From an uncultured Bacteroidales bacterium (lineage in GTDB: Bacteria; Bacteroidota; Bacteroidia; Bacteroidales; WCHB1-69): a stretch of DNA of 47,461 bases. Both the position numbers and the translations under genes were made by a program. Below the pieces are notes generated by a model that was not told the DNA's origin, did not search any database, and saw only the letters and a list, made by a program, of their open reading frames with translations. Location of the stretch: the NCBI GenBank assembly GCA_900316305.1, contig ONCM01000035.1, positions 1 to 47,461 of the forward strand, given 5' to 3'. Positions within the stretch are counted from its first letter, which is position 1; each line of letters starts with the position of its first letter. Of the stretch, positions 1-47,461 are shown piece by piece.

Positions 1-449
1 ACCGGCAAAAGTTGTGCGGGGTATGCCGCTACTATGCCGCGCTGTGTGACGCCGTATGCGAAGAGGACTTATTCCAAGAGATTGTGCTGAATCTGTGGAA
101 AAGCTACCCGCGCTATGTGAAGCGACCGGAGTGCCAGCCATCTACTTGGCTCTATCGCGTGGCCTTGAATGTGGCTATCTCGCAGGCAAGGATGTCTGGA
201 ACTCGCAAATTACAATCGCTTTCGGAGGTGGAGGAATGCGTCAAGGACAATTCAGCTGAAGAGAACCTGACGGATCAGATGTATGAGCTCATCGCACAAC
301 TCAACCAAGAGGATCAGGCACTTATCTTTCTCTATTTGGATGAGAAGTCCCATACTGAAATGGCGGAGATCTTAGGTATCAGCGTCACGAACGTGGGAAC
401 AAAAATACAACGTATCAAACAGAAACTTAAAAGGTTGAATGATGAATAA
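1..449 (+). CDS. ECF-type RNA polymerase sigma factor, 5' end outside window
   Basis: Sigma-70 family, extracytoplasmic-function type. Region 2 is seen in DLFQEIVLNLWKSYPRY followed by a PSTWLYRVALNVA stretch (core and -10 recognition), and region 4 is the C-terminal helix-turn-helix around LIFLYLDEKSHTEMAEILGIS and VTNVGTKIQRIKQKLKRL. The frame stays open to the first bases of the window, so the true start lies upstream; the first start-like codon inside (TTG at 12) falls within region 2 and is not credible. It overlaps the next gene by 11 bases, which suggests translational coupling. The target regulon cannot be told from the sequence. Confidence 0.9.
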   Translation, partial: RQKLCGVCRYYAALCDAVCEEDLFQEIVLNLWKSYPRYVKRPECQPSTWLYRVALNVAISQARMSGTRKLQSLSEVEECVKDNSAEENLTDQMYELIAQLNQEDQALIFLYLDEKSHTEMAEILGISVTNVGTKIQRIKQKLKRLNDE

Positions 450-1011
450 TGAATTGAATATGTTAAAACGGACAGTCTGGGATGCAGAATCGTTGCCATT
501 GGCCCCGACAATGCCGTGCGTTGGATTTGGCAACCGCCTTTCCCGACACAAAAACGGCATTTCAGGATGTGTCTGTCTCTTGGCTGGAGTCGTGTTGTTG
601 GCCGTGTTGGTATCGGAGACAAAAGAGGCAATCATGACGGGGAGCAATCTCACAGTTTGGATAGCCTCACTCATAATCGCAGTCTATAGCCTGTTGAAAG
701 GCGTTTTCACGCTGCTTTTTTACCGTAAAGAACGTCGTTTTGAAATCTCCGTCCATCAATACGCAATTTTGGTAGTCCACAACCAGCTTTTCTTTTTATA
801 TGAGCGCATGCTGTGGCTGTGGTTGTTGTTGCCGGTTTTGATAGGAACTATGCCTGCCATTATTTCCCTTTTAAACGGCCAAAATATTGGAACAACGGTC
901 TATTGGTTTGCATCGGCTGTCGTATATGTGACATTGCTGCTTGTATGTAACCCTCTCTTGTTCCGCAAGTATCGGCGGCTACGGAAAGAGTTGGAGGAGA
1001 TACAGGAGTAG
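439..1011 (+). CDS. Unknown four-helix membrane protein next to the sigma factor
   Basis: 190-residue protein with a soluble N-terminus of about 40 residues and four likely transmembrane segments (about 43-60, 70-95, 120-145 and 150-172), ending in a basic, charged tail (FRKYRRLRKELEEIQE). The start ATG overlaps the sigma-factor stop by 11 bases, the usual layout for an ECF factor and a membrane partner. It could therefore be an anti-sigma factor or the sensed membrane component, but no anti-sigma domain is recognisable. That role is inference from position only. Confidence 0.75.
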   Translation: MMNNELNMLKRTVWDAESLPLAPTMPCVGFGNRLSRHKNGISGCVCLLAGVVLLAVLVSETKEAIMTGSNLTVWIASLIIAVYSLLKGVFTLLFYRKERRFEISVHQYAILVVHNQLFFLYERMLWLWLLLPVLIGTMPAIISLLNGQNIGTTVYWFASAVVYVTLLLVCNPLLFRKYRRLRKELEEIQE

Positions 1012-1052
1012 ATGGCAGAATTTACAAAATAATCACCAAAAATATCAAAACA

Positions 1053-1394
1053 ATGAGAAAAACAGAATCCTACGTTTACATCATCATCGGTTTTGTCGGC
1101 GCAGCACTCTGCTTCGTGCTGCATAACGAATGGGCGTTCCTTCCCGCCGTTCTCCTCGGACTATTTTCCGTGTTTATGGTCCGTCATACAAAAGAGAATC
1201 CGCCTTCTGAATCAGAGCGGGCAGTCATACAGAAACGGAACCTCATCTCCGTGCTCGGCTGGGTCGTTTTCGCTGTCCTCTGCTTTGCTCTTCTCCGCAA
1301 TCGTCCTGCCGGTGCAGGCGGACTCTGGTTCGCACTTTCCGCTTACCTGTTCTTAGCGTTGCATGGCATTCTGACGCTTATACCTGCGAGATAG
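1053..1394 (+). CDS. Small unknown integral membrane protein
   Basis: 113 residues, almost wholly hydrophobic, with four predicted transmembrane segments (about 8-28, 30-46, 65-82, 88-108) separated by a charged loop (HTKENPPSESERAVIQKR). It lies 41 bases after the preceding membrane protein and is probably the third gene of the sigma-factor operon. Its last 17 bases overlap the 3' end of the convergent RhuM-type gene. No family was recognised. Confidence 0.7.
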   Translation: MRKTESYVYIIIGFVGAALCFVLHNEWAFLPAVLLGLFSVFMVRHTKENPPSESERAVIQKRNLISVLGWVVFAVLCFALLRNRPAGAGGLWFALSAYLFLALHGILTLIPAR

Positions 1395-2361
1395 CAAGTT
1401 GCGTGTCTCCGACACGCTGGTACACGCGCATTGTCCGCACACCCCCCTCTTCCAGCACGGCCATTTTCATTAATAATTCTGCTGACATCTCCAGTTTAGA
1501 GAAAGCGAAGAGTTTCTTCCCAAGATCTTTCAATGAAGCACCGAGGTGGTAAACCTCGTTGTCGATGATGAGGAATCTGTCGTGGATGGTGTCGCAGAAC
1601 TTCACCTCAATGGGTGAGTATTGCGCATTGTGCTTCTCGATGTCAAGTTGTGACACTTTAGAATCGGAACGTGTAATAACTGTTGCACGAACTTTTGCCT
1701 CACGTTTCGAAAGCATAAGCAACACTGACTCGTCAATATAGTTGTCGATAAGCGTGATGCTCTTCTTGGCCGACCTTATCAAATCCGTGGCAAACACATA
1801 CGCATCGAATATCTGTCCGTTGTAAAACACACCTTCTTTTGGCGGTAGTGATGTGCGCACAAAGAAGTCCACCTTATCCTGCAACTCGTGTATCTGCTCC
1901 GCATGTTCCTGCAATTGATGGTCAATCCTCCGTTCCACATATACCAAATGTTGGTTAATGCTGTAACCTCGCAGCAAATACTCTTTCAACACACGACTTG
2001 CCCATTGACGAAACTGCACACCACGAATGGAATTGACTCTATATCCAATGCTGATAATCATGTCAAGGTTGTAGATTGTCACGTCGTGCGTTTGGGTCAT
2101 ACCCTGTATGGCGCCGTGTTGAGTGGTTGTTGCATTTTTTGCAACAACCATATCCCTCTGCAATTCTCCACACTCTAAAATGTTCTTGATATGTCGGGAG
2201 ATAGTCGATTTATTGCGCTGGAAAAGCTCTGCCATCTGATCCAGTGTCAACCATACGGTATCATTGGCCAACTGCACCTCCAACTGCACTATGCCGTCGT
2301 TGCTTTTATATACAACGATGGATTCGTCAGATGGTTGATATGTTGTCAATTCGTTGCTCAT
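1378..2361 (-). CDS. RhuM-family (virulence RhuM-like) DNA-binding protein
   Basis: 327 residues. The N-terminal part matches the RhuM family: a beta region (VQLANDTVWLT) leading into a helix-turn-helix (DQMAELFQRNKSTISRHIKNI), then the conserved stretches TIYNLDMIISIGYRVNS and RGVQFRQWASRVLKEYLL. The C-terminal half has a phospholipase-D-like look (DTIHDRFLIIDNEVYHLGAS), an HKD-type motif with Arg in the Lys position. The function of the family is not established; homologues occur near pathogenicity islands and restriction genes. The final residues (about 307-323) are encoded by a family B palindromic repeat half-copy, so the natural C-terminus seems to have been replaced. It converges on and overlaps the upstream membrane gene by 17 bases. 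Confidence 0.85.
   Translation of the reverse strand: MSNELTTYQPSDESIVVYKSNDGIVQLEVQLANDTVWLTLDQMAELFQRNKSTISRHIKNILECGELQRDMVVAKNATTTQHGAIQGMTQTHDVTIYNLDMIISIGYRVNSIRGVQFRQWASRVLKEYLLRGYSINQHLVYVERRIDHQLQEHAEQIHELQDKVDFFVRTSLPPKEGVFYNGQIFDAYVFATDLIRSAKKSITLIDNYIDESVLLMLSKREAKVRATVITRSDSKVSQLDIEKHNAQYSPIEVKFCDTIHDRFLIIDNEVYHLGASLKDLGKKLFAFSKLEMSAELLMKMAVLEEGGVRTMRVYQRVGDTQLAISQV
1401..1446. repeat. Family B palindromic element, half copy inside the RhuM-type gene
   Basis: Contains the hairpin GCGTGTCTCCGACACGC (1401-1417, 7-bp arms, 3-nt loop) followed by a spacer ending CGCATTGTCCGCACACCCC. The same hairpin and nearly the same spacer occur intergenically at 3482-3525. After the run of C the match stops and ordinary RhuM coding sequence follows, so this is a left-end fragment fused to the gene. 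Confidence 0.8.
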
Positions 2362-2561
2362 TGTTGTTTATTTATTTCAGCAGTTTCCTGTCTCATATAA
2401 CAATACAATTAGTTGCCTAACCATCACGCCGATAGGAAAACGATCATCGCATCGGCAAGTTTCTCTGGCTTCATTCTGTACCGGTTTTAAGCGTTTCTTC
2501 TAACCTGTTCCACCCTATATGTATGGAAATTTCAAAAATGTTACATCACACACAAAAAAAT

Positions 2562-3353
2562 TTATTTAGTTGAAATACAGGAACAGAAAACCAAACTTTC
2601 AAAAAATCGGGTTTGGGGAAATCCGATGGCGACTCTTCTACTATCGTAATTCTCATCTCTGCTTTCATTTTCGCAATGGTACAGGTAGTTATAACAGTCC
2701 TTATGGGAATATTCCATTTTTGCCACATATCTCTCAACGGGGATTTCTCCATTTAGAAAAGCATCCTTTTGAACATCAAGGAAAGAACTGTCTGTAATAT
2801 GCCAAATACAAACGTGTCCGAAATAGTTCAATGTTCTGCCAACTCCTATGTTCCGCTCGGAAGGATAGCCGAACTGTTCAATCAACTGTTTGATGGCTTC
2901 GTAGTTTGAGCTGTCTGTTTGTCTGATGATTTCTCGTCGCTGTTGTGCTTTTTTGCTTTGGGGTCTATGAAGCAGAGAATATACGTTGCCGCTTCTTGCC
3001 ATTTGGTCTATACTATTCAATGAATCCAAAGCTCTTTTGTACGGCATATTAAGATGGCTCAAGTATTCTTTCCTGTAGTTATCCTTTTCATTTTCAATAA
3101 CATGCCATTGCTTTATTGGAAAAAATCTTGAAAAAACAGTCCTGTTGTTTTCAAATGTGGTGAATTCCGCCCCTTGTTTCAGACAGCGTTCCATCAAGAT
3201 GAACAGTGTTGCCGTGTCATCCCCAATGGCGGCACAAACCGCCGCATTGTACAAATCTTTCGTGAAGGCGTAGTCAACAATAGCTATCGCCTTTACGTAG
3301 ATACTTAACGCGTTTTGGTAGTCCTCATCCAAGATTGCTTCTTCAGCTTGCAC
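2562..3353 (-). CDS. Unknown soluble protein with an uncertain start
   Basis: About 263 residues from a GTG at 3353. The N-terminal part (LDEDYQNALSIYVKAI, LYNAAVCAAIGDDTATLF) resembles a TPR-like helical repeat protein found in Bacteroidota; the rest is unrecognised. The reading frame stays open upstream of the GTG to a TGA at 3402-3404 and reads IEIQQPYIAYHQLVVQAEEA, which looks coding but contains no ATG. Two ATG codons (3406-3408 and 3403-3405) lie just outside, one base out of frame. A one-base indel, or a non-standard start, is therefore possible. A promoter-like element lies at 3413-3420. Confidence 0.65.
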   Translation of the reverse strand: MQAEEAILDEDYQNALSIYVKAIAIVDYAFTKDLYNAAVCAAIGDDTATLFILMERCLKQGAEFTTFENNRTVFSRFFPIKQWHVIENEKDNYRKEYLSHLNMPYKRALDSLNSIDQMARSGNVYSLLHRPQSKKAQQRREIIRQTDSSNYEAIKQLIEQFGYPSERNIGVGRTLNYFGHVCIWHITDSSFLDVQKDAFLNGEIPVERYVAKMEYSHKDCYNYLYHCENESRDENYDSRRVAIGFPQTRFFESLVFCSCISTK

Positions 3354-3412
3354 AACCAGTTGATGGTAAGCGATATATGGTTGTTGTATTTCGATTGTGT
3401 ATCATCATGGCG

Positions 3413-3420
3413 CGAAAGTA
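3413..3420 (-). promoter_or_regulatory. -7 promoter element (TACTTTCG) for the 2562-3353 gene
   Basis: Minus-strand TACTTTCG is a one-mismatch version of the Bacteroidota TAnnTTTG element. Transcription would begin near 3405, almost on top of the out-of-frame ATG pair, leaving little or no leader for that start. Confidence 0.5.
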
Positions 3421-3481
3421 CACTTTTTTCGACCATGCTCCGTTATTTTTCACAAGAGCATAACTAACGCATCATGTATTT

Positions 3482-3581
3482 GCGTGTCTCCGACACGCTG
3501 TCCTCGCGCATTGTCCGCACACCCCACACTGCGGCCTAACAGCCTAATGTGGGGTTATTGAAATATCGTGCCTTTGGCATG
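3482..3581. repeat. Family B composite palindromic element, complete copy
   Basis: Three hairpins in series: GCGTGTC-TCC-GACACGC (3482-3498), then 23 nt, then an imperfect hairpin with CCCCACA/TGTGGGG arms (3522-3554), then 12 nt (TTATTGAAATAT), then CGTGCC-TTT-GGCATG (3567-3581). The copy at 43300-43404 has the same order and the same spacer lengths in the opposite orientation. It occupies most of the 339-bp gap between two minus-strand genes; the rest of the gap holds only the small open frame at 3591-3683. Confidence 0.85.
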
Positions 3582-3590
3582 TAGCGATAG

Positions 3591-3683
3591 CTAGTTCTCA
3601 AAACACTCAAACGCATCAATAATGTCCAGACACACCTCGTCGAAGCTGGCGACGAGGATGCACTTACCCCCTCTGAACACCAT
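3591..3683 (-). CDS. Possible 30-residue small protein or gene remnant
   Basis: ATG-initiated 30-codon frame encoding MVFRGGKCILVASFDEVCLD and ten further residues. It begins 9 bases after the stop of the upstream minus-strand gene and is in the same frame. Composition is protein-like (SFDEVCLDIIDAFECF) but too short for family recognition. It may be a genuine downstream small gene, the decayed end of a longer one, or chance. Confidence 0.3.
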   Translation of the reverse strand: MVFRGGKCILVASFDEVCLDIIDAFECFEN

Positions 3684-3692
3684 CTTTATCAA

Positions 3693-5240
3693 TTACCACG
3701 TGATTCGCTCCACATGGAATTTATTGTCGTGTTTGATCAGATAATAGACGGCATGATCATCGTATGACAAAACTTTATGGAAAAATTCAAACTGACCTGA
3801 ATACGGGGAGGACGGAAGGTATGGGGACTTTCCAGCAGTGAAAATGGCTTTGCCATTGAAATCTCCTTGTTGTGATGTATTCGTCACCACAACACAGACA
3901 TCGCCCGCTTTGTTGTTGTACAAAAGATGCCAAACTTTATTGTTTGGGGTGTAATTGTCCTTGTGGTCGTTGTAAATCAACCAAAAATCTCCGTCATGCA
4001 TAAAAACATCCGGCGTGTTAAGATTGTAAACCATATAACGTATTTCAGGCGTGGAGGTTGCCCTCGGATACGTGTAGGTGGTCAGCACATCGCCTTTGTC
4101 AGTGAGGGTGGTGACAAATAGATTCCGGGAAGCGTAACCCATGATCTCATCAACGCCGAAAGATGCGCCAATGGTGACCGTTGTGCCCACTTGGGTTCGG
4201 TAATTCAGCTCACCGACCAACATCAACTTGCCGTCATTCAGTTCTTTTATGTCAAAAATGTAGGGGAGGAATTTTTCGAATCCACTATTGAACTCATTAT
4301 ATTCGTACCTGAATCCATCATTAAAAGGGAATTCAAAAGAAGACTCTTCTTTCTCCACATCGCCATCCGGAGAGACAAAATAGGTGATCAATTGTCCAGA
4401 ATTACGATTGTTCTGGCACGGCACCCCACAAACCACAAATCTGCCGTCTTTCAACAGTGCTTTTCCGCAATTAAACACGGCTTTGGCTCCAAATCCTTCT
4501 GCATAATTCCAAATATCCCCATTATTGTAAACCGAAATATGAAGTGAATCTATCTGATGCAGGTAGGCATTATAATAACTGCCATATTCCGCCAAATAAA
4601 CAACCCCTTCATCAGACAAATAGAACGTCATTTCATCGTTGACCACCCAATGGGCGTTTTGGCGTTGATGCCATAAAAGCTCGCCAGTATTCTCAAAAAC
4701 AGCGACATCCGCAACATGCGAGATTTTTTTGTTGGATTTTGGTTTCAAAATGGTCAGAATGGCGAATTTGGAATGGTCTGGAGAGAAGACCGAACTGCAA
4801 AAAGAATACTTGTACCCTTCCAACGGCACTTGATAGAACGAGGTGAAAGGCAATTTTTTGATTGCTTTGTCAGAAACTACAGCAGGAACAGGGGCTTTAA
4901 GGTAATCCACCGATTTCGTTTTACTGTCCATGCCCTGCTTGACGGCAATCACCTGATCATTATAAAGATACGCAAAACGACAATCCAAATCGTCATCCAA
5001 TTTTTGAGTTTCGATGGAATGGGCGCGTTTATCGTAACGATGAATTAAAAAATCTTCGTAACCGCTTGGTATTCCGGGTTGTAGTGTTGCAAATACGATT
5101 TGGTCATCGTTGTCATCCAAAACCCATAAACTTGCATTCCGCTCCATATCCACGGTAGGGCCATTGAGGGAGGTGTTTTGAGCAATGCCCAATGAACATA
5201 ATAGTCCAAGAAATAATGCTAAAAGGCTTGTTTTTTTCAT
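3693..5240 (-). CDS. Unknown secreted protein, 515 residues
   Basis: Starts at MKKTSLLALFLGLLCSLGIAQ, a clear Spase I signal peptide, chosen because the promoter element at 5263-5270 lies inside any longer frame. The mature protein is rich in short beta strands with Tyr/Asp/Asn (LDDNDDQIVFATLQPG, GKLMLVGELNYRTQVG), consistent with a beta-propeller or other all-beta periplasmic or surface protein. No enzyme motif was recognised. It is divergent from the secreted SUMF1-type gene and shares a compact bidirectional promoter region with it. Confidence 0.8.
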   Translation of the reverse strand: MKKTSLLALFLGLLCSLGIAQNTSLNGPTVDMERNASLWVLDDNDDQIVFATLQPGIPSGYEDFLIHRYDKRAHSIETQKLDDDLDCRFAYLYNDQVIAVKQGMDSKTKSVDYLKAPVPAVVSDKAIKKLPFTSFYQVPLEGYKYSFCSSVFSPDHSKFAILTILKPKSNKKISHVADVAVFENTGELLWHQRQNAHWVVNDEMTFYLSDEGVVYLAEYGSYYNAYLHQIDSLHISVYNNGDIWNYAEGFGAKAVFNCGKALLKDGRFVVCGVPCQNNRNSGQLITYFVSPDGDVEKEESSFEFPFNDGFRYEYNEFNSGFEKFLPYIFDIKELNDGKLMLVGELNYRTQVGTTVTIGASFGVDEIMGYASRNLFVTTLTDKGDVLTTYTYPRATSTPEIRYMVYNLNTPDVFMHDGDFWLIYNDHKDNYTPNNKVWHLLYNNKAGDVCVVVTNTSQQGDFNGKAIFTAGKSPYLPSSPYSGQFEFFHKVLSYDDHAVYYLIKHDNKFHVERITW

Positions 5241-5262
5241 AATGATGATTAATTTTGAACGG

Positions 5263-5303
5263 CAAAAATACACTTTTTCTATTTCAAAAAAATTGTACTT
5301 TTG
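5263..5303. promoter_or_regulatory. Divergent -7 promoter elements between 5240 and 5327
   Basis: The minus strand has TATTTTTG (5270 to 5263) 22 bases before the 5240 start. The plus strand has TACTTTTG (5296-5303) 24 bases before the ATG at 5327. Both match TAnnTTTG, and they fix the starts of both flanking genes by excluding longer upstream frames. Confidence 0.75.
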
Positions 5304-5326
5304 CAAGTTCAAAAAATCTCTGGAAT

Positions 5327-6085
5327 ATGAAAAACAAACCTCTTTTTACCGCCATTATCGCTGTCCTGTTGGCATCAACAATTTACGCACAAGTTCCCAA
5401 TATTGAGATGGTTCATGTGCAAGGTGGGCAGTTTATGATGGGATGTACAGGCAAGCATTCCGACTGCAATGTTAATGAGGCTCCGGCGCATCTGGTTCAG
5501 ATAGACGGTTACTATATCGCCAAATATGAGGTGACTCAGGATCTTTGGATGGCCGTGATGGGTGGCAAGAACCCCTCCAAATTCGTCGGCGACAGTCTGC
5601 CTGTCACGCTTGTCAGTTGGTATGACGTGAAGACTTTCATCGGCAAATTGAACGAGCTTACGGGCAAGAAATACCGTTTGCCCACGGAAGCCGAGTGGGA
5701 ATATGCAGCCCGCGGCGGTCAGCTTTCCCATAATTACTACTATAGTGGTTCAAACGAGTTGAGTGAGGTGGCTTGGTGCAGAGATAATAGTGATGATAGA
5801 CCCCACGCTGTCGGCACAAGGAAGCCCAACGAACTGGGTATCTATGACATGTCGGGCAACGTGTGTGAATGGTGTTCTGATGGCTATGATACGTATGAAT
5901 GGAATTCCAGCACGCTTCTGGTGAACCCCGTCGGAAACAATTTGAGCCAATCCAAGCTCTATCGCGGTGGTTGTTGGACCAGCTATTGGGATGTCTGCCG
6001 CGTCTCTACCCGCACCCCACAAACGCCTAATGCCAAGTTCAACTTTGTCGGTTTCCGTCTGGCTATGGACGAAGAATCCAAATAA
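5327..6085 (+). CDS. Secreted SUMF1/formylglycine-generating-enzyme family protein
   Basis: 252 residues with a signal peptide (MKNKPLFTAIIAVLLASTIYAQ), then one SUMF1 domain: GGQFMMGCTG, a YYIAKYEVTQDLWMAVMG block, KYRLPTEAEWEYAARGG, DMSGNVCEWCSDGYD, YRGGCWTSYW and a terminal FVGFRLA. These are the hallmark blocks of the formylglycine-generating-enzyme fold. True FGE uses a Cys pair in the C-terminal core to oxidise a sulfatase Cys or Ser; many secreted Bacteroidales members lack it and have unknown roles. No sulfatase lies nearby, so enzymatic activity is unproven. Confidence 0.9.
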   Translation: MKNKPLFTAIIAVLLASTIYAQVPNIEMVHVQGGQFMMGCTGKHSDCNVNEAPAHLVQIDGYYIAKYEVTQDLWMAVMGGKNPSKFVGDSLPVTLVSWYDVKTFIGKLNELTGKKYRLPTEAEWEYAARGGQLSHNYYYSGSNELSEVAWCRDNSDDRPHAVGTRKPNELGIYDMSGNVCEWCSDGYDTYEWNSSTLLVNPVGNNLSQSKLYRGGCWTSYWDVCRVSTRTPQTPNAKFNFVGFRLAMDEESK

Positions 6086-6100
6086 TAACTAATCGCCATT

Positions 6101-6131
6101 ATTCTTCATTTTTCATTCTTCATTCTACATT
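6101..6131. repeat. Low-complexity CATT(C/T)TT repeat before purB
   Basis: Degenerate direct repeats of ATTCTTC/ATTTTTC fill most of the 64-bp gap between the SUMF1 gene and purB. One of several different short-period repeats found at gene boundaries in this window. Confidence 0.5.
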
Positions 6132-6149
6132 AAAAATTAATTCCAAATT

Positions 6150-7445
6150 ATGATACCCCGTTATTCGCGTCCGGAGATGAGCGCCGTCTGGACTGAGGAA
6201 AACAAATTCGGCGCCTATTTGAAAGTGGAAATCGAAGCTGCCGCCGCATGGAGCAAACTCGGTGTGGTTCCGGCTGAAGACGTTGAAAAGCTGCGCACGA
6301 AAGCGACTTTCGACGTGCAACGTATATACGAAATTGAGAAGGAGACCCGCCACGACATCGTGGCTTTCACCCGCGCCGTGAGCGAAAGCCTCGGCGATGA
6401 GAAAAAGTGGGTGCACTATGGGCTTACTTCCACCGACGTGGTCGATACTGCCAATGGCTACCTCATCAAGCAGGCCAACAATATCCTCCGCAAGGACCTC
6501 CAACGGTTCACAGAGATTCTCAAGAAACGGGCTTACGAGTTCAAGGACACGCCTTGCATCGGACGCACGCACGGTGTGCACGCCGACATCACCGCCCTCG
6601 GTCTGAAATGGGCGTTGTGGTTCGAGGAGATGCGCCGCAACATCGAGCGTTTCGAGATGGCCGCCGCCGATGTGGAGTGCGGCAAGATCAGCGGTGCCGT
6701 GGGCAATTTCGCCAACACCCCGCCGTTCGTGCAGGATTATGTTTGCGAGCAACTGGGCATCCACTCCGCCCGCATCTCCACGCAGGTGTTGCAACGCGAC
6801 CGCCATGCCCACTATATGGGCACCCTCGCGCTCATCGCCTCCACGATGGAGCAGATGGCCATTGAGGTGCGCCATTGGCAACGCACGGAGCTCCGTGAGG
6901 CTGAAGAGGCTTTCGGCAAAGGACAGAAAGGCTCCTCCGCGATGCCCCACAAACGCAACCCCATCGGCAGCGAGAACATGTGCGGCTGCGCCAGAATCCT
7001 CCGCGGCTACATGGTCAGCGCCTACGAGAACATCCCGCTTTGGCACGAGCGCGACATCTCCCACTCCTCCGCCGAGCGCATCATGCTCCCCGATGCTACC
7101 ATCCTGCTCGACTATATGCTCAACCGTTTCGGCAACATCTTGGAAAACCTCGTCGTCTTCCCGGAGAACATGCTGAAAAACATCTACTTGACCCACAAAG
7201 TCATCTTCGCGCAGCGCGTCATGACCGCCCTCATCAACAAGGGATTCTCCCGCGAAAGCGCATACGACCTCGTGCAGCCCATCGCCATGAAGGCCTGGTT
7301 CGAAGGACAGGACTACAAGGAACTGCTCTCCCAGAACGAGACTGTCATGGCCAACTTCACCCCTGAGGAGCTCGACCAGTGCTTCACCCTGGATTATTAC
7401 CTCAAACAGGTGCCCGCGATATTTGAGAGGGTATTCGGGTGTTAA
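6150..7445 (+). CDS. purB: Adenylosuccinate lyase
   Basis: Catalyses two steps of purine synthesis: SAICAR to AICAR plus fumarate, and adenylosuccinate to AMP plus fumarate, in the cytoplasm. 431 residues, the usual length of bacterial PurB. The fumarase/aspartase-superfamily signature [16 protein letters not shown] (about residues 262-277), containing the catalytic Ser loop, is intact. The conserved [13 protein letters not shown] and [14 protein letters not shown] blocks carry the substrate-binding Thr/Ser and the catalytic His. It is followed by upp, another nucleotide-metabolism gene, 84 bases downstream across a palindromic repeat. Confidence 0.97.
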
Positions 7446-7454
7446 TTATGAATA

Positions 7455-7486
7455 TTGTAGAGACGCACGGCCGTGCGTCTCTACAA
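7455..7486. repeat. Family A palindrome between purB and upp
   Basis: Perfect 32-bp inverted repeat with half-site TTGTAGAGACGCACGG. It lies 10 bases after the purB stop and, as RNA, forms a loopless or very tight hairpin that could act as a processing or termination structure. Same GTAGAGACG...CGTCTCTAC arms as the copies at 14579, 14666, 29625, 32890 and 32930. Confidence 0.85.
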
Positions 7487-7487
7487 T

Positions 7488-7517
7488 CCTTAAACCCTAA
7501 ACCTTAAACCTTAAACC
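7488..7517. repeat. Four CCTTAAA heptamers upstream of upp
   Basis: Tandem heptanucleotides CCTTAAA, CCCTAAA, CCTTAAA, CCTTAAA plus CC. They lie between the family A palindrome and the upp start; probably a slippage-prone low-complexity tract. Confidence 0.7.
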
Positions 7518-7529
7518 AATCTTTACATT

Positions 7530-8186
7530 ATGAACAACCTTCACATTTTAGGAAACACGAATTCCCTCTTCAATGAGTTCATCGCTGAGGTGCGGAGCGT
7601 TGAATTGCAATCCGACAGCATGCGTTTTCGGCGGAATTTGGAGCGCATCGGTGAGATTTTCGCCTACGAGATCAGCAAACGGATGACGTACGAAGACCAA
7701 GAGGTGGTGACGCCGCTGGGTATCGCCAATGTTCCGCGGCTGAAGGAGAAACCGGTGCTGGCCACGATTTTACGTGCCGGTCTGCCGTTGCATCAAGGGA
7801 TGCTCAACTACTTCGACCACGCTGACAACGCCTTCATCTCCGCCTTCCGGAAATACTATCGCGACGGTACCTTCGAGATTCAGATCGACTACCTCTCCTC
7901 TCCTGACTTGGACGAGAAAACGCTGATTCTTTGTGATCCGATGCTGGCCACAGGGCAGTCGTTAGTGCTAGCCTACGAAGAGCTGATGAGCAAGGGCGAC
8001 CCGTTGCACACGCACATCGTGAGCGGCATTGTCAGTCGTCAAGGTCTCGACTACGTGATGAGCAAGCTCCCTTACGACAACTGCACCTTCTGGGTAGGGG
8101 CTGTGGATGAGGAACTTACCGCACAGTCCTTCATTGTGCCGGGTCTCGGAGATGCTGGGGATCTGGCGTACGGTATCAAAGAATAA
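7530..8186 (+). CDS. upp: Uracil phosphoribosyltransferase
   Basis: Salvages uracil with PRPP to give UMP and pyrophosphate. 218 residues. The PRPP-binding loop is ILCDPMLATGQSLVLAYE (the LCDPMLATG form typical of UPRTases), the N-terminal substrate region is ATILRAGLPLHQGML, and the C-terminal uracil-binding loop is FIVPGLGDAGDLAYG. Length and motifs match the family along its whole length. The MBOAT gene starts 3 bases after its stop, so the two are probably transcribed together. Confidence 0.96.
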   Translation: MNNLHILGNTNSLFNEFIAEVRSVELQSDSMRFRRNLERIGEIFAYEISKRMTYEDQEVVTPLGIANVPRLKEKPVLATILRAGLPLHQGMLNYFDHADNAFISAFRKYYRDGTFEIQIDYLSSPDLDEKTLILCDPMLATGQSLVLAYEELMSKGDPLHTHIVSGIVSRQGLDYVMSKLPYDNCTFWVGAVDEELTAQSFIVPGLGDAGDLAYGIKE

Positions 8187-8189
8187 TTA

Positions 8190-9608
8190 ATGGTTTTCAG
8201 CAGCAATGTCTTTCTGATCCTGTTCCTGCCCATCTTTCTGATGTGTTATTTTGCATGTCCGAAACGATGGCGGAATTTGGTTTTGCTGTTGTTTTCCATC
8301 GTTTTCTATGCCTACGGTGCTCCGACATTCATACTGCTGCTGCTTGGCTCTACCGTCATCAACTTTTATTTGGTAAAATGGTTGTATGAGACTGATAATC
8401 TTGTACATAAGAAGCTCTATGCAGGATTGGCCATCGCCCTCAGCCTCGGGCTTTTGGGCTATTTCAAGTATGCCAACTTCTTTGTGGATAACCTGAATGT
8501 GGTGCTCGGGGCTTTCGGTTTACAACCGTTCACTTTCGCGAAAGTGCTGCTGCCGATAGGTATCTCCTTCTTCACCTTCCAATCCATCACTTACGTGGTC
8601 GATACCTACCGCAATGTCCATAAACCGATGGAACGGCTGACGGACTATATGCTCTACATCATCATGTTCCCTCAGCTCATTGCGGGTCCTATCGTGCGGT
8701 ACTGCGATATTGCTGACGAGATCCGTAGCCGGGAGCAGAACTGGGCGGAGAGCCTTCAAGGTTTTTACCGTTTTGTGATAGGTCTCTCCAAAAAGGTCTT
8801 GATTGCCGATGTGATTGGTCATCAGGTGGATATACTTCTCGCGGGCGACTTGGCCACCATGGGGACCGGTACGGCTTGGATTGCTATTTTAGGCTATACC
8901 ATGCAGCTCTACTTCGACTTCTCGGGTTATTCTGACATGGCCATCGGGTTGGGCAAAATCATGGGGTTCCACTTTCCCGAGAATTTCGACAATCCTTATA
9001 ACTCCGCAAGTGTCAGCGAGTTCTGGCGGCGTTGGCACATCACGTTGGGTGTCTTTATGCGCAACTACCTCTACATCCCGCTCGGCGGCAACCGTTGTTC
9101 CAAGCCGAGGATGTATTTCAATCTTTGGGTGGTGTTCCTTTTGTCCGGATTATGGCACGGTGCAAGCTGGAGTTTCGTGGTTTGGGGTGCCTACCACGGC
9201 ATCTGGCTCGTCCTGGAACGCATGGGCTTGGGGAAGGTTTACGAAAAGATGGGGAAAGTGCCCAGTGTTATCATCACTTTTCTGATTATAACCGTGGGTT
9301 GGGCGATTTTCCGCATTGAAAACCTTTCTGACGCTTTTACACTCATTTCAAGACTCTTTGCATTTGATTTCCAATCAATTATACCCATACAGAGTCCGCA
9401 TTTCTATGTTACGCTTATAGTAGCATTGTTCTTCGCTTTCCTCGTTTTGTTCCCCTTCGGCAAAAAGTTGCAAAGCATCGTCTTTTATACCGATTTCTCC
9501 CCCAAGCAGCATCTTGCCGTATGGTTGGTCAGTATGTTTCTTTTTTTGTTCTGTCTTGGTGCCCTCAACGCAGCAGGTTTCAGTCCGTTTATCTATTTTC
9601 GATTTTAG
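8190..9608 (+). CDS. MBOAT-family membrane O-acyltransferase (AlgI-like)
   Basis: 472-residue polytopic membrane protein of the AlgI/DltB type. It typically passes acetyl groups across the inner membrane to an exopolysaccharide-modifying partner. Family blocks seen: an N-terminal FSSNVFLILFLPIFLMCYF helix, PIGISFFTFQSITYVVDTYR, FPQLIAGPIVRY, YFDFSGYSDMAIGLGKIMGF and FWRRWHITLGVFMRNYLYIP. The catalytic-His region GLWHGASWSFVVWGAYHG is at about residue 320. The AlgX/DHHW-like gene begins 9 bases downstream, so the pair probably forms a polysaccharide O-acetylation module. Confidence 0.92.
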   Translation: MVFSSNVFLILFLPIFLMCYFACPKRWRNLVLLLFSIVFYAYGAPTFILLLLGSTVINFYLVKWLYETDNLVHKKLYAGLAIALSLGLLGYFKYANFFVDNLNVVLGAFGLQPFTFAKVLLPIGISFFTFQSITYVVDTYRNVHKPMERLTDYMLYIIMFPQLIAGPIVRYCDIADEIRSREQNWAESLQGFYRFVIGLSKKVLIADVIGHQVDILLAGDLATMGTGTAWIAILGYTMQLYFDFSGYSDMAIGLGKIMGFHFPENFDNPYNSASVSEFWRRWHITLGVFMRNYLYIPLGGNRCSKPRMYFNLWVVFLLSGLWHGASWSFVVWGAYHGIWLVLERMGLGKVYEKMGKVPSVIITFLIITVGWAIFRIENLSDAFTLISRLFAFDFQSIIPIQSPHFYVTLIVALFFAFLVLFPFGKKLQSIVFYTDFSPKQHLAVWLVSMFLFLFCLGALNAAGFSPFIYFRF

Positions 9609-9617
9609 TGCCAGGCG

Positions 9618-11015
9618 ATGAAAAAGAATATACATAAGATATTGTTTGTTAGCACAATCGTGGTTTTGGTGCTTCTCTTGGTTCAGACCTTTACGAACTT
9701 TGTGTATGTCAAACCGCTTGCGGGCGTGACGGTCGAAGTGGAAAAGCCGAAACTGACCCTCCCAAACTATATTGACGGTTCTTTTCAAAGCAATTTGGAG
9801 AATTATTGTCGCGAACACTGCGGATTTCGGGAATGGTTTATCCGATTGTACAACCAGTATCTTTGGAACTGTTTTCATGAATCTAACAATCCTACTGTGA
9901 TGCGCGGGAAAGACAACTGGCTGTATGAGGAGGTGTATGTTCGGGACCATTATGAGAGTTTGATGTACAAATATACTCAAGACACGGCCGAAATGAGGAA
10001 TTTTTACGAAACGGAGGCGTTGCGTCTTTGGAAGGTGCAGGCGTTGCTGGAAGAACTTAATATCCACATTTTCGTCAACATAAATCCGGGAAAGGATGTC
10101 ATTTGCCCGGAATATTTGCCCAAAAACAAATTGTATCTCCATCCTGAAGGCTTGCGGGCTTACGATTATTTAATAAAGCGTTTCGATGAGCTTGGCATAA
10201 ACTATATTGACAATGTGCCCATTTTCAAGGCAATCAAGAATTCCGTGGATTACCCGTTGTTCTATCAGACGGGCACACATTGGAGCAATATTGCCGCCGT
10301 TCACGTTTTCGATTCCATTCTTCGATACATGGAGAATTTGAGTGGCCAGCAACTTTATCATTTGGAGATTGGCGAAAAATATCAGGCGAAACCTCGTAAG
10401 CCCGACCAGGATTTGGAGGAACTTCTCAATCTGGCTTTTCCCATGAAGTCGTCTCCGTATTGGTATGCCGATGTTACGGTCAAGGAGGATTCCACGGCGG
10501 TTAAGCCTTTTTTACTAACTATTGGCGACTCTTATTTTTGGAATTTCGCCTATAATGTTCCCTTGCAGGACCTTTTTCGAGGCCATCCCTATTGGTATTA
10601 CAACTACATTGTTTACTACGATTCTGCGAACACGTCCACTTTGGATTTGGATCTCGAGCAGGAGTTGATGCGCGCGGACTATATTATGCTCAATTATGGT
10701 ACCACGTCGCTTTATGAATTTGCCAGTCGCTTTTTGTCCAGGGCTTTGTTGTACCTTTGCTATGACAAAGCATCCATTGATGCTGCGGTTCACGGGCTCA
10801 TTGAAAACATCAAGTCTGACCCGAAGAGGTACGCAGAAATCAAAAAAAATGCGGAAAACGATCGAGAAGATTTAAATCAAGCTTTATACAACATTGCCTT
10901 GTATCTGATAAAAGAGAATCCGGAAATCTATTTCGAAGATTTACAGGGAGAGAAGATGCCCATTTCCAGAAACAAGGATTTGCCATCCCTTCGGAAGGCA
11001 TTGTCCTCTCGTTAA
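9618..11015 (+). CDS. AlgX/AlgJ- or DHHW-like SGNH-fold protein, O-acetylation partner
   Basis: 465 residues: a signal anchor (about 5-27), then a periplasmic SGNH-hydrolase-like domain. Recognisable blocks are the GKDNWLYE region, YQTGTHWSNIAAVHVFDS (the region of the family's Asp-x-His motif) and LLTIGDSYFWNF with the expected nucleophile Ser in GDS. The Asp of the usual D-x-H motif is Gly here (GTHWS), a variant that also occurs in related Bacteroidota and Firmicutes proteins. Paired with the MBOAT gene, it is expected to acetylate a surface glycan, but no glycan synthesis locus is in the window. Confidence 0.8.
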   Translation: MKKNIHKILFVSTIVVLVLLLVQTFTNFVYVKPLAGVTVEVEKPKLTLPNYIDGSFQSNLENYCREHCGFREWFIRLYNQYLWNCFHESNNPTVMRGKDNWLYEEVYVRDHYESLMYKYTQDTAEMRNFYETEALRLWKVQALLEELNIHIFVNINPGKDVICPEYLPKNKLYLHPEGLRAYDYLIKRFDELGINYIDNVPIFKAIKNSVDYPLFYQTGTHWSNIAAVHVFDSILRYMENLSGQQLYHLEIGEKYQAKPRKPDQDLEELLNLAFPMKSSPYWYADVTVKEDSTAVKPFLLTIGDSYFWNFAYNVPLQDLFRGHPYWYYNYIVYYDSANTSTLDLDLEQELMRADYIMLNYGTTSLYEFASRFLSRALLYLCYDKASIDAAVHGLIENIKSDPKRYAEIKKNAENDREDLNQALYNIALYLIKENPEIYFEDLQGEKMPISRNKDLPSLRKALSSR

Positions 11016-11080
11016 CCATAGTTTGGCCTTTAAATATTTGTTATTTTTGCCGCTTCGTTTTTTTAAGATAAAACAGATTT

Positions 11081-11983
11081 ATGTCATTGAAAGAATCACG
11101 CGGGCTCAGTTTTGCCGTCATTTTCCTTGTTTATGTGATTGCCTTTGTGGCGGGATTGTTCGTATATCGTGGTTTAGCAGACATTGGTTGGCACTACCTT
11201 TGGTCGTTGTTCATCGCCGATGTGGTGGCCACAGTGGTGGTCTGGTTTTTCGGTCTGCTGTTCCACAACGTCTCCGTCTATGACCCTTACTGGAGCGTGT
11301 TTCCACCCCTGGCGTTTCTGTTTTGGGCATTTCACACGCATACTTGGTCGGTGCCGGTGATCTTGCTGCTCGTGGCTTCGTGGTACTGGGGGTGGCGGCT
11401 CACCCGTAATTGGGCCATCACGTTCAAGGGGTTAGGTCACGAGGACTGGCGTTATACCCAATACCGCAAGTTACACCCGCTCCTTTTCCATCTCCTCAAC
11501 CTGTTTGGACTGAACCTGATGCCCACGGTTGTGGTTTTTGGCGCCATGCTGCCCGGACTGATGATGTATGAGTGGGGATTTACTTTCCACGATGTCTATG
11601 GCCTGTGTGCCGAAGGAGACAACACCTTGCTTGTCACGACCTTCCGTCTTTGCTTCGGCTTCTTTGTATGTATTGCGGCGGCCACTCTTCAGCTTATTGC
11701 GGACAAACAAATCCACGACTTCCGTGCCGCCAATCCGGGACAATACTGCAATGTTGGTTTGTGGAAACATGGACGCCATCCCAACTATTTTGGAGAAATC
11801 ATGTTCTGGTGGGGTATTTGGTTGATGTACTGCGTTTTGGGCGGCATCGACTGGTTGGTTTGCGGCCCGATTGCGATGACGTTGCTCTTCGTATGCGTAA
11901 GTGTGCCCCTCATGGAGAAGCGGCAGCTGCAGAACAAGCCGGGATACGCGGAGTACCAGAAACGTACAAGAATGTTTATTTAG
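11081..11983 (+). CDS. DUF1295 / steroid-5-alpha-reductase-like membrane protein
   Basis: 300 residues with about seven transmembrane segments. The C-terminal NADPH-binding region has the signature WKHGRHPNYFGEIMFWWGIW, followed by a hydrophobic stretch and PLMEKRQLQNKPGYAEYQKRT. Both are characteristic of the DUF1295 branch of the isoprenylcysteine methyltransferase/steroid reductase superfamily. Substrate unknown; a lipid or isoprenoid is likely. It is 65 bases from the AlgX-like gene and may be part of the same transcript. Confidence 0.88.
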   Translation: MSLKESRGLSFAVIFLVYVIAFVAGLFVYRGLADIGWHYLWSLFIADVVATVVVWFFGLLFHNVSVYDPYWSVFPPLAFLFWAFHTHTWSVPVILLLVASWYWGWRLTRNWAITFKGLGHEDWRYTQYRKLHPLLFHLLNLFGLNLMPTVVVFGAMLPGLMMYEWGFTFHDVYGLCAEGDNTLLVTTFRLCFGFFVCIAAATLQLIADKQIHDFRAANPGQYCNVGLWKHGRHPNYFGEIMFWWGIWLMYCVLGGIDWLVCGPIAMTLLFVCVSVPLMEKRQLQNKPGYAEYQKRTRMFI

Positions 11984-12000
11984 TCCGCAGCTAATATAAC

Positions 12001-12029
12001 ATTAGCTATTGGCTATTAGCTATTAGCCA
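12001..12029. repeat. Short-period TTAGCTATTGGC repeat
   Basis: Direct and partly inverted copies of TTAGCTATT and GGCTATTAG between the DUF1295 gene and the HAD gene. As RNA it may fold weakly (GGCTAT/ATTAGCC). A similar but distinct tract is at 19231-19258. Confidence 0.5.
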
Positions 12030-12080
12030 AAAGTTAGAAGCCAACAGCAGTTGAAAAAAACAGAATTAGAATCTAAACGT

Positions 12081-12734
12081 ATGATGAACATCAGACTCGT
12101 CATCTTCGATTTTGACGGCACGATGGCCGACACACGCCATAACATCGTTCTCACCATGCAGCGGGTGATGCGGGAACTGGACATGCCCGTGGCCGACGAG
12201 GAGACCTGTGCCTCCACCATCGGGCTGCCGCTCAAGGACTGCTTCCGTAAGATCTTTTCTGAACTGACAGACGACGGTGCCGAGCATTGCGCCGAGACCT
12301 ATCGTCAAATTTTCTTTGCTAATGCTAAAGATTTAGTTCCCAATATGTTTCCCCATGTGCAAGAGATCATCGACCTGCTGCACGCTCGTGGGATTAAGAT
12401 GGCGATTGCCTCATCGCGTACTTCCGCTTCGCTGCACGGTTTTATTAGCGAGATGCACCTGACGGACAAAATCGCGATGGTGGTTGGCTCCGATGAGGTG
12501 ACCCACCACAAACCGCATCCCGAGCCGGTGAACGTCATCTTGTCGGCATTGGACGTATCTGCCTCGGAGACCCTCGTGGTGGGCGACATGCCCGTGGATA
12601 TCCTCATGGGCGCGGCCGCTGGCACGCACACATGCGCGGTCACCTACGGGAATGCTTCCGCCGAGGAACTGTCTGCGGCGGGGGCGGAATTCCTCATCGA
12701 TGATATGGGGGAATTGGGAACATTGGTGTTGTGA
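12081..12734 (+). CDS. HAD-superfamily phosphatase (phosphoglycolate-phosphatase-like)
   Basis: About 217 residues from the ATG at 12081; an upstream TTG at 12051 would add ten unlikely residues. HAD motif I is VIFDFDGTMADT (nucleophile and acid Asp), motif II is IASSRTS, and motif IV is LVVGDMPVDILMGAAAG, with the conserved Lys region at HHKPHPEPV. An alpha-helical cap follows motif I, as in the PGMB/Gph type. Substrate cannot be assigned; phosphoglycolate, pyrophosphate or a sugar phosphate are all possible. Confidence 0.9.
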   Translation: MMNIRLVIFDFDGTMADTRHNIVLTMQRVMRELDMPVADEETCASTIGLPLKDCFRKIFSELTDDGAEHCAETYRQIFFANAKDLVPNMFPHVQEIIDLLHARGIKMAIASSRTSASLHGFISEMHLTDKIAMVVGSDEVTHHKPHPEPVNVILSALDVSASETLVVGDMPVDILMGAAAGTHTCAVTYGNASAEELSAAGAEFLIDDMGELGTLVL

Positions 12735-12787
12735 TTCAATATCGTTATCCATTCATCGTCATTCATCGCATCATCGTCGTCATCCGT

Positions 12788-12839
12788 CCCAGGGCTCACC
12801 GCGTTCACCCTGGGCTAACATAGGTCGGGCCTTCAGCCC
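12788..12839. repeat. Family C double-hairpin element, copy 1
   Basis: Hairpin with CCCAGGG/CCCTGGG arms (12788-12814), 12-nt spacer CTAACATAGGTC, then a GGGC...GCCC hairpin (12827-12839). The copy at 19161-19213 keeps the arms and the 12-nt spacing. It lies between the 3' ends of convergent genes and could serve as a bidirectional terminator. Confidence 0.75.
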
Positions 12840-12854
12840 TTTTTGGAAGATGTT

Positions 12855-14444
12855 CTAAAATTCATAGCCGACGCCTAATGAGGCGATTCCCTTGTAGCCT
12901 GCACCGAGCTCGAAGCTGCCGAACCAGTGGCTGCCGCCGGCCTTAACGCCGAAGGCGGTCACGTGGTAAGCGGAATAGAAGGTGGGGTGAGAAAACGTTT
13001 CGCCACTCATTTTCTCTAAAATGTAGGCGTTGAAGCCTAAAGATATGGCGGAATACAATGTTACATGTGGTCGATTGAAGTAGGAGAAACGTATGTCGGG
13101 GAGGATTCCTATAACGCTGAAATAACGCTCGCAACTCGGTAATGAATACGTGGTATGTCCCCCAAAATTATCCCATGGGTAGTATAATTGGTCATAATAA
13201 TGGGCATAATTGAGCATGAAGCCGACCCAAAACCACGGCGTTATGCGATAATGGTAATTGAAAGAGAATGAAGGTGTTACGGATACAAACCAACGAGGAT
13301 TCCCCAGCCATGTCGGCTCTAGGTCTGGATCAACACGTCCCGATCGGTGGTTTTGGAATAAGGTTATGCCAAACCAGTCGCTGACTTCCAGCTTAAATTC
13401 ATGATTATACATCTTGTTGTTGCCGTATTTCAAAGCATACGGGGCGGTCTCCTGTTTTTGTTTGGCGTTTTTAAACGTATGGATATAGGCTATTTGTGCA
13501 TAGAAAAAGTGGTTGCGGAGACTGAAATCCCCGAGAATGTCTTGATATTCATCTTCTTGCGGCAACATTGTGCTGTTAGTGGCATTATATATTCGGTGGA
13601 CGTAGCTGCCTATGGCAAACTGCCTAAGTGCAGCATTAAGACCGACATTCCAGCGGAGGAGGTCGTTGTTGGGCAGCCGGAAATACATGCCCACACCCGC
13701 GAGAATATCGAGGTTGAGAATATCTCGGTCAATGTAATTGTAATTGAGAATCAGCGGATTATCTTCGGATAGTTGTTCACTGTAGTCAGAACTATTGTTT
13801 TCACCCAATTCACTGTGATCGCGGTCATATCCGTGGATGAAGGTGTTCCACGGCATCCGTATGCGTACGCCCGCATCCACTACCGCCCACGCTTTCGGGG
13901 AGATAGGATAGTGGAATTCGAACTTGACAGGCATGGAGAGGCCTGTGCCATAAAGGTAATTGCGCTTGATCGTTTCAGGATTGCCCTCCTGCCAATAAAA
14001 CTTAAGCCGAAGTGCTCCTGTGGTACCGTAGTTAAGTGCCGCCGAGACTCCGAACCATCGGGCGAAATGGTAGGAGAATTCCAGACCTGCGTGTCCGCCC
14101 ACGCGGGGAACGCTCATCAAGCGGGAATCTTCAGTCAACTGTGCCGGCATCATCAAGTCGAACTGCCCGATGTAGCCGAGATGGAATCCTTGGAACAGTT
14201 CTTCCAAAATGGGCGATTCTTCATGATGCTTGCGGTCGGACTTTTTCTCCCGAAGATGCTTCGTTGAGATGCTTTCCGGTTGAGGATAAGTTAAATGTAT
14301 TGTGTCATGTATATAGGTGGTATCTCGAGTGATCAACGTGTCGTACTCGATCACAGTCTCGTAGATGTAGAGGGTGTCAGAGCTTTGCGCGAAAATCCCT
14401 GTTGCAGCCATTGCGACCATCAGGATTAGGAGCTTACGGTACAT
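12855..14444 (-). CDS. Predicted outer-membrane beta-barrel protein
   Basis: 529 residues from MYRKLLILMVAMAATGIFAQ (signal peptide). A threonine/aspartate-rich linker follows (IYETVIEYDTLITRDTTYIH), then many alternating aromatic/glycine strands (FHLGYIGQFDLMM, AGLEFSYHFARWFG, IASLGVGYEF) ending in Phe, as expected for an outer-membrane barrel. The start overlaps the stop of the upstream gene by 11 bases, so the longer open frame upstream is not used. It is the last gene of the operon led by the sigma factor at 16762. No specific family was recognised. Confidence 0.8.
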   Translation of the reverse strand: MYRKLLILMVAMAATGIFAQSSDTLYIYETVIEYDTLITRDTTYIHDTIHLTYPQPESISTKHLREKKSDRKHHEESPILEELFQGFHLGYIGQFDLMMPAQLTEDSRLMSVPRVGGHAGLEFSYHFARWFGVSAALNYGTTGALRLKFYWQEGNPETIKRNYLYGTGLSMPVKFEFHYPISPKAWAVVDAGVRIRMPWNTFIHGYDRDHSELGENNSSDYSEQLSEDNPLILNYNYIDRDILNLDILAGVGMYFRLPNNDLLRWNVGLNAALRQFAIGSYVHRIYNATNSTMLPQEDEYQDILGDFSLRNHFFYAQIAYIHTFKNAKQKQETAPYALKYGNNKMYNHEFKLEVSDWFGITLFQNHRSGRVDPDLEPTWLGNPRWFVSVTPSFSFNYHYRITPWFWVGFMLNYAHYYDQLYYPWDNFGGHTTYSLPSCERYFSVIGILPDIRFSYFNRPHVTLYSAISLGFNAYILEKMSGETFSHPTFYSAYHVTAFGVKAGGSHWFGSFELGAGYKGIASLGVGYEF

Positions 14445-15024
14445 AGGTGGTGTCTTTGATGATGACAGTCTCATTGATGACCACGGTGTCGCGCTGAACG
14501 ATGGTTTTTTTGACAACGACGGGGGTTGTGGCCGGTTCGGTGTTGGGTTTCGCGGATGTTGTGACAGGTTGGTCGGTCTGTAGAGACGTGCCATGGCGCG
14601 TCCCTACGGTGGATGCGGCTGGTTCGGTGTTCGGTTTCACGGATGTTGTGACAGGTTGGTTGTTCTGTAGAGACGTGCCATGGCGCGTCTCTACAACGGT
14701 CGTGGCCAGTCCATCGGATAGTGCAGCCGCATCATCAGAAGCCAATGTCGTGTCGGCCATGACCGCCGCAACGGTTTCAGCAGGTTCCGGCGCAACCCTC
14801 TGATTGCCGGTATAATGCGTAACCAATAATGTGCCGCCGATACCGACTGCCAACAAGATGGCGAATGCCAGAATCTCCTTCACGTGCATCCGTAGCCACA
14901 GCACCGCACCCGTTTTGGATGCCTTCGCCGCTGCTGCAATCTGCTCGTCCGTCAGCGGGGCTTGCGGAGCGCGAGAAAGATTGCTCATGCTATGCTCAAA
15001 CATCCTATCCAATTCCGAATTCAT
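14434..15024 (-). CDS. Single-pass membrane protein in the ECF operon, with repeat-inserted linker
   Basis: 196 residues: a cytoplasmic N-terminus (NLSRAPQAPLTDEQIAAAAK), one transmembrane helix (about 50-70, ILAFAILLAVGIGGTLLV), then a low-complexity extracytoplasmic linker. The topology and its place in a sigma-factor operon fit an anti-sigma factor, but no anti-sigma domain is certain. The linker contains two 29-residue tandem units, each including the RHGTSLQ peptide encoded by a family A palindrome. Its end (VVINETVIIKDTTYVP) resembles the Thr/Asp strands at the start of the next gene's product. Confidence 0.7.
   Translation of the reverse strand: MNSELDRMFEHSMSNLSRAPQAPLTDEQIAAAAKASKTGAVLWLRMHVKEILAFAILLAVGIGGTLLVTHYTGNQRVAPEPAETVAAVMADTTLASDDAAALSDGLATTVVETRHGTSLQNNQPVTTSVKPNTEPAASTVGTRHGTSLQTDQPVTTSAKPNTEPATTPVVVKKTIVQRDTVVINETVIIKDTTYVP
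14534..14707. repeat. 87-bp tandem duplication carrying two family A palindromes
   Basis: Two in-frame 87-bp units (14534-14620 and 14621-14707) inside the membrane protein gene. Each contains a family A palindrome (14579-14607, slightly degenerate; 14666-14695, better conserved) with the GTAGAGACG arm and a central CCATGG. The unit length is a multiple of three, so the frame is kept. Confidence 0.8.
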
Positions 15025-15063
15025 AATTTTTAATTCTTAATTTTTAATTCTGAATTCTGAATT
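15025..15063. repeat. AT-rich TTAATTC/TGAATTC repeat between operon genes
   Basis: The 39-bp gap consists of TTTTTAATTC and TGAATTC direct repeats. No promoter element is seen, so transcription probably reads through. Confidence 0.5.
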
Positions 15064-15648
15064 TCACATTGTTACTGCTTCTTCGTAGTGCTCATCGGTG
15101 ATGGTGAACGTGAGCTTTCCGTAATAGGGCAGATCGTGAAAGACGCGCCCCGTGTTCCGCTTCTCTTCGTAGGTGTAGTTCAAGGATTGGAAATTGTAGG
15201 GACTGATACCGGTCGTCTCCCATGCATAATAGGTCTTCTCGCGCACGAGAATTTCTTCTGCGAAACCTCCGAAGCCGAACTTCACGGAATCGCCGTAAAA
15301 TGTCTTGAAATAGTTCACGCCCTCTTCGAAACTGGCACTGCCGATGCCGCCTAACTGCTCGATGACTACTTCTTCATTTGGGGCGAATGTGTAGGTTCGC
15401 TCTGCAATGGTCGCAATGGAGCCTTCAGTTTCTGGATGTATTGGAAGAATGACGGTGACGTAATGCGATGAGGCATTACGGATGACCACGTCTTCGGTGT
15501 AGCCGGGGTCGCAAGCGGCCGCGAATATGGCGAGGATGAGCATGGCAGTGATCGCCCCCACATTGCGGCCTGCAGCCTTATGTGGGGTTAATTGCACTTC
15601 GTGCGTGTTGTCCCTTCGGGACTGCTCAAGGAAAGAGTTTCTTTTCAT
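15064..15648 (-). CDS. Unknown lipoprotein with a repeat-extended signal peptide
   Basis: About 194 residues from the ATG at 15648; an ATG at 15666, two bases after the previous stop, would add six. The hydrophobic segment AITAMLILAIFAAAC ends in a lipobox Cys, so the product is probably an outer-membrane or periplasmic lipoprotein. Between the Met and this segment lie about 30 polar residues (SRRDNTHEVQLTPHKAAGRN) encoded by a family B element; this is far longer than a normal n-region. The mature domain (VVIRNASSHYVTVILP) looks all-beta and is unrecognised. Third gene of the sigma operon. Confidence 0.7.
   Translation of the reverse strand: MKRNSFLEQSRRDNTHEVQLTPHKAAGRNVGAITAMLILAIFAAACDPGYTEDVVIRNASSHYVTVILPIHPETEGSIATIAERTYTFAPNEEVVIEQLGGIGSASFEEGVNYFKTFYGDSVKFGFGGFAEEILVREKTYYAWETTGISPYNFQSLNYTYEEKRNTGRVFHDLPYYGKLTFTITDEHYEEAVTM
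15556..15622. repeat. Family B element variant inside the lipoprotein signal region
   Basis: Central hairpin with CCCCACA/TGTGGGG arms (15556-15587) closely matches the one at 3522-3554. It is followed by GCAC-TTC-GTGC (15594-15604) and GTCCC-TTC-GGGAC (15610-15622) hairpins. The first hairpin of complete copies is missing and the spacer is 6 nt rather than 12, so this is a variant. Confidence 0.75.
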
Positions 15649-15668
15649 TGTTCTGGTTTTATACATTA

Positions 15669-16151
15669 TTACTTTTTCACAAACGTAACGAGAAAATCGT
15701 CAACCAAGTTGTAATTATGAAACGTAAGTTCTTGATAATCATCAGTTAATATATCAAGAAGCACAACACCTGATGGGTTAAGGCTTATTTTACCATCTGT
15801 GGCATTTGCAATTTCCTCGCATTTTGTTTCTGGAAAACGTATCGTGGAACGAAACAACACGTCAGGATGCGGCATTTCATCTTCTTCATTGGTTTCCCAT
15901 CCATCAATCTGATAGTTGCCCGATGTGACCTTTTCCCCGTCCTTGTAGAAGGTGAATTGGTTGCCCTTGAAGACGAGTTCGGCTTCGAAGCCTTCGCTTT
16001 CTGGTGTATAGTTGACTCCCGCGATGCCACCGGAGGTTTGTGTCCACTGCCACGTGCCTTCGAGCATTTGCATTTCGGGTTTGCTGCAAGCGGTGGCCAA
16101 TACTGCCAATGCGGCAATAACGGCAATTCTGATAAACTTTTTCATATCCAT
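15669..16151 (-). CDS. Lipocalin-like lipoprotein
   Basis: 160 residues with a signal peptide ending in a lipobox (VLATACSK, Cys at about 22); the ATG at 16145 is an equally good start. The mature part begins MLEGTWQWTQTSGGIAG and shows strands typical of small lipocalin-like Bacteroidota proteins (AELVFKGNQFTFYKDGEKV, SGNYQIDG). No ligand can be inferred. Second gene of the sigma operon, three bases or so before the next lipoprotein gene. Confidence 0.75.
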   Translation of the reverse strand: MDMKKFIRIAVIAALAVLATACSKPEMQMLEGTWQWTQTSGGIAGVNYTPESEGFEAELVFKGNQFTFYKDGEKVTSGNYQIDGWETNEEDEMPHPDVLFRSTIRFPETKCEEIANATDGKISLNPSGVVLLDILTDDYQELTFHNYNLVDDFLVTFVKK

Positions 16152-16212
16152 AATGTTTTAATTTGACAATTCTTCATATTCATGGGCGTATGCCATACGC
16201 CCCTACCAATTC

Positions 16213-16262
16213 ATTGTTCATTTCATCGTTTTTCATCGTTTTTCATCGTTTTTCATCGTTTC
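16213..16262. repeat. 10-bp tandem repeat TTTTTCATCG after the sigma gene
   Basis: Three to four copies of a TTTTTCATCG unit directly abut the stop codon of the sigma factor gene and fill much of the gap before the lipoprotein gene. Copy number could vary by slippage. Confidence 0.7.
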
Positions 16263-16762
16263 ATCGCAATCACCTTCAGCCGCTGTTGCAGTTCTGCCCT
16301 TGCGCGGGTGAGCAGCACTTTGGAGTTGGCGACGGAGATGCCGAGCGTTTCGGCGATCTTCGCGTGCGGGCAGTGCTCTACCGCGTAGAGGTTAAAGACC
16401 GTGCGTTGTTTTGTGGGCAGCTTGCCGATGAGTTTCAATAATTCCTCCTGCGTGAACTCCACCTTATTCTCTGCCACTTCGTCGGGTTGATCCTCCACGG
16501 CATCCATCGGTTCCTCCTCCAACGCCACCATCTCGGGCCGGTTGCGCAGGTACATCAGCGCTTGGTTCACCGCAATCCTCGTCAACCACGACTCGATGCT
16601 TTCCCAAAACCGAAGCGTTCCGGACTTCTCCATGGCGGTGAGGAAGGCGTCCTGAGCCAGATCCTCAGCCACTTGCCAGTCTGCAACATAGCGGTAGCAC
16701 ACGCCCACCATCTTCGCGATGTGGCGCCGGTACTGCTTCGCCCAGAACTCTTCTTTCTTCAT
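16253..16762 (-). CDS. ECF-type RNA polymerase sigma factor
   Basis: 169 residues. Region 2 is DWQVAEDLAQDAFLTAME with the following SIESWLTRIAVNQALMYLRNR. Region 4 is LPTKQRTVFNLYAVEHCPHA with KIAETLGISVANSKVLLTRARAEL, a complete helix-turn-helix. It heads a five-gene minus-strand operon (two lipoproteins, a single-pass protein, an outer-membrane barrel) and has its own TAnnTTTG promoter. The layout suggests an envelope-stress or surface-sensing system; the signal is unknown. Confidence 0.93.
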   Translation of the reverse strand: MKKEEFWAKQYRRHIAKMVGVCYRYVADWQVAEDLAQDAFLTAMEKSGTLRFWESIESWLTRIAVNQALMYLRNRPEMVALEEEPMDAVEDQPDEVAENKVEFTQEELLKLIGKLPTKQRTVFNLYAVEHCPHAKIAETLGISVANSKVLLTRARAELQQRLKVIAMKR

Positions 16763-16791
16763 TCTATCGGTCCTCGTACATTAATAAGATG

Positions 16792-16846
16792 CAAAAATAC
16801 AAAAAGGTTACAAATTTGTTCGGAGTTCGATTATTTCTTATTTTTG
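16792..16846. promoter_or_regulatory. Divergent -7 promoter elements for the sigma operon and the 16864 lipoprotein
   Basis: Minus-strand TATTTTTG (16799 to 16792) lies 30 bases before the sigma-factor start. Plus-strand TATTTTTG (16839-16846) lies 18 bases before the ATG at 16864 and inside any longer plus-strand frame. Confidence 0.75.
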
Positions 16847-16863
16847 CGGCCTATATGGAGCTT

Positions 16864-17433
16864 ATGAAACACTCATTTTTATTATTGACCGCCGTTGTGT
16901 TACTTTTAACGGCTTGTGATTCAGAAAAAAAAGAAATTCGTCAAATGTGTGAGGAGTTGCACACCCGCTATCCGGCTGCCACCTTGCAGGACGTTTATAA
17001 AACCTGTTACCAAGACTACTTCGGGGCGGAACATTTGGTTTCCGATACGGCTGCCGCCCGATATTACTTGGAAAGTGAGCTGGAAGAGTGTCGAGGCACC
17101 GACCTGACTGGAATGCCGAAGCGCGAGCCGACGGGATTCCGGCATCGCTTCACTCGGGTCAACTTTTCCTGTGTAGTGGATGGTGAACTATCTGAAGAGC
17201 AGCTGCTTACGATGTTTCTCGATGCGGCAGGAAAGGACAATGCCTACGCTGACAACTGGGAAAACGAGTGGAATAAGGTGGAGGCAATAGCTTTGAAGGT
17301 ATGTCCTGCGTGGGCGGATAACGCGTTGCAGTCCGAGCTTCGGGAGGCGGCGCATCTTAAAGCAGCGGTGCGGCACAGTGACGCATTCAGAGCCACCTAC
17401 CGCCCGCATTATCGGATTGTGCGTAACCAATAA
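16864..17433 (+). CDS. Unknown lipoprotein
   Basis: 189 residues from MKHSFLLLTAVVLLLTACDS, a lipoprotein signal peptide with lipobox Cys. An ATG at 16855 is too close to the promoter at 16839-16846. The mature protein is mainly helical and charged (EIRQMCEELHTRYPAATLQDVYKTCYQDYFG), with conserved-looking Cys and Trp. It resembles uncharacterised Bacteroidales lipoproteins; no function is known to me. Confidence 0.75.
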   Translation: MKHSFLLLTAVVLLLTACDSEKKEIRQMCEELHTRYPAATLQDVYKTCYQDYFGAEHLVSDTAAARYYLESELEECRGTDLTGMPKREPTGFRHRFTRVNFSCVVDGELSEEQLLTMFLDAAGKDNAYADNWENEWNKVEAIALKVCPAWADNALQSELREAAHLKAAVRHSDAFRATYRPHYRIVRNQ

Positions 17434-17470
17434 GGTCCCGCGACGATCAAATTTCCTTGTTAAGTTATTG

Positions 17471-18229
17471 TTAGTTGCGCGGTCTGACGCTGGAGCCGCC
17501 AGAGGAAGGACAGTCAATCACGGGATGACACTCTTCGGAGGGGGTTCCGTAGATGAGCGTGCTGGCACCGCTGAGAGACACATTCAGGCTGGAGCAGCAG
17601 GTGACGTCGGCAAAGCTACTGCCGTTCATACTACCATGCACTGACGGAGCGTAAAGGTCGGCTGCCCTCAGTTGGCTGGCACCGCTGAGACCAATCTCCA
17701 TAAAGGTATGACAGGTACCATCAGCCGTAATGTTAGAAGCGCCAGAGAGATCCACGAATATTTTGTATGCATCGACAGTTCCAGTAAAATTGGAAGATCC
17801 GGAGAGATCGAAGTCAACTTTATCTGCTGAGACGATGCCTTTGTAGTTGGATGCTCCTGAAAGGTCGATATCCACATCAGAGCCTTCGAGGTTGCCCGTG
17901 AAGGAGGAAGCGCCACTGAGATCTAGTTCGTAAAGGATAGTGGAGGGGATAACGGCAGTAGCCACGCCGTTATACATAGTGTTCGGCTTGAAGCCGATGT
18001 GCAGTTTGCCGTTTTTCACCTCAACCTTCACTCTTTCATGAGCCAAGTCGCCTACCGTGACGACGACATTTGTCGCTTGGTCGCTTACGGTCACTTGGAA
18101 AGCGTCGCTCACCTCAAGGCCAGTGAAATAGCCGTTAATAGGATAACTTCGGGTTGTGGGATCTCCCCAATCCTTTGTGCATCCGAATAATAATGCGCAC
18201 AAAGAAAGCATGATAAATGTCTTTTTCAT
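17471..18229 (-). CDS. DUF2807 (head GIN domain) lipoprotein
   Basis: 252 residues. Signal peptide with lipobox (LSLCALLFGC), then a DUF2807 beta-helix: repeated LSGAS motifs about every 20 residues (LDLSGASSF, IDLSGASNY, FDLSGSSNF, VDLSGASNI, IGLSGASQL, VSLSGASTL), each closing one turn of a right-handed beta solenoid. The family is sometimes called putative auto-transporter adhesin, but its role is unproven. The C-terminal tail is Ser/Gly/Pro-rich. It is transcribed from its own promoter at 18259-18266. Confidence 0.88.
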   Translation of the reverse strand: MKKTFIMLSLCALLFGCTKDWGDPTTRSYPINGYFTGLEVSDAFQVTVSDQATNVVVTVGDLAHERVKVEVKNGKLHIGFKPNTMYNGVATAVIPSTILYELDLSGASSFTGNLEGSDVDIDLSGASNYKGIVSADKVDFDLSGSSNFTGTVDAYKIFVDLSGASNITADGTCHTFMEIGLSGASQLRAADLYAPSVHGSMNGSSFADVTCCSSLNVSLSGASTLIYGTPSEECHPVIDCPSSGGSSVRPRN

Positions 18230-18258
18230 ATCTGTATATGTTTATTGATTTTCGGCGG

Positions 18259-18266
18259 CAAAAGTA
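18259..18266 (-). promoter_or_regulatory. -7 promoter element for the DUF2807 gene
   Basis: Minus-strand TACTTTTG located 30 bases before the start codon. Confidence 0.65.
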
Positions 18267-18285
18267 AGAAAAAAAGGGAATAGAA

Positions 18286-19131
18286 TTACCGTATTACTTT
18301 CGTGAATACTGGTGCGGCGCCGTTTGCCACGGTTACATACACCTGCATTTCGCCGGCGGGCGGCATTTTCGGATTGTTTTCGCGAGGAAGGTCAACGGCG
18401 GTGAAGAGGTATTCCGTGCCGTCCGGGAGGGCGCGGGTGGCCACGGTCTTCGCCTTGGCGTGGAGCATCGGGTAGCCGTCAACGGCAGCGTCGAAGATGG
18501 CCGCTTCGTCAGCGCTGACCTCATGTTGCTCCGGGAATTCCGCCAGTTGGGTATATTCGCCTTCGAGGAAACCACTGGCTTTCAAGAAATTGTCTACTTC
18601 CTTAGGCATCGCGTCCAGACGGGCGGCACGGACTCCATAGCCGGGAATCACCTCCGCATTGGGTTCAGCCGTCACCAAGTCCTTCACGCTGGATTCTAGT
18701 CCGCCGCTGCCGAAGGTGCAGAACGGCACAATCTTCTTGCCGCTGAGGTCGGCACCGTTGAGGAACGTGATTACAGGCGGTGCGTAGGTGCCGAACCAGA
18801 CGGGATAGCCGAGAAAGATGACGTCATAATTGGCAAGGTCGGCCTTCACAGGATGGATGGTCGGAAGGATATCCTGTTCCCGCTCTTTCAAACAGCGGTC
18901 GATGGTAGCCTGGAAGTCAGGGTCGTAAGGATCTTCCATCGTAATTTCCTCGATGTCAGCACCGAGCTTGTTGGCGATTTCCTCCGCCACGGCTTTGGTG
19001 TTGCCGGTTTGGGAGTAGTAGAGGACGAGCATCTTGGGGGTTTCCTCTTTCGGGGTTTCTTTTTTCGAACCGCAGGAGACGGCGGTCAGCGTCACGGCCG
19101 CAAGGACCAGAAGGAGTTTGGTGTTTTTCAT
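18286..19131 (-). CDS. Lipoprotein flavodoxin-like protein
   Basis: 281 residues from MKNTKLLLVLAAVTLTAVSCGSK, a lipoprotein signal. A flavodoxin domain follows (KMLVLYYSQTGNTKAVAEEIANKLGADI), with the FMN phosphate-binding loop SQTGNTKA, then VIFLGYPVWFGTYAPPVITFL and FCTFGSGGLESS, as in the long-chain flavodoxin_4 group. The extra C-terminal part (about 200-281) is unrecognised. It probably carries out redox chemistry in the periplasm, anchored to a membrane; partners are not in the window. Confidence 0.88.
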   Translation of the reverse strand: MKNTKLLLVLAAVTLTAVSCGSKKETPKEETPKMLVLYYSQTGNTKAVAEEIANKLGADIEEITMEDPYDPDFQATIDRCLKEREQDILPTIHPVKADLANYDVIFLGYPVWFGTYAPPVITFLNGADLSGKKIVPFCTFGSGGLESSVKDLVTAEPNAEVIPGYGVRAARLDAMPKEVDNFLKASGFLEGEYTQLAEFPEQHEVSADEAAIFDAAVDGYPMLHAKAKTVATRALPDGTEYLFTAVDLPRENNPKMPPAGEMQVYVTVANGAAPVFTKVIR

Positions 19132-19160
19132 AATTATTAGTTTTTTTGTTGTCTTATTAT

Positions 19161-19213
19161 CCCAGGGCTCGCTTCGCTTCACCCTGGGTTGACACGTGTC
19201 GGGCTTGCAGCCC
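19161..19213. repeat. Family C double-hairpin element, copy 2
   Basis: CCCAGGG/CCCTGGG hairpin (19161-19188), 12-nt spacer TTGACACGTGTC, then GGGC...GCCC hairpin (19201-19213). Same structure as 12788-12839. It lies between two codirectional minus-strand genes. Confidence 0.75.
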
Positions 19214-19234
19214 TCTTGGAATAAGCACTAATGC

Positions 19235-19978
19235 CTATTGCCTGTTGCCTATTGCCTTTATCCGTTTCGCCACCTCCTCTGGGTGGTCCACCAACATTTG
19301 CCCGTGGTTCATCTTCGGGAAGATTTCCACGTGCGCATCGGGGAAGAGCGTGAGCAGATGCTTGGCCTGCGGTTTGGCGACGAAGGCCTCTTTTGTTCCG
19401 TACCAGTAGTGGATGTCCGCTCCGTGGATGGATTCCAACTTACTGGTATATACCGATTTGTATCCGTCTAAAACGGCGCGGGTCTTTCCCGACGGATAGA
19501 CCTTTTTGACCTCATCTAGTAGTGTGTCGAAGTAGTGGGAGTGGAACAGCCACCGCCAGAAGCCGGTCCAGTGGTAGCAGGTCCACACGTTGAGGGCCTG
19601 GTAGTAGCGTAGTGGTCCTACGCTCCATTTCGGCAGCGGCAGCAGCGGGGCGGCGTCCATAATGGCGTGGTGGATAACGGTTTCGTCGCGCTCCAGCATT
19701 CGAGAAAGAATCTTCCCGCCTAATGAGAGGCCGTATGCGACATTTAACCGACCGCCGAGGTTCTCGCGCACGTAGCGGATGGCTTGCACCGCTTGGTCAT
19801 CCACGGAGGTAAACTGTGATGGTTTACCGAGCAGGAAACCGTCGTTGTCCGCCGCGATGATGTGGAAGTCCTCTTTCAACAGCTCTACCAGTGGGAGGAA
19901 AATTTCGTGCGACACACCCAAGCCGGGGAGTAGCAGGAGCGTCGGGTGGTCGGGTTTGCCGAAAATATGGAAGTCCAT
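19235..19978 (-). CDS. Alpha/beta-fold hydrolase
   Basis: 247 residues. Oxyanion region LLLLPGLGVSH, nucleophile elbow AYGLSLGGKIL (Ser about 85), and a C-terminal KMNHGQMLVDHPEEVAKRI with the catalytic His, as in small serine hydrolases. Substrate unknown. The last codons (AIGNRQ) fall in a short TGCCTATTGCC repeat tract (19231-19258) at the gene end. It has its own promoter element at 20002-20009. Confidence 0.87.
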   Translation of the reverse strand: MDFHIFGKPDHPTLLLLPGLGVSHEIFLPLVELLKEDFHIIAADNDGFLLGKPSQFTSVDDQAVQAIRYVRENLGGRLNVAYGLSLGGKILSRMLERDETVIHHAIMDAAPLLPLPKWSVGPLRYYQALNVWTCYHWTGFWRWLFHSHYFDTLLDEVKKVYPSGKTRAVLDGYKSVYTSKLESIHGADIHYWYGTKEAFVAKPQAKHLLTLFPDAHVEIFPKMNHGQMLVDHPEEVAKRIKAIGNRQ

Positions 19979-20001
19979 AGGTCAACGTTTTAATACGGCG
20001 G

Positions 20002-20009
20002 CAAAAGTA
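20002..20009 (-). promoter_or_regulatory. -7 promoter element for the alpha/beta hydrolase gene
   Basis: Minus-strand TACTTTTG 24 bases before the start at 19978; it supports that start. Confidence 0.65.
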
Positions 20010-20014
20010 CACAA

Positions 20015-21142
20015 TTATTCTTTTTTCTTCTCTCCAAATACGCACCAGCGGATAAACGGGATTCTCCGCAAGCTTTCGTAAAGCAGTGGTGAGAGGGCGA
20101 AGACGGCTACTGTCAGGATGATGTACATCGCGACGGGCGGTAGCTTTGTGTAGTAAAACATCATGGAGCCGAGGCCCGCAATAATCAGATAATGAACGAT
20201 GTAGATGCCGAAACTGGATCGTGTCATATATCCGGCAAAAGCGTTAGTTTTGTCAAATTTGGCTATAAACCAGCCCATCATGGCGAGACACATAGACCCA
20301 CCGTAGATGCAGTTGAAAGGGTCGGTAAGATACTGCGGGGTGGTGTTGTTTTCGCCGTAAGTGTTAAACAAAAGATAACCGCAAGCCGCTATGGCTAATA
20401 ACATATCTATCCACCAACTATCAGACAGGTATTTTTGTATATTCTTTAATGAGAAGCAATAATAGCCCAACAGGAAGAAAATAAGGTAGAACAGCGGCTT
20501 GTAGAGGTTGTAGAGGCCGTCTGCCGTCTCAGGACGCGGGTTGCGAATGAGGGTCTGTCCGCCTAACCAATACAGCACACAAATCATCAAGGTTATAATG
20601 TTCATAAGATACGGGGCGTTGTCGTGAAAGTATTTTTTAACCTTCTCATTGTTTATTCTGAAATGCCAGTTCCTCGTTATCCTCCGTATCAGCAGCAGAA
20701 TCAGCGAGAACAACCACAAATCCTGGATGAACCACAACGGACCGGTGCCACTGACCACCCAAAGAAAATATAAGGCCGGCTGCTCCATGGAGGCCAGCAC
20801 CGTTTGTCGGGCTACGAGGGTGTTGAAATAACCGGTCATCCATTGGAATACGAATAGACCGATAGTGCTAGGTACCAATAGTTTGCGTGTGCGCGACTTG
20901 AACCACTCTTTCGCTGGATGTTTCTCTAACGAATACCGTGCGCTGATGCCCGCCAGCAGGAACAGCAGCGGCATAAACCACGGATAAAGGATGTACATCA
21001 CCACATCCTGGTACTGCGGGCCGTCACCGAAACCGCCCACGCCGCCGAAGACGCCTTTGTTGTTATAAAAATAGATGACGTGGTAGAACAATACCAGCAG
21101 CACTGTCACCCAGCGCAAATTGTCGATCCAGTGTTTTCTCAT
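20015..21142 (-). CDS. Acyltransferase-3 family membrane protein
   Basis: 375 residues with about ten transmembrane segments. The N-terminal signature WIDNLRWVTVLLVLFYHVIYF includes the conserved Arg and the His of the acyltransferase-3 (OafA/NolL) family. The central LFLLAGISARYSLEK and WFIQDLWLFSLILLL blocks also fit. Such proteins transfer acetyl or succinyl groups to glycans or lipids at the inner membrane. The acceptor is unknown. It ends 36 bases before the hydrolase start. Confidence 0.88.
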   Translation of the reverse strand: MRKHWIDNLRWVTVLLVLFYHVIYFYNNKGVFGGVGGFGDGPQYQDVVMYILYPWFMPLLFLLAGISARYSLEKHPAKEWFKSRTRKLLVPSTIGLFVFQWMTGYFNTLVARQTVLASMEQPALYFLWVVSGTGPLWFIQDLWLFSLILLLIRRITRNWHFRINNEKVKKYFHDNAPYLMNIITLMICVLYWLGGQTLIRNPRPETADGLYNLYKPLFYLIFFLLGYYCFSLKNIQKYLSDSWWIDMLLAIAACGYLLFNTYGENNTTPQYLTDPFNCIYGGSMCLAMMGWFIAKFDKTNAFAGYMTRSSFGIYIVHYLIIAGLGSMMFYYTKLPPVAMYIILTVAVFALSPLLYESLRRIPFIRWCVFGEKKKE

Positions 21143-21162
21143 AATAGTTTGATGGTTAAAGG

Positions 21163-21930
21163 CTAGGGGTTAACGGAAGTTTTTCTCTCTCTGGCCCGAC
21201 TGATAATCTCTTCTGCTTCGCGCATCTCCTCAATCATCTGCATCTCTACAATTTCATCTTCTTCGCTTGTGTTATTATTTGCCATGCGCTGTTGGCTGAA
21301 CTCTTTCAATTCCTCCTCGCTGATATTCATCATCTGCATACAACGGTCGCGAATTACCTTCATGCCTTTCAAAAAAGATTTTCCAGTAAAATAATGCTCC
21401 GGAAAGTCGATTTGGAAAAGGGATTCAACAGACCGCACGCCATACGTGGACAGTTCTTGTTTGTACGAATCTATTACGACATTTTGGTACAAATGGCGCA
21501 TGTTGTAGAAAGAAGATACCTCATGGACAAAGTTGACATTTCCAAGGGTATTGAAAGTCTCGATATTGGAAGAGAAAATATTTTCTGTCGTTTCGGAAAA
21601 CTCAGTGGACATAACCATCATGGCCGGATGAAATCGGGGTTGCAAGCTGTCAAAATAGTCCGGATGAAGGGCGATCTCCTGCTCCGTCTTGCTTGCCAGA
21701 TGAAATGCCGAATCTATATGTTGCACCTGCTCGATGGTCTTGTCAAAGTCATAGATAATCATCATGACCATTTCCTTTTTTTCCGCCTCTTTTTTTCGTT
21801 TGTCTAAGAACGCGGAGGTGCCGAATGTAAGCACGATGGAAATTGTTGTAGCGAGAAGCATCAATAGGAACTGTTGCATATTGGATGAGCTACTGTTCGT
21901 AACCTTCGGTAACTTTAGCGGAATTTTCAT
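21163..21930 (-). CDS. Unknown single-pass membrane protein
   Basis: 255 residues: a short cytoplasmic N-terminus, one transmembrane helix (about 18-40, MQQFLLMLLATTISIVLTFG), then a long helical, Met/Glu-rich domain (KKEAEKKEMVMMIIYDFDKT, EEDEIVEMQMIEEMREAEEI). No family was recognised. It is 20 bases upstream of the acyltransferase and shares its transcript; a promoter element lies at 21961-21968. Confidence 0.7.
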   Translation of the reverse strand: MKIPLKLPKVTNSSSSNMQQFLLMLLATTISIVLTFGTSAFLDKRKKEAEKKEMVMMIIYDFDKTIEQVQHIDSAFHLASKTEQEIALHPDYFDSLQPRFHPAMMVMSTEFSETTENIFSSNIETFNTLGNVNFVHEVSSFYNMRHLYQNVVIDSYKQELSTYGVRSVESLFQIDFPEHYFTGKSFLKGMKVIRDRCMQMMNISEEELKEFSQQRMANNNTSEEDEIVEMQMIEEMREAEEIISRARERKTSVNP

Positions 21931-21960
21931 ACAAGATATTATTGATTAAGATTAGCGCGG

Positions 21961-21968
21961 CAAAAATA
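21961..21968 (-). promoter_or_regulatory. -7 promoter element for the 21930 gene
   Basis: Minus-strand TATTTTTG 31 bases before the start codon, immediately after the stop of the next upstream gene. Confidence 0.65.
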
Positions 21969-21975
21969 CGCAAAA

Positions 21976-22518
21976 TTAAAATACCCGATAGAACTTCCAT
22001 GTGTCGCTGTGGCCGTCGCGGTAGGTGAAGCTCCACTGCAAGAGGTCGGTCGTAAGCGTGTCCAGATGGAACTTGTACTCGTAGTCGATGCTGCCGCCCA
22101 CGACATCAACAATCTTTTGGGCTAATTCGGGCTCATTGTCTCCTCCCTCAATCACCTCCATACGGAAACGATCTTTAATGCCGGCGAAGTAAAAGTCCTC
22201 GCCTTCCAAGCGCCATTTGCTGGGACTGACGTAGTTGAACACGTATGTCACCTTGCCGCCATCTTTGAGCGTAACCGCATATACCTGTCGGGCGGAGTCG
22301 AGGGCGGTGCCGTCGGGATGGAAGTCCATGGTACCGGTCTCGTGCACGTCAAAGTGGTTGTCGTCCAAATCGTACTCAAAGGCGTGTTCGTAGGTGTAGA
22401 GCCCTTCCACTTGGGCGGGAGCGGGTTTGATGGTGCTCTGTGCCGTGCAGTATCCCCCTATGACCCAAAGGAGTGACACAAGCGTGATAGCAAACCATAA
22501 TTGTTTTGAAGTATTCAT
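21976..22518 (-). CDS. Unknown secreted protein
   Basis: 180 residues with an N-terminal signal sequence (LWFAITLVSLLWVIGGYCTAQ). The mature part is all-beta-like (VEGLYTYEHAFEYDLDDNHF, VTYVFNYVSPSKWRLEGEDF) and recalls lipocalin-like secreted Bacteroidota proteins. It lies 55 bases after the CAT-like gene and has no obvious promoter of its own, so it is probably co-transcribed. Confidence 0.7.
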   Translation of the reverse strand: MNTSKQLWFAITLVSLLWVIGGYCTAQSTIKPAPAQVEGLYTYEHAFEYDLDDNHFDVHETGTMDFHPDGTALDSARQVYAVTLKDGGKVTYVFNYVSPSKWRLEGEDFYFAGIKDRFRMEVIEGGDNEPELAQKIVDVVGGSIDYEYKFHLDTLTTDLLQWSFTYRDGHSDTWKFYRVF

Positions 22519-22573
22519 TGGTTTATCAATTTATAAAATTTACAATCGCGAAAATCAAATGGCAGGTAGCAAA

Positions 22574-23191
22574 TCATAGCGCGTAGATGGTTTGCTGCAA
22601 CGCTTCCAGGAACCGTGCGGCATCCCCGCCATCCATCTGCACGTGATGGAACTGGAAGGAGACGGGCAGGGTGGTCTTGAACCAGCATTTGCGGTACTTG
22701 CCCCACATCACCATTGGGTTGAGGAACTTGTCGGTGTATTGGTTGACAATGCAGTCGAGCTCGGTCTGAATCATAGCTGACGTGCCGACAATCATGTAAC
22801 CATCGAGGATGCTGCTTTGGCATTTTTCCGCCACTTTGGTCGTTAATTGCTGGTAATCGCGGTTGAACTGTTGAATATCGGTTGTGAAGGGAATGTCGCA
22901 GGAGTTGATGCCGCCTTTGCAATTGCGCACCACAACGTTGATGGCAATTTGGTCGTATTGGTACAGCTTTCCGTTCTCCGGCAGCAAATGGAGTTCCTTC
23001 GTTTCGCTGGCGGTCTTGCCGATACACCAGCACATCAGCGTGTTGAACTTGATGTTTTGCTTTTTGATGAGTCTCAGCAAGTGGCTGACGTTCATCGTCT
23101 TCACCAGTGTCACCATAGGCATGGGGGCGCTCATCCACATCTCGAATGCAAAGGCCCTGTTGGTCTCTTTGGGGTTGATTTCGTGTTTCAT
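22574..23191 (-). CDS. Chloramphenicol-acetyltransferase-like protein (CAT fold)
   Basis: 205 residues from MKHEINPKETNR, set by the promoter at 23215-23222. The CAT catalytic motif is intact as FQFHHVQMDGGDAARFLEALQ (HHxxxDG, second His as the base). KFNTLMCWCIGKTASE and a trimer-interface-like region also fit the family. It uses acetyl-CoA to acetylate an acceptor. CAT-like proteins are common in commensal Bacteroidales and many have no proven action on chloramphenicol, so drug resistance should not be assumed. Confidence 0.85.
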   Translation of the reverse strand: MKHEINPKETNRAFAFEMWMSAPMPMVTLVKTMNVSHLLRLIKKQNIKFNTLMCWCIGKTASETKELHLLPENGKLYQYDQIAINVVVRNCKGGINSCDIPFTTDIQQFNRDYQQLTTKVAEKCQSSILDGYMIVGTSAMIQTELDCIVNQYTDKFLNPMVMWGKYRKCWFKTTLPVSFQFHHVQMDGGDAARFLEALQQTIYAL

Positions 23192-23214
23192 CTTTAAAAC
23201 TAAGATTAGGGCGG

Positions 23215-23272
23215 CAAAAATACGCAAAAAATGGGGATTGGTTTTTGTTTGGAGGAAAAAGTTGTATTTTTG
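23215..23272. promoter_or_regulatory. Divergent -7 elements for the CAT-like gene and the transposase
   Basis: Minus-strand TATTTTTG (23222 to 23215) serves the CAT-like gene. Plus-strand TATTTTTG (23265-23272) points at the transposase. Its transcript would start near 23280 and carry the whole 23289-23435 hairpin array in a leader of about 200 nt. Confidence 0.65.
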
Positions 23273-23288
23273 CGGCGGGGACACTTTG

Positions 23289-23435
23289 GTTGCGTTGGCA
23301 ACGCAACATACGGGGACTTTGGTTGCGTTAACAACGCAACATACGGAACTTTGGTTGCGTTAACAACGCAACATACGGAACTTTGGTTGCGTTAACAACG
23401 CAACATACGGAACTTGGTTGCGTTAACAACGCAAC
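23289..23435 (+). repeat. Palindrome array A: five copies in the transposase leader
   Basis: Five units at 23289, 23322, 23354, 23386 and 23417. Each has a 19-bp palindrome (8-bp arms GTTGCGTT/AACGCAAC, 3-nt loop) followed by ATACGG. The first loop is GGC and the next four are AAC. Unit spacing is 31-33 bp. All copies read in the same direction, as judged by the asymmetric ATACGG tail. Confidence 0.95.
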
Positions 23436-23477
23436 ATACGGAACTGGCGACTAACGAACAAAATAAAACTTAAAACT

Positions 23478-24791
23478 ATGAAAAGAGAAACATTTGAAGC
23501 ACAGAAAGCATTTGCTGGAGAGAAGAAGCCCTCCATGCTACGACGTTGTGTGGGGCATGACTACACAGGCCGACAGATTTACATGATTACGATGGTGACG
23601 GAGGGGCGCAGACCGCTTTTTGGAGAGGTGGTGGGCAGAAGCGATGCACCAAAGGGCAGTGAGGAGGAACCGCGTATTATTCTTTCAGAGCTTGGAAAGC
23701 GCGTGGCTGACGAATGGTGGGCGGCATCGGTACACCATCCCGAAATTGAGGTTGTTGCTTTACAGATGATGCCCGACCATTTGCACGGAATTCTTTTTGT
23801 TAAGGAGAAGATGGAGAAACCGCTTGGAATGGCGTTGCGCGGGTTTAAGCAGAGCTGCAATAAGCATTATAGGGAGCTAGTTTTGGGGACGAAAGTTGCG
23901 TTAACAACGCAACATACGGAACAGGGATTGGGGACGAAAGTTGCGTTAACAACGCAACATACAGAACTGGGATTGGGGACGAAAGTTGCGTTAGCAACGC
24001 AACATACGGAACTGGGATTGGGGACGAAAGTTGCGTTAACAACGCAACATACGGAACTGGGATTGGGGACGACAGTTGCGTTAGCAACGCAACATACGGA
24101 ACTGGGGTTGGGGACGAAAGTTGCGTTAACAACGCAACATACGGAACTGGGATTGGGGACGAAAGTTGCGTTAACAACGCAACATACGGAACTGAGGCAG
24201 ACGAAACGAGACCGAAGGGGGGAGGACCGAAGCCATGGGATGCTTTTCGCTCGTGGTTACAATGACAGGTTGCTGCTTCGTAAAGGACAGCTTGATGCTT
24301 GGAGGCACTACTTGGCAGACAATCCACGTCGTTTGTTAATGAAACGCGAGCATCCTGACTTGTTCCGAGTGCAGCGCAATGTGGAGGCCGTTGGCATTAC
24401 CTTTTCAGCCATTGGAAACCGTCATCTGCTTGATTTCCCTGTTAGGTTGCAGGTGCAATGTTCCCGCAGTCTTACGGAAAAAGAGATAAAAGCCAAAGTG
24501 GCGGAATATTTGGCTGCGGCTAGAGAAGGAGCGGTGTTGGTGTCGCCTGCCATCTCGCCAGGGGAGAAAGCTATTATGCGGGCTGCTTTTGATGAGGGGT
24601 TGCCGTTGATTTACTTACAAGAAAACGGTTTTACTGATCTTGCGAAGCCGGGTGGCAAGCGTATGGATGCCTGTGCCAAGGGACAGTTGCTTATCCTTGC
24701 TCCTTGGGAACATCACAATGAGAAGCTTGCTATTCGTCGGGGGCAGTGCCTTGAACTGAATGAGATTGCGAGACGGATTTGCGAGGGGTGA
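23478..24791 (+). CDS. RAYT-like Y1 (IS200/REP-type) transposase with seven in-frame repeat insertions
   Basis: 437 residues. The N-terminal domain is a tyrosine HUH transposase: RQIYMITMVTEGRRPLFGE, then MPDHLHGILFV (metal-binding His101 and His103), FKQSCNKHY, and the catalytic tyrosine in GYNDRLLLRKGQLDAWRHYL (Tyr261). Between them, residues 136-240 are seven tandem 15-residue units LGTKVALTTQHTELG, encoded by a palindrome array. Without them the His-to-Tyr distance would be about 53 residues, normal for the family. Residues about 290-437 form an extra C-terminal domain with a Rossmann-like LVSPAISPGEKAIMRAAFD and LIYLQENGFTD, faintly DprA/LOG-like. The family mobilises short palindromes as single strands. 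No IS ends are seen. Confidence 0.88.
   Translation: MKRETFEAQKAFAGEKKPSMLRRCVGHDYTGRQIYMITMVTEGRRPLFGEVVGRSDAPKGSEEEPRIILSELGKRVADEWWAASVHHPEIEVVALQMMPDHLHGILFVKEKMEKPLGMALRGFKQSCNKHYRELVLGTKVALTTQHTEQGLGTKVALTTQHTELGLGTKVALATQHTELGLGTKVALTTQHTELGLGTTVALATQHTELGLGTKVALTTQHTELGLGTKVALTTQHTELRQTKRDRRGEDRSHGMLFARGYNDRLLLRKGQLDAWRHYLADNPRRLLMKREHPDLFRVQRNVEAVGITFSAIGNRHLLDFPVRLQVQCSRSLTEKEIKAKVAEYLAAAREGAVLVSPAISPGEKAIMRAAFDEGLPLIYLQENGFTDLAKPGGKRMDACAKGQLLILAPWEHHNEKLAIRRGQCLELNEIARRICEG
23895..24183 (+). repeat. Palindrome array B: seven 45-bp units inside the transposase gene
   Basis: Palindromes start at 23895, 23940, 23985, 24030, 24075, 24120 and 24165, with an exact 45-bp period and the same orientation as array A. 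Loops are AAC except in units 3 and 5 (AGC). The longer period compared with the 31-33 bp of the intergenic arrays keeps the reading frame. Confidence 0.97.
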
Positions 24792-24798
24792 GATGGGA

Positions 24799-24882
24799 GT
24801 TGCGTTGGCAACGCAACAAACGGGGACTTTGGTTACGTTGGCAACGCGGAATATGGGATTTCAGTTGCGTTGGCAACGCAAC
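24799..24882 (+). repeat. Palindrome array C: three copies after the transposase
   Basis: Units at 24799 (GGC loop), 24832 (degenerate, GTTACGTT arm and GCGGAATATGGG in place of the right arm) and 24864 (GGC loop). The last copy overlaps the 3' end of the minus-strand membrane gene. The degenerate block GCGGAATATGGGATTTCAG is shared with array D. Confidence 0.9.
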
Positions 24883-25268
24883 ATACGGAACGCCACTACT
24901 GCCTCTACTAGGCCGAGCAAGAAATAGAGGTTGCTGATGGCGTTGAAGCCCCAAACCCACCATTCGAGGACGATCCAGAGCATGAGGATGATGCCGCAGA
25001 TGAGAACTGCCCATTGTGCGAGCGGGTGCTTCTTGAAAAGCAGGTAGGCCGCCATCAATTGGGTGATACCGTTCAGGAATAGCAGCACGAAGCCCGAGGG
25101 GATGAAGTTCCGGAAGAAGATGTCCGGCCAGGGCATTTTCGCACGTAGCAGCTCTAACAGTGGCTCGCCACCCCAAGCTACGCCTGTAGGGTCAATCCAC
25201 ATCATCACGGCACCGCCTACTGCGCCGATGCCGATGAAAAGGGTTAGGATTTTTTCGAAGTTGATCAT
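24861..25268 (-). CDS. Small unknown membrane protein with a repeat-encoded C-terminus
   Basis: 135 residues, four transmembrane segments (ILTLFIGIGAVGGAVMMW, FFRNFIPSGFVLLFLNGI, WAVLICGIILMLWIVLEW, LYFLLGLVEAVVAF). The overall look is of a small DoxX/DUF-type membrane protein, not assigned. The final residues RMLRCQRN and the stop come from the antisense reading of an array C palindrome, so the original C-terminus has been altered or replaced. No promoter element precedes it; it may be read from the gene at 26000 through array D. Confidence 0.72.
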   Translation of the reverse strand: MINFEKILTLFIGIGAVGGAVMMWIDPTGVAWGGEPLLELLRAKMPWPDIFFRNFIPSGFVLLFLNGITQLMAAYLLFKKHPLAQWAVLICGIILMLWIVLEWWVWGFNAISNLYFLLGLVEAVVAFRMLRCQRN

Positions 25269-25286
25269 ATTATTTTAATTTTTTTA

Positions 25287-25430
25287 GTTGCGTTGGCAAC
25301 GCGGAATATGGGATTTCAGTTGCGTTAACAACGCAACATACGGGACTTGGTTGCGTTAACAACGCAACATACGGGACTTGGTTGCGTTAACAACGCAACA
25401 TACGGAACTTGGTTGCGTTAACAACGCAAC
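25287..25430 (+). repeat. Palindrome array D: five copies between two membrane genes
   Basis: Units at 25287 (GGC loop, right arm decayed), 25319, 25350, 25381 and 25412 (all AAC loop), spaced 31-32 bp. The first unit with its GCGGAATATGGGATTTCAG tail matches the degenerate unit of array C. The remaining bases of the 234-bp gap carry no recognisable gene. Confidence 0.95.
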
Positions 25431-25502
25431 ATACTGAACGTTGTTAACGATGGCAAACACACAATGTGGAGATTTATTTTCATTTAGTGGAAATAAGAAT
25501 GG

Positions 25503-26000
25503 TTAGCAGCATAACCACGCATATAAGCCAGCCCCGATCAGGCACGGAATCAGTCCGATGAGCATGCCCCAAAGGGACTGCACGAAGTGGTACTTCTTCT
25601 GATGGTAAGCTGCGTCCATGTGTTCGGTGCCGGATAGGCGCACGGACTTCAGGTTGGCGAAGAGCACCCAGTCGAGGAAGAAGCAGTCGTACCAGTCTAT
25701 GAAGAGCCAGATGCCATAGCTCAGCGCGAAGGCCGACCAGAAGTTGTAGGCGCCGGCCAGCTTCATCAGTCCGAGCATTACGGCTAGGGTGACGAGCAGC
25801 GCAAAGCCCTTCTTGAGCAGCACGGTTTTGGTGAAGAACTTCGACGGCACGCGCTCGTGCGTCTTGAAGTACTCCTCCTGGATGTCTTCTGGGTAGTCGT
25901 GAATCCACCAAACGGGGTTCTTCGTGAGTGGGATCAGGATCATGGCCGTGAATGCGGCGGTCATGACGAGGGTTTCGATGATGATAATGGTCCAGTTCAT
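25503..26000 (-). CDS. Unknown membrane protein
   Basis: 165 residues from MNWTIIIIETLVMTAAF, a start set by the promoter at 26020-26027. About four hydrophobic segments (4-26, 70-88, 90-110, 143-163), with charged loops in between (HDYPEDIQEEYFKTHERVPSK). The Trp/Asp-rich IWLFIDWYDCFFLDW region is striking but matches no family I can name. It sits between palindrome arrays D and E. Confidence 0.75.
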   Translation of the reverse strand: MNWTIIIIETLVMTAAFTAMILIPLTKNPVWWIHDYPEDIQEEYFKTHERVPSKFFTKTVLLKKGFALLVTLAVMLGLMKLAGAYNFWSAFALSYGIWLFIDWYDCFFLDWVLFANLKSVRLSGTEHMDAAYHQKKYHFVQSLWGMLIGLIPCLIGAGLYAWLCC

Positions 26001-26019
26001 ATCAATTTGATTTTGGCGG

Positions 26020-26027
26020 CAAAAATA
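26020..26027 (-). promoter_or_regulatory. -7 promoter element for the 26000 gene
   Basis: Minus-strand TATTTTTG 20 bases before the start codon; array E begins about 20 bases further upstream. Confidence 0.65.
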
Positions 26028-26046
26028 CATAAAATGCGGGACTTTG

Positions 26047-26191
26047 GTTGCGTTGGCAACGCAACATACGGGACTTTGGTTGCGTTAACAACGCAACATA
26101 CGGGACTTGGTTGCGTTAACAACGCAACATACGGGACTTGGTTGCGTTAACAACGCAACATACGGGACTTTGGTTGCGTTAACAACGCAAC
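26047..26191 (+). repeat. Palindrome array E: five copies
   Basis: Units at 26047 (GGC loop), 26079, 26110, 26141 and 26173 (AAC loop), spaced 31-32 bp, same orientation as the other arrays. They fill most of the gap between the 26000 promoter and the stop of the erythromycin-esterase-like gene at 26207. Confidence 0.95.
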
Positions 26192-26206
26192 ATACGGGAC
26201 GGTTAC

Positions 26207-27490
26207 TTACTCCTCTCGTACCGCGATTGGGTGCGCGTTTGTCACGATAATCATGCCGTTGTAGAGTATTGCGGGGCAGTCCCAGTCGCGGTAGGATTGC
26301 GGGAAGATGGCCATGAGCGGGGAGTAACCTTCGCCCACGTCACCCAGCCAGGTGTATTCGGAGAGCCGTGAGGATAGTGTAGTGCTTTCGGGTATGGAGG
26401 AGAAGTCTAGCCAGCAGACCTCGTATCCGCATTGTTTGGCGGCTTCGGCCAGCGGGTTTTTTGAGAAGAAAGTGTGATTACTGCGTTTGCCTCGTTTTCC
26501 TTTCGGCAGACTGACCTTCGCCTTGCAAAAATCCGTACCGATGGCGAAATAGGCCTTGCCGAGCTCGTTTGCCAGCAGGGCACCCATCGCTTTCCCAAGC
26601 GTCCCATAATCGTGGCGGCGTTCGATATGGCCGTTGTGTGCGGAAATGAAAATGCACGCGTTGCCACGGGCTTCCTCCTGTTCCATGATCCAGTGTGTGT
26701 TCACGAACATCAGCGAGTCTCGCAACGCATTCCCTTTCAACATGTCGTCAATCACCTTCCCCAAGGCAATATTTTGGAGCAGAATATCCGCAAAATGCAC
26801 TGCCTGCGCCGTTGTCGAGTCGTTCAACTGCAGCAAATCCTGCCGTACTTTTTCTATCACTTTTGCTTTTTGGTTGGCAGTGTAGGAGGATGAGTATTTG
26901 TCTTCTGACTTATCCCACAACTTTTCCAATTCTGCCGTTGGCACCGCGTATGTCTTGGCGGCTTCTAATAGATACTTGTAATTCTTTTCGTAAATTTGCA
27001 TGTCGAAGCCGTAGAAACGAAGGTCTTCGCCTTCTTTCGCCGTCATATTGTATTGGCGCATCCATTCAATGAGGTGCGCCATCTGTTCAGTCCTGTAGAT
27101 GGGGAAGCCTATAGCTGCAGCCGCCTCCTGCGCCGTGCCCGCGCCGCCGTGGATGTAACGGTTGACCGCCTCGCAGCCACCATAGTCGCCCTCCAGCGCA
27201 AACGCCCGCACACCGTACTTCTCGACCATCAGCTTGAAAACATCCAGTTTGAGTTGCTGGAACTCGGCATTGCCATGTGTGGCCTCACCCAGTGCAATAA
27301 TGCGGACAGAATCGGGGATGGTGATATCCGAAACATTACCTGCATACGTTGCAAATTCCTTTGTGTCAATTGGTTCTACTTTTTTTAAACCTCCAAAGTA
27401 AGCATGGAAATACAGAACAAAAATGGCGCTGAAGAACAACATCAGCAGAATCCAGCGAAAAATGCGTTTTTTTGAAGCTTTACTTTTCAT
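26207..27490 (-). CDS. Erythromycin-esterase-family protein
   Basis: 427 residues with an N-terminal membrane anchor or signal (about 9-30, IFRWILLMLFFSAIFVLYF). Family motifs: RIIALGEATHGNAEFQ with the conserved Glu and His, FALEGDYGGCEAVNRYI, LRFYGFDMQ and FISAHNGHIERR. EreA-like hydrolases open macrolide lactones, but many Bacteroidota homologues are exported and of unknown substrate. It overlaps the glycerate kinase gene by four bases (ATGA type), indicating coupling. The gene ends directly beside palindrome array E. Confidence 0.87.
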   Translation of the reverse strand: MKSKASKKRIFRWILLMLFFSAIFVLYFHAYFGGLKKVEPIDTKEFATYAGNVSDITIPDSVRIIALGEATHGNAEFQQLKLDVFKLMVEKYGVRAFALEGDYGGCEAVNRYIHGGAGTAQEAAAAIGFPIYRTEQMAHLIEWMRQYNMTAKEGEDLRFYGFDMQIYEKNYKYLLEAAKTYAVPTAELEKLWDKSEDKYSSSYTANQKAKVIEKVRQDLLQLNDSTTAQAVHFADILLQNIALGKVIDDMLKGNALRDSLMFVNTHWIMEQEEARGNACIFISAHNGHIERRHDYGTLGKAMGALLANELGKAYFAIGTDFCKAKVSLPKGKRGKRSNHTFFSKNPLAEAAKQCGYEVCWLDFSSIPESTTLSSRLSEYTWLGDVGEGYSPLMAIFPQSYRDWDCPAILYNGMIIVTNAHPIAVREE

Positions 27491-28566
27491 AATCTATTAG
27501 TTTTCAGAATACTGATGACTGTTTCGTGGATGTTTTGGGTGGCCACCTCCTCGCGCATGGCTTCCTCCAGCGTGATGCCTGCCGGGTTGATGCATTCCAC
27601 ATACGCGAAACCGGCGTTTAACAGCTGTTCACGGTCTTTGATGCGTCCTGCGATCAAACAAACAGGGACAGTTCCCGATTGTTCCAAAATGCCTATGGGA
27701 AGTTTGCCCATCAGGGTCTGCCGGTCGGCGGAACCCTCGCCAGTGATGACAAGGTCGGCATCTTTGACGATTTCTTCGAATTTAACGGTCTGTAGCAAAA
27801 GTCTGATACCAGATGTGCACTCGGCATCCAGATATTGCAGGAAGGCGTAGCCCAGTCCGCCGGCGGCACCTGCGCCCTCCGTTTCGGAGCGGTCGTAGCC
27901 GAAATGCTTGGCAGAAGCCTCAGCGAACCTCTTTGCCCGTTTGTCCAAAGTGAGCACATCTTCAGGGGTGGCGCCCTTCTGCGGACCGAACACGTGTGCC
28001 GCGCCATTTTCGCCATACAACGGATTTTTCACGTCCGAAGCTATCGTAAAATGGACATGTTTCAGCTCCGTGATGTCATCCCAGGTACCATTTTTCGCAA
28101 AAGCATCCACCAACGCGCGAATCATCCCGATACCGGCATCGCTGGTGGCGCTGCCGCCGAGTCCCACGATGAGGTGTTCTGCGTCTTTGCGGACGGCATC
28201 CACCACTAACTCGCCCGTGCCGTAGCTGGTGGTTACCAAGGGATTGCGTTCCTCTTTCGTCAGCAGCGGCAGACCGCTGGCTTGCGCGATTTCGATTACT
28301 GCGGTCTTGTCTTTCAACAAATAATGCGCCACAACAGGTCGCATCAGTGGATCGTTTACCGTAAGTTCTTGAATGTCACCGCCGATGGCGGAGTGGAAAG
28401 CTTCGATGAAACCTTCGCCGCCATCACTGACGGGTATCTGTACGATTTCCGCACCAGGGTGTATGCTCTTGATTCCCTCTGCAGCCGCCTGGTTCGCCAT
28501 CTGCGAGGTCAGACAACCCTTGAAAGAATCTATCGCCGTAATAATTTTGATTTGTGTTTTTGACAT
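27487..28566 (-). CDS. Glycerate kinase (GlxK/GarK family)
   Basis: Phosphorylates D-glycerate, in this family usually to 2-phosphoglycerate, feeding glycolysis. 359 residues. Blocks seen: ITAIDSFKGCLTSQMANQAA at the N-terminus, IPVSDGGEGFIEAF, HLIVGLGGSATSDAGIGM, PQKGATPEDV and DLVITGEGSADRQTLMGKLP. All are conserved in the type-1 glycerate kinases. It is the middle gene of a three-gene set (DUF4421, kinase, esterase-like) with gaps of seven bases and a four-base overlap. Confidence 0.95.
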   Translation of the reverse strand: MSKTQIKIITAIDSFKGCLTSQMANQAAAEGIKSIHPGAEIVQIPVSDGGEGFIEAFHSAIGGDIQELTVNDPLMRPVVAHYLLKDKTAVIEIAQASGLPLLTKEERNPLVTTSYGTGELVVDAVRKDAEHLIVGLGGSATSDAGIGMIRALVDAFAKNGTWDDITELKHVHFTIASDVKNPLYGENGAAHVFGPQKGATPEDVLTLDKRAKRFAEASAKHFGYDRSETEGAGAAGGLGYAFLQYLDAECTSGIRLLLQTVKFEEIVKDADLVITGEGSADRQTLMGKLPIGILEQSGTVPVCLIAGRIKDREQLLNAGFAYVECINPAGITLEEAMREEVATQNIHETVISILKTNRL

Positions 28567-28573
28567 ATCCGTT

Positions 28574-29479
28574 TCAAAACTTGTATGTGAACAGCAGTTT
28601 GACTTTCCAGTCGTGGAAATAGCCCCGGAAAGAGAGGTCGTTTACCTGGGAAGAGATTTGCAAATCGTTGAATTTAAAGGCATCCGAACTGCGAAAATAG
28701 AGACAATTATAGACAAACTGGGTGGAGATGAAAAAACGGTCCAAGGTCATGGCGATGGCTGTACTTCCGACAAAGTTCGGCATGGGGTAATAGTAATTCT
28801 CCGAAACAACTTCATCCTCAAAAACACCCTCGTCATCGTATTCAAAATCCTTAACTTTTAAATAGTTAACAGCTGTAATCACAGGCAAAGCTGTCAGATT
28901 GATGGTGACGTTGCGCAGTCCTTTGTCGCGAAGGTTTGTCGGATCTTTATGCCAGCACACGAAGTTGGCCGATTTGGCGGGGTCTTTGGAAAGTATTTCT
29001 TCTGTATGATAATTATCTTGCCCCTCTTCTCCAATCTCGATATTTGTTTTGAACCGGTTGCTGAGATTAAAATAATTGAAATGCAGTCCCCAGCTCTTGC
29101 CAAGGAGGTTCAATCCGAATGCTTGCTTCTTATATGCCCTTTTTGGCCCCACTTCCACTCCGTAGCCCAGAACCAACTTGCCATAACCCAATTCGAGGCC
29201 GATTTTCGGGCTGACCCCTTCCCGCAGGGAGTATTTAGACGAACCTGGCAATGTCAAATCATCATAATTAATGTCAAACATGGCGGTCACATCGATGCCC
29301 ACTCGCTGAATACTGGAGAATAGGCCCAACGTGAATCCCTGTTTGGGCTGATAGACGTAAGTCGAGTCGATATTCTTAAACTTTGTCAGCATGTTGTTGG
29401 CTTTCTGCCAGAAGTTGAGCTCCTGGGCCTGCGTAGACAACATGGAGAGCAAAAAAATAACGACAAGGCTTTTTCTCAT
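28574..29479 (-). CDS. DUF4421-family outer-membrane protein
   Basis: 301 residues: a signal peptide (MRKSLVVIFLLSMLSTQAQ), then a barrel-like protein with alternating strands (YQPKQGFTLGLFSSIQRVGI, LELGYGKLVLGYGVEVGPKR, GLNLLGKSWGLHFNYFNLSN) and a terminal VKLLFTYKF ending in Phe. These features match DUF4421, a Bacteroidota-specific family of unknown function. It is the first gene of the glycerate-kinase set, with its own promoter. Confidence 0.75.
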   Translation of the reverse strand: MRKSLVVIFLLSMLSTQAQELNFWQKANNMLTKFKNIDSTYVYQPKQGFTLGLFSSIQRVGIDVTAMFDINYDDLTLPGSSKYSLREGVSPKIGLELGYGKLVLGYGVEVGPKRAYKKQAFGLNLLGKSWGLHFNYFNLSNRFKTNIEIGEEGQDNYHTEEILSKDPAKSANFVCWHKDPTNLRDKGLRNVTINLTALPVITAVNYLKVKDFEYDDEGVFEDEVVSENYYYPMPNFVGSTAIAMTLDRFFISTQFVYNCLYFRSSDAFKFNDLQISSQVNDLSFRGYFHDWKVKLLFTYKF

Positions 29480-29501
29480 AAAAGGGTATAAAAATAGGGC
29501 G

Positions 29502-29562
29502 CAAAAATACAGAAAAAATTCATTCTATGAACCCCCATATTCCATTGACTATTGTATTTTTG
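29502..29562. promoter_or_regulatory. Divergent -7 elements for DUF4421 and M28 genes
   Basis: Minus-strand TATTTTTG (29509 to 29502) is 23 bases before the DUF4421 start. Plus-strand TATTTTTG (29555-29562) is 25 bases before the ATG at 29587 and rules out the longer frame beginning at 29527. Confidence 0.75.
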
Positions 29563-29586
29563 CACCCGAATTTAAAACCCCCAAAA

Positions 29587-30852
29587 ATGAAAAAACTGAT
29601 TTTAATATTATTAGCGTTTATATTTGTGGAGACGTTTCATGAAACGTCTCTACAGGCACAGGATCTGGCGCATTACAAACGGATTGTCAAGGAGCTGAGT
29701 TCTCCGAAGTACCAAGGGCGCGGCTATGCCTACGGCGGGGCCAACAAGGCGGGAAAATACCTTCTGAAGGAGTACAAGAAGGCAGGCGTTGACGAGGTTA
29801 CCTGCCAGTCGTTCACCATTGACATCAACACGTTTCCAAGCAAAATGGAAATGTCGGTGGATGGTCGCAAACTGACCCCGGGCGTCGATTTCTCCATGCG
29901 CGAGTACTCGCCGGGCGTGCGCGGAACCTACAAACTCTACTATGTTGACACAAACAACTACGATGCCGAGAAGATGTTCGCCGACCTCGCAAAGCCCGAG
30001 TACAAGGACTGCTTCGTGGTCTGCGACTTCTGGTTCTCCTACCGTCATTACCAAGATTTCCAGAAAATTTGGGGTAAAGAGGGTTGCACCAACGCTGGCA
30101 TGATCCAGACATGGGAACCGCTGCTGAAATTCTACAAGGCATACGGGGAAAAGGTAATGGGCAAGCCCGTCATTTGGGCCACTTCCGACTTTCCAAAAGA
30201 TGCCAAAACCATCACGGTCGATATCGAGAACAAGTTTCTGAAGGAGTACGAGCTTTTCAACGTCATCGCCAAAGTAGAAGGTCGTCGCCACGACAGCTGC
30301 TTCGTTTTCACGGCGCACTACGACCATCTCGGCAACCTCGGCAAGAAGGTGTTCTATGCGGGGGCCAATGACAACGCCTCCGGCACCGCCGCCATCGTCA
30401 CGCTGGCCGCTTACTACGTACAGAACCGTCCCGAGTACGACATGTACTTCATCGCCTTCTCCGGCGAGGATGCCAACCTCCGCGGCTCGGAGTGGTATGT
30501 GGATCACCCCGTCGTGCCGCTTTCGCAGATCAAGTACCTCTTCAACATTGACATGATTGGCGACAACAACCCGGTGCAATACGTGGAGACCAACTCTGAC
30601 CGTGGTTTCGCCTTGTTCGACAAAATCAACGAGCAACAGCATTACTTTAAAGGGCTGAATCGCGGCGAGTTAGCTGGTAACAGCGACCATTATCCCTTCA
30701 CCGAAAAAGGCGTACCGAGCATCCTCTTCGAAAACGAGAGCGGCGACGCGTTCCAGTACTACCACACCATCTACGACGACTGGGAGCACGCGGTGTTCGA
30801 CACGTACGAGCCGCTGTTCAAATTGGTGCGGGATTTTGTGGAAAAATATTGA
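29587..30852 (+). CDS. Secreted M28-family zinc peptidase with a repeat in its signal peptide
   Basis: 421 residues. Two-zinc aminopeptidase fold: FTAHYDHLG (Zn His), GANDNASGTAA (bridging Asp), AFSGEDANLRGS (catalytic Glu, here Glu-Asp rather than Glu-Glu), NIDMIGDN (Zn Asp) and YYHTIYDDWEH (Zn His). A PA-like insert precedes the catalytic part. It would release N-terminal residues from peptides in the periplasm. The signal region MKKLILILLAFIFV is followed by ETFHETSLQAQ, whose first nine residues come from a family A palindrome (29625-29654). Confidence 0.9.
   Translation: MKKLILILLAFIFVETFHETSLQAQDLAHYKRIVKELSSPKYQGRGYAYGGANKAGKYLLKEYKKAGVDEVTCQSFTIDINTFPSKMEMSVDGRKLTPGVDFSMREYSPGVRGTYKLYYVDTNNYDAEKMFADLAKPEYKDCFVVCDFWFSYRHYQDFQKIWGKEGCTNAGMIQTWEPLLKFYKAYGEKVMGKPVIWATSDFPKDAKTITVDIENKFLKEYELFNVIAKVEGRRHDSCFVFTAHYDHLGNLGKKVFYAGANDNASGTAAIVTLAAYYVQNRPEYDMYFIAFSGEDANLRGSEWYVDHPVVPLSQIKYLFNIDMIGDNNPVQYVETNSDRGFALFDKINEQQHYFKGLNRGELAGNSDHYPFTEKGVPSILFENESGDAFQYYHTIYDDWEHAVFDTYEPLFKLVRDFVEKY
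29625..29654. repeat. Family A palindrome inside the M28 signal peptide
   Basis: 30-bp inverted repeat with GAGACGTTTC/GAAACGTCTC arms, one mismatch near the foot. It is read in frame as VETFHETSLQ. The same frame in the copies at 14579 and 14666 gives RHGTSLQ. Confidence 0.85.
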
Positions 30853-30959
30853 TGTTTTGTTTCCCGCTGAACTCGCAGATTAACGCAGAATATTTACGTG
30901 TTTGCTCAATATGGATATGAATACGATGCCTTACCAAAGAGTTTGCCTCGCCTATAGTG

Positions 30960-31388
30960 TTACCGACAAGTTGATTCGACTTGCGGATAGATTGTCACTG
31001 CTTTAATCACCGACATCTCATCCGTTTCCTCTTTGCTAATAAACAAGTCAAAGTCGGCAAACATGTGGAAGTGGTCACCAGTTTCATTAATGAAGTTTAA
31101 TATATACTGCATCTCCGAGAAGCCATCCACATCAAACAGGAATTGAACAGTGGATGATTTCAAGTCATACAAGCACATTATATGATAATCGGTACCAGAA
31201 AACGTCTCAGCTGTGACAGGTATCACCTCCAAACAACGGACACTTATCATATCCGATGTGGTATTTGACAGCGGAAAATTCAATTTACCCTTTTTGCTCC
31301 GCAACAACTCCATAAACTGAAGCAGCCCATCTTTGTCAAGAGTAATCTCGACATAGTTGGAATTAGGGAAGATTATTAGTTTACTCAT
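30960..31388 (-). CDS. Unknown soluble protein after the 31650 small gene
   Basis: 142 residues from MSKLIIFPNSNYVEITLDKD. A GTG at 31421 would extend into the upstream gene and is less likely. The protein is acidic and beta-rich (HIMCLYDLKSSTVQFLFDVD) and matches no family I know. It starts 19 bases after the stop of the small gene upstream, as in a two-gene cassette. There is no toxin motif. Confidence 0.65.
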   Translation of the reverse strand: MSKLIIFPNSNYVEITLDKDGLLQFMELLRSKKGKLNFPLSNTTSDMISVRCLEVIPVTAETFSGTDYHIMCLYDLKSSTVQFLFDVDGFSEMQYILNFINETGDHFHMFADFDLFISKEETDEMSVIKAVTIYPQVESTCR

Positions 31389-31407
31389 AGGTGAGTTGCA
31401 GTTTTTT

Positions 31408-31650
31408 TCATTCTGTCGCACTCAAATCATCTAACAAGTCGTCCACACTATCATAAACTTTATTTTGATTGCGCCCTGATATGGCTTCAGCTATAGCCGC
31501 TTTTGTCACATCATTGGGCTCATCATAAACCACGTCAAGCAGAACGCTTTCCACATAGTTGTTGAGCGTTCTGTTCACCTTGGCGGCATTTTGTTTCAGC
31601 CGTTCCAACAGGAATATTTTCGGCTGCAAAGATAATGTTTTTTCGGACAC
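31408..31650 (-). CDS. Small antitoxin-like protein
   Basis: 80 residues from a GTG at 31650; a stop lies shortly upstream, and no ATG is available. The N-terminal LSLQPKIFLLERLKQNAAKVNRTLNNYVESVLLD has the strand-helix-helix pattern of ribbon-helix-helix proteins. The acidic tail (KVYDSVDDLLDDLSATE) is typical of small Bacteroidota antitoxins. The next gene is not a known toxin, so the assignment is tentative. Confidence 0.6.
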   Translation of the reverse strand: MSEKTLSLQPKIFLLERLKQNAAKVNRTLNNYVESVLLDVVYDEPNDVTKAAIAEAISGRNQNKVYDSVDDLLDDLSATE

Positions 31651-31672
31651 CCAGCAGATTACTTAAAAAATG

Positions 31673-31680
31673 TATTTTTG
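31673..31680 (+). promoter_or_regulatory. -7 promoter element for the 31703 lipoprotein
   Basis: TATTTTTG 23 bases upstream of the ATG at 31703. Confidence 0.65.
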
Positions 31681-31702
31681 CACTCCAAAATAACGACTCA
31701 CT

Positions 31703-32893
31703 ATGTCAAAGAGAATCTTAAGCATTCTGTTGGTAGCATTGTCGGCGGCGCTCTTCCTGACTGCCTGCAAGGTCGGCGAGAAGACGACGGGAGTCACGAT
31801 GGAGGAACTCCGGAACACGGACCTCTCGCGGGTGATTATGCCGGATTCCATCCTGACAGATCCTGACTACTGTTCCTCAGAGGAGGAGTTTGTCTTCATC
31901 GAAAAAGCCTTCGAGCCGTACTGGTTCGAGCCCATCGGGTATCGGGGCCGCGACTTCCAACGTTTCTACATCCATTACGACAGCGTGCGTTTTAAGGGCA
32001 ACGGGGTCTATGACGTGTATGGGCGCACCCGTTATCGCGACACCATCCGGCTTTTTTCCGGAATGATCACGTTAGATTCCATGCGTCTGTACCATGAGGA
32101 ATACCTGCCGTCAACGGGTGAATTCGGGAGCTTGTACGGACATTACCAGTTTGACGAAGACGAATTTTCCGGTGGCGGGATTCTGACGGGCAAAATGACG
32201 ATCGACTTCGTGAAAGTTAACGGGCGGTTCTACTACGATGCTTTTAAGTTAGGTTTGGCCGACGGTTACAGTAACCGCCAGTACGAGGGTGTGTGGACTT
32301 CGAAAGGCCTCACCCGTATGGAGAAGTGCAATTGGGGCGATTTCCGGATACCCGATTCAAAAGGATTGGACATTGGCGTTGGCGAGTTTAGCCCCGTAGA
32401 TGAATACCTAAATTGCGGTTGGCAAGTTTATACATACGGTTGGGCAGAGAATGATTCTTTACAGGCTATAGATCGAGCTGATATGCAATGGTTCACCCAC
32501 GAGGAGGACTATATCATCCCCTATTCCGGGCGGTTGCAGCGGTATCTGAAAGAGTACGGCTACGGAAAGAGTCAGCCCTCGGCAAAAGTGGTTTTGGGGA
32601 CTATCCCAGCAACGATGGAGGAGTTTAACGTCTGGTATGAAATGGGGGCGATGGAAAACGACTATCTATGGCCTCCGATGAGCGACTACGCGCACGCCGA
32701 CAGCACTGGCATTATGTTTGCCTATATGCGTATGGGCGAGTTCTCCGATGGAGAAATATCAGAGGGACTTTTTGACGATTACTTGGAACTACAAAAGGAA
32801 CACCCTGCCCTTTTCGACAAATACCGCAAGCAATTGTCGAAAGAATGGAATCAGGCATTTGAATGGTGGAAGAAAGAGATGCACAAGGAGTAG
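31703..32893 (+). CDS. Unknown lipoprotein, 396 residues
   Basis: Signal peptide with lipobox (LVALSAALFLTACKVG, Cys at about 22). The mature protein is rich in Tyr, Asp and Trp, with strands such as GVYDVYGRTRYRDTIRLFSG and a helical end (HPALFDKYRKQLSKEWNQAFEW). No family was recognised. Its TAG stop (32891-32893) lies within the first bases of a family A palindrome, so the element may have supplied the stop. Confidence 0.75.
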   Translation: MSKRILSILLVALSAALFLTACKVGEKTTGVTMEELRNTDLSRVIMPDSILTDPDYCSSEEEFVFIEKAFEPYWFEPIGYRGRDFQRFYIHYDSVRFKGNGVYDVYGRTRYRDTIRLFSGMITLDSMRLYHEEYLPSTGEFGSLYGHYQFDEDEFSGGGILTGKMTIDFVKVNGRFYYDAFKLGLADGYSNRQYEGVWTSKGLTRMEKCNWGDFRIPDSKGLDIGVGEFSPVDEYLNCGWQVYTYGWAENDSLQAIDRADMQWFTHEEDYIIPYSGRLQRYLKEYGYGKSQPSAKVVLGTIPATMEEFNVWYEMGAMENDYLWPPMSDYAHADSTGIMFAYMRMGEFSDGEISEGLFDDYLELQKEHPALFDKYRKQLSKEWNQAFEWWKKEMHKE

Positions 32894-32957
32894 AGACGCA
32901 AAATTTTGCGTCTCTACAACGGCGATTCCGTAGAGACGCGCTGCAGCACGTCTCTAC
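32890..32957. repeat. Two family A palindromes between convergent genes
   Basis: The first copy (32890-32917) is a perfect 28-bp palindrome, GTAGAGACGCAAAA plus its inverse. The second (32930-32957) has the same arms around CGCTGCAGCA. A 12-nt spacer separates them. They lie between the lipoprotein stop and the stop of the FMN reductase and could act as terminators for both. Confidence 0.85.
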
Positions 32958-32965
32958 AACGTACA

Positions 32966-33517
32966 TTACCCTAAATATTTCACGAACGCCTCCGCCTGGG
33001 CCTTCAGTGCGGCGCGTTGCTCGTCGGTGAGGATCATGCGGCCCTCCGTCCAGGCCTCCGCGTTGAGGACGACACCCGTCTGCGGATCAGTCATCACGTC
33101 GGCCTTGATGAAGGTGAGCAGTTCGGTGAGCTTCTCGCGGCACTTGCCCGTGGCCATCTGACCGCCGGCACCGCTCAGCGCCACCTTCTTGCCGTTCATG
33201 ACCGTGGGCGTGGCGAAATCGTAAGCCATCACGGGGCGGGAGAGCCAGTCTATCACGTTTTTCAGATGTCCGGGATAGCTGAAGTTGTACTCGGGGGTAA
33301 AGATCCAGAGACCGTCGGCGTTGGCCACCGTTTCGCGCAGTTTGGCCACCGCTGCGGGCGCGGGATATTCGATGTCCTGGTTGAGGAACGGCATGTCCGT
33401 GTAGTCCAAATAGGTGACTTCGGCAATGCCTGCCAGATTCTTTTCCGCCTCTTGGGCGAGCTGCCGGTTGAAGGAGTCTTTTCTCAAGGAACCTACGATG
33501 AAGAGTATCTTTTTCAT
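32966..33517 (-). CDS. NADPH-dependent FMN reductase family protein
   Basis: 183 residues. Flavodoxin-like fold with the FMN phosphate loop GSLRKDSFNRQLAQ and the family block FTPEYNFSYPGHLKNVIDWLSR that contacts the isoalloxazine ring. VALSGAGGQMATGKCREKL also fits. It probably reduces quinones, azo compounds or chromate with NAD(P)H; the physiological substrate is unknown. Confidence 0.92.
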   Translation of the reverse strand: MKKILFIVGSLRKDSFNRQLAQEAEKNLAGIAEVTYLDYTDMPFLNQDIEYPAPAAVAKLRETVANADGLWIFTPEYNFSYPGHLKNVIDWLSRPVMAYDFATPTVMNGKKVALSGAGGQMATGKCREKLTELLTFIKADVMTDPQTGVVLNAEAWTEGRMILTDEQRAALKAQAEAFVKYLG

Positions 33518-33547
33518 ATTGAAGGAGAATTAATTGATTTCTGATGG

Positions 33548-33555
33548 CAAAGATA
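33548..33555 (-). promoter_or_regulatory. -7 promoter element for the FMN reductase
   Basis: Minus-strand TATCTTTG 31 bases before the start. On the plus strand TATTTTTA (33594-33601), a one-mismatch element, may serve the ferredoxin-type gene at 33624. Confidence 0.6.
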
Positions 33556-33623
33556 CTATTTTTCAGAGACCGGCAGGGCGTTCAATTATTTCTTATTTTT
33601 ACGCCTTCAAAAAATAGCCTATA

Positions 33624-34442
33624 ATGAAAAAGTATAAAACCCCGATTCTCCTCCTTGTGTTGTTCGAAGTTATCGCCGTATCGCTTTGGTTGTCAACAGG
33701 GAACCTCTTCTTTCTGCTGAACTTCTCCTACATCGGCATCTGCCTTAGTGTGGGAGGAATATTGATGACTGCGGGATGGAAATACGCCCGTGAGTTCGTG
33801 CAGTTCACTGTGGGAAGTTACATGTTGGTGTTCCTCGGACTTATCTGCCGTGAGAACATGCAGATTGAGGGGTTTTGGTACTACCTGCTGTCCGGGGTTG
33901 TCGGGGCGGGGGTGCTGCACTACGCCATTGCCAAGATTTTCGGACCGTTGCTGTTTGGGCGTGGCTGGTGCGGGTTCGCCTGCTGGACAGCCATGATCCT
34001 CGACCTGCTGCCGTACCGGAAACCGACCAATCCGCGAAAAAGCTTCGGATGGATACGCTACGTGATGTTCGGACTCTCCCTCGCACTGGTCGTTTTGCTG
34101 ATGTGCCTCGGCAAAGCCAACAAAACGACGATGTTCTATCTTTTCGTGGCCGGAAACGTGGTATATTACGTCGTCGGGATTATCCTGGCCGTCGTGCTGA
34201 AGGACAACCGCGCTTTCTGCAAATACATCTGCCCGATCACGGTGTTCCTGAAGCCGATGAGCTATTACTCTCTTCTGCGTATCAAATGCGACGAGAAAAG
34301 GTGCATCCAATGCGGCAAGTGCCTGGAAGTCTGTCCGATGGAGGTGGAGGTTAACAACAATTCGCGCAAGCGGAAGAACGCCACCGAGTGCATCTTGTGC
34401 CAAAATTGCAAGAAGGCGTGCCCTGTTGGGGCGTTGAAGTGA
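33624..34442 (+). CDS. Membrane-bound 4Fe-4S protein (NapH/CcoG-like)
   Basis: 272 residues: about five transmembrane helices, then a C-terminal domain with two complete 4Fe-4S motifs, CIQCGKCLEVCP and CILCQNCKKACP. The membrane part contains RGWCGFACWTAMILDLLPYR and FCKYICPITVFLKP, with the paired Cys-x3-Cys-Pro sequences seen in NapH/YccM-type electron-transfer proteins. It probably passes electrons between the quinone pool or cytoplasmic donors and a periplasmic acceptor. No partner reductase is adjacent apart from the divergent flavin reductase. Confidence 0.9.
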   Translation: MKKYKTPILLLVLFEVIAVSLWLSTGNLFFLLNFSYIGICLSVGGILMTAGWKYAREFVQFTVGSYMLVFLGLICRENMQIEGFWYYLLSGVVGAGVLHYAIAKIFGPLLFGRGWCGFACWTAMILDLLPYRKPTNPRKSFGWIRYVMFGLSLALVVLLMCLGKANKTTMFYLFVAGNVVYYVVGIILAVVLKDNRAFCKYICPITVFLKPMSYYSLLRIKCDEKRCIQCGKCLEVCPMEVEVNNNSRKRKNATECILCQNCKKACPVGALK

Positions 34443-34515
34443 TTAGGCACTAGGCCGTCTTCTTCCACGTTGCGCAACGTCGCCGTCTCGGGGAACTCGC
34501 CCGAGAAGATTGGCA

Positions 34516-35655
34516 TTATTTCATATACTCATGCATGTCCAGACTCATGATTCGGTCGAAAGCCTGGACATTTGCCGTTTCAACTTTGAGGAATACGGTG
34601 GCCGCCACACCCGAAGTCTTGTCGGGTACAAGCCGCACGTCGATAACGCCGGGGAAGTCCGCACTGAACTTCTCGTCATCAAAAGCCTTGTCCTCATCGC
34701 CTTTCGGCAGGTCAAGCACGGTGAAAGCGTAGGTGAAATCTTCCCGGCCCTTCCACATCTCGTCCTTTGTAACGCGCCTGCCTTTCAGGAACGAAAGCAT
34801 CGGGTGCTGGCCGCTGATGAAGACCTGCAGTTCGTTCAGGCAGAAACCCGTGAACCTCAGTGGGTTAATCTCAATCGGCACTGCTTTCTTGCCGTCATAT
34901 CGGAACTCAATATGCATGGGGAAATTCCGCAGATGCAATGTGTTGTTGAGGTTCGTGAGGAAGCGGGTGAAGGGCTCTTCATACTGGTCGAACAGCCCTT
35001 TGCTGGTCATATACAGACGATCGGAAGTGTCGGACTCGTCCATGAATTTGTGATGGAAGATATTGAGTATCACAGGATTCTCATTCTCGTCATAATAAGC
35101 ATCCACAGCATATTCCTCACCATGGATATACTCTTCAATCAAGAAGCGGCTCTTTCCGACCACAAATTCCGGGAAATCAGCACCGGCCTTTGCAAAATCC
35201 TGCTGCAAAGTCTCCACCGCCTTCCGATATTCTTCGGGATTGTGCACCACGAAAACACCTTTGCTCAAGAAACCTACCGACGGCTTGATGACGCACGGGA
35301 ATACAATGCTGTCGGTGTTTAGCTGTGCCATCTCATTGATATTCACCTCTTTGAAGAAGAAATCGGGGTAGATGTCGCGACAGATCTTTCTGAACGCGGA
35401 CTTGTCCTTCACGATGGAGATGCCATCAAGGAAACGTTTGTCCTGAATGTGGTCGTAAATCCATCCGAGGGCGTTTTCCGACACCGTATATAGCTTGCCT
35501 GTTTTCTTGTATTCTTCACAAAACTCGTTATCCGACAATACTTTGCCATTTAATACGCGCTCTTGTGACATTTCGTTTTTCAATACGGGGATACCGTTTT
35601 TCTCCAGGGTTTCCACCATCATATCAGACGCAAAAGGTCTCTCTAATATTACCAT
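34516..35655 (-). CDS. ATP-grasp domain protein
   Basis: 379 residues. ATP-grasp elements: CVIKPSVGFLSKGVFVVHNPEEY, then FLIEEYIHGEEYAVDAYYDEN and FPMHIEFRYDGKKAVPIEINPLRF, with the Glu and Asn that bind Mg-ATP. Members ligate a carboxylate to an amine, but this one has no substrate clue. Just after the stop, overlapping as TAATG, is a short open stretch (IFSGEFPETATLRNVEEDG) that looks like the remnant of a further gene. Confidence 0.87.
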   Translation of the reverse strand: MVILERPFASDMMVETLEKNGIPVLKNEMSQERVLNGKVLSDNEFCEEYKKTGKLYTVSENALGWIYDHIQDKRFLDGISIVKDKSAFRKICRDIYPDFFFKEVNINEMAQLNTDSIVFPCVIKPSVGFLSKGVFVVHNPEEYRKAVETLQQDFAKAGADFPEFVVGKSRFLIEEYIHGEEYAVDAYYDENENPVILNIFHHKFMDESDTSDRLYMTSKGLFDQYEEPFTRFLTNLNNTLHLRNFPMHIEFRYDGKKAVPIEINPLRFTGFCLNELQVFISGQHPMLSFLKGRRVTKDEMWKGREDFTYAFTVLDLPKGDEDKAFDDEKFSADFPGVIDVRLVPDKTSGVAATVFLKVETANVQAFDRIMSLDMHEYMK

Positions 35656-35722
35656 AACACTATGATTTATTCGTTCTTACAATTAAAATATGGACAAACT
35701 GAGACATGGAAGTTTGTCGCGG

Positions 35723-35766
35723 CAAAAATACTCAATTTGTCCATATTCGTAATTTATGTATTTTTG
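35723..35766. promoter_or_regulatory. Divergent -7 elements for ATP-grasp and SDR genes
   Basis: Minus-strand TATTTTTG (35730 to 35723) lies upstream of 35655. Plus-strand TATTTTTG (35759-35766) lies 44 bases before the ATG at 35810. Confidence 0.7.
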
Positions 35767-35809
35767 TAAACGAAAAAGATTTGAAAAATAATACTATAAC
35801 ATATTGATT

Positions 35810-36565
35810 ATGAATAAAATCGTTCTTATTACTGGTGCCACGAGCGGTATTGGACTCGGATGTGCACGGAAATTCGCTGCCAATGGCGACAAACTGATCC
35901 TGACCGGACGCAATGAGCAGAAATTGGAAGAAATCTGCAAAGAACTGACTGATAAGGGCACGAAAGTACTGACATTGGTGTTTGATGTGCGCGATCGCGA
36001 AAAAGCCACGCAGTGCATCAACAGCCTTCCGGAAGAATGGAAGGCGATTGACGTGCTGGTGAACAACGCCGGACTCGCCCTCGGCTTGGAACCCGAATAT
36101 GAGGGCAGTTACGAGGATTGGGATACGATGGTTGACACTAACATCAAGGGTTTGTTGACGATGACCCGCCTTGTGGTGCCGGGGATGGTGGCGCGCGACC
36201 GTGGCCATATCATCAACATCGGTTCAGTGGCTGGCGATGCCGCCTACGCCAACGGAAACGTCTATTGCGCCACGAAAGCTGCAGTGAAGACTATTACGGA
36301 CGGTTTGCGTATTGATGTGGCAAGCTCTGCCGTACGCGTGACGAACCTCAAGCCCGGTCTTGTGGAGACGAACTTCAGCAACACGCGTTTCCACGGTGAT
36401 ACCGAGCGTGCCGCCAACGTCTATAAGGGCATCAAGCCGCTCACTGGTGACGACATCGCCGATGTAGCTGTTTATGCCGCTAATGCGCCCGCCCATGTGC
36501 AGATTGCCGAGGTGCTGATCCTCGCCACCCATCAGGGCAGCGGTAGCGTCATTGTACGGAAATAA
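35810..36565 (+). CDS. Short-chain dehydrogenase/reductase
   Basis: 251 residues from the ATG at 35810; a TTG six bases upstream is less likely. Classical SDR: cofactor motif TGATSGIG, VLVNNAGLALG, catalytic Ser in INIGSVAGD and YCATKAA (Tyr-x3-Lys). The closest known group is the YdfG-type NADP-dependent hydroxy-acid/serine dehydrogenases (FSNTRFHGD and ANAPAHVQI blocks fit). The exact substrate cannot be set from the sequence. Confidence 0.93.
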   Translation: MNKIVLITGATSGIGLGCARKFAANGDKLILTGRNEQKLEEICKELTDKGTKVLTLVFDVRDREKATQCINSLPEEWKAIDVLVNNAGLALGLEPEYEGSYEDWDTMVDTNIKGLLTMTRLVVPGMVARDRGHIINIGSVAGDAAYANGNVYCATKAAVKTITDGLRIDVASSAVRVTNLKPGLVETNFSNTRFHGDTERAANVYKGIKPLTGDDIADVAVYAANAPAHVQIAEVLILATHQGSGSVIVRK

Positions 36566-36601
36566 GTAATTGATTTAGTGGAATATCAATGCTGGTTGCC
36601 G

Positions 36602-37327
36602 CTACGGCTTTTTCGTTAATGCATTGAATTCCGCTTTGGCCTTCATCATCTGTTCACGGAAGGCGGGACAAGTCTGCAGAGCGGCATAGCCGATGCTGGC
36701 CGCTGCGCGTGTGGCATCGACATCGCTCTGCCAGTGGGCACCTTCGATGACACGGCTCTCGCCATACATCCAGCCGCGGGCGAAGATGGTGTCGGCGCGG
36801 TCGGGATTGATTTCCGCTAACAATAATGCGGCTAACCATCCGCGTGCCGTATGTCCGGAAGGATAACTGCCCTCGCCTCTCAATTCATCTTCGGTTTCCG
36901 GCGACAGCAGATGCTCGCCATACATCTCGAAGGGCCGCAGACGGTGGTAGTAAGCTTTGGGAGCTACCCGCATCTGGTCGGTGGTGACCAAGCTGGTTTC
37001 CAACAGTTTCCATATTTCCGGCGTTCCCGTCCGAGAGATGGTGAGCCCGAAAGGGATGTTGAACTCCGCCAACAGGGCATCATAAGACCAGACCGCATCG
37101 CGCTTGGCGATGGCGGCACGCGCGGAGTCGAGTCGTTGCGTCTTCCCCCACTGGTAGCGCACTACGTCGTTGGCGAATTCCGGACTGTCGAAGGCAGGGG
37201 GCGCTGGCAGGCACTTGATGAGGTCGGGAAGTTCTTCGACGCTTAAATAAGGCTTAACCGCATCTTTTTGGGCGATGAGGCTTGTCATTGCCAGAGTGGC
37301 AGTTACGATGAGCAATAGTTTTTTCAT
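36602..37327 (-). CDS. PAP2-family acid phosphatase (class A type)
   Basis: 241 residues from MKKLLLIVTATLAMTSLIAQ (signal peptide). The PAP2 motifs are present: KAYYHRLRPFEMYG (KxxxxxxRP), GSYPSGHTARGW (PSGH) and ESRVIEGAHWQSDVDA (SRxxxxxHxxxD). The catalytic His is in the last block. It resembles PhoN-like periplasmic nonspecific acid phosphatases, which strip phosphate from small organic phosphates. It is 53 bases downstream of the transporter-like gene on the same strand. Confidence 0.92.
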   Translation of the reverse strand: MKKLLLIVTATLAMTSLIAQKDAVKPYLSVEELPDLIKCLPAPPAFDSPEFANDVVRYQWGKTQRLDSARAAIAKRDAVWSYDALLAEFNIPFGLTISRTGTPEIWKLLETSLVTTDQMRVAPKAYYHRLRPFEMYGEHLLSPETEDELRGEGSYPSGHTARGWLAALLLAEINPDRADTIFARGWMYGESRVIEGAHWQSDVDATRAAASIGYAALQTCPAFREQMMKAKAEFNALTKKP

Positions 37328-37380
37328 TTCTTTTGATTTGATTGTTTGAAAAAGGAATGTGAACTGCATGAAACTCAGCG

Positions 37381-38142
37381 TCAGTTGATCATCCAAGACA
37401 CTCCGCAACCGATGGCGTAATACTTGCCAAGGTTCTGAAAATCAAGGTCACAACTGATGTCAAGCTGGACGCGCCGTGAAGGCATCCAGGTAAAACCGAA
37501 GTCGGTCATGTATTTGTTTCCCTCGGGATGGAGGTAGTTGTAGGTCTCGACAAAAGCCCCGATGTTGTCCGTGATGTCGAACCAGAGGGCTAAAGAGAGG
37601 AACGTTTGCGGTATGGCGGTCTCGCCGTCCCATTCCGCACCAACATTGTACCACAATGAGAGCCAATCGGTTAGACTATGTTCAAATATGGCATACATTG
37701 AAGGGGCGAGATGCGACGGGGTCAGGTCCTTCGTGCCGACATGCGGTATCTGGAGCTCAGCTGCAAAACCGATGGAAGGGAGCCAATTGGAGCTTTCATA
37801 CAGTTTGAATTTCGCTCCGATGGTAAGCGGCGCAATGCCGAAAGTGTATTTAGTGCCCGGCCCGTCGTTGTACAACAGGAAATCCGTTCCGATGCGCAGT
37901 TCCACATTTTTGAAAATACCGTAGCGCACAATCGTGCTGGTCAGCGTGAAGGTGCGCGATCCGTCGGGACACGACTCGAAACCGAAGCCGTTTTCCCAAG
38001 ACACTTTGTGATGTGGAAGCACATCCGCGCCCCACGTGTATCCGGGACGGTCAGTGGGAAATTCGGGCAACTCCTCTTGGGCTTGGCAGAGGCTCGCAAG
38101 CATCAACAGCGCAAACAGGACGACGATTGGCTTATTTTTCAT
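37381..38142 (-). CDS. Outer-membrane transporter-like barrel protein
   Basis: 253 residues from MKNKPIVVLFALLMLASLCQAQ; longer frames are not favoured because the upstream gene ends inside the start. The mature protein begins ELPEFPTDRPGYTWGADVLP, the N-terminal block of the MetA-pathway phenol-degradation/transporter barrel family, followed by many amphipathic strands (VELRIGTDFLLYNDGPG, LAPSMYAIFEHSLTDW). It overlaps the upstream small gene by 11 bases and is probably co-transcribed with it and the phosphatase. Confidence 0.8.
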   Translation of the reverse strand: MKNKPIVVLFALLMLASLCQAQEELPEFPTDRPGYTWGADVLPHHKVSWENGFGFESCPDGSRTFTLTSTIVRYGIFKNVELRIGTDFLLYNDGPGTKYTFGIAPLTIGAKFKLYESSNWLPSIGFAAELQIPHVGTKDLTPSHLAPSMYAIFEHSLTDWLSLWYNVGAEWDGETAIPQTFLSLALWFDITDNIGAFVETYNYLHPEGNKYMTDFGFTWMPSRRVQLDISCDLDFQNLGKYYAIGCGVSWMIN

Positions 38143-38419
38143 AGAAGATGTTCCGACACATCTGGTGGAGTTTGTTGGTGTGTTCCTCACGTTGTAGTTC
38201 ATGCCTCTCTTTTTTGATCCACATACTGAGAGAATCGCGCACACGCTGCTCGTTCATCGGCTCGCGCGATTGGAAGACGAGTTGCACAGGCTCAAGTATC
38301 TCGGATTCTTTCAGTTTGCCGATTACGTAGTCCACAAACTCTCCATTAAGATCGCCCGGACCACCAAACGTGCTGTAAATGTCGCTTTCGCTCTCGACAT
38401 TGATGTAGATTCCTTTCAT
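38132..38419 (-). CDS. Unknown small protein
   Basis: 95 residues, charged, with no signal peptide or membrane segment (MKGIYINVESESDIYSTFGG at the start). It has its own promoter element at 38450-38457 and overlaps the transporter-like gene by 11 bases. No family was recognised. Confidence 0.65.
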   Translation of the reverse strand: MKGIYINVESESDIYSTFGGPGDLNGEFVDYVIGKLKESEILEPVQLVFQSREPMNEQRVRDSLSMWIKKERHELQREEHTNKLHQMCRNIFYEK

Positions 38420-38449
38420 ATTTTCTGATTCTAGATTATTTTAAGGTCG

Positions 38450-38457
38450 CAAAAATA
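38450..38457 (-). promoter_or_regulatory. -7 promoter element for the 38419 gene
   Basis: Minus-strand TATTTTTG 31 bases before the start codon. Confidence 0.65.
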
Positions 38458-38496
38458 CCACTTTTCTTAATAAATCCCCCTTGAATCTGCGCGATC

Positions 38497-40860
38497 CTAT
38501 AACTTTTTCAGCAGCGGCGAGCGACTCAGGTCTGTGGGATTGGTGCCTGGGACACCTTCAGGCACGGGAACGCCGAGTTTCTCAAAGTGTTTCTGCCAGT
38601 ACTTGGGCAGGTTACCGTCGGCATCGCGCCAGTTCATGGGTTTCGAGGGGAAAAAGCCGTTGAAGGCCACTTCGATGAGCTCCGAACAGTAGTAAGCGTC
38701 GTTGTCGGGCAGGAAAGCGTCGTCGTAAGGCTTCCCGAGGAGACTTTTGGCACGGGCGATGACCGCAGCGGTGTCGAAGGGCACGGCAAGGCGGTAGATG
38801 TCGCAAGATCCCAAGTGAAACCATATAGCGTGCTCTCTTTCAAATTGCTTGTAAGATATGCGCCGCACACCTTTCTCTGGAAGAGCCTCAATGACCCATA
38901 CATTCTCCGCACTGTCGCATTCTACTAATGCCACGTGCGTGTATTCGCCTGTGCTGGCTGTGATGGCTTTTTCCATGGACGAACTGTTTTCAGATAGGAA
39001 TAAGAGGTCGCCGGTTTGCAGGGTGTACATCGGATGCAGGGTGCTGTTATCGAGGTATTCGCGCAGCTGCATACCGTCAGGCATTGCCTCTCGCAGGGTT
39101 TGCCATAGGACTGGTTGGTAGGTTTGGAACTCCGCTTCGCGCCAGCGCACAACCATCGGCAGAAGCCACGGGTAATGCGTGCTTCCGCCAAGGTCAACGT
39201 GGGCGGAGGTTTGCCCCCGAGCCGTGAGGGTGTCGCCTGCGCGATTGACGAGGATGATGGTGTATCCGCATTGATTGCTGCTGTAGATGCTTCTTTGGGC
39301 ATAGACCTTGTGCATATCTAACAAGGTGTCGTCCAGACCGAAATCCTGCGGAGAGGGGAAAATGGAGTAGCGTTCATTGAGTGACAGCAGGGCTTCTTCT
39401 ATGGATGCTGCTGACAGTTGGCGTGTGCCGTCATCTGCGGCCACAGGGGAGGTTTTCTTCATGGGCCCGTTGCTGAGATGAGGGTCGTAGCTCTCGTCGG
39501 TATTGGTGCGGGCCTTCTCCACCAGAAGGTCGCCTTTGCGCTGTAAATCGATAGTCTCTTTATAAACACCGTATCCTAATGTCGTGTAAGTCATGATTTC
39601 CAGACTTTGCAGACCCGGTTTGACAAAAGCGGACAACGGCTGAGGGTAGGTGTAGGACTCCATACGACCGGCAGTGTCGATGCTGAGATTCTCTCCCGAA
39701 TAGGTCATGACGATGACCCGGTCTTCGCGGTTGGGATCAGGGGTCACGCCGGAGATATCTAGCGGACGTGCCACACGATACCAGCCTTTGCAATCGTGGA
39801 GATAGACACTCTTTTCATCGTAGCCCCAGCGAAGATTCCCGTGAGAGAACGTCTTTTCTGGATTGTCGAGGGCTCGCTCGGCCGTCAGGAACGGACAATT
39901 GTCCACCATCCCGTCGGCAGCCACACGCATCACCCCTCCGTTGACTCTGCTATAGAGGCGGCCGTCGTGCATCCCGATGATGAACAAGGCACTCACCCCC
40001 ATCGGCTTCCACCGGTCAAGGTCCTCCATCAGGACGATTTCCCCATTGTCGTCTATCGCCCACAGCATTCCTGTGTTCGTGTCCACTTCGAAGTCTGATA
40101 GTGTCAGCGGGGTGCGTTGCCATCGGCCATCTCCATCGGCGGCGGTGTAATAACTCTTTCGGCCTTGTGTTACAAGCAGATAGCCTTTCCACGGACGCAC
40201 ACGACTCACGCCTTTATGGTTGGGGGTGGACAAACGGTGGAAGGTGCGCCAATTATCGGAGGTACTATAGAGGCCGTTGTCACGAACGGCAATCCAGCCA
40301 CTGTCGGACGAAAGCATATAGATATCGTCAATGCCTGTTTTGTGGTCGAAGGCCGTGTCTCGCAACGCGACAAAGGTTTGGCCGCTGTCACTGCTGAAGG
40401 CTAGATAGCCGTCTTGGGAGCCTGTCCACAGGTCTCCTCCTTGGCCGCGCCAGACAGGGTGGAACCATTCGGGACCACCTCTTTTAGAACGACTGCAATT
40501 ATACCTGATGGTATCCCACACTTGGCCTCCCGTTGTGGTCCGTTTGAAATAATTGCCCCACATATAGCCCGCAATGACCGCTGTGTTACGGTCGAAGGCT
40601 GCGATATTCTCAAAAGTTTCATTAATGTCGCCACCCAGTTCTCCCTCTTTCAGGGTACGCCATGGCGAGTGGATATCGTCGGCACGGTAGATTTCCCCAC
40701 AATGAGTTGCCATCCAAAGTGTTCCGTCGGGCGCCACCGAGGTGTAGGTCACAAATGCATTGAGGCACAACACATTGAGTTCCGCTAATCGGTCTCGCTG
40801 CTGCGCTTGCGCGGCGATGATCAGCAGAAGGGTGAGGACTAAAAGGGCAGTTTTTTTCAT
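38497..40860 (-). CDS. Secreted beta-propeller plus YiiX-like (C92) cysteine hydrolase fusion
   Basis: 787 residues from MKKTALLVLTLLLIIAAQAQ; longer frames cross the promoter at 40882-40889. Residues about 30-450 form repeated strand blocks with Ser/Asp-Gly-Trp motifs (SDSGQTFVALRD, SDNWRTFHRLS) typical of BNR/Vps10-type propellers. Residues about 600-760 match the YiiX/YebB permuted NlpC/P60 fold: LQTGDLLFLSENSSSMEKAI, YTHVALVECD (His) and AYYCSELIEVAFNG (Cys). The hydrolase may cut amide or ester bonds in peptidoglycan or lipids. The combination is unusual. Confidence 0.82.
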   Translation of the reverse strand: MKKTALLVLTLLLIIAAQAQQRDRLAELNVLCLNAFVTYTSVAPDGTLWMATHCGEIYRADDIHSPWRTLKEGELGGDINETFENIAAFDRNTAVIAGYMWGNYFKRTTTGGQVWDTIRYNCSRSKRGGPEWFHPVWRGQGGDLWTGSQDGYLAFSSDSGQTFVALRDTAFDHKTGIDDIYMLSSDSGWIAVRDNGLYSTSDNWRTFHRLSTPNHKGVSRVRPWKGYLLVTQGRKSYYTAADGDGRWQRTPLTLSDFEVDTNTGMLWAIDDNGEIVLMEDLDRWKPMGVSALFIIGMHDGRLYSRVNGGVMRVAADGMVDNCPFLTAERALDNPEKTFSHGNLRWGYDEKSVYLHDCKGWYRVARPLDISGVTPDPNREDRVIVMTYSGENLSIDTAGRMESYTYPQPLSAFVKPGLQSLEIMTYTTLGYGVYKETIDLQRKGDLLVEKARTNTDESYDPHLSNGPMKKTSPVAADDGTRQLSAASIEEALLSLNERYSIFPSPQDFGLDDTLLDMHKVYAQRSIYSSNQCGYTIILVNRAGDTLTARGQTSAHVDLGGSTHYPWLLPMVVRWREAEFQTYQPVLWQTLREAMPDGMQLREYLDNSTLHPMYTLQTGDLLFLSENSSSMEKAITASTGEYTHVALVECDSAENVWVIEALPEKGVRRISYKQFEREHAIWFHLGSCDIYRLAVPFDTAAVIARAKSLLGKPYDDAFLPDNDAYYCSELIEVAFNGFFPSKPMNWRDADGNLPKYWQKHFEKLGVPVPEGVPGTNPTDLSRSPLLKKL

Positions 40861-40881
40861 AAAGCATTTGATATCAAACCG

Positions 40882-40889
40882 CAAAGATA
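40882..40889 (-). promoter_or_regulatory. -7 promoter element for the propeller-hydrolase gene
   Basis: Minus-strand TATCTTTG 22 bases before the start at 40860. Confidence 0.7.
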
Positions 40890-40952
40890 CTTTTTTGTGG
40901 AAACAATACTCGTCGCAAATGTGCATTGTGATGGGACGAGCTTGTTTAAGTT

Positions 40953-41315
40953 TCACTGTTCCTTCTCCGGGCACGGCACAGACAGCGGCATTCCTTCCTG
41001 CGAGAGGTAGAACATGTAGAGGATAGCAGGTTTGTTGCCTCGGTTCTCGCCATGGTGTACGGTTCCGACCATCTCTACGACAGCCTCTCCCGCGTGGACG
41101 ACCTTCTCTGTTCCGTCCTGGGCAATGATGGTGAGTTCGCCTTCCACCAGCACACCGTAGTTCATCACCGGATGGTAGTGCCAATCGAGCTTCTGCCCAA
41201 CGGGGAAAATGTATTTCTTGACCACCAATTCGGGTCTGCCTTGCAGGTAATCAGGTAGTTCCGCTCCATCCCAACTTTGCGAGGTGCGGATAAGTTCTAT
41301 GCTTTGCGTATCCAT
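40953..41315 (-). CDS. Cupin-domain protein
   Basis: 120 residues, a single small cupin. Metal-binding motif 1 reads LDWHYHPVMNYGVLVEGELT and motif 2 reads GTVHHGENRGNKPAILYMFY, with His residues in the expected places. A small stand-alone cupin may be an isomerase, dioxygenase or ligand-binding regulator; no choice is possible here. It has its own promoter at 41339-41346. Confidence 0.88.
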   Translation of the reverse strand: MDTQSIELIRTSQSWDGAELPDYLQGRPELVVKKYIFPVGQKLDWHYHPVMNYGVLVEGELTIIAQDGTEKVVHAGEAVVEMVGTVHHGENRGNKPAILYMFYLSQEGMPLSVPCPEKEQ

Positions 41316-41338
41316 ATCTTTCGTTTGGTTTTGAGCGG

Positions 41339-41426
41339 CAAAGGTACTACATTTTTTCGTTCTGCAAAGAGCTAAACGCGGTGCAAAAAATAATTTGGGG
41401 TGGTTTCAAAAAAGTTTGTACTTTTG
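41339..41426. promoter_or_regulatory. Divergent -7 elements for the cupin gene and the DUF3791/DUF3990 cassette
   Basis: Minus-strand TACCTTTG (41346 to 41339) serves the cupin gene. Plus-strand TACTTTTG (41419-41426) lies 35 bases before the ATG at 41461 and is the only promoter seen for the three-gene cassette. Confidence 0.65.
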
Positions 41427-41460
41427 CAAATCGAATTAATGACGGTAGAAACTTTAGCTT

Positions 41461-41682
41461 ATGTCATCGGCAATACTGGACAAAATAGAATACCTTGTGC
41501 TTCTGGTGGCAGGTTTCGCTGCACGGAGCAACATCTCCGAAGCCGAGGCCTACCGCTACCTCAACCGCTACGGTGCCCTCGCATTGTGCGACAAGCACTA
41601 CGGCATCATGCACACTTTATCGCTTGATGAGAATATCCAAACCCTACAAGCCTACTGCCAAAAGAAAGGGGGCACACTATGA
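41461..41682 (+). CDS. DUF3791-family small protein (putative antitoxin)
   Basis: 73 residues, all helical: IEYLVLLVAGFAARSNISEA, the RYLNRYGALALCDKHYGIMHTLS block and a closing IQTLQAYCQKKGG. This matches the DUF3791 pattern, a family regularly encoded beside DUF3990. It overlaps the DUF3990 gene by four bases (ATGA), as in antitoxin-toxin pairs. The antitoxin role is inferred from that arrangement. Confidence 0.8.
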   Translation: MSSAILDKIEYLVLLVAGFAARSNISEAEAYRYLNRYGALALCDKHYGIMHTLSLDENIQTLQAYCQKKGGTL

Positions 41683-42149
41683 GACTATATCATGGTTCCA
41701 CTATTGACATCCAACACATTGACCTTGCCAAGTCGAGACCAAACAAAGATTTCGGCCGTGCTTTCTACCTCTCTGACGACCATCAGCAAGCCCTTGAGTT
41801 GGCACAGTTTCGAGCCGAATTCGAAGAAGCTGTCCCAGTGGTAAACATCTATGATTTTGACGAGAAACTCTTCTCAAAGTTCCGTTATAAACGTTTCGAG
41901 GGCTATACTGAGGAGTGGGCGCACTTTGTTTACGACCACCGCACCGAACCACATGGTCTCACACTCCATGATTACGACATCGTTTACGGTCCTATCGCAA
42001 ATGACCGTATCGGCGCACAAATCACCCGTTTCAAGCAAGGCTATATCACCTTCGACGAATTCTTGCGTCGTATTCAATACATCAAAGGTATCACTTTCCA
42101 GTATGCTTTCTGCACGCAGCAGGCTGTGGATAATCTTATTAAACTATGA
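41679..42149 (+). CDS. DUF3990-family protein (putative ADP-ribosyltransferase-like toxin)
   Basis: 156 residues. Family blocks: MRLYHGSTIDIQHIDL, PNKDFGRAFYLSDDHQQALELA and DYDIVYGPIANDRIGAQI. DUF3990 is placed with ADP-ribosyltransferase-like folds, where the N-terminal His/Tyr-Gly-Ser and the FGxxFY segment line the NAD pocket. Flanked on both sides by tiny helical genes with ATGA overlaps. It is probably the toxin or effector of the cassette; its target is unknown. Confidence 0.82.
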   Translation: MRLYHGSTIDIQHIDLAKSRPNKDFGRAFYLSDDHQQALELAQFRAEFEEAVPVVNIYDFDEKLFSKFRYKRFEGYTEEWAHFVYDHRTEPHGLTLHDYDIVYGPIANDRIGAQITRFKQGYITFDEFLRRIQYIKGITFQYAFCTQQAVDNLIKL

Positions 42150-42376
42150 ACGTAACACAAGCAGAATTTCAAATCATGAAAGAGGACATCGTGAAGGACA
42201 TGATTGCCCGCCTTATGGAAGAGCGAGGACTCACGATGCAGCAGGCTTTCGATGCCGTTTACACCTCCCGCCTTTTCGAAAAACTTGGCGACCCCAATAC
42301 TGGACTTTACTTCCAGTCATCAGGATATGTTTATAGTTTTCTGTTGGACGAGTTACAGGCCAAACAAGTCAAATAA
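42146..42376 (+). CDS. Third small protein of the DUF3990 cassette
   Basis: 76 residues, helical and acidic (MKEDIVKDMIARLMEERGLT), with a conserved-looking end (YTSRLFEKLGDPNTGLYFQS). It starts within the DUF3990 stop (four-base overlap), so all three genes are translationally linked. It does not clearly match DUF3791 but has a similar size and could be a second partner or adaptor. Confidence 0.75.
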   Translation: MNVTQAEFQIMKEDIVKDMIARLMEERGLTMQQAFDAVYTSRLFEKLGDPNTGLYFQSSGYVYSFLLDELQAKQVK

Positions 42377-42423
42377 TAGTTTTTTTTGCGCACATTCATT
42401 CTACAATGTAAAACCAAGTGATT

Positions 42424-43263
42424 ATGTCCGAACCGGAAATCGCAACGGAACAAGATCAGCCCAAGACCACCATAATGAAAGTGGGTATCGTTTCGGCTGT
42501 TCTTTTGGTGGCGCTCATTATATTGTTTTGGTATGATGATTTTCTCGGATTTCTTGCTGCATTATTTTTCGTATGGATTACCATTCCAGCGGTGTCGGTG
42601 TTCCTCATCGCCTTTGTCAAATCATTTCGGAGGAGGAGCGGGTGGCACAAGGCTATGTTCGGATGCGGGTTGGGAACGATTCTTCTTTTGGTTGCTTACC
42701 TGCTGTTCCGTGCGCCCGAAACACGCTGCAACCCGGACATCATGGCAGAACATTACGAAAAACATAAGGCCGAGATGGAGGAATTCTGCAACTATATGCA
42801 ATCCGTTCTTGACGACAGCACTTCCGTAACACTTGAATTCAAGGGAAATCGACTGGAAATGTTCCATGTGGCAGGGGCAGATGCGGATCGATATTCCAAT
42901 TTTTGGAATGAGGAGGCTCGGGGAAAACGCGACTCGCTGATGGCCGTGGTGGGGCTGACCATGGATGAATACAACGGCATCCGCAAAAGGTTGAAATCCA
43001 TGGGCTGTATCGGGGTGGAAGCTTCCCGCATCACCCCCGATTGCACCGCTCTATGGTTCCGCCGCGTAGGAATGGGAAGGTATGACTATGTCCTTTACTC
43101 TCGTTCCTTAAGCGATGAGGAAAAGGAAAAAGTTCTGGAAGACTACTCGATAATCCCCTATAATGACCATGTCTTATTTCGGTACGGTAGTGGCGCAATA
43201 GGTTCAGATGCTTTCCCCTCTGGCACCAAGGAAAAGTTTCTGAAAAAGCACGCTCCGTGGTAA
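42424..43263 (+). CDS. Unknown membrane protein
   Basis: 279 residues; ATG at 42424 preferred over a GTG six bases upstream. Two to three transmembrane helices in the first 100 residues (VGIVSAVLLVALIILFWYD, FLGFLAALFFVWITIPAVSV, GLGTILLLVAYLLF), then a soluble domain with helix-strand character (EHYEKHKAEMEEFCNYMQSV). No family was recognised. A strong hairpin with a following T-run (43388-43413) downstream probably terminates its transcript. Confidence 0.7.
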   Translation: MSEPEIATEQDQPKTTIMKVGIVSAVLLVALIILFWYDDFLGFLAALFFVWITIPAVSVFLIAFVKSFRRRSGWHKAMFGCGLGTILLLVAYLLFRAPETRCNPDIMAEHYEKHKAEMEEFCNYMQSVLDDSTSVTLEFKGNRLEMFHVAGADADRYSNFWNEEARGKRDSLMAVVGLTMDEYNGIRKRLKSMGCIGVEASRITPDCTALWFRRVGMGRYDYVLYSRSLSDEEKEKVLEDYSIIPYNDHVLFRYGSGAIGSDAFPSGTKEKFLKKHAPW

Positions 43264-43299
43264 GAGTAGTTTACAAAAACAACAAACGATTGCACTCCG

Positions 43300-43404
43300 C
43301 GTGCCGGAGGCACGATATTTTAGTAACCCCACACTGCGCTCCACTTCGTTACGCTGATGTGGGGTATAGTGGCCTCCAGCAGAACAAGCGTATCGAAGAT
43401 ACGC
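43300..43404. repeat. Family B composite palindromic element, complete copy, opposite orientation
   Basis: CGTGCC-GGA-GGCACG (43300-43314), 12 nt, CCCCACA/TGTGGGG hairpin (43327-43364), 23 nt, then GCGTATC-GAA-GATACGC (43388-43404). Spacer lengths equal those of 3482-3581, but the hairpin and spacer sequences differ. The last hairpin is followed on the plus strand by TATTATTTTT, so it may also act as a rho-independent terminator for the 42424 gene. It ends two bases before the stop of the UvrA-like gene. Confidence 0.85.
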
Positions 43405-43406
43405 TA

Positions 43407-45671
43407 TTATTTTTCCCTCAAATACGGTCCCGTAACAGAACCCTTATCCTCCGCCATCGCCTTAGGCGTTCCCTCGAAGATAATGTCGCCACCCATCGCG
43501 CCGCCGCCGGGACCGAGTTCGATGAGCCAGTCGCAGGACTTCAGCATCTCGATGTTGTGCTCGATGAGGAAGATGGTGTTGCCAGCCTCCACCATGGTGT
43601 CGAAGAGGCTCAGGATGCGCTTGATGTCGCCCGCGTGGAGACCGTCGGAGGGCTCGTCCATGATGAAGATCTTGCCCGCATCACGCAGGTAGGAGGCCAA
43701 CTTGATACGCTGCAGCTCGCCGCCAGAGAGGGTCGAGAGCGACTGGTTCAGATGCAGGTATCCCAAACCGACCTTGCGCAACGGCTCTAATTTCTCGGCA
43801 ATCACACTTCCGGCAAACAGTTCGGCGGCTTTGTTGGCGGTGAGGTCCATCACTTCGGCAATGTTGAGACCGTTCACCTTGTAGGACAGCACTTCCGGAG
43901 AATAACGCAATCCACCGCAGGCTTCGCAGGTGGTCTCGATGGCATCCATGAAGGCCATGTCGTTGACGATGACGCCCTTGCCCTGACAGACGGGACAGCC
44001 GCCCTTGCCGTTGAAGGAGAAGAGGTCGGCCTTAGTCTTGTTTGTCTTGGCAAAGAGCTTGCGGATGTCGTCGGCCACGTCCAAATAGGTGGCCGGGGTG
44101 CTGCGCAGGCTGATGCCGATGTTCTTTTGGCTGATATAGACGATGTCTTCGGGGTGCGGATAGGCGTTGCGGAAACATTCCATCAGCGAACTCTTGCCCG
44201 AGCCCGCCACGCCCGCGATGCCGCACATCACACCCAACGGCAGCTTGACGGAAACATTCTTCAGGTTGTGCAGATGGGCGTTCTCCAACAGGAAGAAATC
44301 CTTGGGTGCGCGCACCTGCTCCTTGATGGCACTCGTCGCGCTCAGCATCGTGCCCGTAAGCGTCTGACTGTGCAGCAGTTCCTCGTAGGTACCCTCGAAG
44401 ACGATTTCGCCGCCCTTCATACCCGCGCCGGGACCCATATCGATGATGTGGTCGGCGATTTTGATGATCTCCTTGTGGTGCTCCACGAGGATGACGGTGT
44501 TGCCGTGGTTTTTGAGCTTCTGCACCGACTTCTGCATCAGCAGGATGTCGTGGTTGTGGAGGCCCACACTGGGTTCGTCGAGGATGTACATCACGTCGGA
44601 GAGCGGCGAGTTGATGTATTTGGCGATCTTGCAACGCTGGGCTTCGCCGCCGGAGAGCGTGCCGATAGCGCGGTCGAGGGTGAGGTAGCCGAGTCCGATC
44701 TCCTCCAATGCCGACAGCCGCTCGATGGTGGCCCGCTTGATGTCCTCCGCCAGCGGATTGTCGATGGTCTCCATCCACTTACGGCAGTCGCTGATGCTCA
44801 TGGCCGTCACTTCGGCGATATGGAGGCCGCCGATCTTGCAGGAGCGTATCTTCTCGTTGAGGCGCGTGCCGCCGCAGTCGGGACAGGTGCCCATCGTCAG
44901 CATCGGGTTGAGCACGGAGGCGTGGAGCAGCCCCTCCTCCGAGTTGATGATGCTGCGGTACATGCGGGGGATAAGTCCTTCGTATTTGGCGGTCTTGGGC
45001 CAGTTGGATGGCGGGTTCTTCAGCTTGATCTGTGGCGAGTTGAGGAAGAGGTCGAGTTCCTCAGGCGTGTAGTCCTTGATCTTCTTGTCGAGGTCGAAGA
45101 GGCCGCTGTGGGCGTAGCGAATCCAGCGCCAGCCGCCCTTGCCGAAGGCGATGTAGTGGATGGTGTCCTCATCGTTGAGCGACTTGTCGAAATCGACTAA
45201 CTTGTGGATGTCCAACTCGCGGATTTCGCCCAACCCGCCGCAGCGCGGACAGCTGCCCGAGGGGTGGTTGAACGAGAAGGCGTCGGAGTAGCCCACGAAA
45301 GGTTGCCCGATGCGCGAGAACAGTAGTCGCAGCAGGGCGTAGATGTCGGTGTAGGTGCCCACTGTGGAGCGCGAGTTGGAAGTCGGTTTACGCTGCTCGA
45401 TGACGATGGCGATGGGCAGGTTCTGGATGTCGCCCACGTGCGGCCGTCCGTACTTGGGCAGGTACTGCTGCGTGAACGAGGGGAAGGTGTCGTTGAGTTC
45501 CCTTCGCGACTTGGCCGCGATGGTGTCCAGCACCAGCGACGACTTGCCCGACCCCGACACGCCCGTCACCACGGTGATCTTCCCCTTGGGAATCCTGACG
45601 TTAACGTGCTTGAGGTTGTTCTCGGTGGCATCGCGGACGATGATATGGTTGAAGTCGTTTATATGGCTCAT
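43407..45671 (-). CDS. Short UvrA-like ABC ATPase (UvrA2 type)
   Basis: 754 residues against about 940 for housekeeping UvrA. Two ABC domains: Walker A GVSGSGKSSLVLDT (about 37) and GVAGSGKSSLMECF (about 495), signatures TLSGGEAQR (about 345) and TLSGGELQR (about 650), and Walker B VMYILDEPSVGL and IFIMDEPSDGL. Zinc fingers CPRCGG, CPDCGG and CPVCQG/CEACGG are present. The first Walker A to signature distance is about 140 residues shorter than in E. coli UvrA, so the UvrB-binding/insertion region is reduced. Such paralogues are linked to DNA-damage or drug tolerance. Its promoter is likely at 45798-45805. Confidence 0.9.
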   Translation of the reverse strand: MSHINDFNHIIVRDATENNLKHVNVRIPKGKITVVTGVSGSGKSSLVLDTIAAKSRRELNDTFPSFTQQYLPKYGRPHVGDIQNLPIAIVIEQRKPTSNSRSTVGTYTDIYALLRLLFSRIGQPFVGYSDAFSFNHPSGSCPRCGGLGEIRELDIHKLVDFDKSLNDEDTIHYIAFGKGGWRWIRYAHSGLFDLDKKIKDYTPEELDLFLNSPQIKLKNPPSNWPKTAKYEGLIPRMYRSIINSEEGLLHASVLNPMLTMGTCPDCGGTRLNEKIRSCKIGGLHIAEVTAMSISDCRKWMETIDNPLAEDIKRATIERLSALEEIGLGYLTLDRAIGTLSGGEAQRCKIAKYINSPLSDVMYILDEPSVGLHNHDILLMQKSVQKLKNHGNTVILVEHHKEIIKIADHIIDMGPGAGMKGGEIVFEGTYEELLHSQTLTGTMLSATSAIKEQVRAPKDFFLLENAHLHNLKNVSVKLPLGVMCGIAGVAGSGKSSLMECFRNAYPHPEDIVYISQKNIGISLRSTPATYLDVADDIRKLFAKTNKTKADLFSFNGKGGCPVCQGKGVIVNDMAFMDAIETTCEACGGLRYSPEVLSYKVNGLNIAEVMDLTANKAAELFAGSVIAEKLEPLRKVGLGYLHLNQSLSTLSGGELQRIKLASYLRDAGKIFIMDEPSDGLHAGDIKRILSLFDTMVEAGNTIFLIEHNIEMLKSCDWLIELGPGGGAMGGDIIFEGTPKAMAEDKGSVTGPYLREK

Positions 45672-45748
45672 AAGAGTGGTGAAAACAACTATTTTTGAGT
45701 TTTGTTCAAAAGGTATTCCGAAAGATAGGTATGACTGCTTTTACTTTC

Positions 45749-45805
45749 CTTTATTCTCTTTTATTCTTCTTTATTCTCTTTTATTCTTTTCCGAGTGCAA
45801 AGGTA
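45749..45805. repeat. TTTATTCTCTT repeats and promoter element upstream of the UvrA-like gene
   Basis: Repeated TTTATTCT(C/T)TT units (45749-45790) followed by minus-strand TACCTTTG (45805 to 45798). The repeats would lie in a 120-nt leader of the UvrA-like gene. Confidence 0.5.
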
Positions 45806-45859
45806 CAAAATTCCCTTTACATGCAGAACGTGATATTGGAAAACAAAGAAAGCATCCAA

Positions 45860-45976
45860 TCAATCGAACTTCCCTCCGAGGTAAATCCAAATGACAATGA
45901 ATATCGCAGTAAGGAGAATGTAACATACGAAATCAGGAGGGTGGTTAAGAGATACCACTACTATATGATCATTTAA
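45860..45976 (-). pseudogene. Decayed copy of the small membrane gene at 47227-47461
   Basis: On the minus strand it reads VCYILLTAIFIVIWIYLGGKFD before a stop, parallel to ACYIFLAVVFIIIWFYLWSYID of the gene at 47227. DNA similarity is visible over about 80 bp. The part before it keeps TTLLIS in another frame, so a frameshift has occurred. It overlaps the end of the upstream minus-strand gene. Confidence 0.55.
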
Positions 45977-46625
45977 CACTCACTTTCATATATACCATAC
46001 TACTGGTACGGAATTCTTCGCCTTTCACAAAAAGTTCTCCAGTAATTGAATAGCAATACTCTAAAATAAGAAGATCCGTCGGAAAATATTGGTCTATTAA
46101 TTCAGGTATCGACTTGTCTGATTCCCAACGGTAGAGGTACAAAAATGGCGGTAAGCTCAAGTGGTTTATTTCTCGCGTGGCAATCTGGTGGATGCAGCAA
46201 TCAGTTTCCATTAGACCGCCGTTTATAGTGCCCAAAGGATGAAACAGCGAGTCAATAAATGCCGTTTTTGTATCTACAGGAACTCCTAACCCCTTGTTTA
46301 TCACTCCAAATTCCACAATGTAGGCAGCTTGAGCATGTTGATAAGGCATTCTCTTCCATTCAAGGTCGAAATCCGCTTCGTCAAAACCTTCGGCTACAAA
46401 ATAATGTTGATGCAACACGCTGTCGATTTGCCTACTTTCAATTTGTGAAAGGTCAGCCGATGCGAAGTCCGAACAAGAACAGAGAATCAGACTTCGCAAA
46501 GCCTGATTGTAGTCTTCCTCCGTACATCGCACCGCTTTCACTTGCGCATTTGAAAACACGGTTGTCAGTATTGCGAGAAAGAAAAGTATCGCCTTTTTTA
46601 TGTCTGATGTTTGGGGATGTTTCAT
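45969..46625 (-). CDS. Unknown secreted protein
   Basis: 218 residues from MKHPQTSDIKKAILFFLAIL, with a signal peptide ending near TTVFSNAQ. The mature domain (SLILCSCSDFASADLSQIES, YQHAQAAYIVEFGVINKGLG) has three or four Cys and looks alpha/beta. No family was recognised. No promoter element was clear. Confidence 0.65.
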   Translation of the reverse strand: MKHPQTSDIKKAILFFLAILTTVFSNAQVKAVRCTEEDYNQALRSLILCSCSDFASADLSQIESRQIDSVLHQHYFVAEGFDEADFDLEWKRMPYQHAQAAYIVEFGVINKGLGVPVDTKTAFIDSLFHPLGTINGGLMETDCCIHQIATREINHLSLPPFLYLYRWESDKSIPELIDQYFPTDLLILEYCYSITGELFVKGEEFRTSSMVYMKVSVK

Positions 46626-46659
46626 TATAATGTACAACAATACGACATTTGCCGTATTT

Positions 46660-46797
46660 CTATAATCCCTTAATCTCCTCCTCAGTCAACCCCGTAATCT
46701 CGGCAATATCGCCAACGGCATAACCTTTGGCTTTCATGTTGCGGGCGATTTTTGCCATATCCTCCAGTCGGCCTTTATCTCTAGCTCTTTCTCTCAT
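46660..46797 (-). CDS. 45-residue Rpn-like C-terminal fragment
   Basis: ATG at 46797, TAG at 46660. Encodes MRERARDKGRLEDM, then MKAKGYAVGDIAEITGLTEE and a final EIKGL. This resembles the helical C-terminal tail of Rpn/PD-(D/E)XK transposase-family nucleases, without the nuclease domain. It overlaps the nucleotidyltransferase stop by 17 bases and is translated in another frame. It may be a remnant or a genuine small partner protein. Confidence 0.5.
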   Translation of the reverse strand: MRERARDKGRLEDMAKIARNMKAKGYAVGDIAEITGLTEEEIKGL

Positions 46798-47083
46798 ATA
46801 TCAGTATTTTATCACGGTTAGCTGTTTCTGCGGCATACGGGCGGAGAGTACCTTCTACCACCAAATCGACCTCACGTCCGAGCAATTCCTGCAAATCCAT
46901 CAGCATCCCACCGTGTGTAAACAGTGTGAAGGGTTTGCCGGAATAGTCGGGCACGAAAAGGATATCCACATCGCTTCTCGAGGTCTCCTCGCCACGGGCG
47001 AAGGAACCGAAAAGCCAAGCCTTCAAGACGGACTGCGTCTCAAAGTAGTCGGCAATAACCTTTTTCATCATTTCGGTGCTCAT
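46781..47083 (-). CDS. Minimal nucleotidyltransferase (MNT) domain protein
   Basis: 100 residues. The polymerase-beta-type motif GSFARGEETSRSDVDILF (GSxxRG...DxD) is intact, with a third Asp in VDLVVEG. Such proteins are usually paired with a HepT toxin, which they inactivate by AMPylation. Here no HepT is seen; the following frame is an Rpn-like tail. It may therefore be an orphan antitoxin or belong to a rearranged module. The promoter is at 47109-47116. Confidence 0.85.
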   Translation of the reverse strand: MSTEMMKKVIADYFETQSVLKAWLFGSFARGEETSRSDVDILFVPDYSGKPFTLFTHGGMLMDLQELLGREVDLVVEGTLRPYAAETANRDKILIYERKS

Positions 47084-47108
47084 ACGTTTCCGCTTTTAAA
47101 TCAGACTG

Positions 47109-47116
47109 CAAAAATA
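47109..47116 (-). promoter_or_regulatory. -7 promoter element for the MNT gene
   Basis: Minus-strand TATTTTTG 25 bases before the start codon, directly beside the inverted repeat at 47125-47172. Confidence 0.65.
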
Positions 47117-47124
47117 ATAAAAAT

Positions 47125-47172
47125 GTTGCGCACAAACAATATTTTTCAAAAATAGTGTTGTTTGCGCGCAAC
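47125..47172. repeat. Long near-perfect inverted repeat upstream of the MNT gene
   Basis: Arms of about 22-25 bases run from GTTGCGC to CGCGCAAC, with one mismatch, one 3-nt bulge and a single-base centre (TATTTTTCAAAAATA). It sits at the -35 side of the MNT promoter, where an operator would lie. It could equally be a stem in a transcript from the neighbouring gene. Confidence 0.7.
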
Positions 47173-47226
47173 AATATTTGTCGGTTATATGTCTTTGTCC
47201 GTTAGTTAAATAAAGAAACCAGCCAA

Positions 47227-47461
47227 TCAGTCGATATATGACCAAAGGTAAAACCAAATGATAATGAATACCACGGCAAGGAAAATGTAACAGGCCGAAA
47301 TCATAAGGGTAGTGAACTTCTTGAACTTGAATTCATTGACCATATTCCAAAGATTCAAAGGTAATCCCGTGAAAATCAACACAATAAAATTGTAAAATCC
47401 CATCACCAAACAAATAAAAAACATTTGGGAAGGATATGAAATTTGACCAACAGGAATATTC
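47227..47461 (-). CDS. Small membrane protein, 5' end outside window
   Basis: At least 77 residues. The frame remains open to the last base (NIPVGQISYPSQMFFICLVM), so the gene probably starts beyond the window; an internal ATG at 47424 would give 65 residues. Two hydrophobic segments: MFFICLVMGFYNFIVLIFTG and ISACYIFLAVVFIIIWFYLW. The C-terminal half is duplicated, in decayed form, at 45860-45976. Confidence 0.6.
   Translation of the reverse strand, partial: NIPVGQISYPSQMFFICLVMGFYNFIVLIFTGLPLNLWNMVNEFKFKKFTTLMISACYIFLAVVFIIIWFYLWSYID

Follow-up and report, generated by a model that had tools for sequence, protein, structure and literature searches.

To our knowledge, what RAYTs do for their host and how they are themselves controlled is an open question. 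The described systems closest to the gene analysed here are the TnpAREP proteins of subclass 2.4, for which passages of Quentin et al. (2018, PMC6006769) report REPs inside the tnpAREP genes, in frame and between the HuH and Y motifs, and suggest that these in-gene copies have little impact on activity; the signature of class 2 TnpAY1 is given there as Y---NP. REPs have also been described within the coding sequence of repair and other genes (in passages of PMC3733652), whereas in the present case the REP sits in its cognate transposase and its site is conserved. Like our gene, the E. coli TnpAREP/RAYT (4ER8) combines an HUH-Y1 fold and the Y---NP motif with REP hairpins beside the gene, but its structure counts 165 residues, its REPs are dispersed through the genome, and the passages devoted to it mention no REP inside the gene. 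The TnpA proteins of the IS200/IS605 family (IS608 and ISDra2) are among the best structural matches of our model; contrary to them, the protein carries Y---NP rather than Y---Q, and it has no near-identical copies in its genome, where the other proteins matched are 33-43% identical. Finally, DprA and ShosA share the fold of its C-terminal domain, which is here fused to an HUH-Y1 domain.

The kind is therefore already known, since in-gene REPs of tnpAREP genes are in print (PMC6006769, in its passages on subclass 2.4), and the original prediction, which knew of no described example, does not stand on this point. Both cases, as far as those passages go, have an in-frame REP in their own transposase gene, placed in the HuH-Y interval and variable in length and sequence, both have REPs flanking the gene, and both belong to Bacteroidetes. 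What sets our case apart from the subclass 2.4 of these passages is a different subfamily (DHLH, LFARGYND without the W, and YLADNP, or YLxDNP, against NH[IFV]H, WQ and YIxNNP), a different loop (alphaC-beta4 in the model, against beta3-alphaC), a DprA-like C-terminal domain, REPs which in this genome are confined to the locus and whose foot is CCGTMT instead of GT[AG]G, and signs of a constraint acting at the DNA level. A literature search of open-licence PMC papers returned no description of this subfamily or of synonymous constraint on an in-gene REP, nothing on point for a RAYT-DprA fusion, the architecture coupling an HUH domain to a DprA-like one, and nothing on point for REPs in Prevotella. 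In-gene REPs are also absent from passages of PMC12306157 (RepRanger) and PMC8266576 (REP recognition).

The transposase and the REPs around it

The gene lies at positions 23478-24791 on the plus strand of the window, that is, of the whole 47,461-nucleotide stretch of DNA that was analysed. Judged by sequence and structure model, the predicted 437-residue product is a RAYT/TnpAREP-like transposase with an HUH motif, a Y1 fold and flanking REP-like palindromes, as originally proposed. It matches the NCBIfam model NF047646 (REP-associated tyrosine transposase) at an E-value of 1.6e-7 and 31.3 bits, under the 80-bit cut-off; with a threshold of E ≤0.1, the same model matches all 48 aligned relatives, the best of them at 4.8e-12. 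With E ≤1, Pfam Y1_Tnp is found in 35 of these 48 members, its best E-value being 1.6e-4, and the window protein is without a match. Pfam and PDB sequence searches with the window protein gave no match, nor did a PDB profile search with five sequences or PADLOC. Structural comparison of an AlphaFold2 model built on the 48 sequences gave Foldseek matches to IS608, ISDra2, 4ER8 (2.9e-2), ShosA (8.8e-6) and HpDprA (5.6e-5); the model of a compact relative, L074, has the same matches (5.9e-4, 8.7e-6 and 5.3e-5 for the last three).

The HUH motif, H101-L102-H103, is encoded at 23778-23786 (plus strand). D100, H101, H103, Y278, N282 and P283 are invariant among the 48 aligned members, and the tyrosine motif reads Y278-LAD-N282-P283. 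Tyr278 (24309-24311, plus strand), in helix 271-291 of the model, is thus the likely nucleophile of a Y---NP motif because of its invariance. Tyr261, the catalytic residue first put forward, is rejected: it falls outside the residues conserved in 90% of the 48 members, and Y278 sits one helix after it in the model. The DprA-like (Rossmann) domain covers residues about 299-436 (24372-24785, plus strand), a boundary which is our reading of the model, Foldseek having given no aligned ranges. It is placed at the C terminus because of the order along the chain and of DprA sequence matches that are weak and at noise level (E of 0.35, and 0.055 in one of four domains); PF02481 matches one of the four domains at 13.1 bits, below its cut-off of 29.6 bits. 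By eye, paralogues at contig C33 of the window genome and at L037-L048 have a similar kind of C-terminus.

Between the HUH motif and Tyr278 lies the in-gene array, made of seven 45-bp units (23883-24197, plus strand) that add 105 residues, 136-240, while the reading frame stays open from 23478 to 24791. As expected from the original prediction, the array keeps its place between the two motifs even though the tyrosine itself has moved. TRF detects a 45-bp period at 23883-24194 (6.9 copies, 95% matches); the units had been called exact, but they differ from their consensus at 1, 1, 1, 0, 3, 0 and 2 positions, and the longest exact repeat within the array is 65 bp. Each unit holds a palindrome GTTGCGTT-N3-AACGCAAC (seven at 23895-24183, with a CCGTAT-like foot on the minus strand), whose loop is AAC in five and AGC in two. 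The array was also said to lie inside the catalytic core. This is true only on the gene map; in the model, whose N- and C-terminal parts score well, residues 143-245 have a pLDDT below 50 and fall after helix 116-136 and ahead of strand 262-265. The compact relative has an equal layout, with residues 141-155 under 50, so that in both models the insertion sits in a disordered loop. This is called here the alphaC-beta4 loop, the names of the two bounding elements being our reading of the models.

Next to the gene, the same palindrome recurs in intergenic arrays (TRF and palindrome search): five perfect copies upstream (23283-23461), at 31-33 bp spacing and with the last palindrome ending 42 bp ahead of the start codon; two perfect copies and a degenerate one directly 3' of the stop codon (24798-24883); and two downstream intergenic arrays of four (25319-25434) and five (26037-26200) perfect copies. 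The identity of the repeats inside and beside the gene is therefore confirmed, as is the shorter period outside (31-33 bp, with one 65-bp gap after the stop codon) compared with 45 bp inside. The whole window genome (3.28 Mb, 99 contigs) contains 23 perfect copies, all within 23.3-26.2 kb of the window contig; five lie upstream of the gene, seven inside and eleven downstream, the 16 outside the gene being within 1.5 kb. The wide dispersal typical of TnpAREP REPs is thus not seen in this genome. The genomes of three full orthologues in the genus (G020, G025 and G031) likewise have exact copies on the contig of their RAYT gene. Among 36 genomes scanned (22 of the genus), the palindrome is present in four, namely the window genome, G020, G018 and G019. 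In a separate count, 14 genomes other than that of the window have 1-11 exact copies each, a single one in three and two to eleven in the rest. In three more distant relatives (G064, G069, G070), low numbers of copies are distributed among five or six contigs, and the restriction to the locus therefore characterises only the window genome and its close kin. The contigs of G018 and G019 (at the ends of L051 and L052) stop at the REP array or inside the RAYT gene; assemblies may therefore be prone to break at loci of this kind.

Near the RAYT gene, the minus strand carries genes for a CatA-like O-acetyltransferase (family 2; 22574-23284) and an erythromycin-esterase-family protein (26207-27490). 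Further away, 12788-12840 matches the Rfam Acido-Lenti-1 RNA with 43.1 bits.

The palindrome at the same site across the family

Whether the insert is unique had been raised as a question. It is not: among 60 relatives searched, the three full orthologues all carry palindromes at the site of the window gene, with different spacings and in a partly different frame, and so do most genes of the wider family. For the latter, 282 relatives were confirmed by scanning a genome collection described as covering 84,980 species, and the best 80 of them, chiefly Bacteroidales MAGs according to their titles and in many cases from the rumen, were retained. Addition of the window gene and L035 gave 82 genes; not counted were L034 and L036, which share their contigs with L057 and L080, and the paralogue families L037-L050. 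The members are not independent, as they include near-identical pairs (L059/L060, L118/L121, L117/L126) and two genes of one genome (L091, L099).

A perfect palindrome with an arm of at least 8 is found in the alphaC-beta4 loop of 71 of these 82 genes (the best 80 of 282 relatives with the window gene and L035), whereas 1.21 would be expected if the same loop peptides were recoded synonymously according to the codon usage of these genes. The remaining coding sequence, four times more DNA, has such a palindrome in seven of the 82. One of three main stem types occurs in 66 sampled loops, and the site is constant across the tree of the 82 genes. As most of the sampled relatives retain a palindrome in this position at the level of DNA, it looks more like a durable functional element of the gene than like a recent accident. 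It is nevertheless dispensable: among the 11 genes without an arm of at least 8, L101, L102/L112 and L104/L111 have lost the palindrome from open genes, which makes at least three lineages, and L086, L120, L126, L061, L089 and L083 have decayed or shifted versions.

Tandem growth at this site is less general but recurrent. TRF reports arrays in 27 of the 82 loops, a count that includes weak arrays and arrays without the palindrome, and none in the other 55; the periods range from 9 to 60 bp and are divisible by three in 26 of the 27. The window array has the highest TRF score, while the nearest relative in the set, L053 (91% over the core, dS 0.36), has a 3 x 27 bp array. Spacings between palindromes are divisible by three for 10 of 11 in-gene cases against 3 of 23 outside genes, a comparison that is weak alone, six of the 11 (six of the ten divisible) coming from the window array. 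For the coding sequence other than the loop, dN/dS could be computed in 12 of 14 pairs and lies at 0.04-0.13, dS being above 1 or saturated in nine of the 14. Both observations agree with the proposal that selection maintains an intact product. Given that the neighbouring intergenic copies, spaced by 31-33 bp, are also in tandem, growth appears common to genic and intergenic settings, with the reading frame filtering the genic survivors.

Constraint on the DNA and competing readings

The peptide VALxTQQ or VALxTQP is encoded in 47 of the 82 sampled loops. In these genes, where the choice by peptide fixes amino-acid but not codon identity, the stem codons are GTT in 45, GCG in 47, TTG in 47, ACG in 46 and CAA in 46; elsewhere in the same genes, GTT, GCG, TTG and ACG make up 10-23% of the codons for their amino acid. 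The central codon is CCA in 18, GCA in 10, ACA in 10, TCA in 8 and CTA in one; the variable base is thus the one that alters the amino acid, whereas the synonymous positions of the stem are nearly fixed. Out of 322 six-codon windows, synonymous difference reaches its minimum on the palindrome (0.028), the off-palindrome windows having a mean of 0.497 (sd 0.077) and a minimum of 0.284. The in-gene palindrome is thus constrained at the level of DNA (or mRNA) more than at that of the peptide. By eye, imperfect stems are too scarce for wobble pairs to discriminate between hairpins of RNA and of DNA.

In a clade of 14 genes, 13 of 584 synonymous comparisons differ within the seven codons of the palindrome, against 26% outside. 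In 10 of 13 genomes of this clade with an in-gene palindrome, no second copy within 1 mismatch is found in the assembly, the single hit having been checked by hand against contig ranges to be the in-gene copy. The resident palindrome can therefore be the sole copy found in an assembly; L104 and L111 have lost the in-gene copy, and their genomes contain none. In the ten single-copy genomes, the stem is preserved in the six codons, while variation occurs at 174 of the 253 other codons with an invariant amino acid (codon columns being taken as independent for the P values of this test); of the six codons, one is variable in two further clades that were tested. Since no other copy was found in these ten genomes, the upkeep of the palindrome looks like selection and not copying alone, in an argument that covers one clade of possibly incomplete MAGs at a 1-mismatch limit. 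Some function of the resident palindrome is likely from this DNA-level constraint, which is silent on the sevenfold array itself.

The reading we favour, and hold to be rather probable, is that of a REP-associated HUH/Y1 transposase of Bacteroidales with its cognate palindrome inside the gene as a built-in site, the array being a byproduct of slippage or recombination. The resident palindrome would be a binding or substrate site of its own enzyme, maintained by selection acting on the DNA or the mRNA; because it travels with the gene, the enzyme would always have a cognate hairpin at hand. Through binding of ssDNA or mRNA, the enzyme would probably limit or mark its own gene, and we infer a self-regulatory or self-substrate role. 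In the window genome, a 45-bp version has grown to seven copies while purifying selection on the enzyme continued; this growth is most likely due to slippage or recombination at the resident hairpin, with no separate adaptation, and the array would survive because it is in frame. Conserved synonymous sites in the in-gene palindrome, and a stem common to it and the flanking copies, point to a system with a cis-acting element. Synonymous recoding would reach such a putative element and leave the protein untouched.

The match between in-gene and flanking copies counts both for the favoured reading and for its main rival. Four stem types are found both in genes and beside them, which offers material for a study of enzyme-REP co-evolution. 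One of the four lies upstream in 26 of the 82 sampled loci and downstream in 16, and the flanking copies favour certain places. The nearest upstream one is about 46-97 bp ahead of the start codon in 25 of the 26 (after a correction of 3 bp, since most genes were measured from a start lying 3 bp inside the true one); the nearest downstream one follows the last sense codon by 4-37 bp in 15 of the 16. Among 34 loci with both an in-gene and a flanking palindrome, the in-gene stem is identical to that of at least one flanking copy in 31, 24 with the commonest stem type and 7 with three others by our own tally; two of the remaining three differ by one base, and one (L115) was scored on a chance loop palindrome. 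Another 37 loci have an in-gene palindrome without a close flanking one. In L063 and L058, nested among GTTGCGTT genes in the tree of 82, the stem has changed from GTTGCGTT to GTTGCGAC on both arms. Orientation differs between clades, and within loci it agrees in all 36 oriented pairs of minus-orientation genes (7 loci, with 16 pairs from the window) and in 16 of the 20 pairs of plus genes.

Such agreement in stem and orientation, together with the variation of orientation between clades, would also follow if the loop were simply permissive and REPs from the flanks, or transferred ones, repeatedly inserted into it or converted the in-gene copy, leaving it always fresh-looking and functionless. 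Scattered copies in several relatives could serve as donors, close relatives differ in their arrays (7 x 45 in the window, 3 x 27 in L053, at dS 0.36), the loop is disordered in both models, and the little impact on activity suggested in the passages of Quentin et al. (PMC6006769) on subclass 2.4 goes in the same direction. However, recurrent overwriting by other REPs is made less likely by the single-copy genomes of one clade, in which synonymous sites are fixed with no second copy within 1 mismatch, and it sits poorly with a site that is constant across the tree; we consider it unlikely, while still the main rival of a built-in site.

A further step from the favoured reading would make the array itself adaptive, its copy number tuning expression or enzyme activity in the manner of a coding minisatellite, which corresponds to the self-regulating design of the original prediction. 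Its length indeed varies between close relatives while staying in frame, and its RNA folds better than shuffled versions (-101.7 kcal/mol, the shuffles having a mean of -61.9; z -10.4). Yet strong folding is trivial for palindromes, any array of which would show it, and 55 of the 82 sampled loops are without a TRF tandem array; as the intergenic copies next door also grow in tandem, a general slippage process suffices, and a tuning role seems improbable. It is more doubtful still that the array or its copy number is an artefact of assembly. The 99 contigs of the assembly and the contig ends of G018 and G019 would speak for it, but the units have private differences, the longest exact internal repeat is 65 bp, and independent assemblies of relatives have arrays at the same place. 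Least credible of all is that selection keeps the peptide VALxTQQT, frequent as its core is in the sampled loops, with the palindrome as a by-product: this is ruled out by synonymous stem positions that are nearly fixed around a variable, amino-acid-changing central base, by other clades that read VAVAQQH, VATQSQ or CVNNATYGT and retain the palindrome, and by units read in two frames (72 and 5).

A second REP system in the same genome

The window genome also has a canonical double-foot REP, GTAGAGACG...CGTCTCTAC, with 185 matches, a few of them overlapping. Four of these REPs are in the window, starting at 7457, 14667, 32890 and 32930. A second, distantly related RAYT, L032 (contig C66, 655-3906), has the motifs NHLH, WQ and YIENNV, near but not identical to those of subclass 2.4. 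A double-foot REP is found in the extension of its ORF ahead of the likely start, and a copy minus one foot lies just past HUH, where it is read as ETQNFASL. Among the relatives of L032 in the genus (20 loci fetched), 5 of the 10 parsed have a palindrome between HUH and Y. L032 is thus a subclass 2.4-like case, of the kind described in the passages of Quentin et al. (2018, PMC6006769). The window gene and L032 each have their own REP in the gene, but it is a different REP in a different loop; this parallel counts in favour of the built-in site.

It may be, and this broader proposal is put forward tentatively, that some RAYT genes carry an in-frame cognate REP selected as a DNA or mRNA hairpin, by which the enzyme would sense or limit its own gene and take its substrate along at each transfer; two distantly related RAYTs of one genome would have done so, in two loops and with two REPs, the site having here expanded to a seven-copy array. 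In another RAYT family of the genus, at two loci with no further palindromes of arm at least 8 within 1.2 kb, the palindrome ATCGACCGAATTCGGTCGAT lies in the HUH-to-Tyr region, at codon 151 of L048 and codon 125 of L050.
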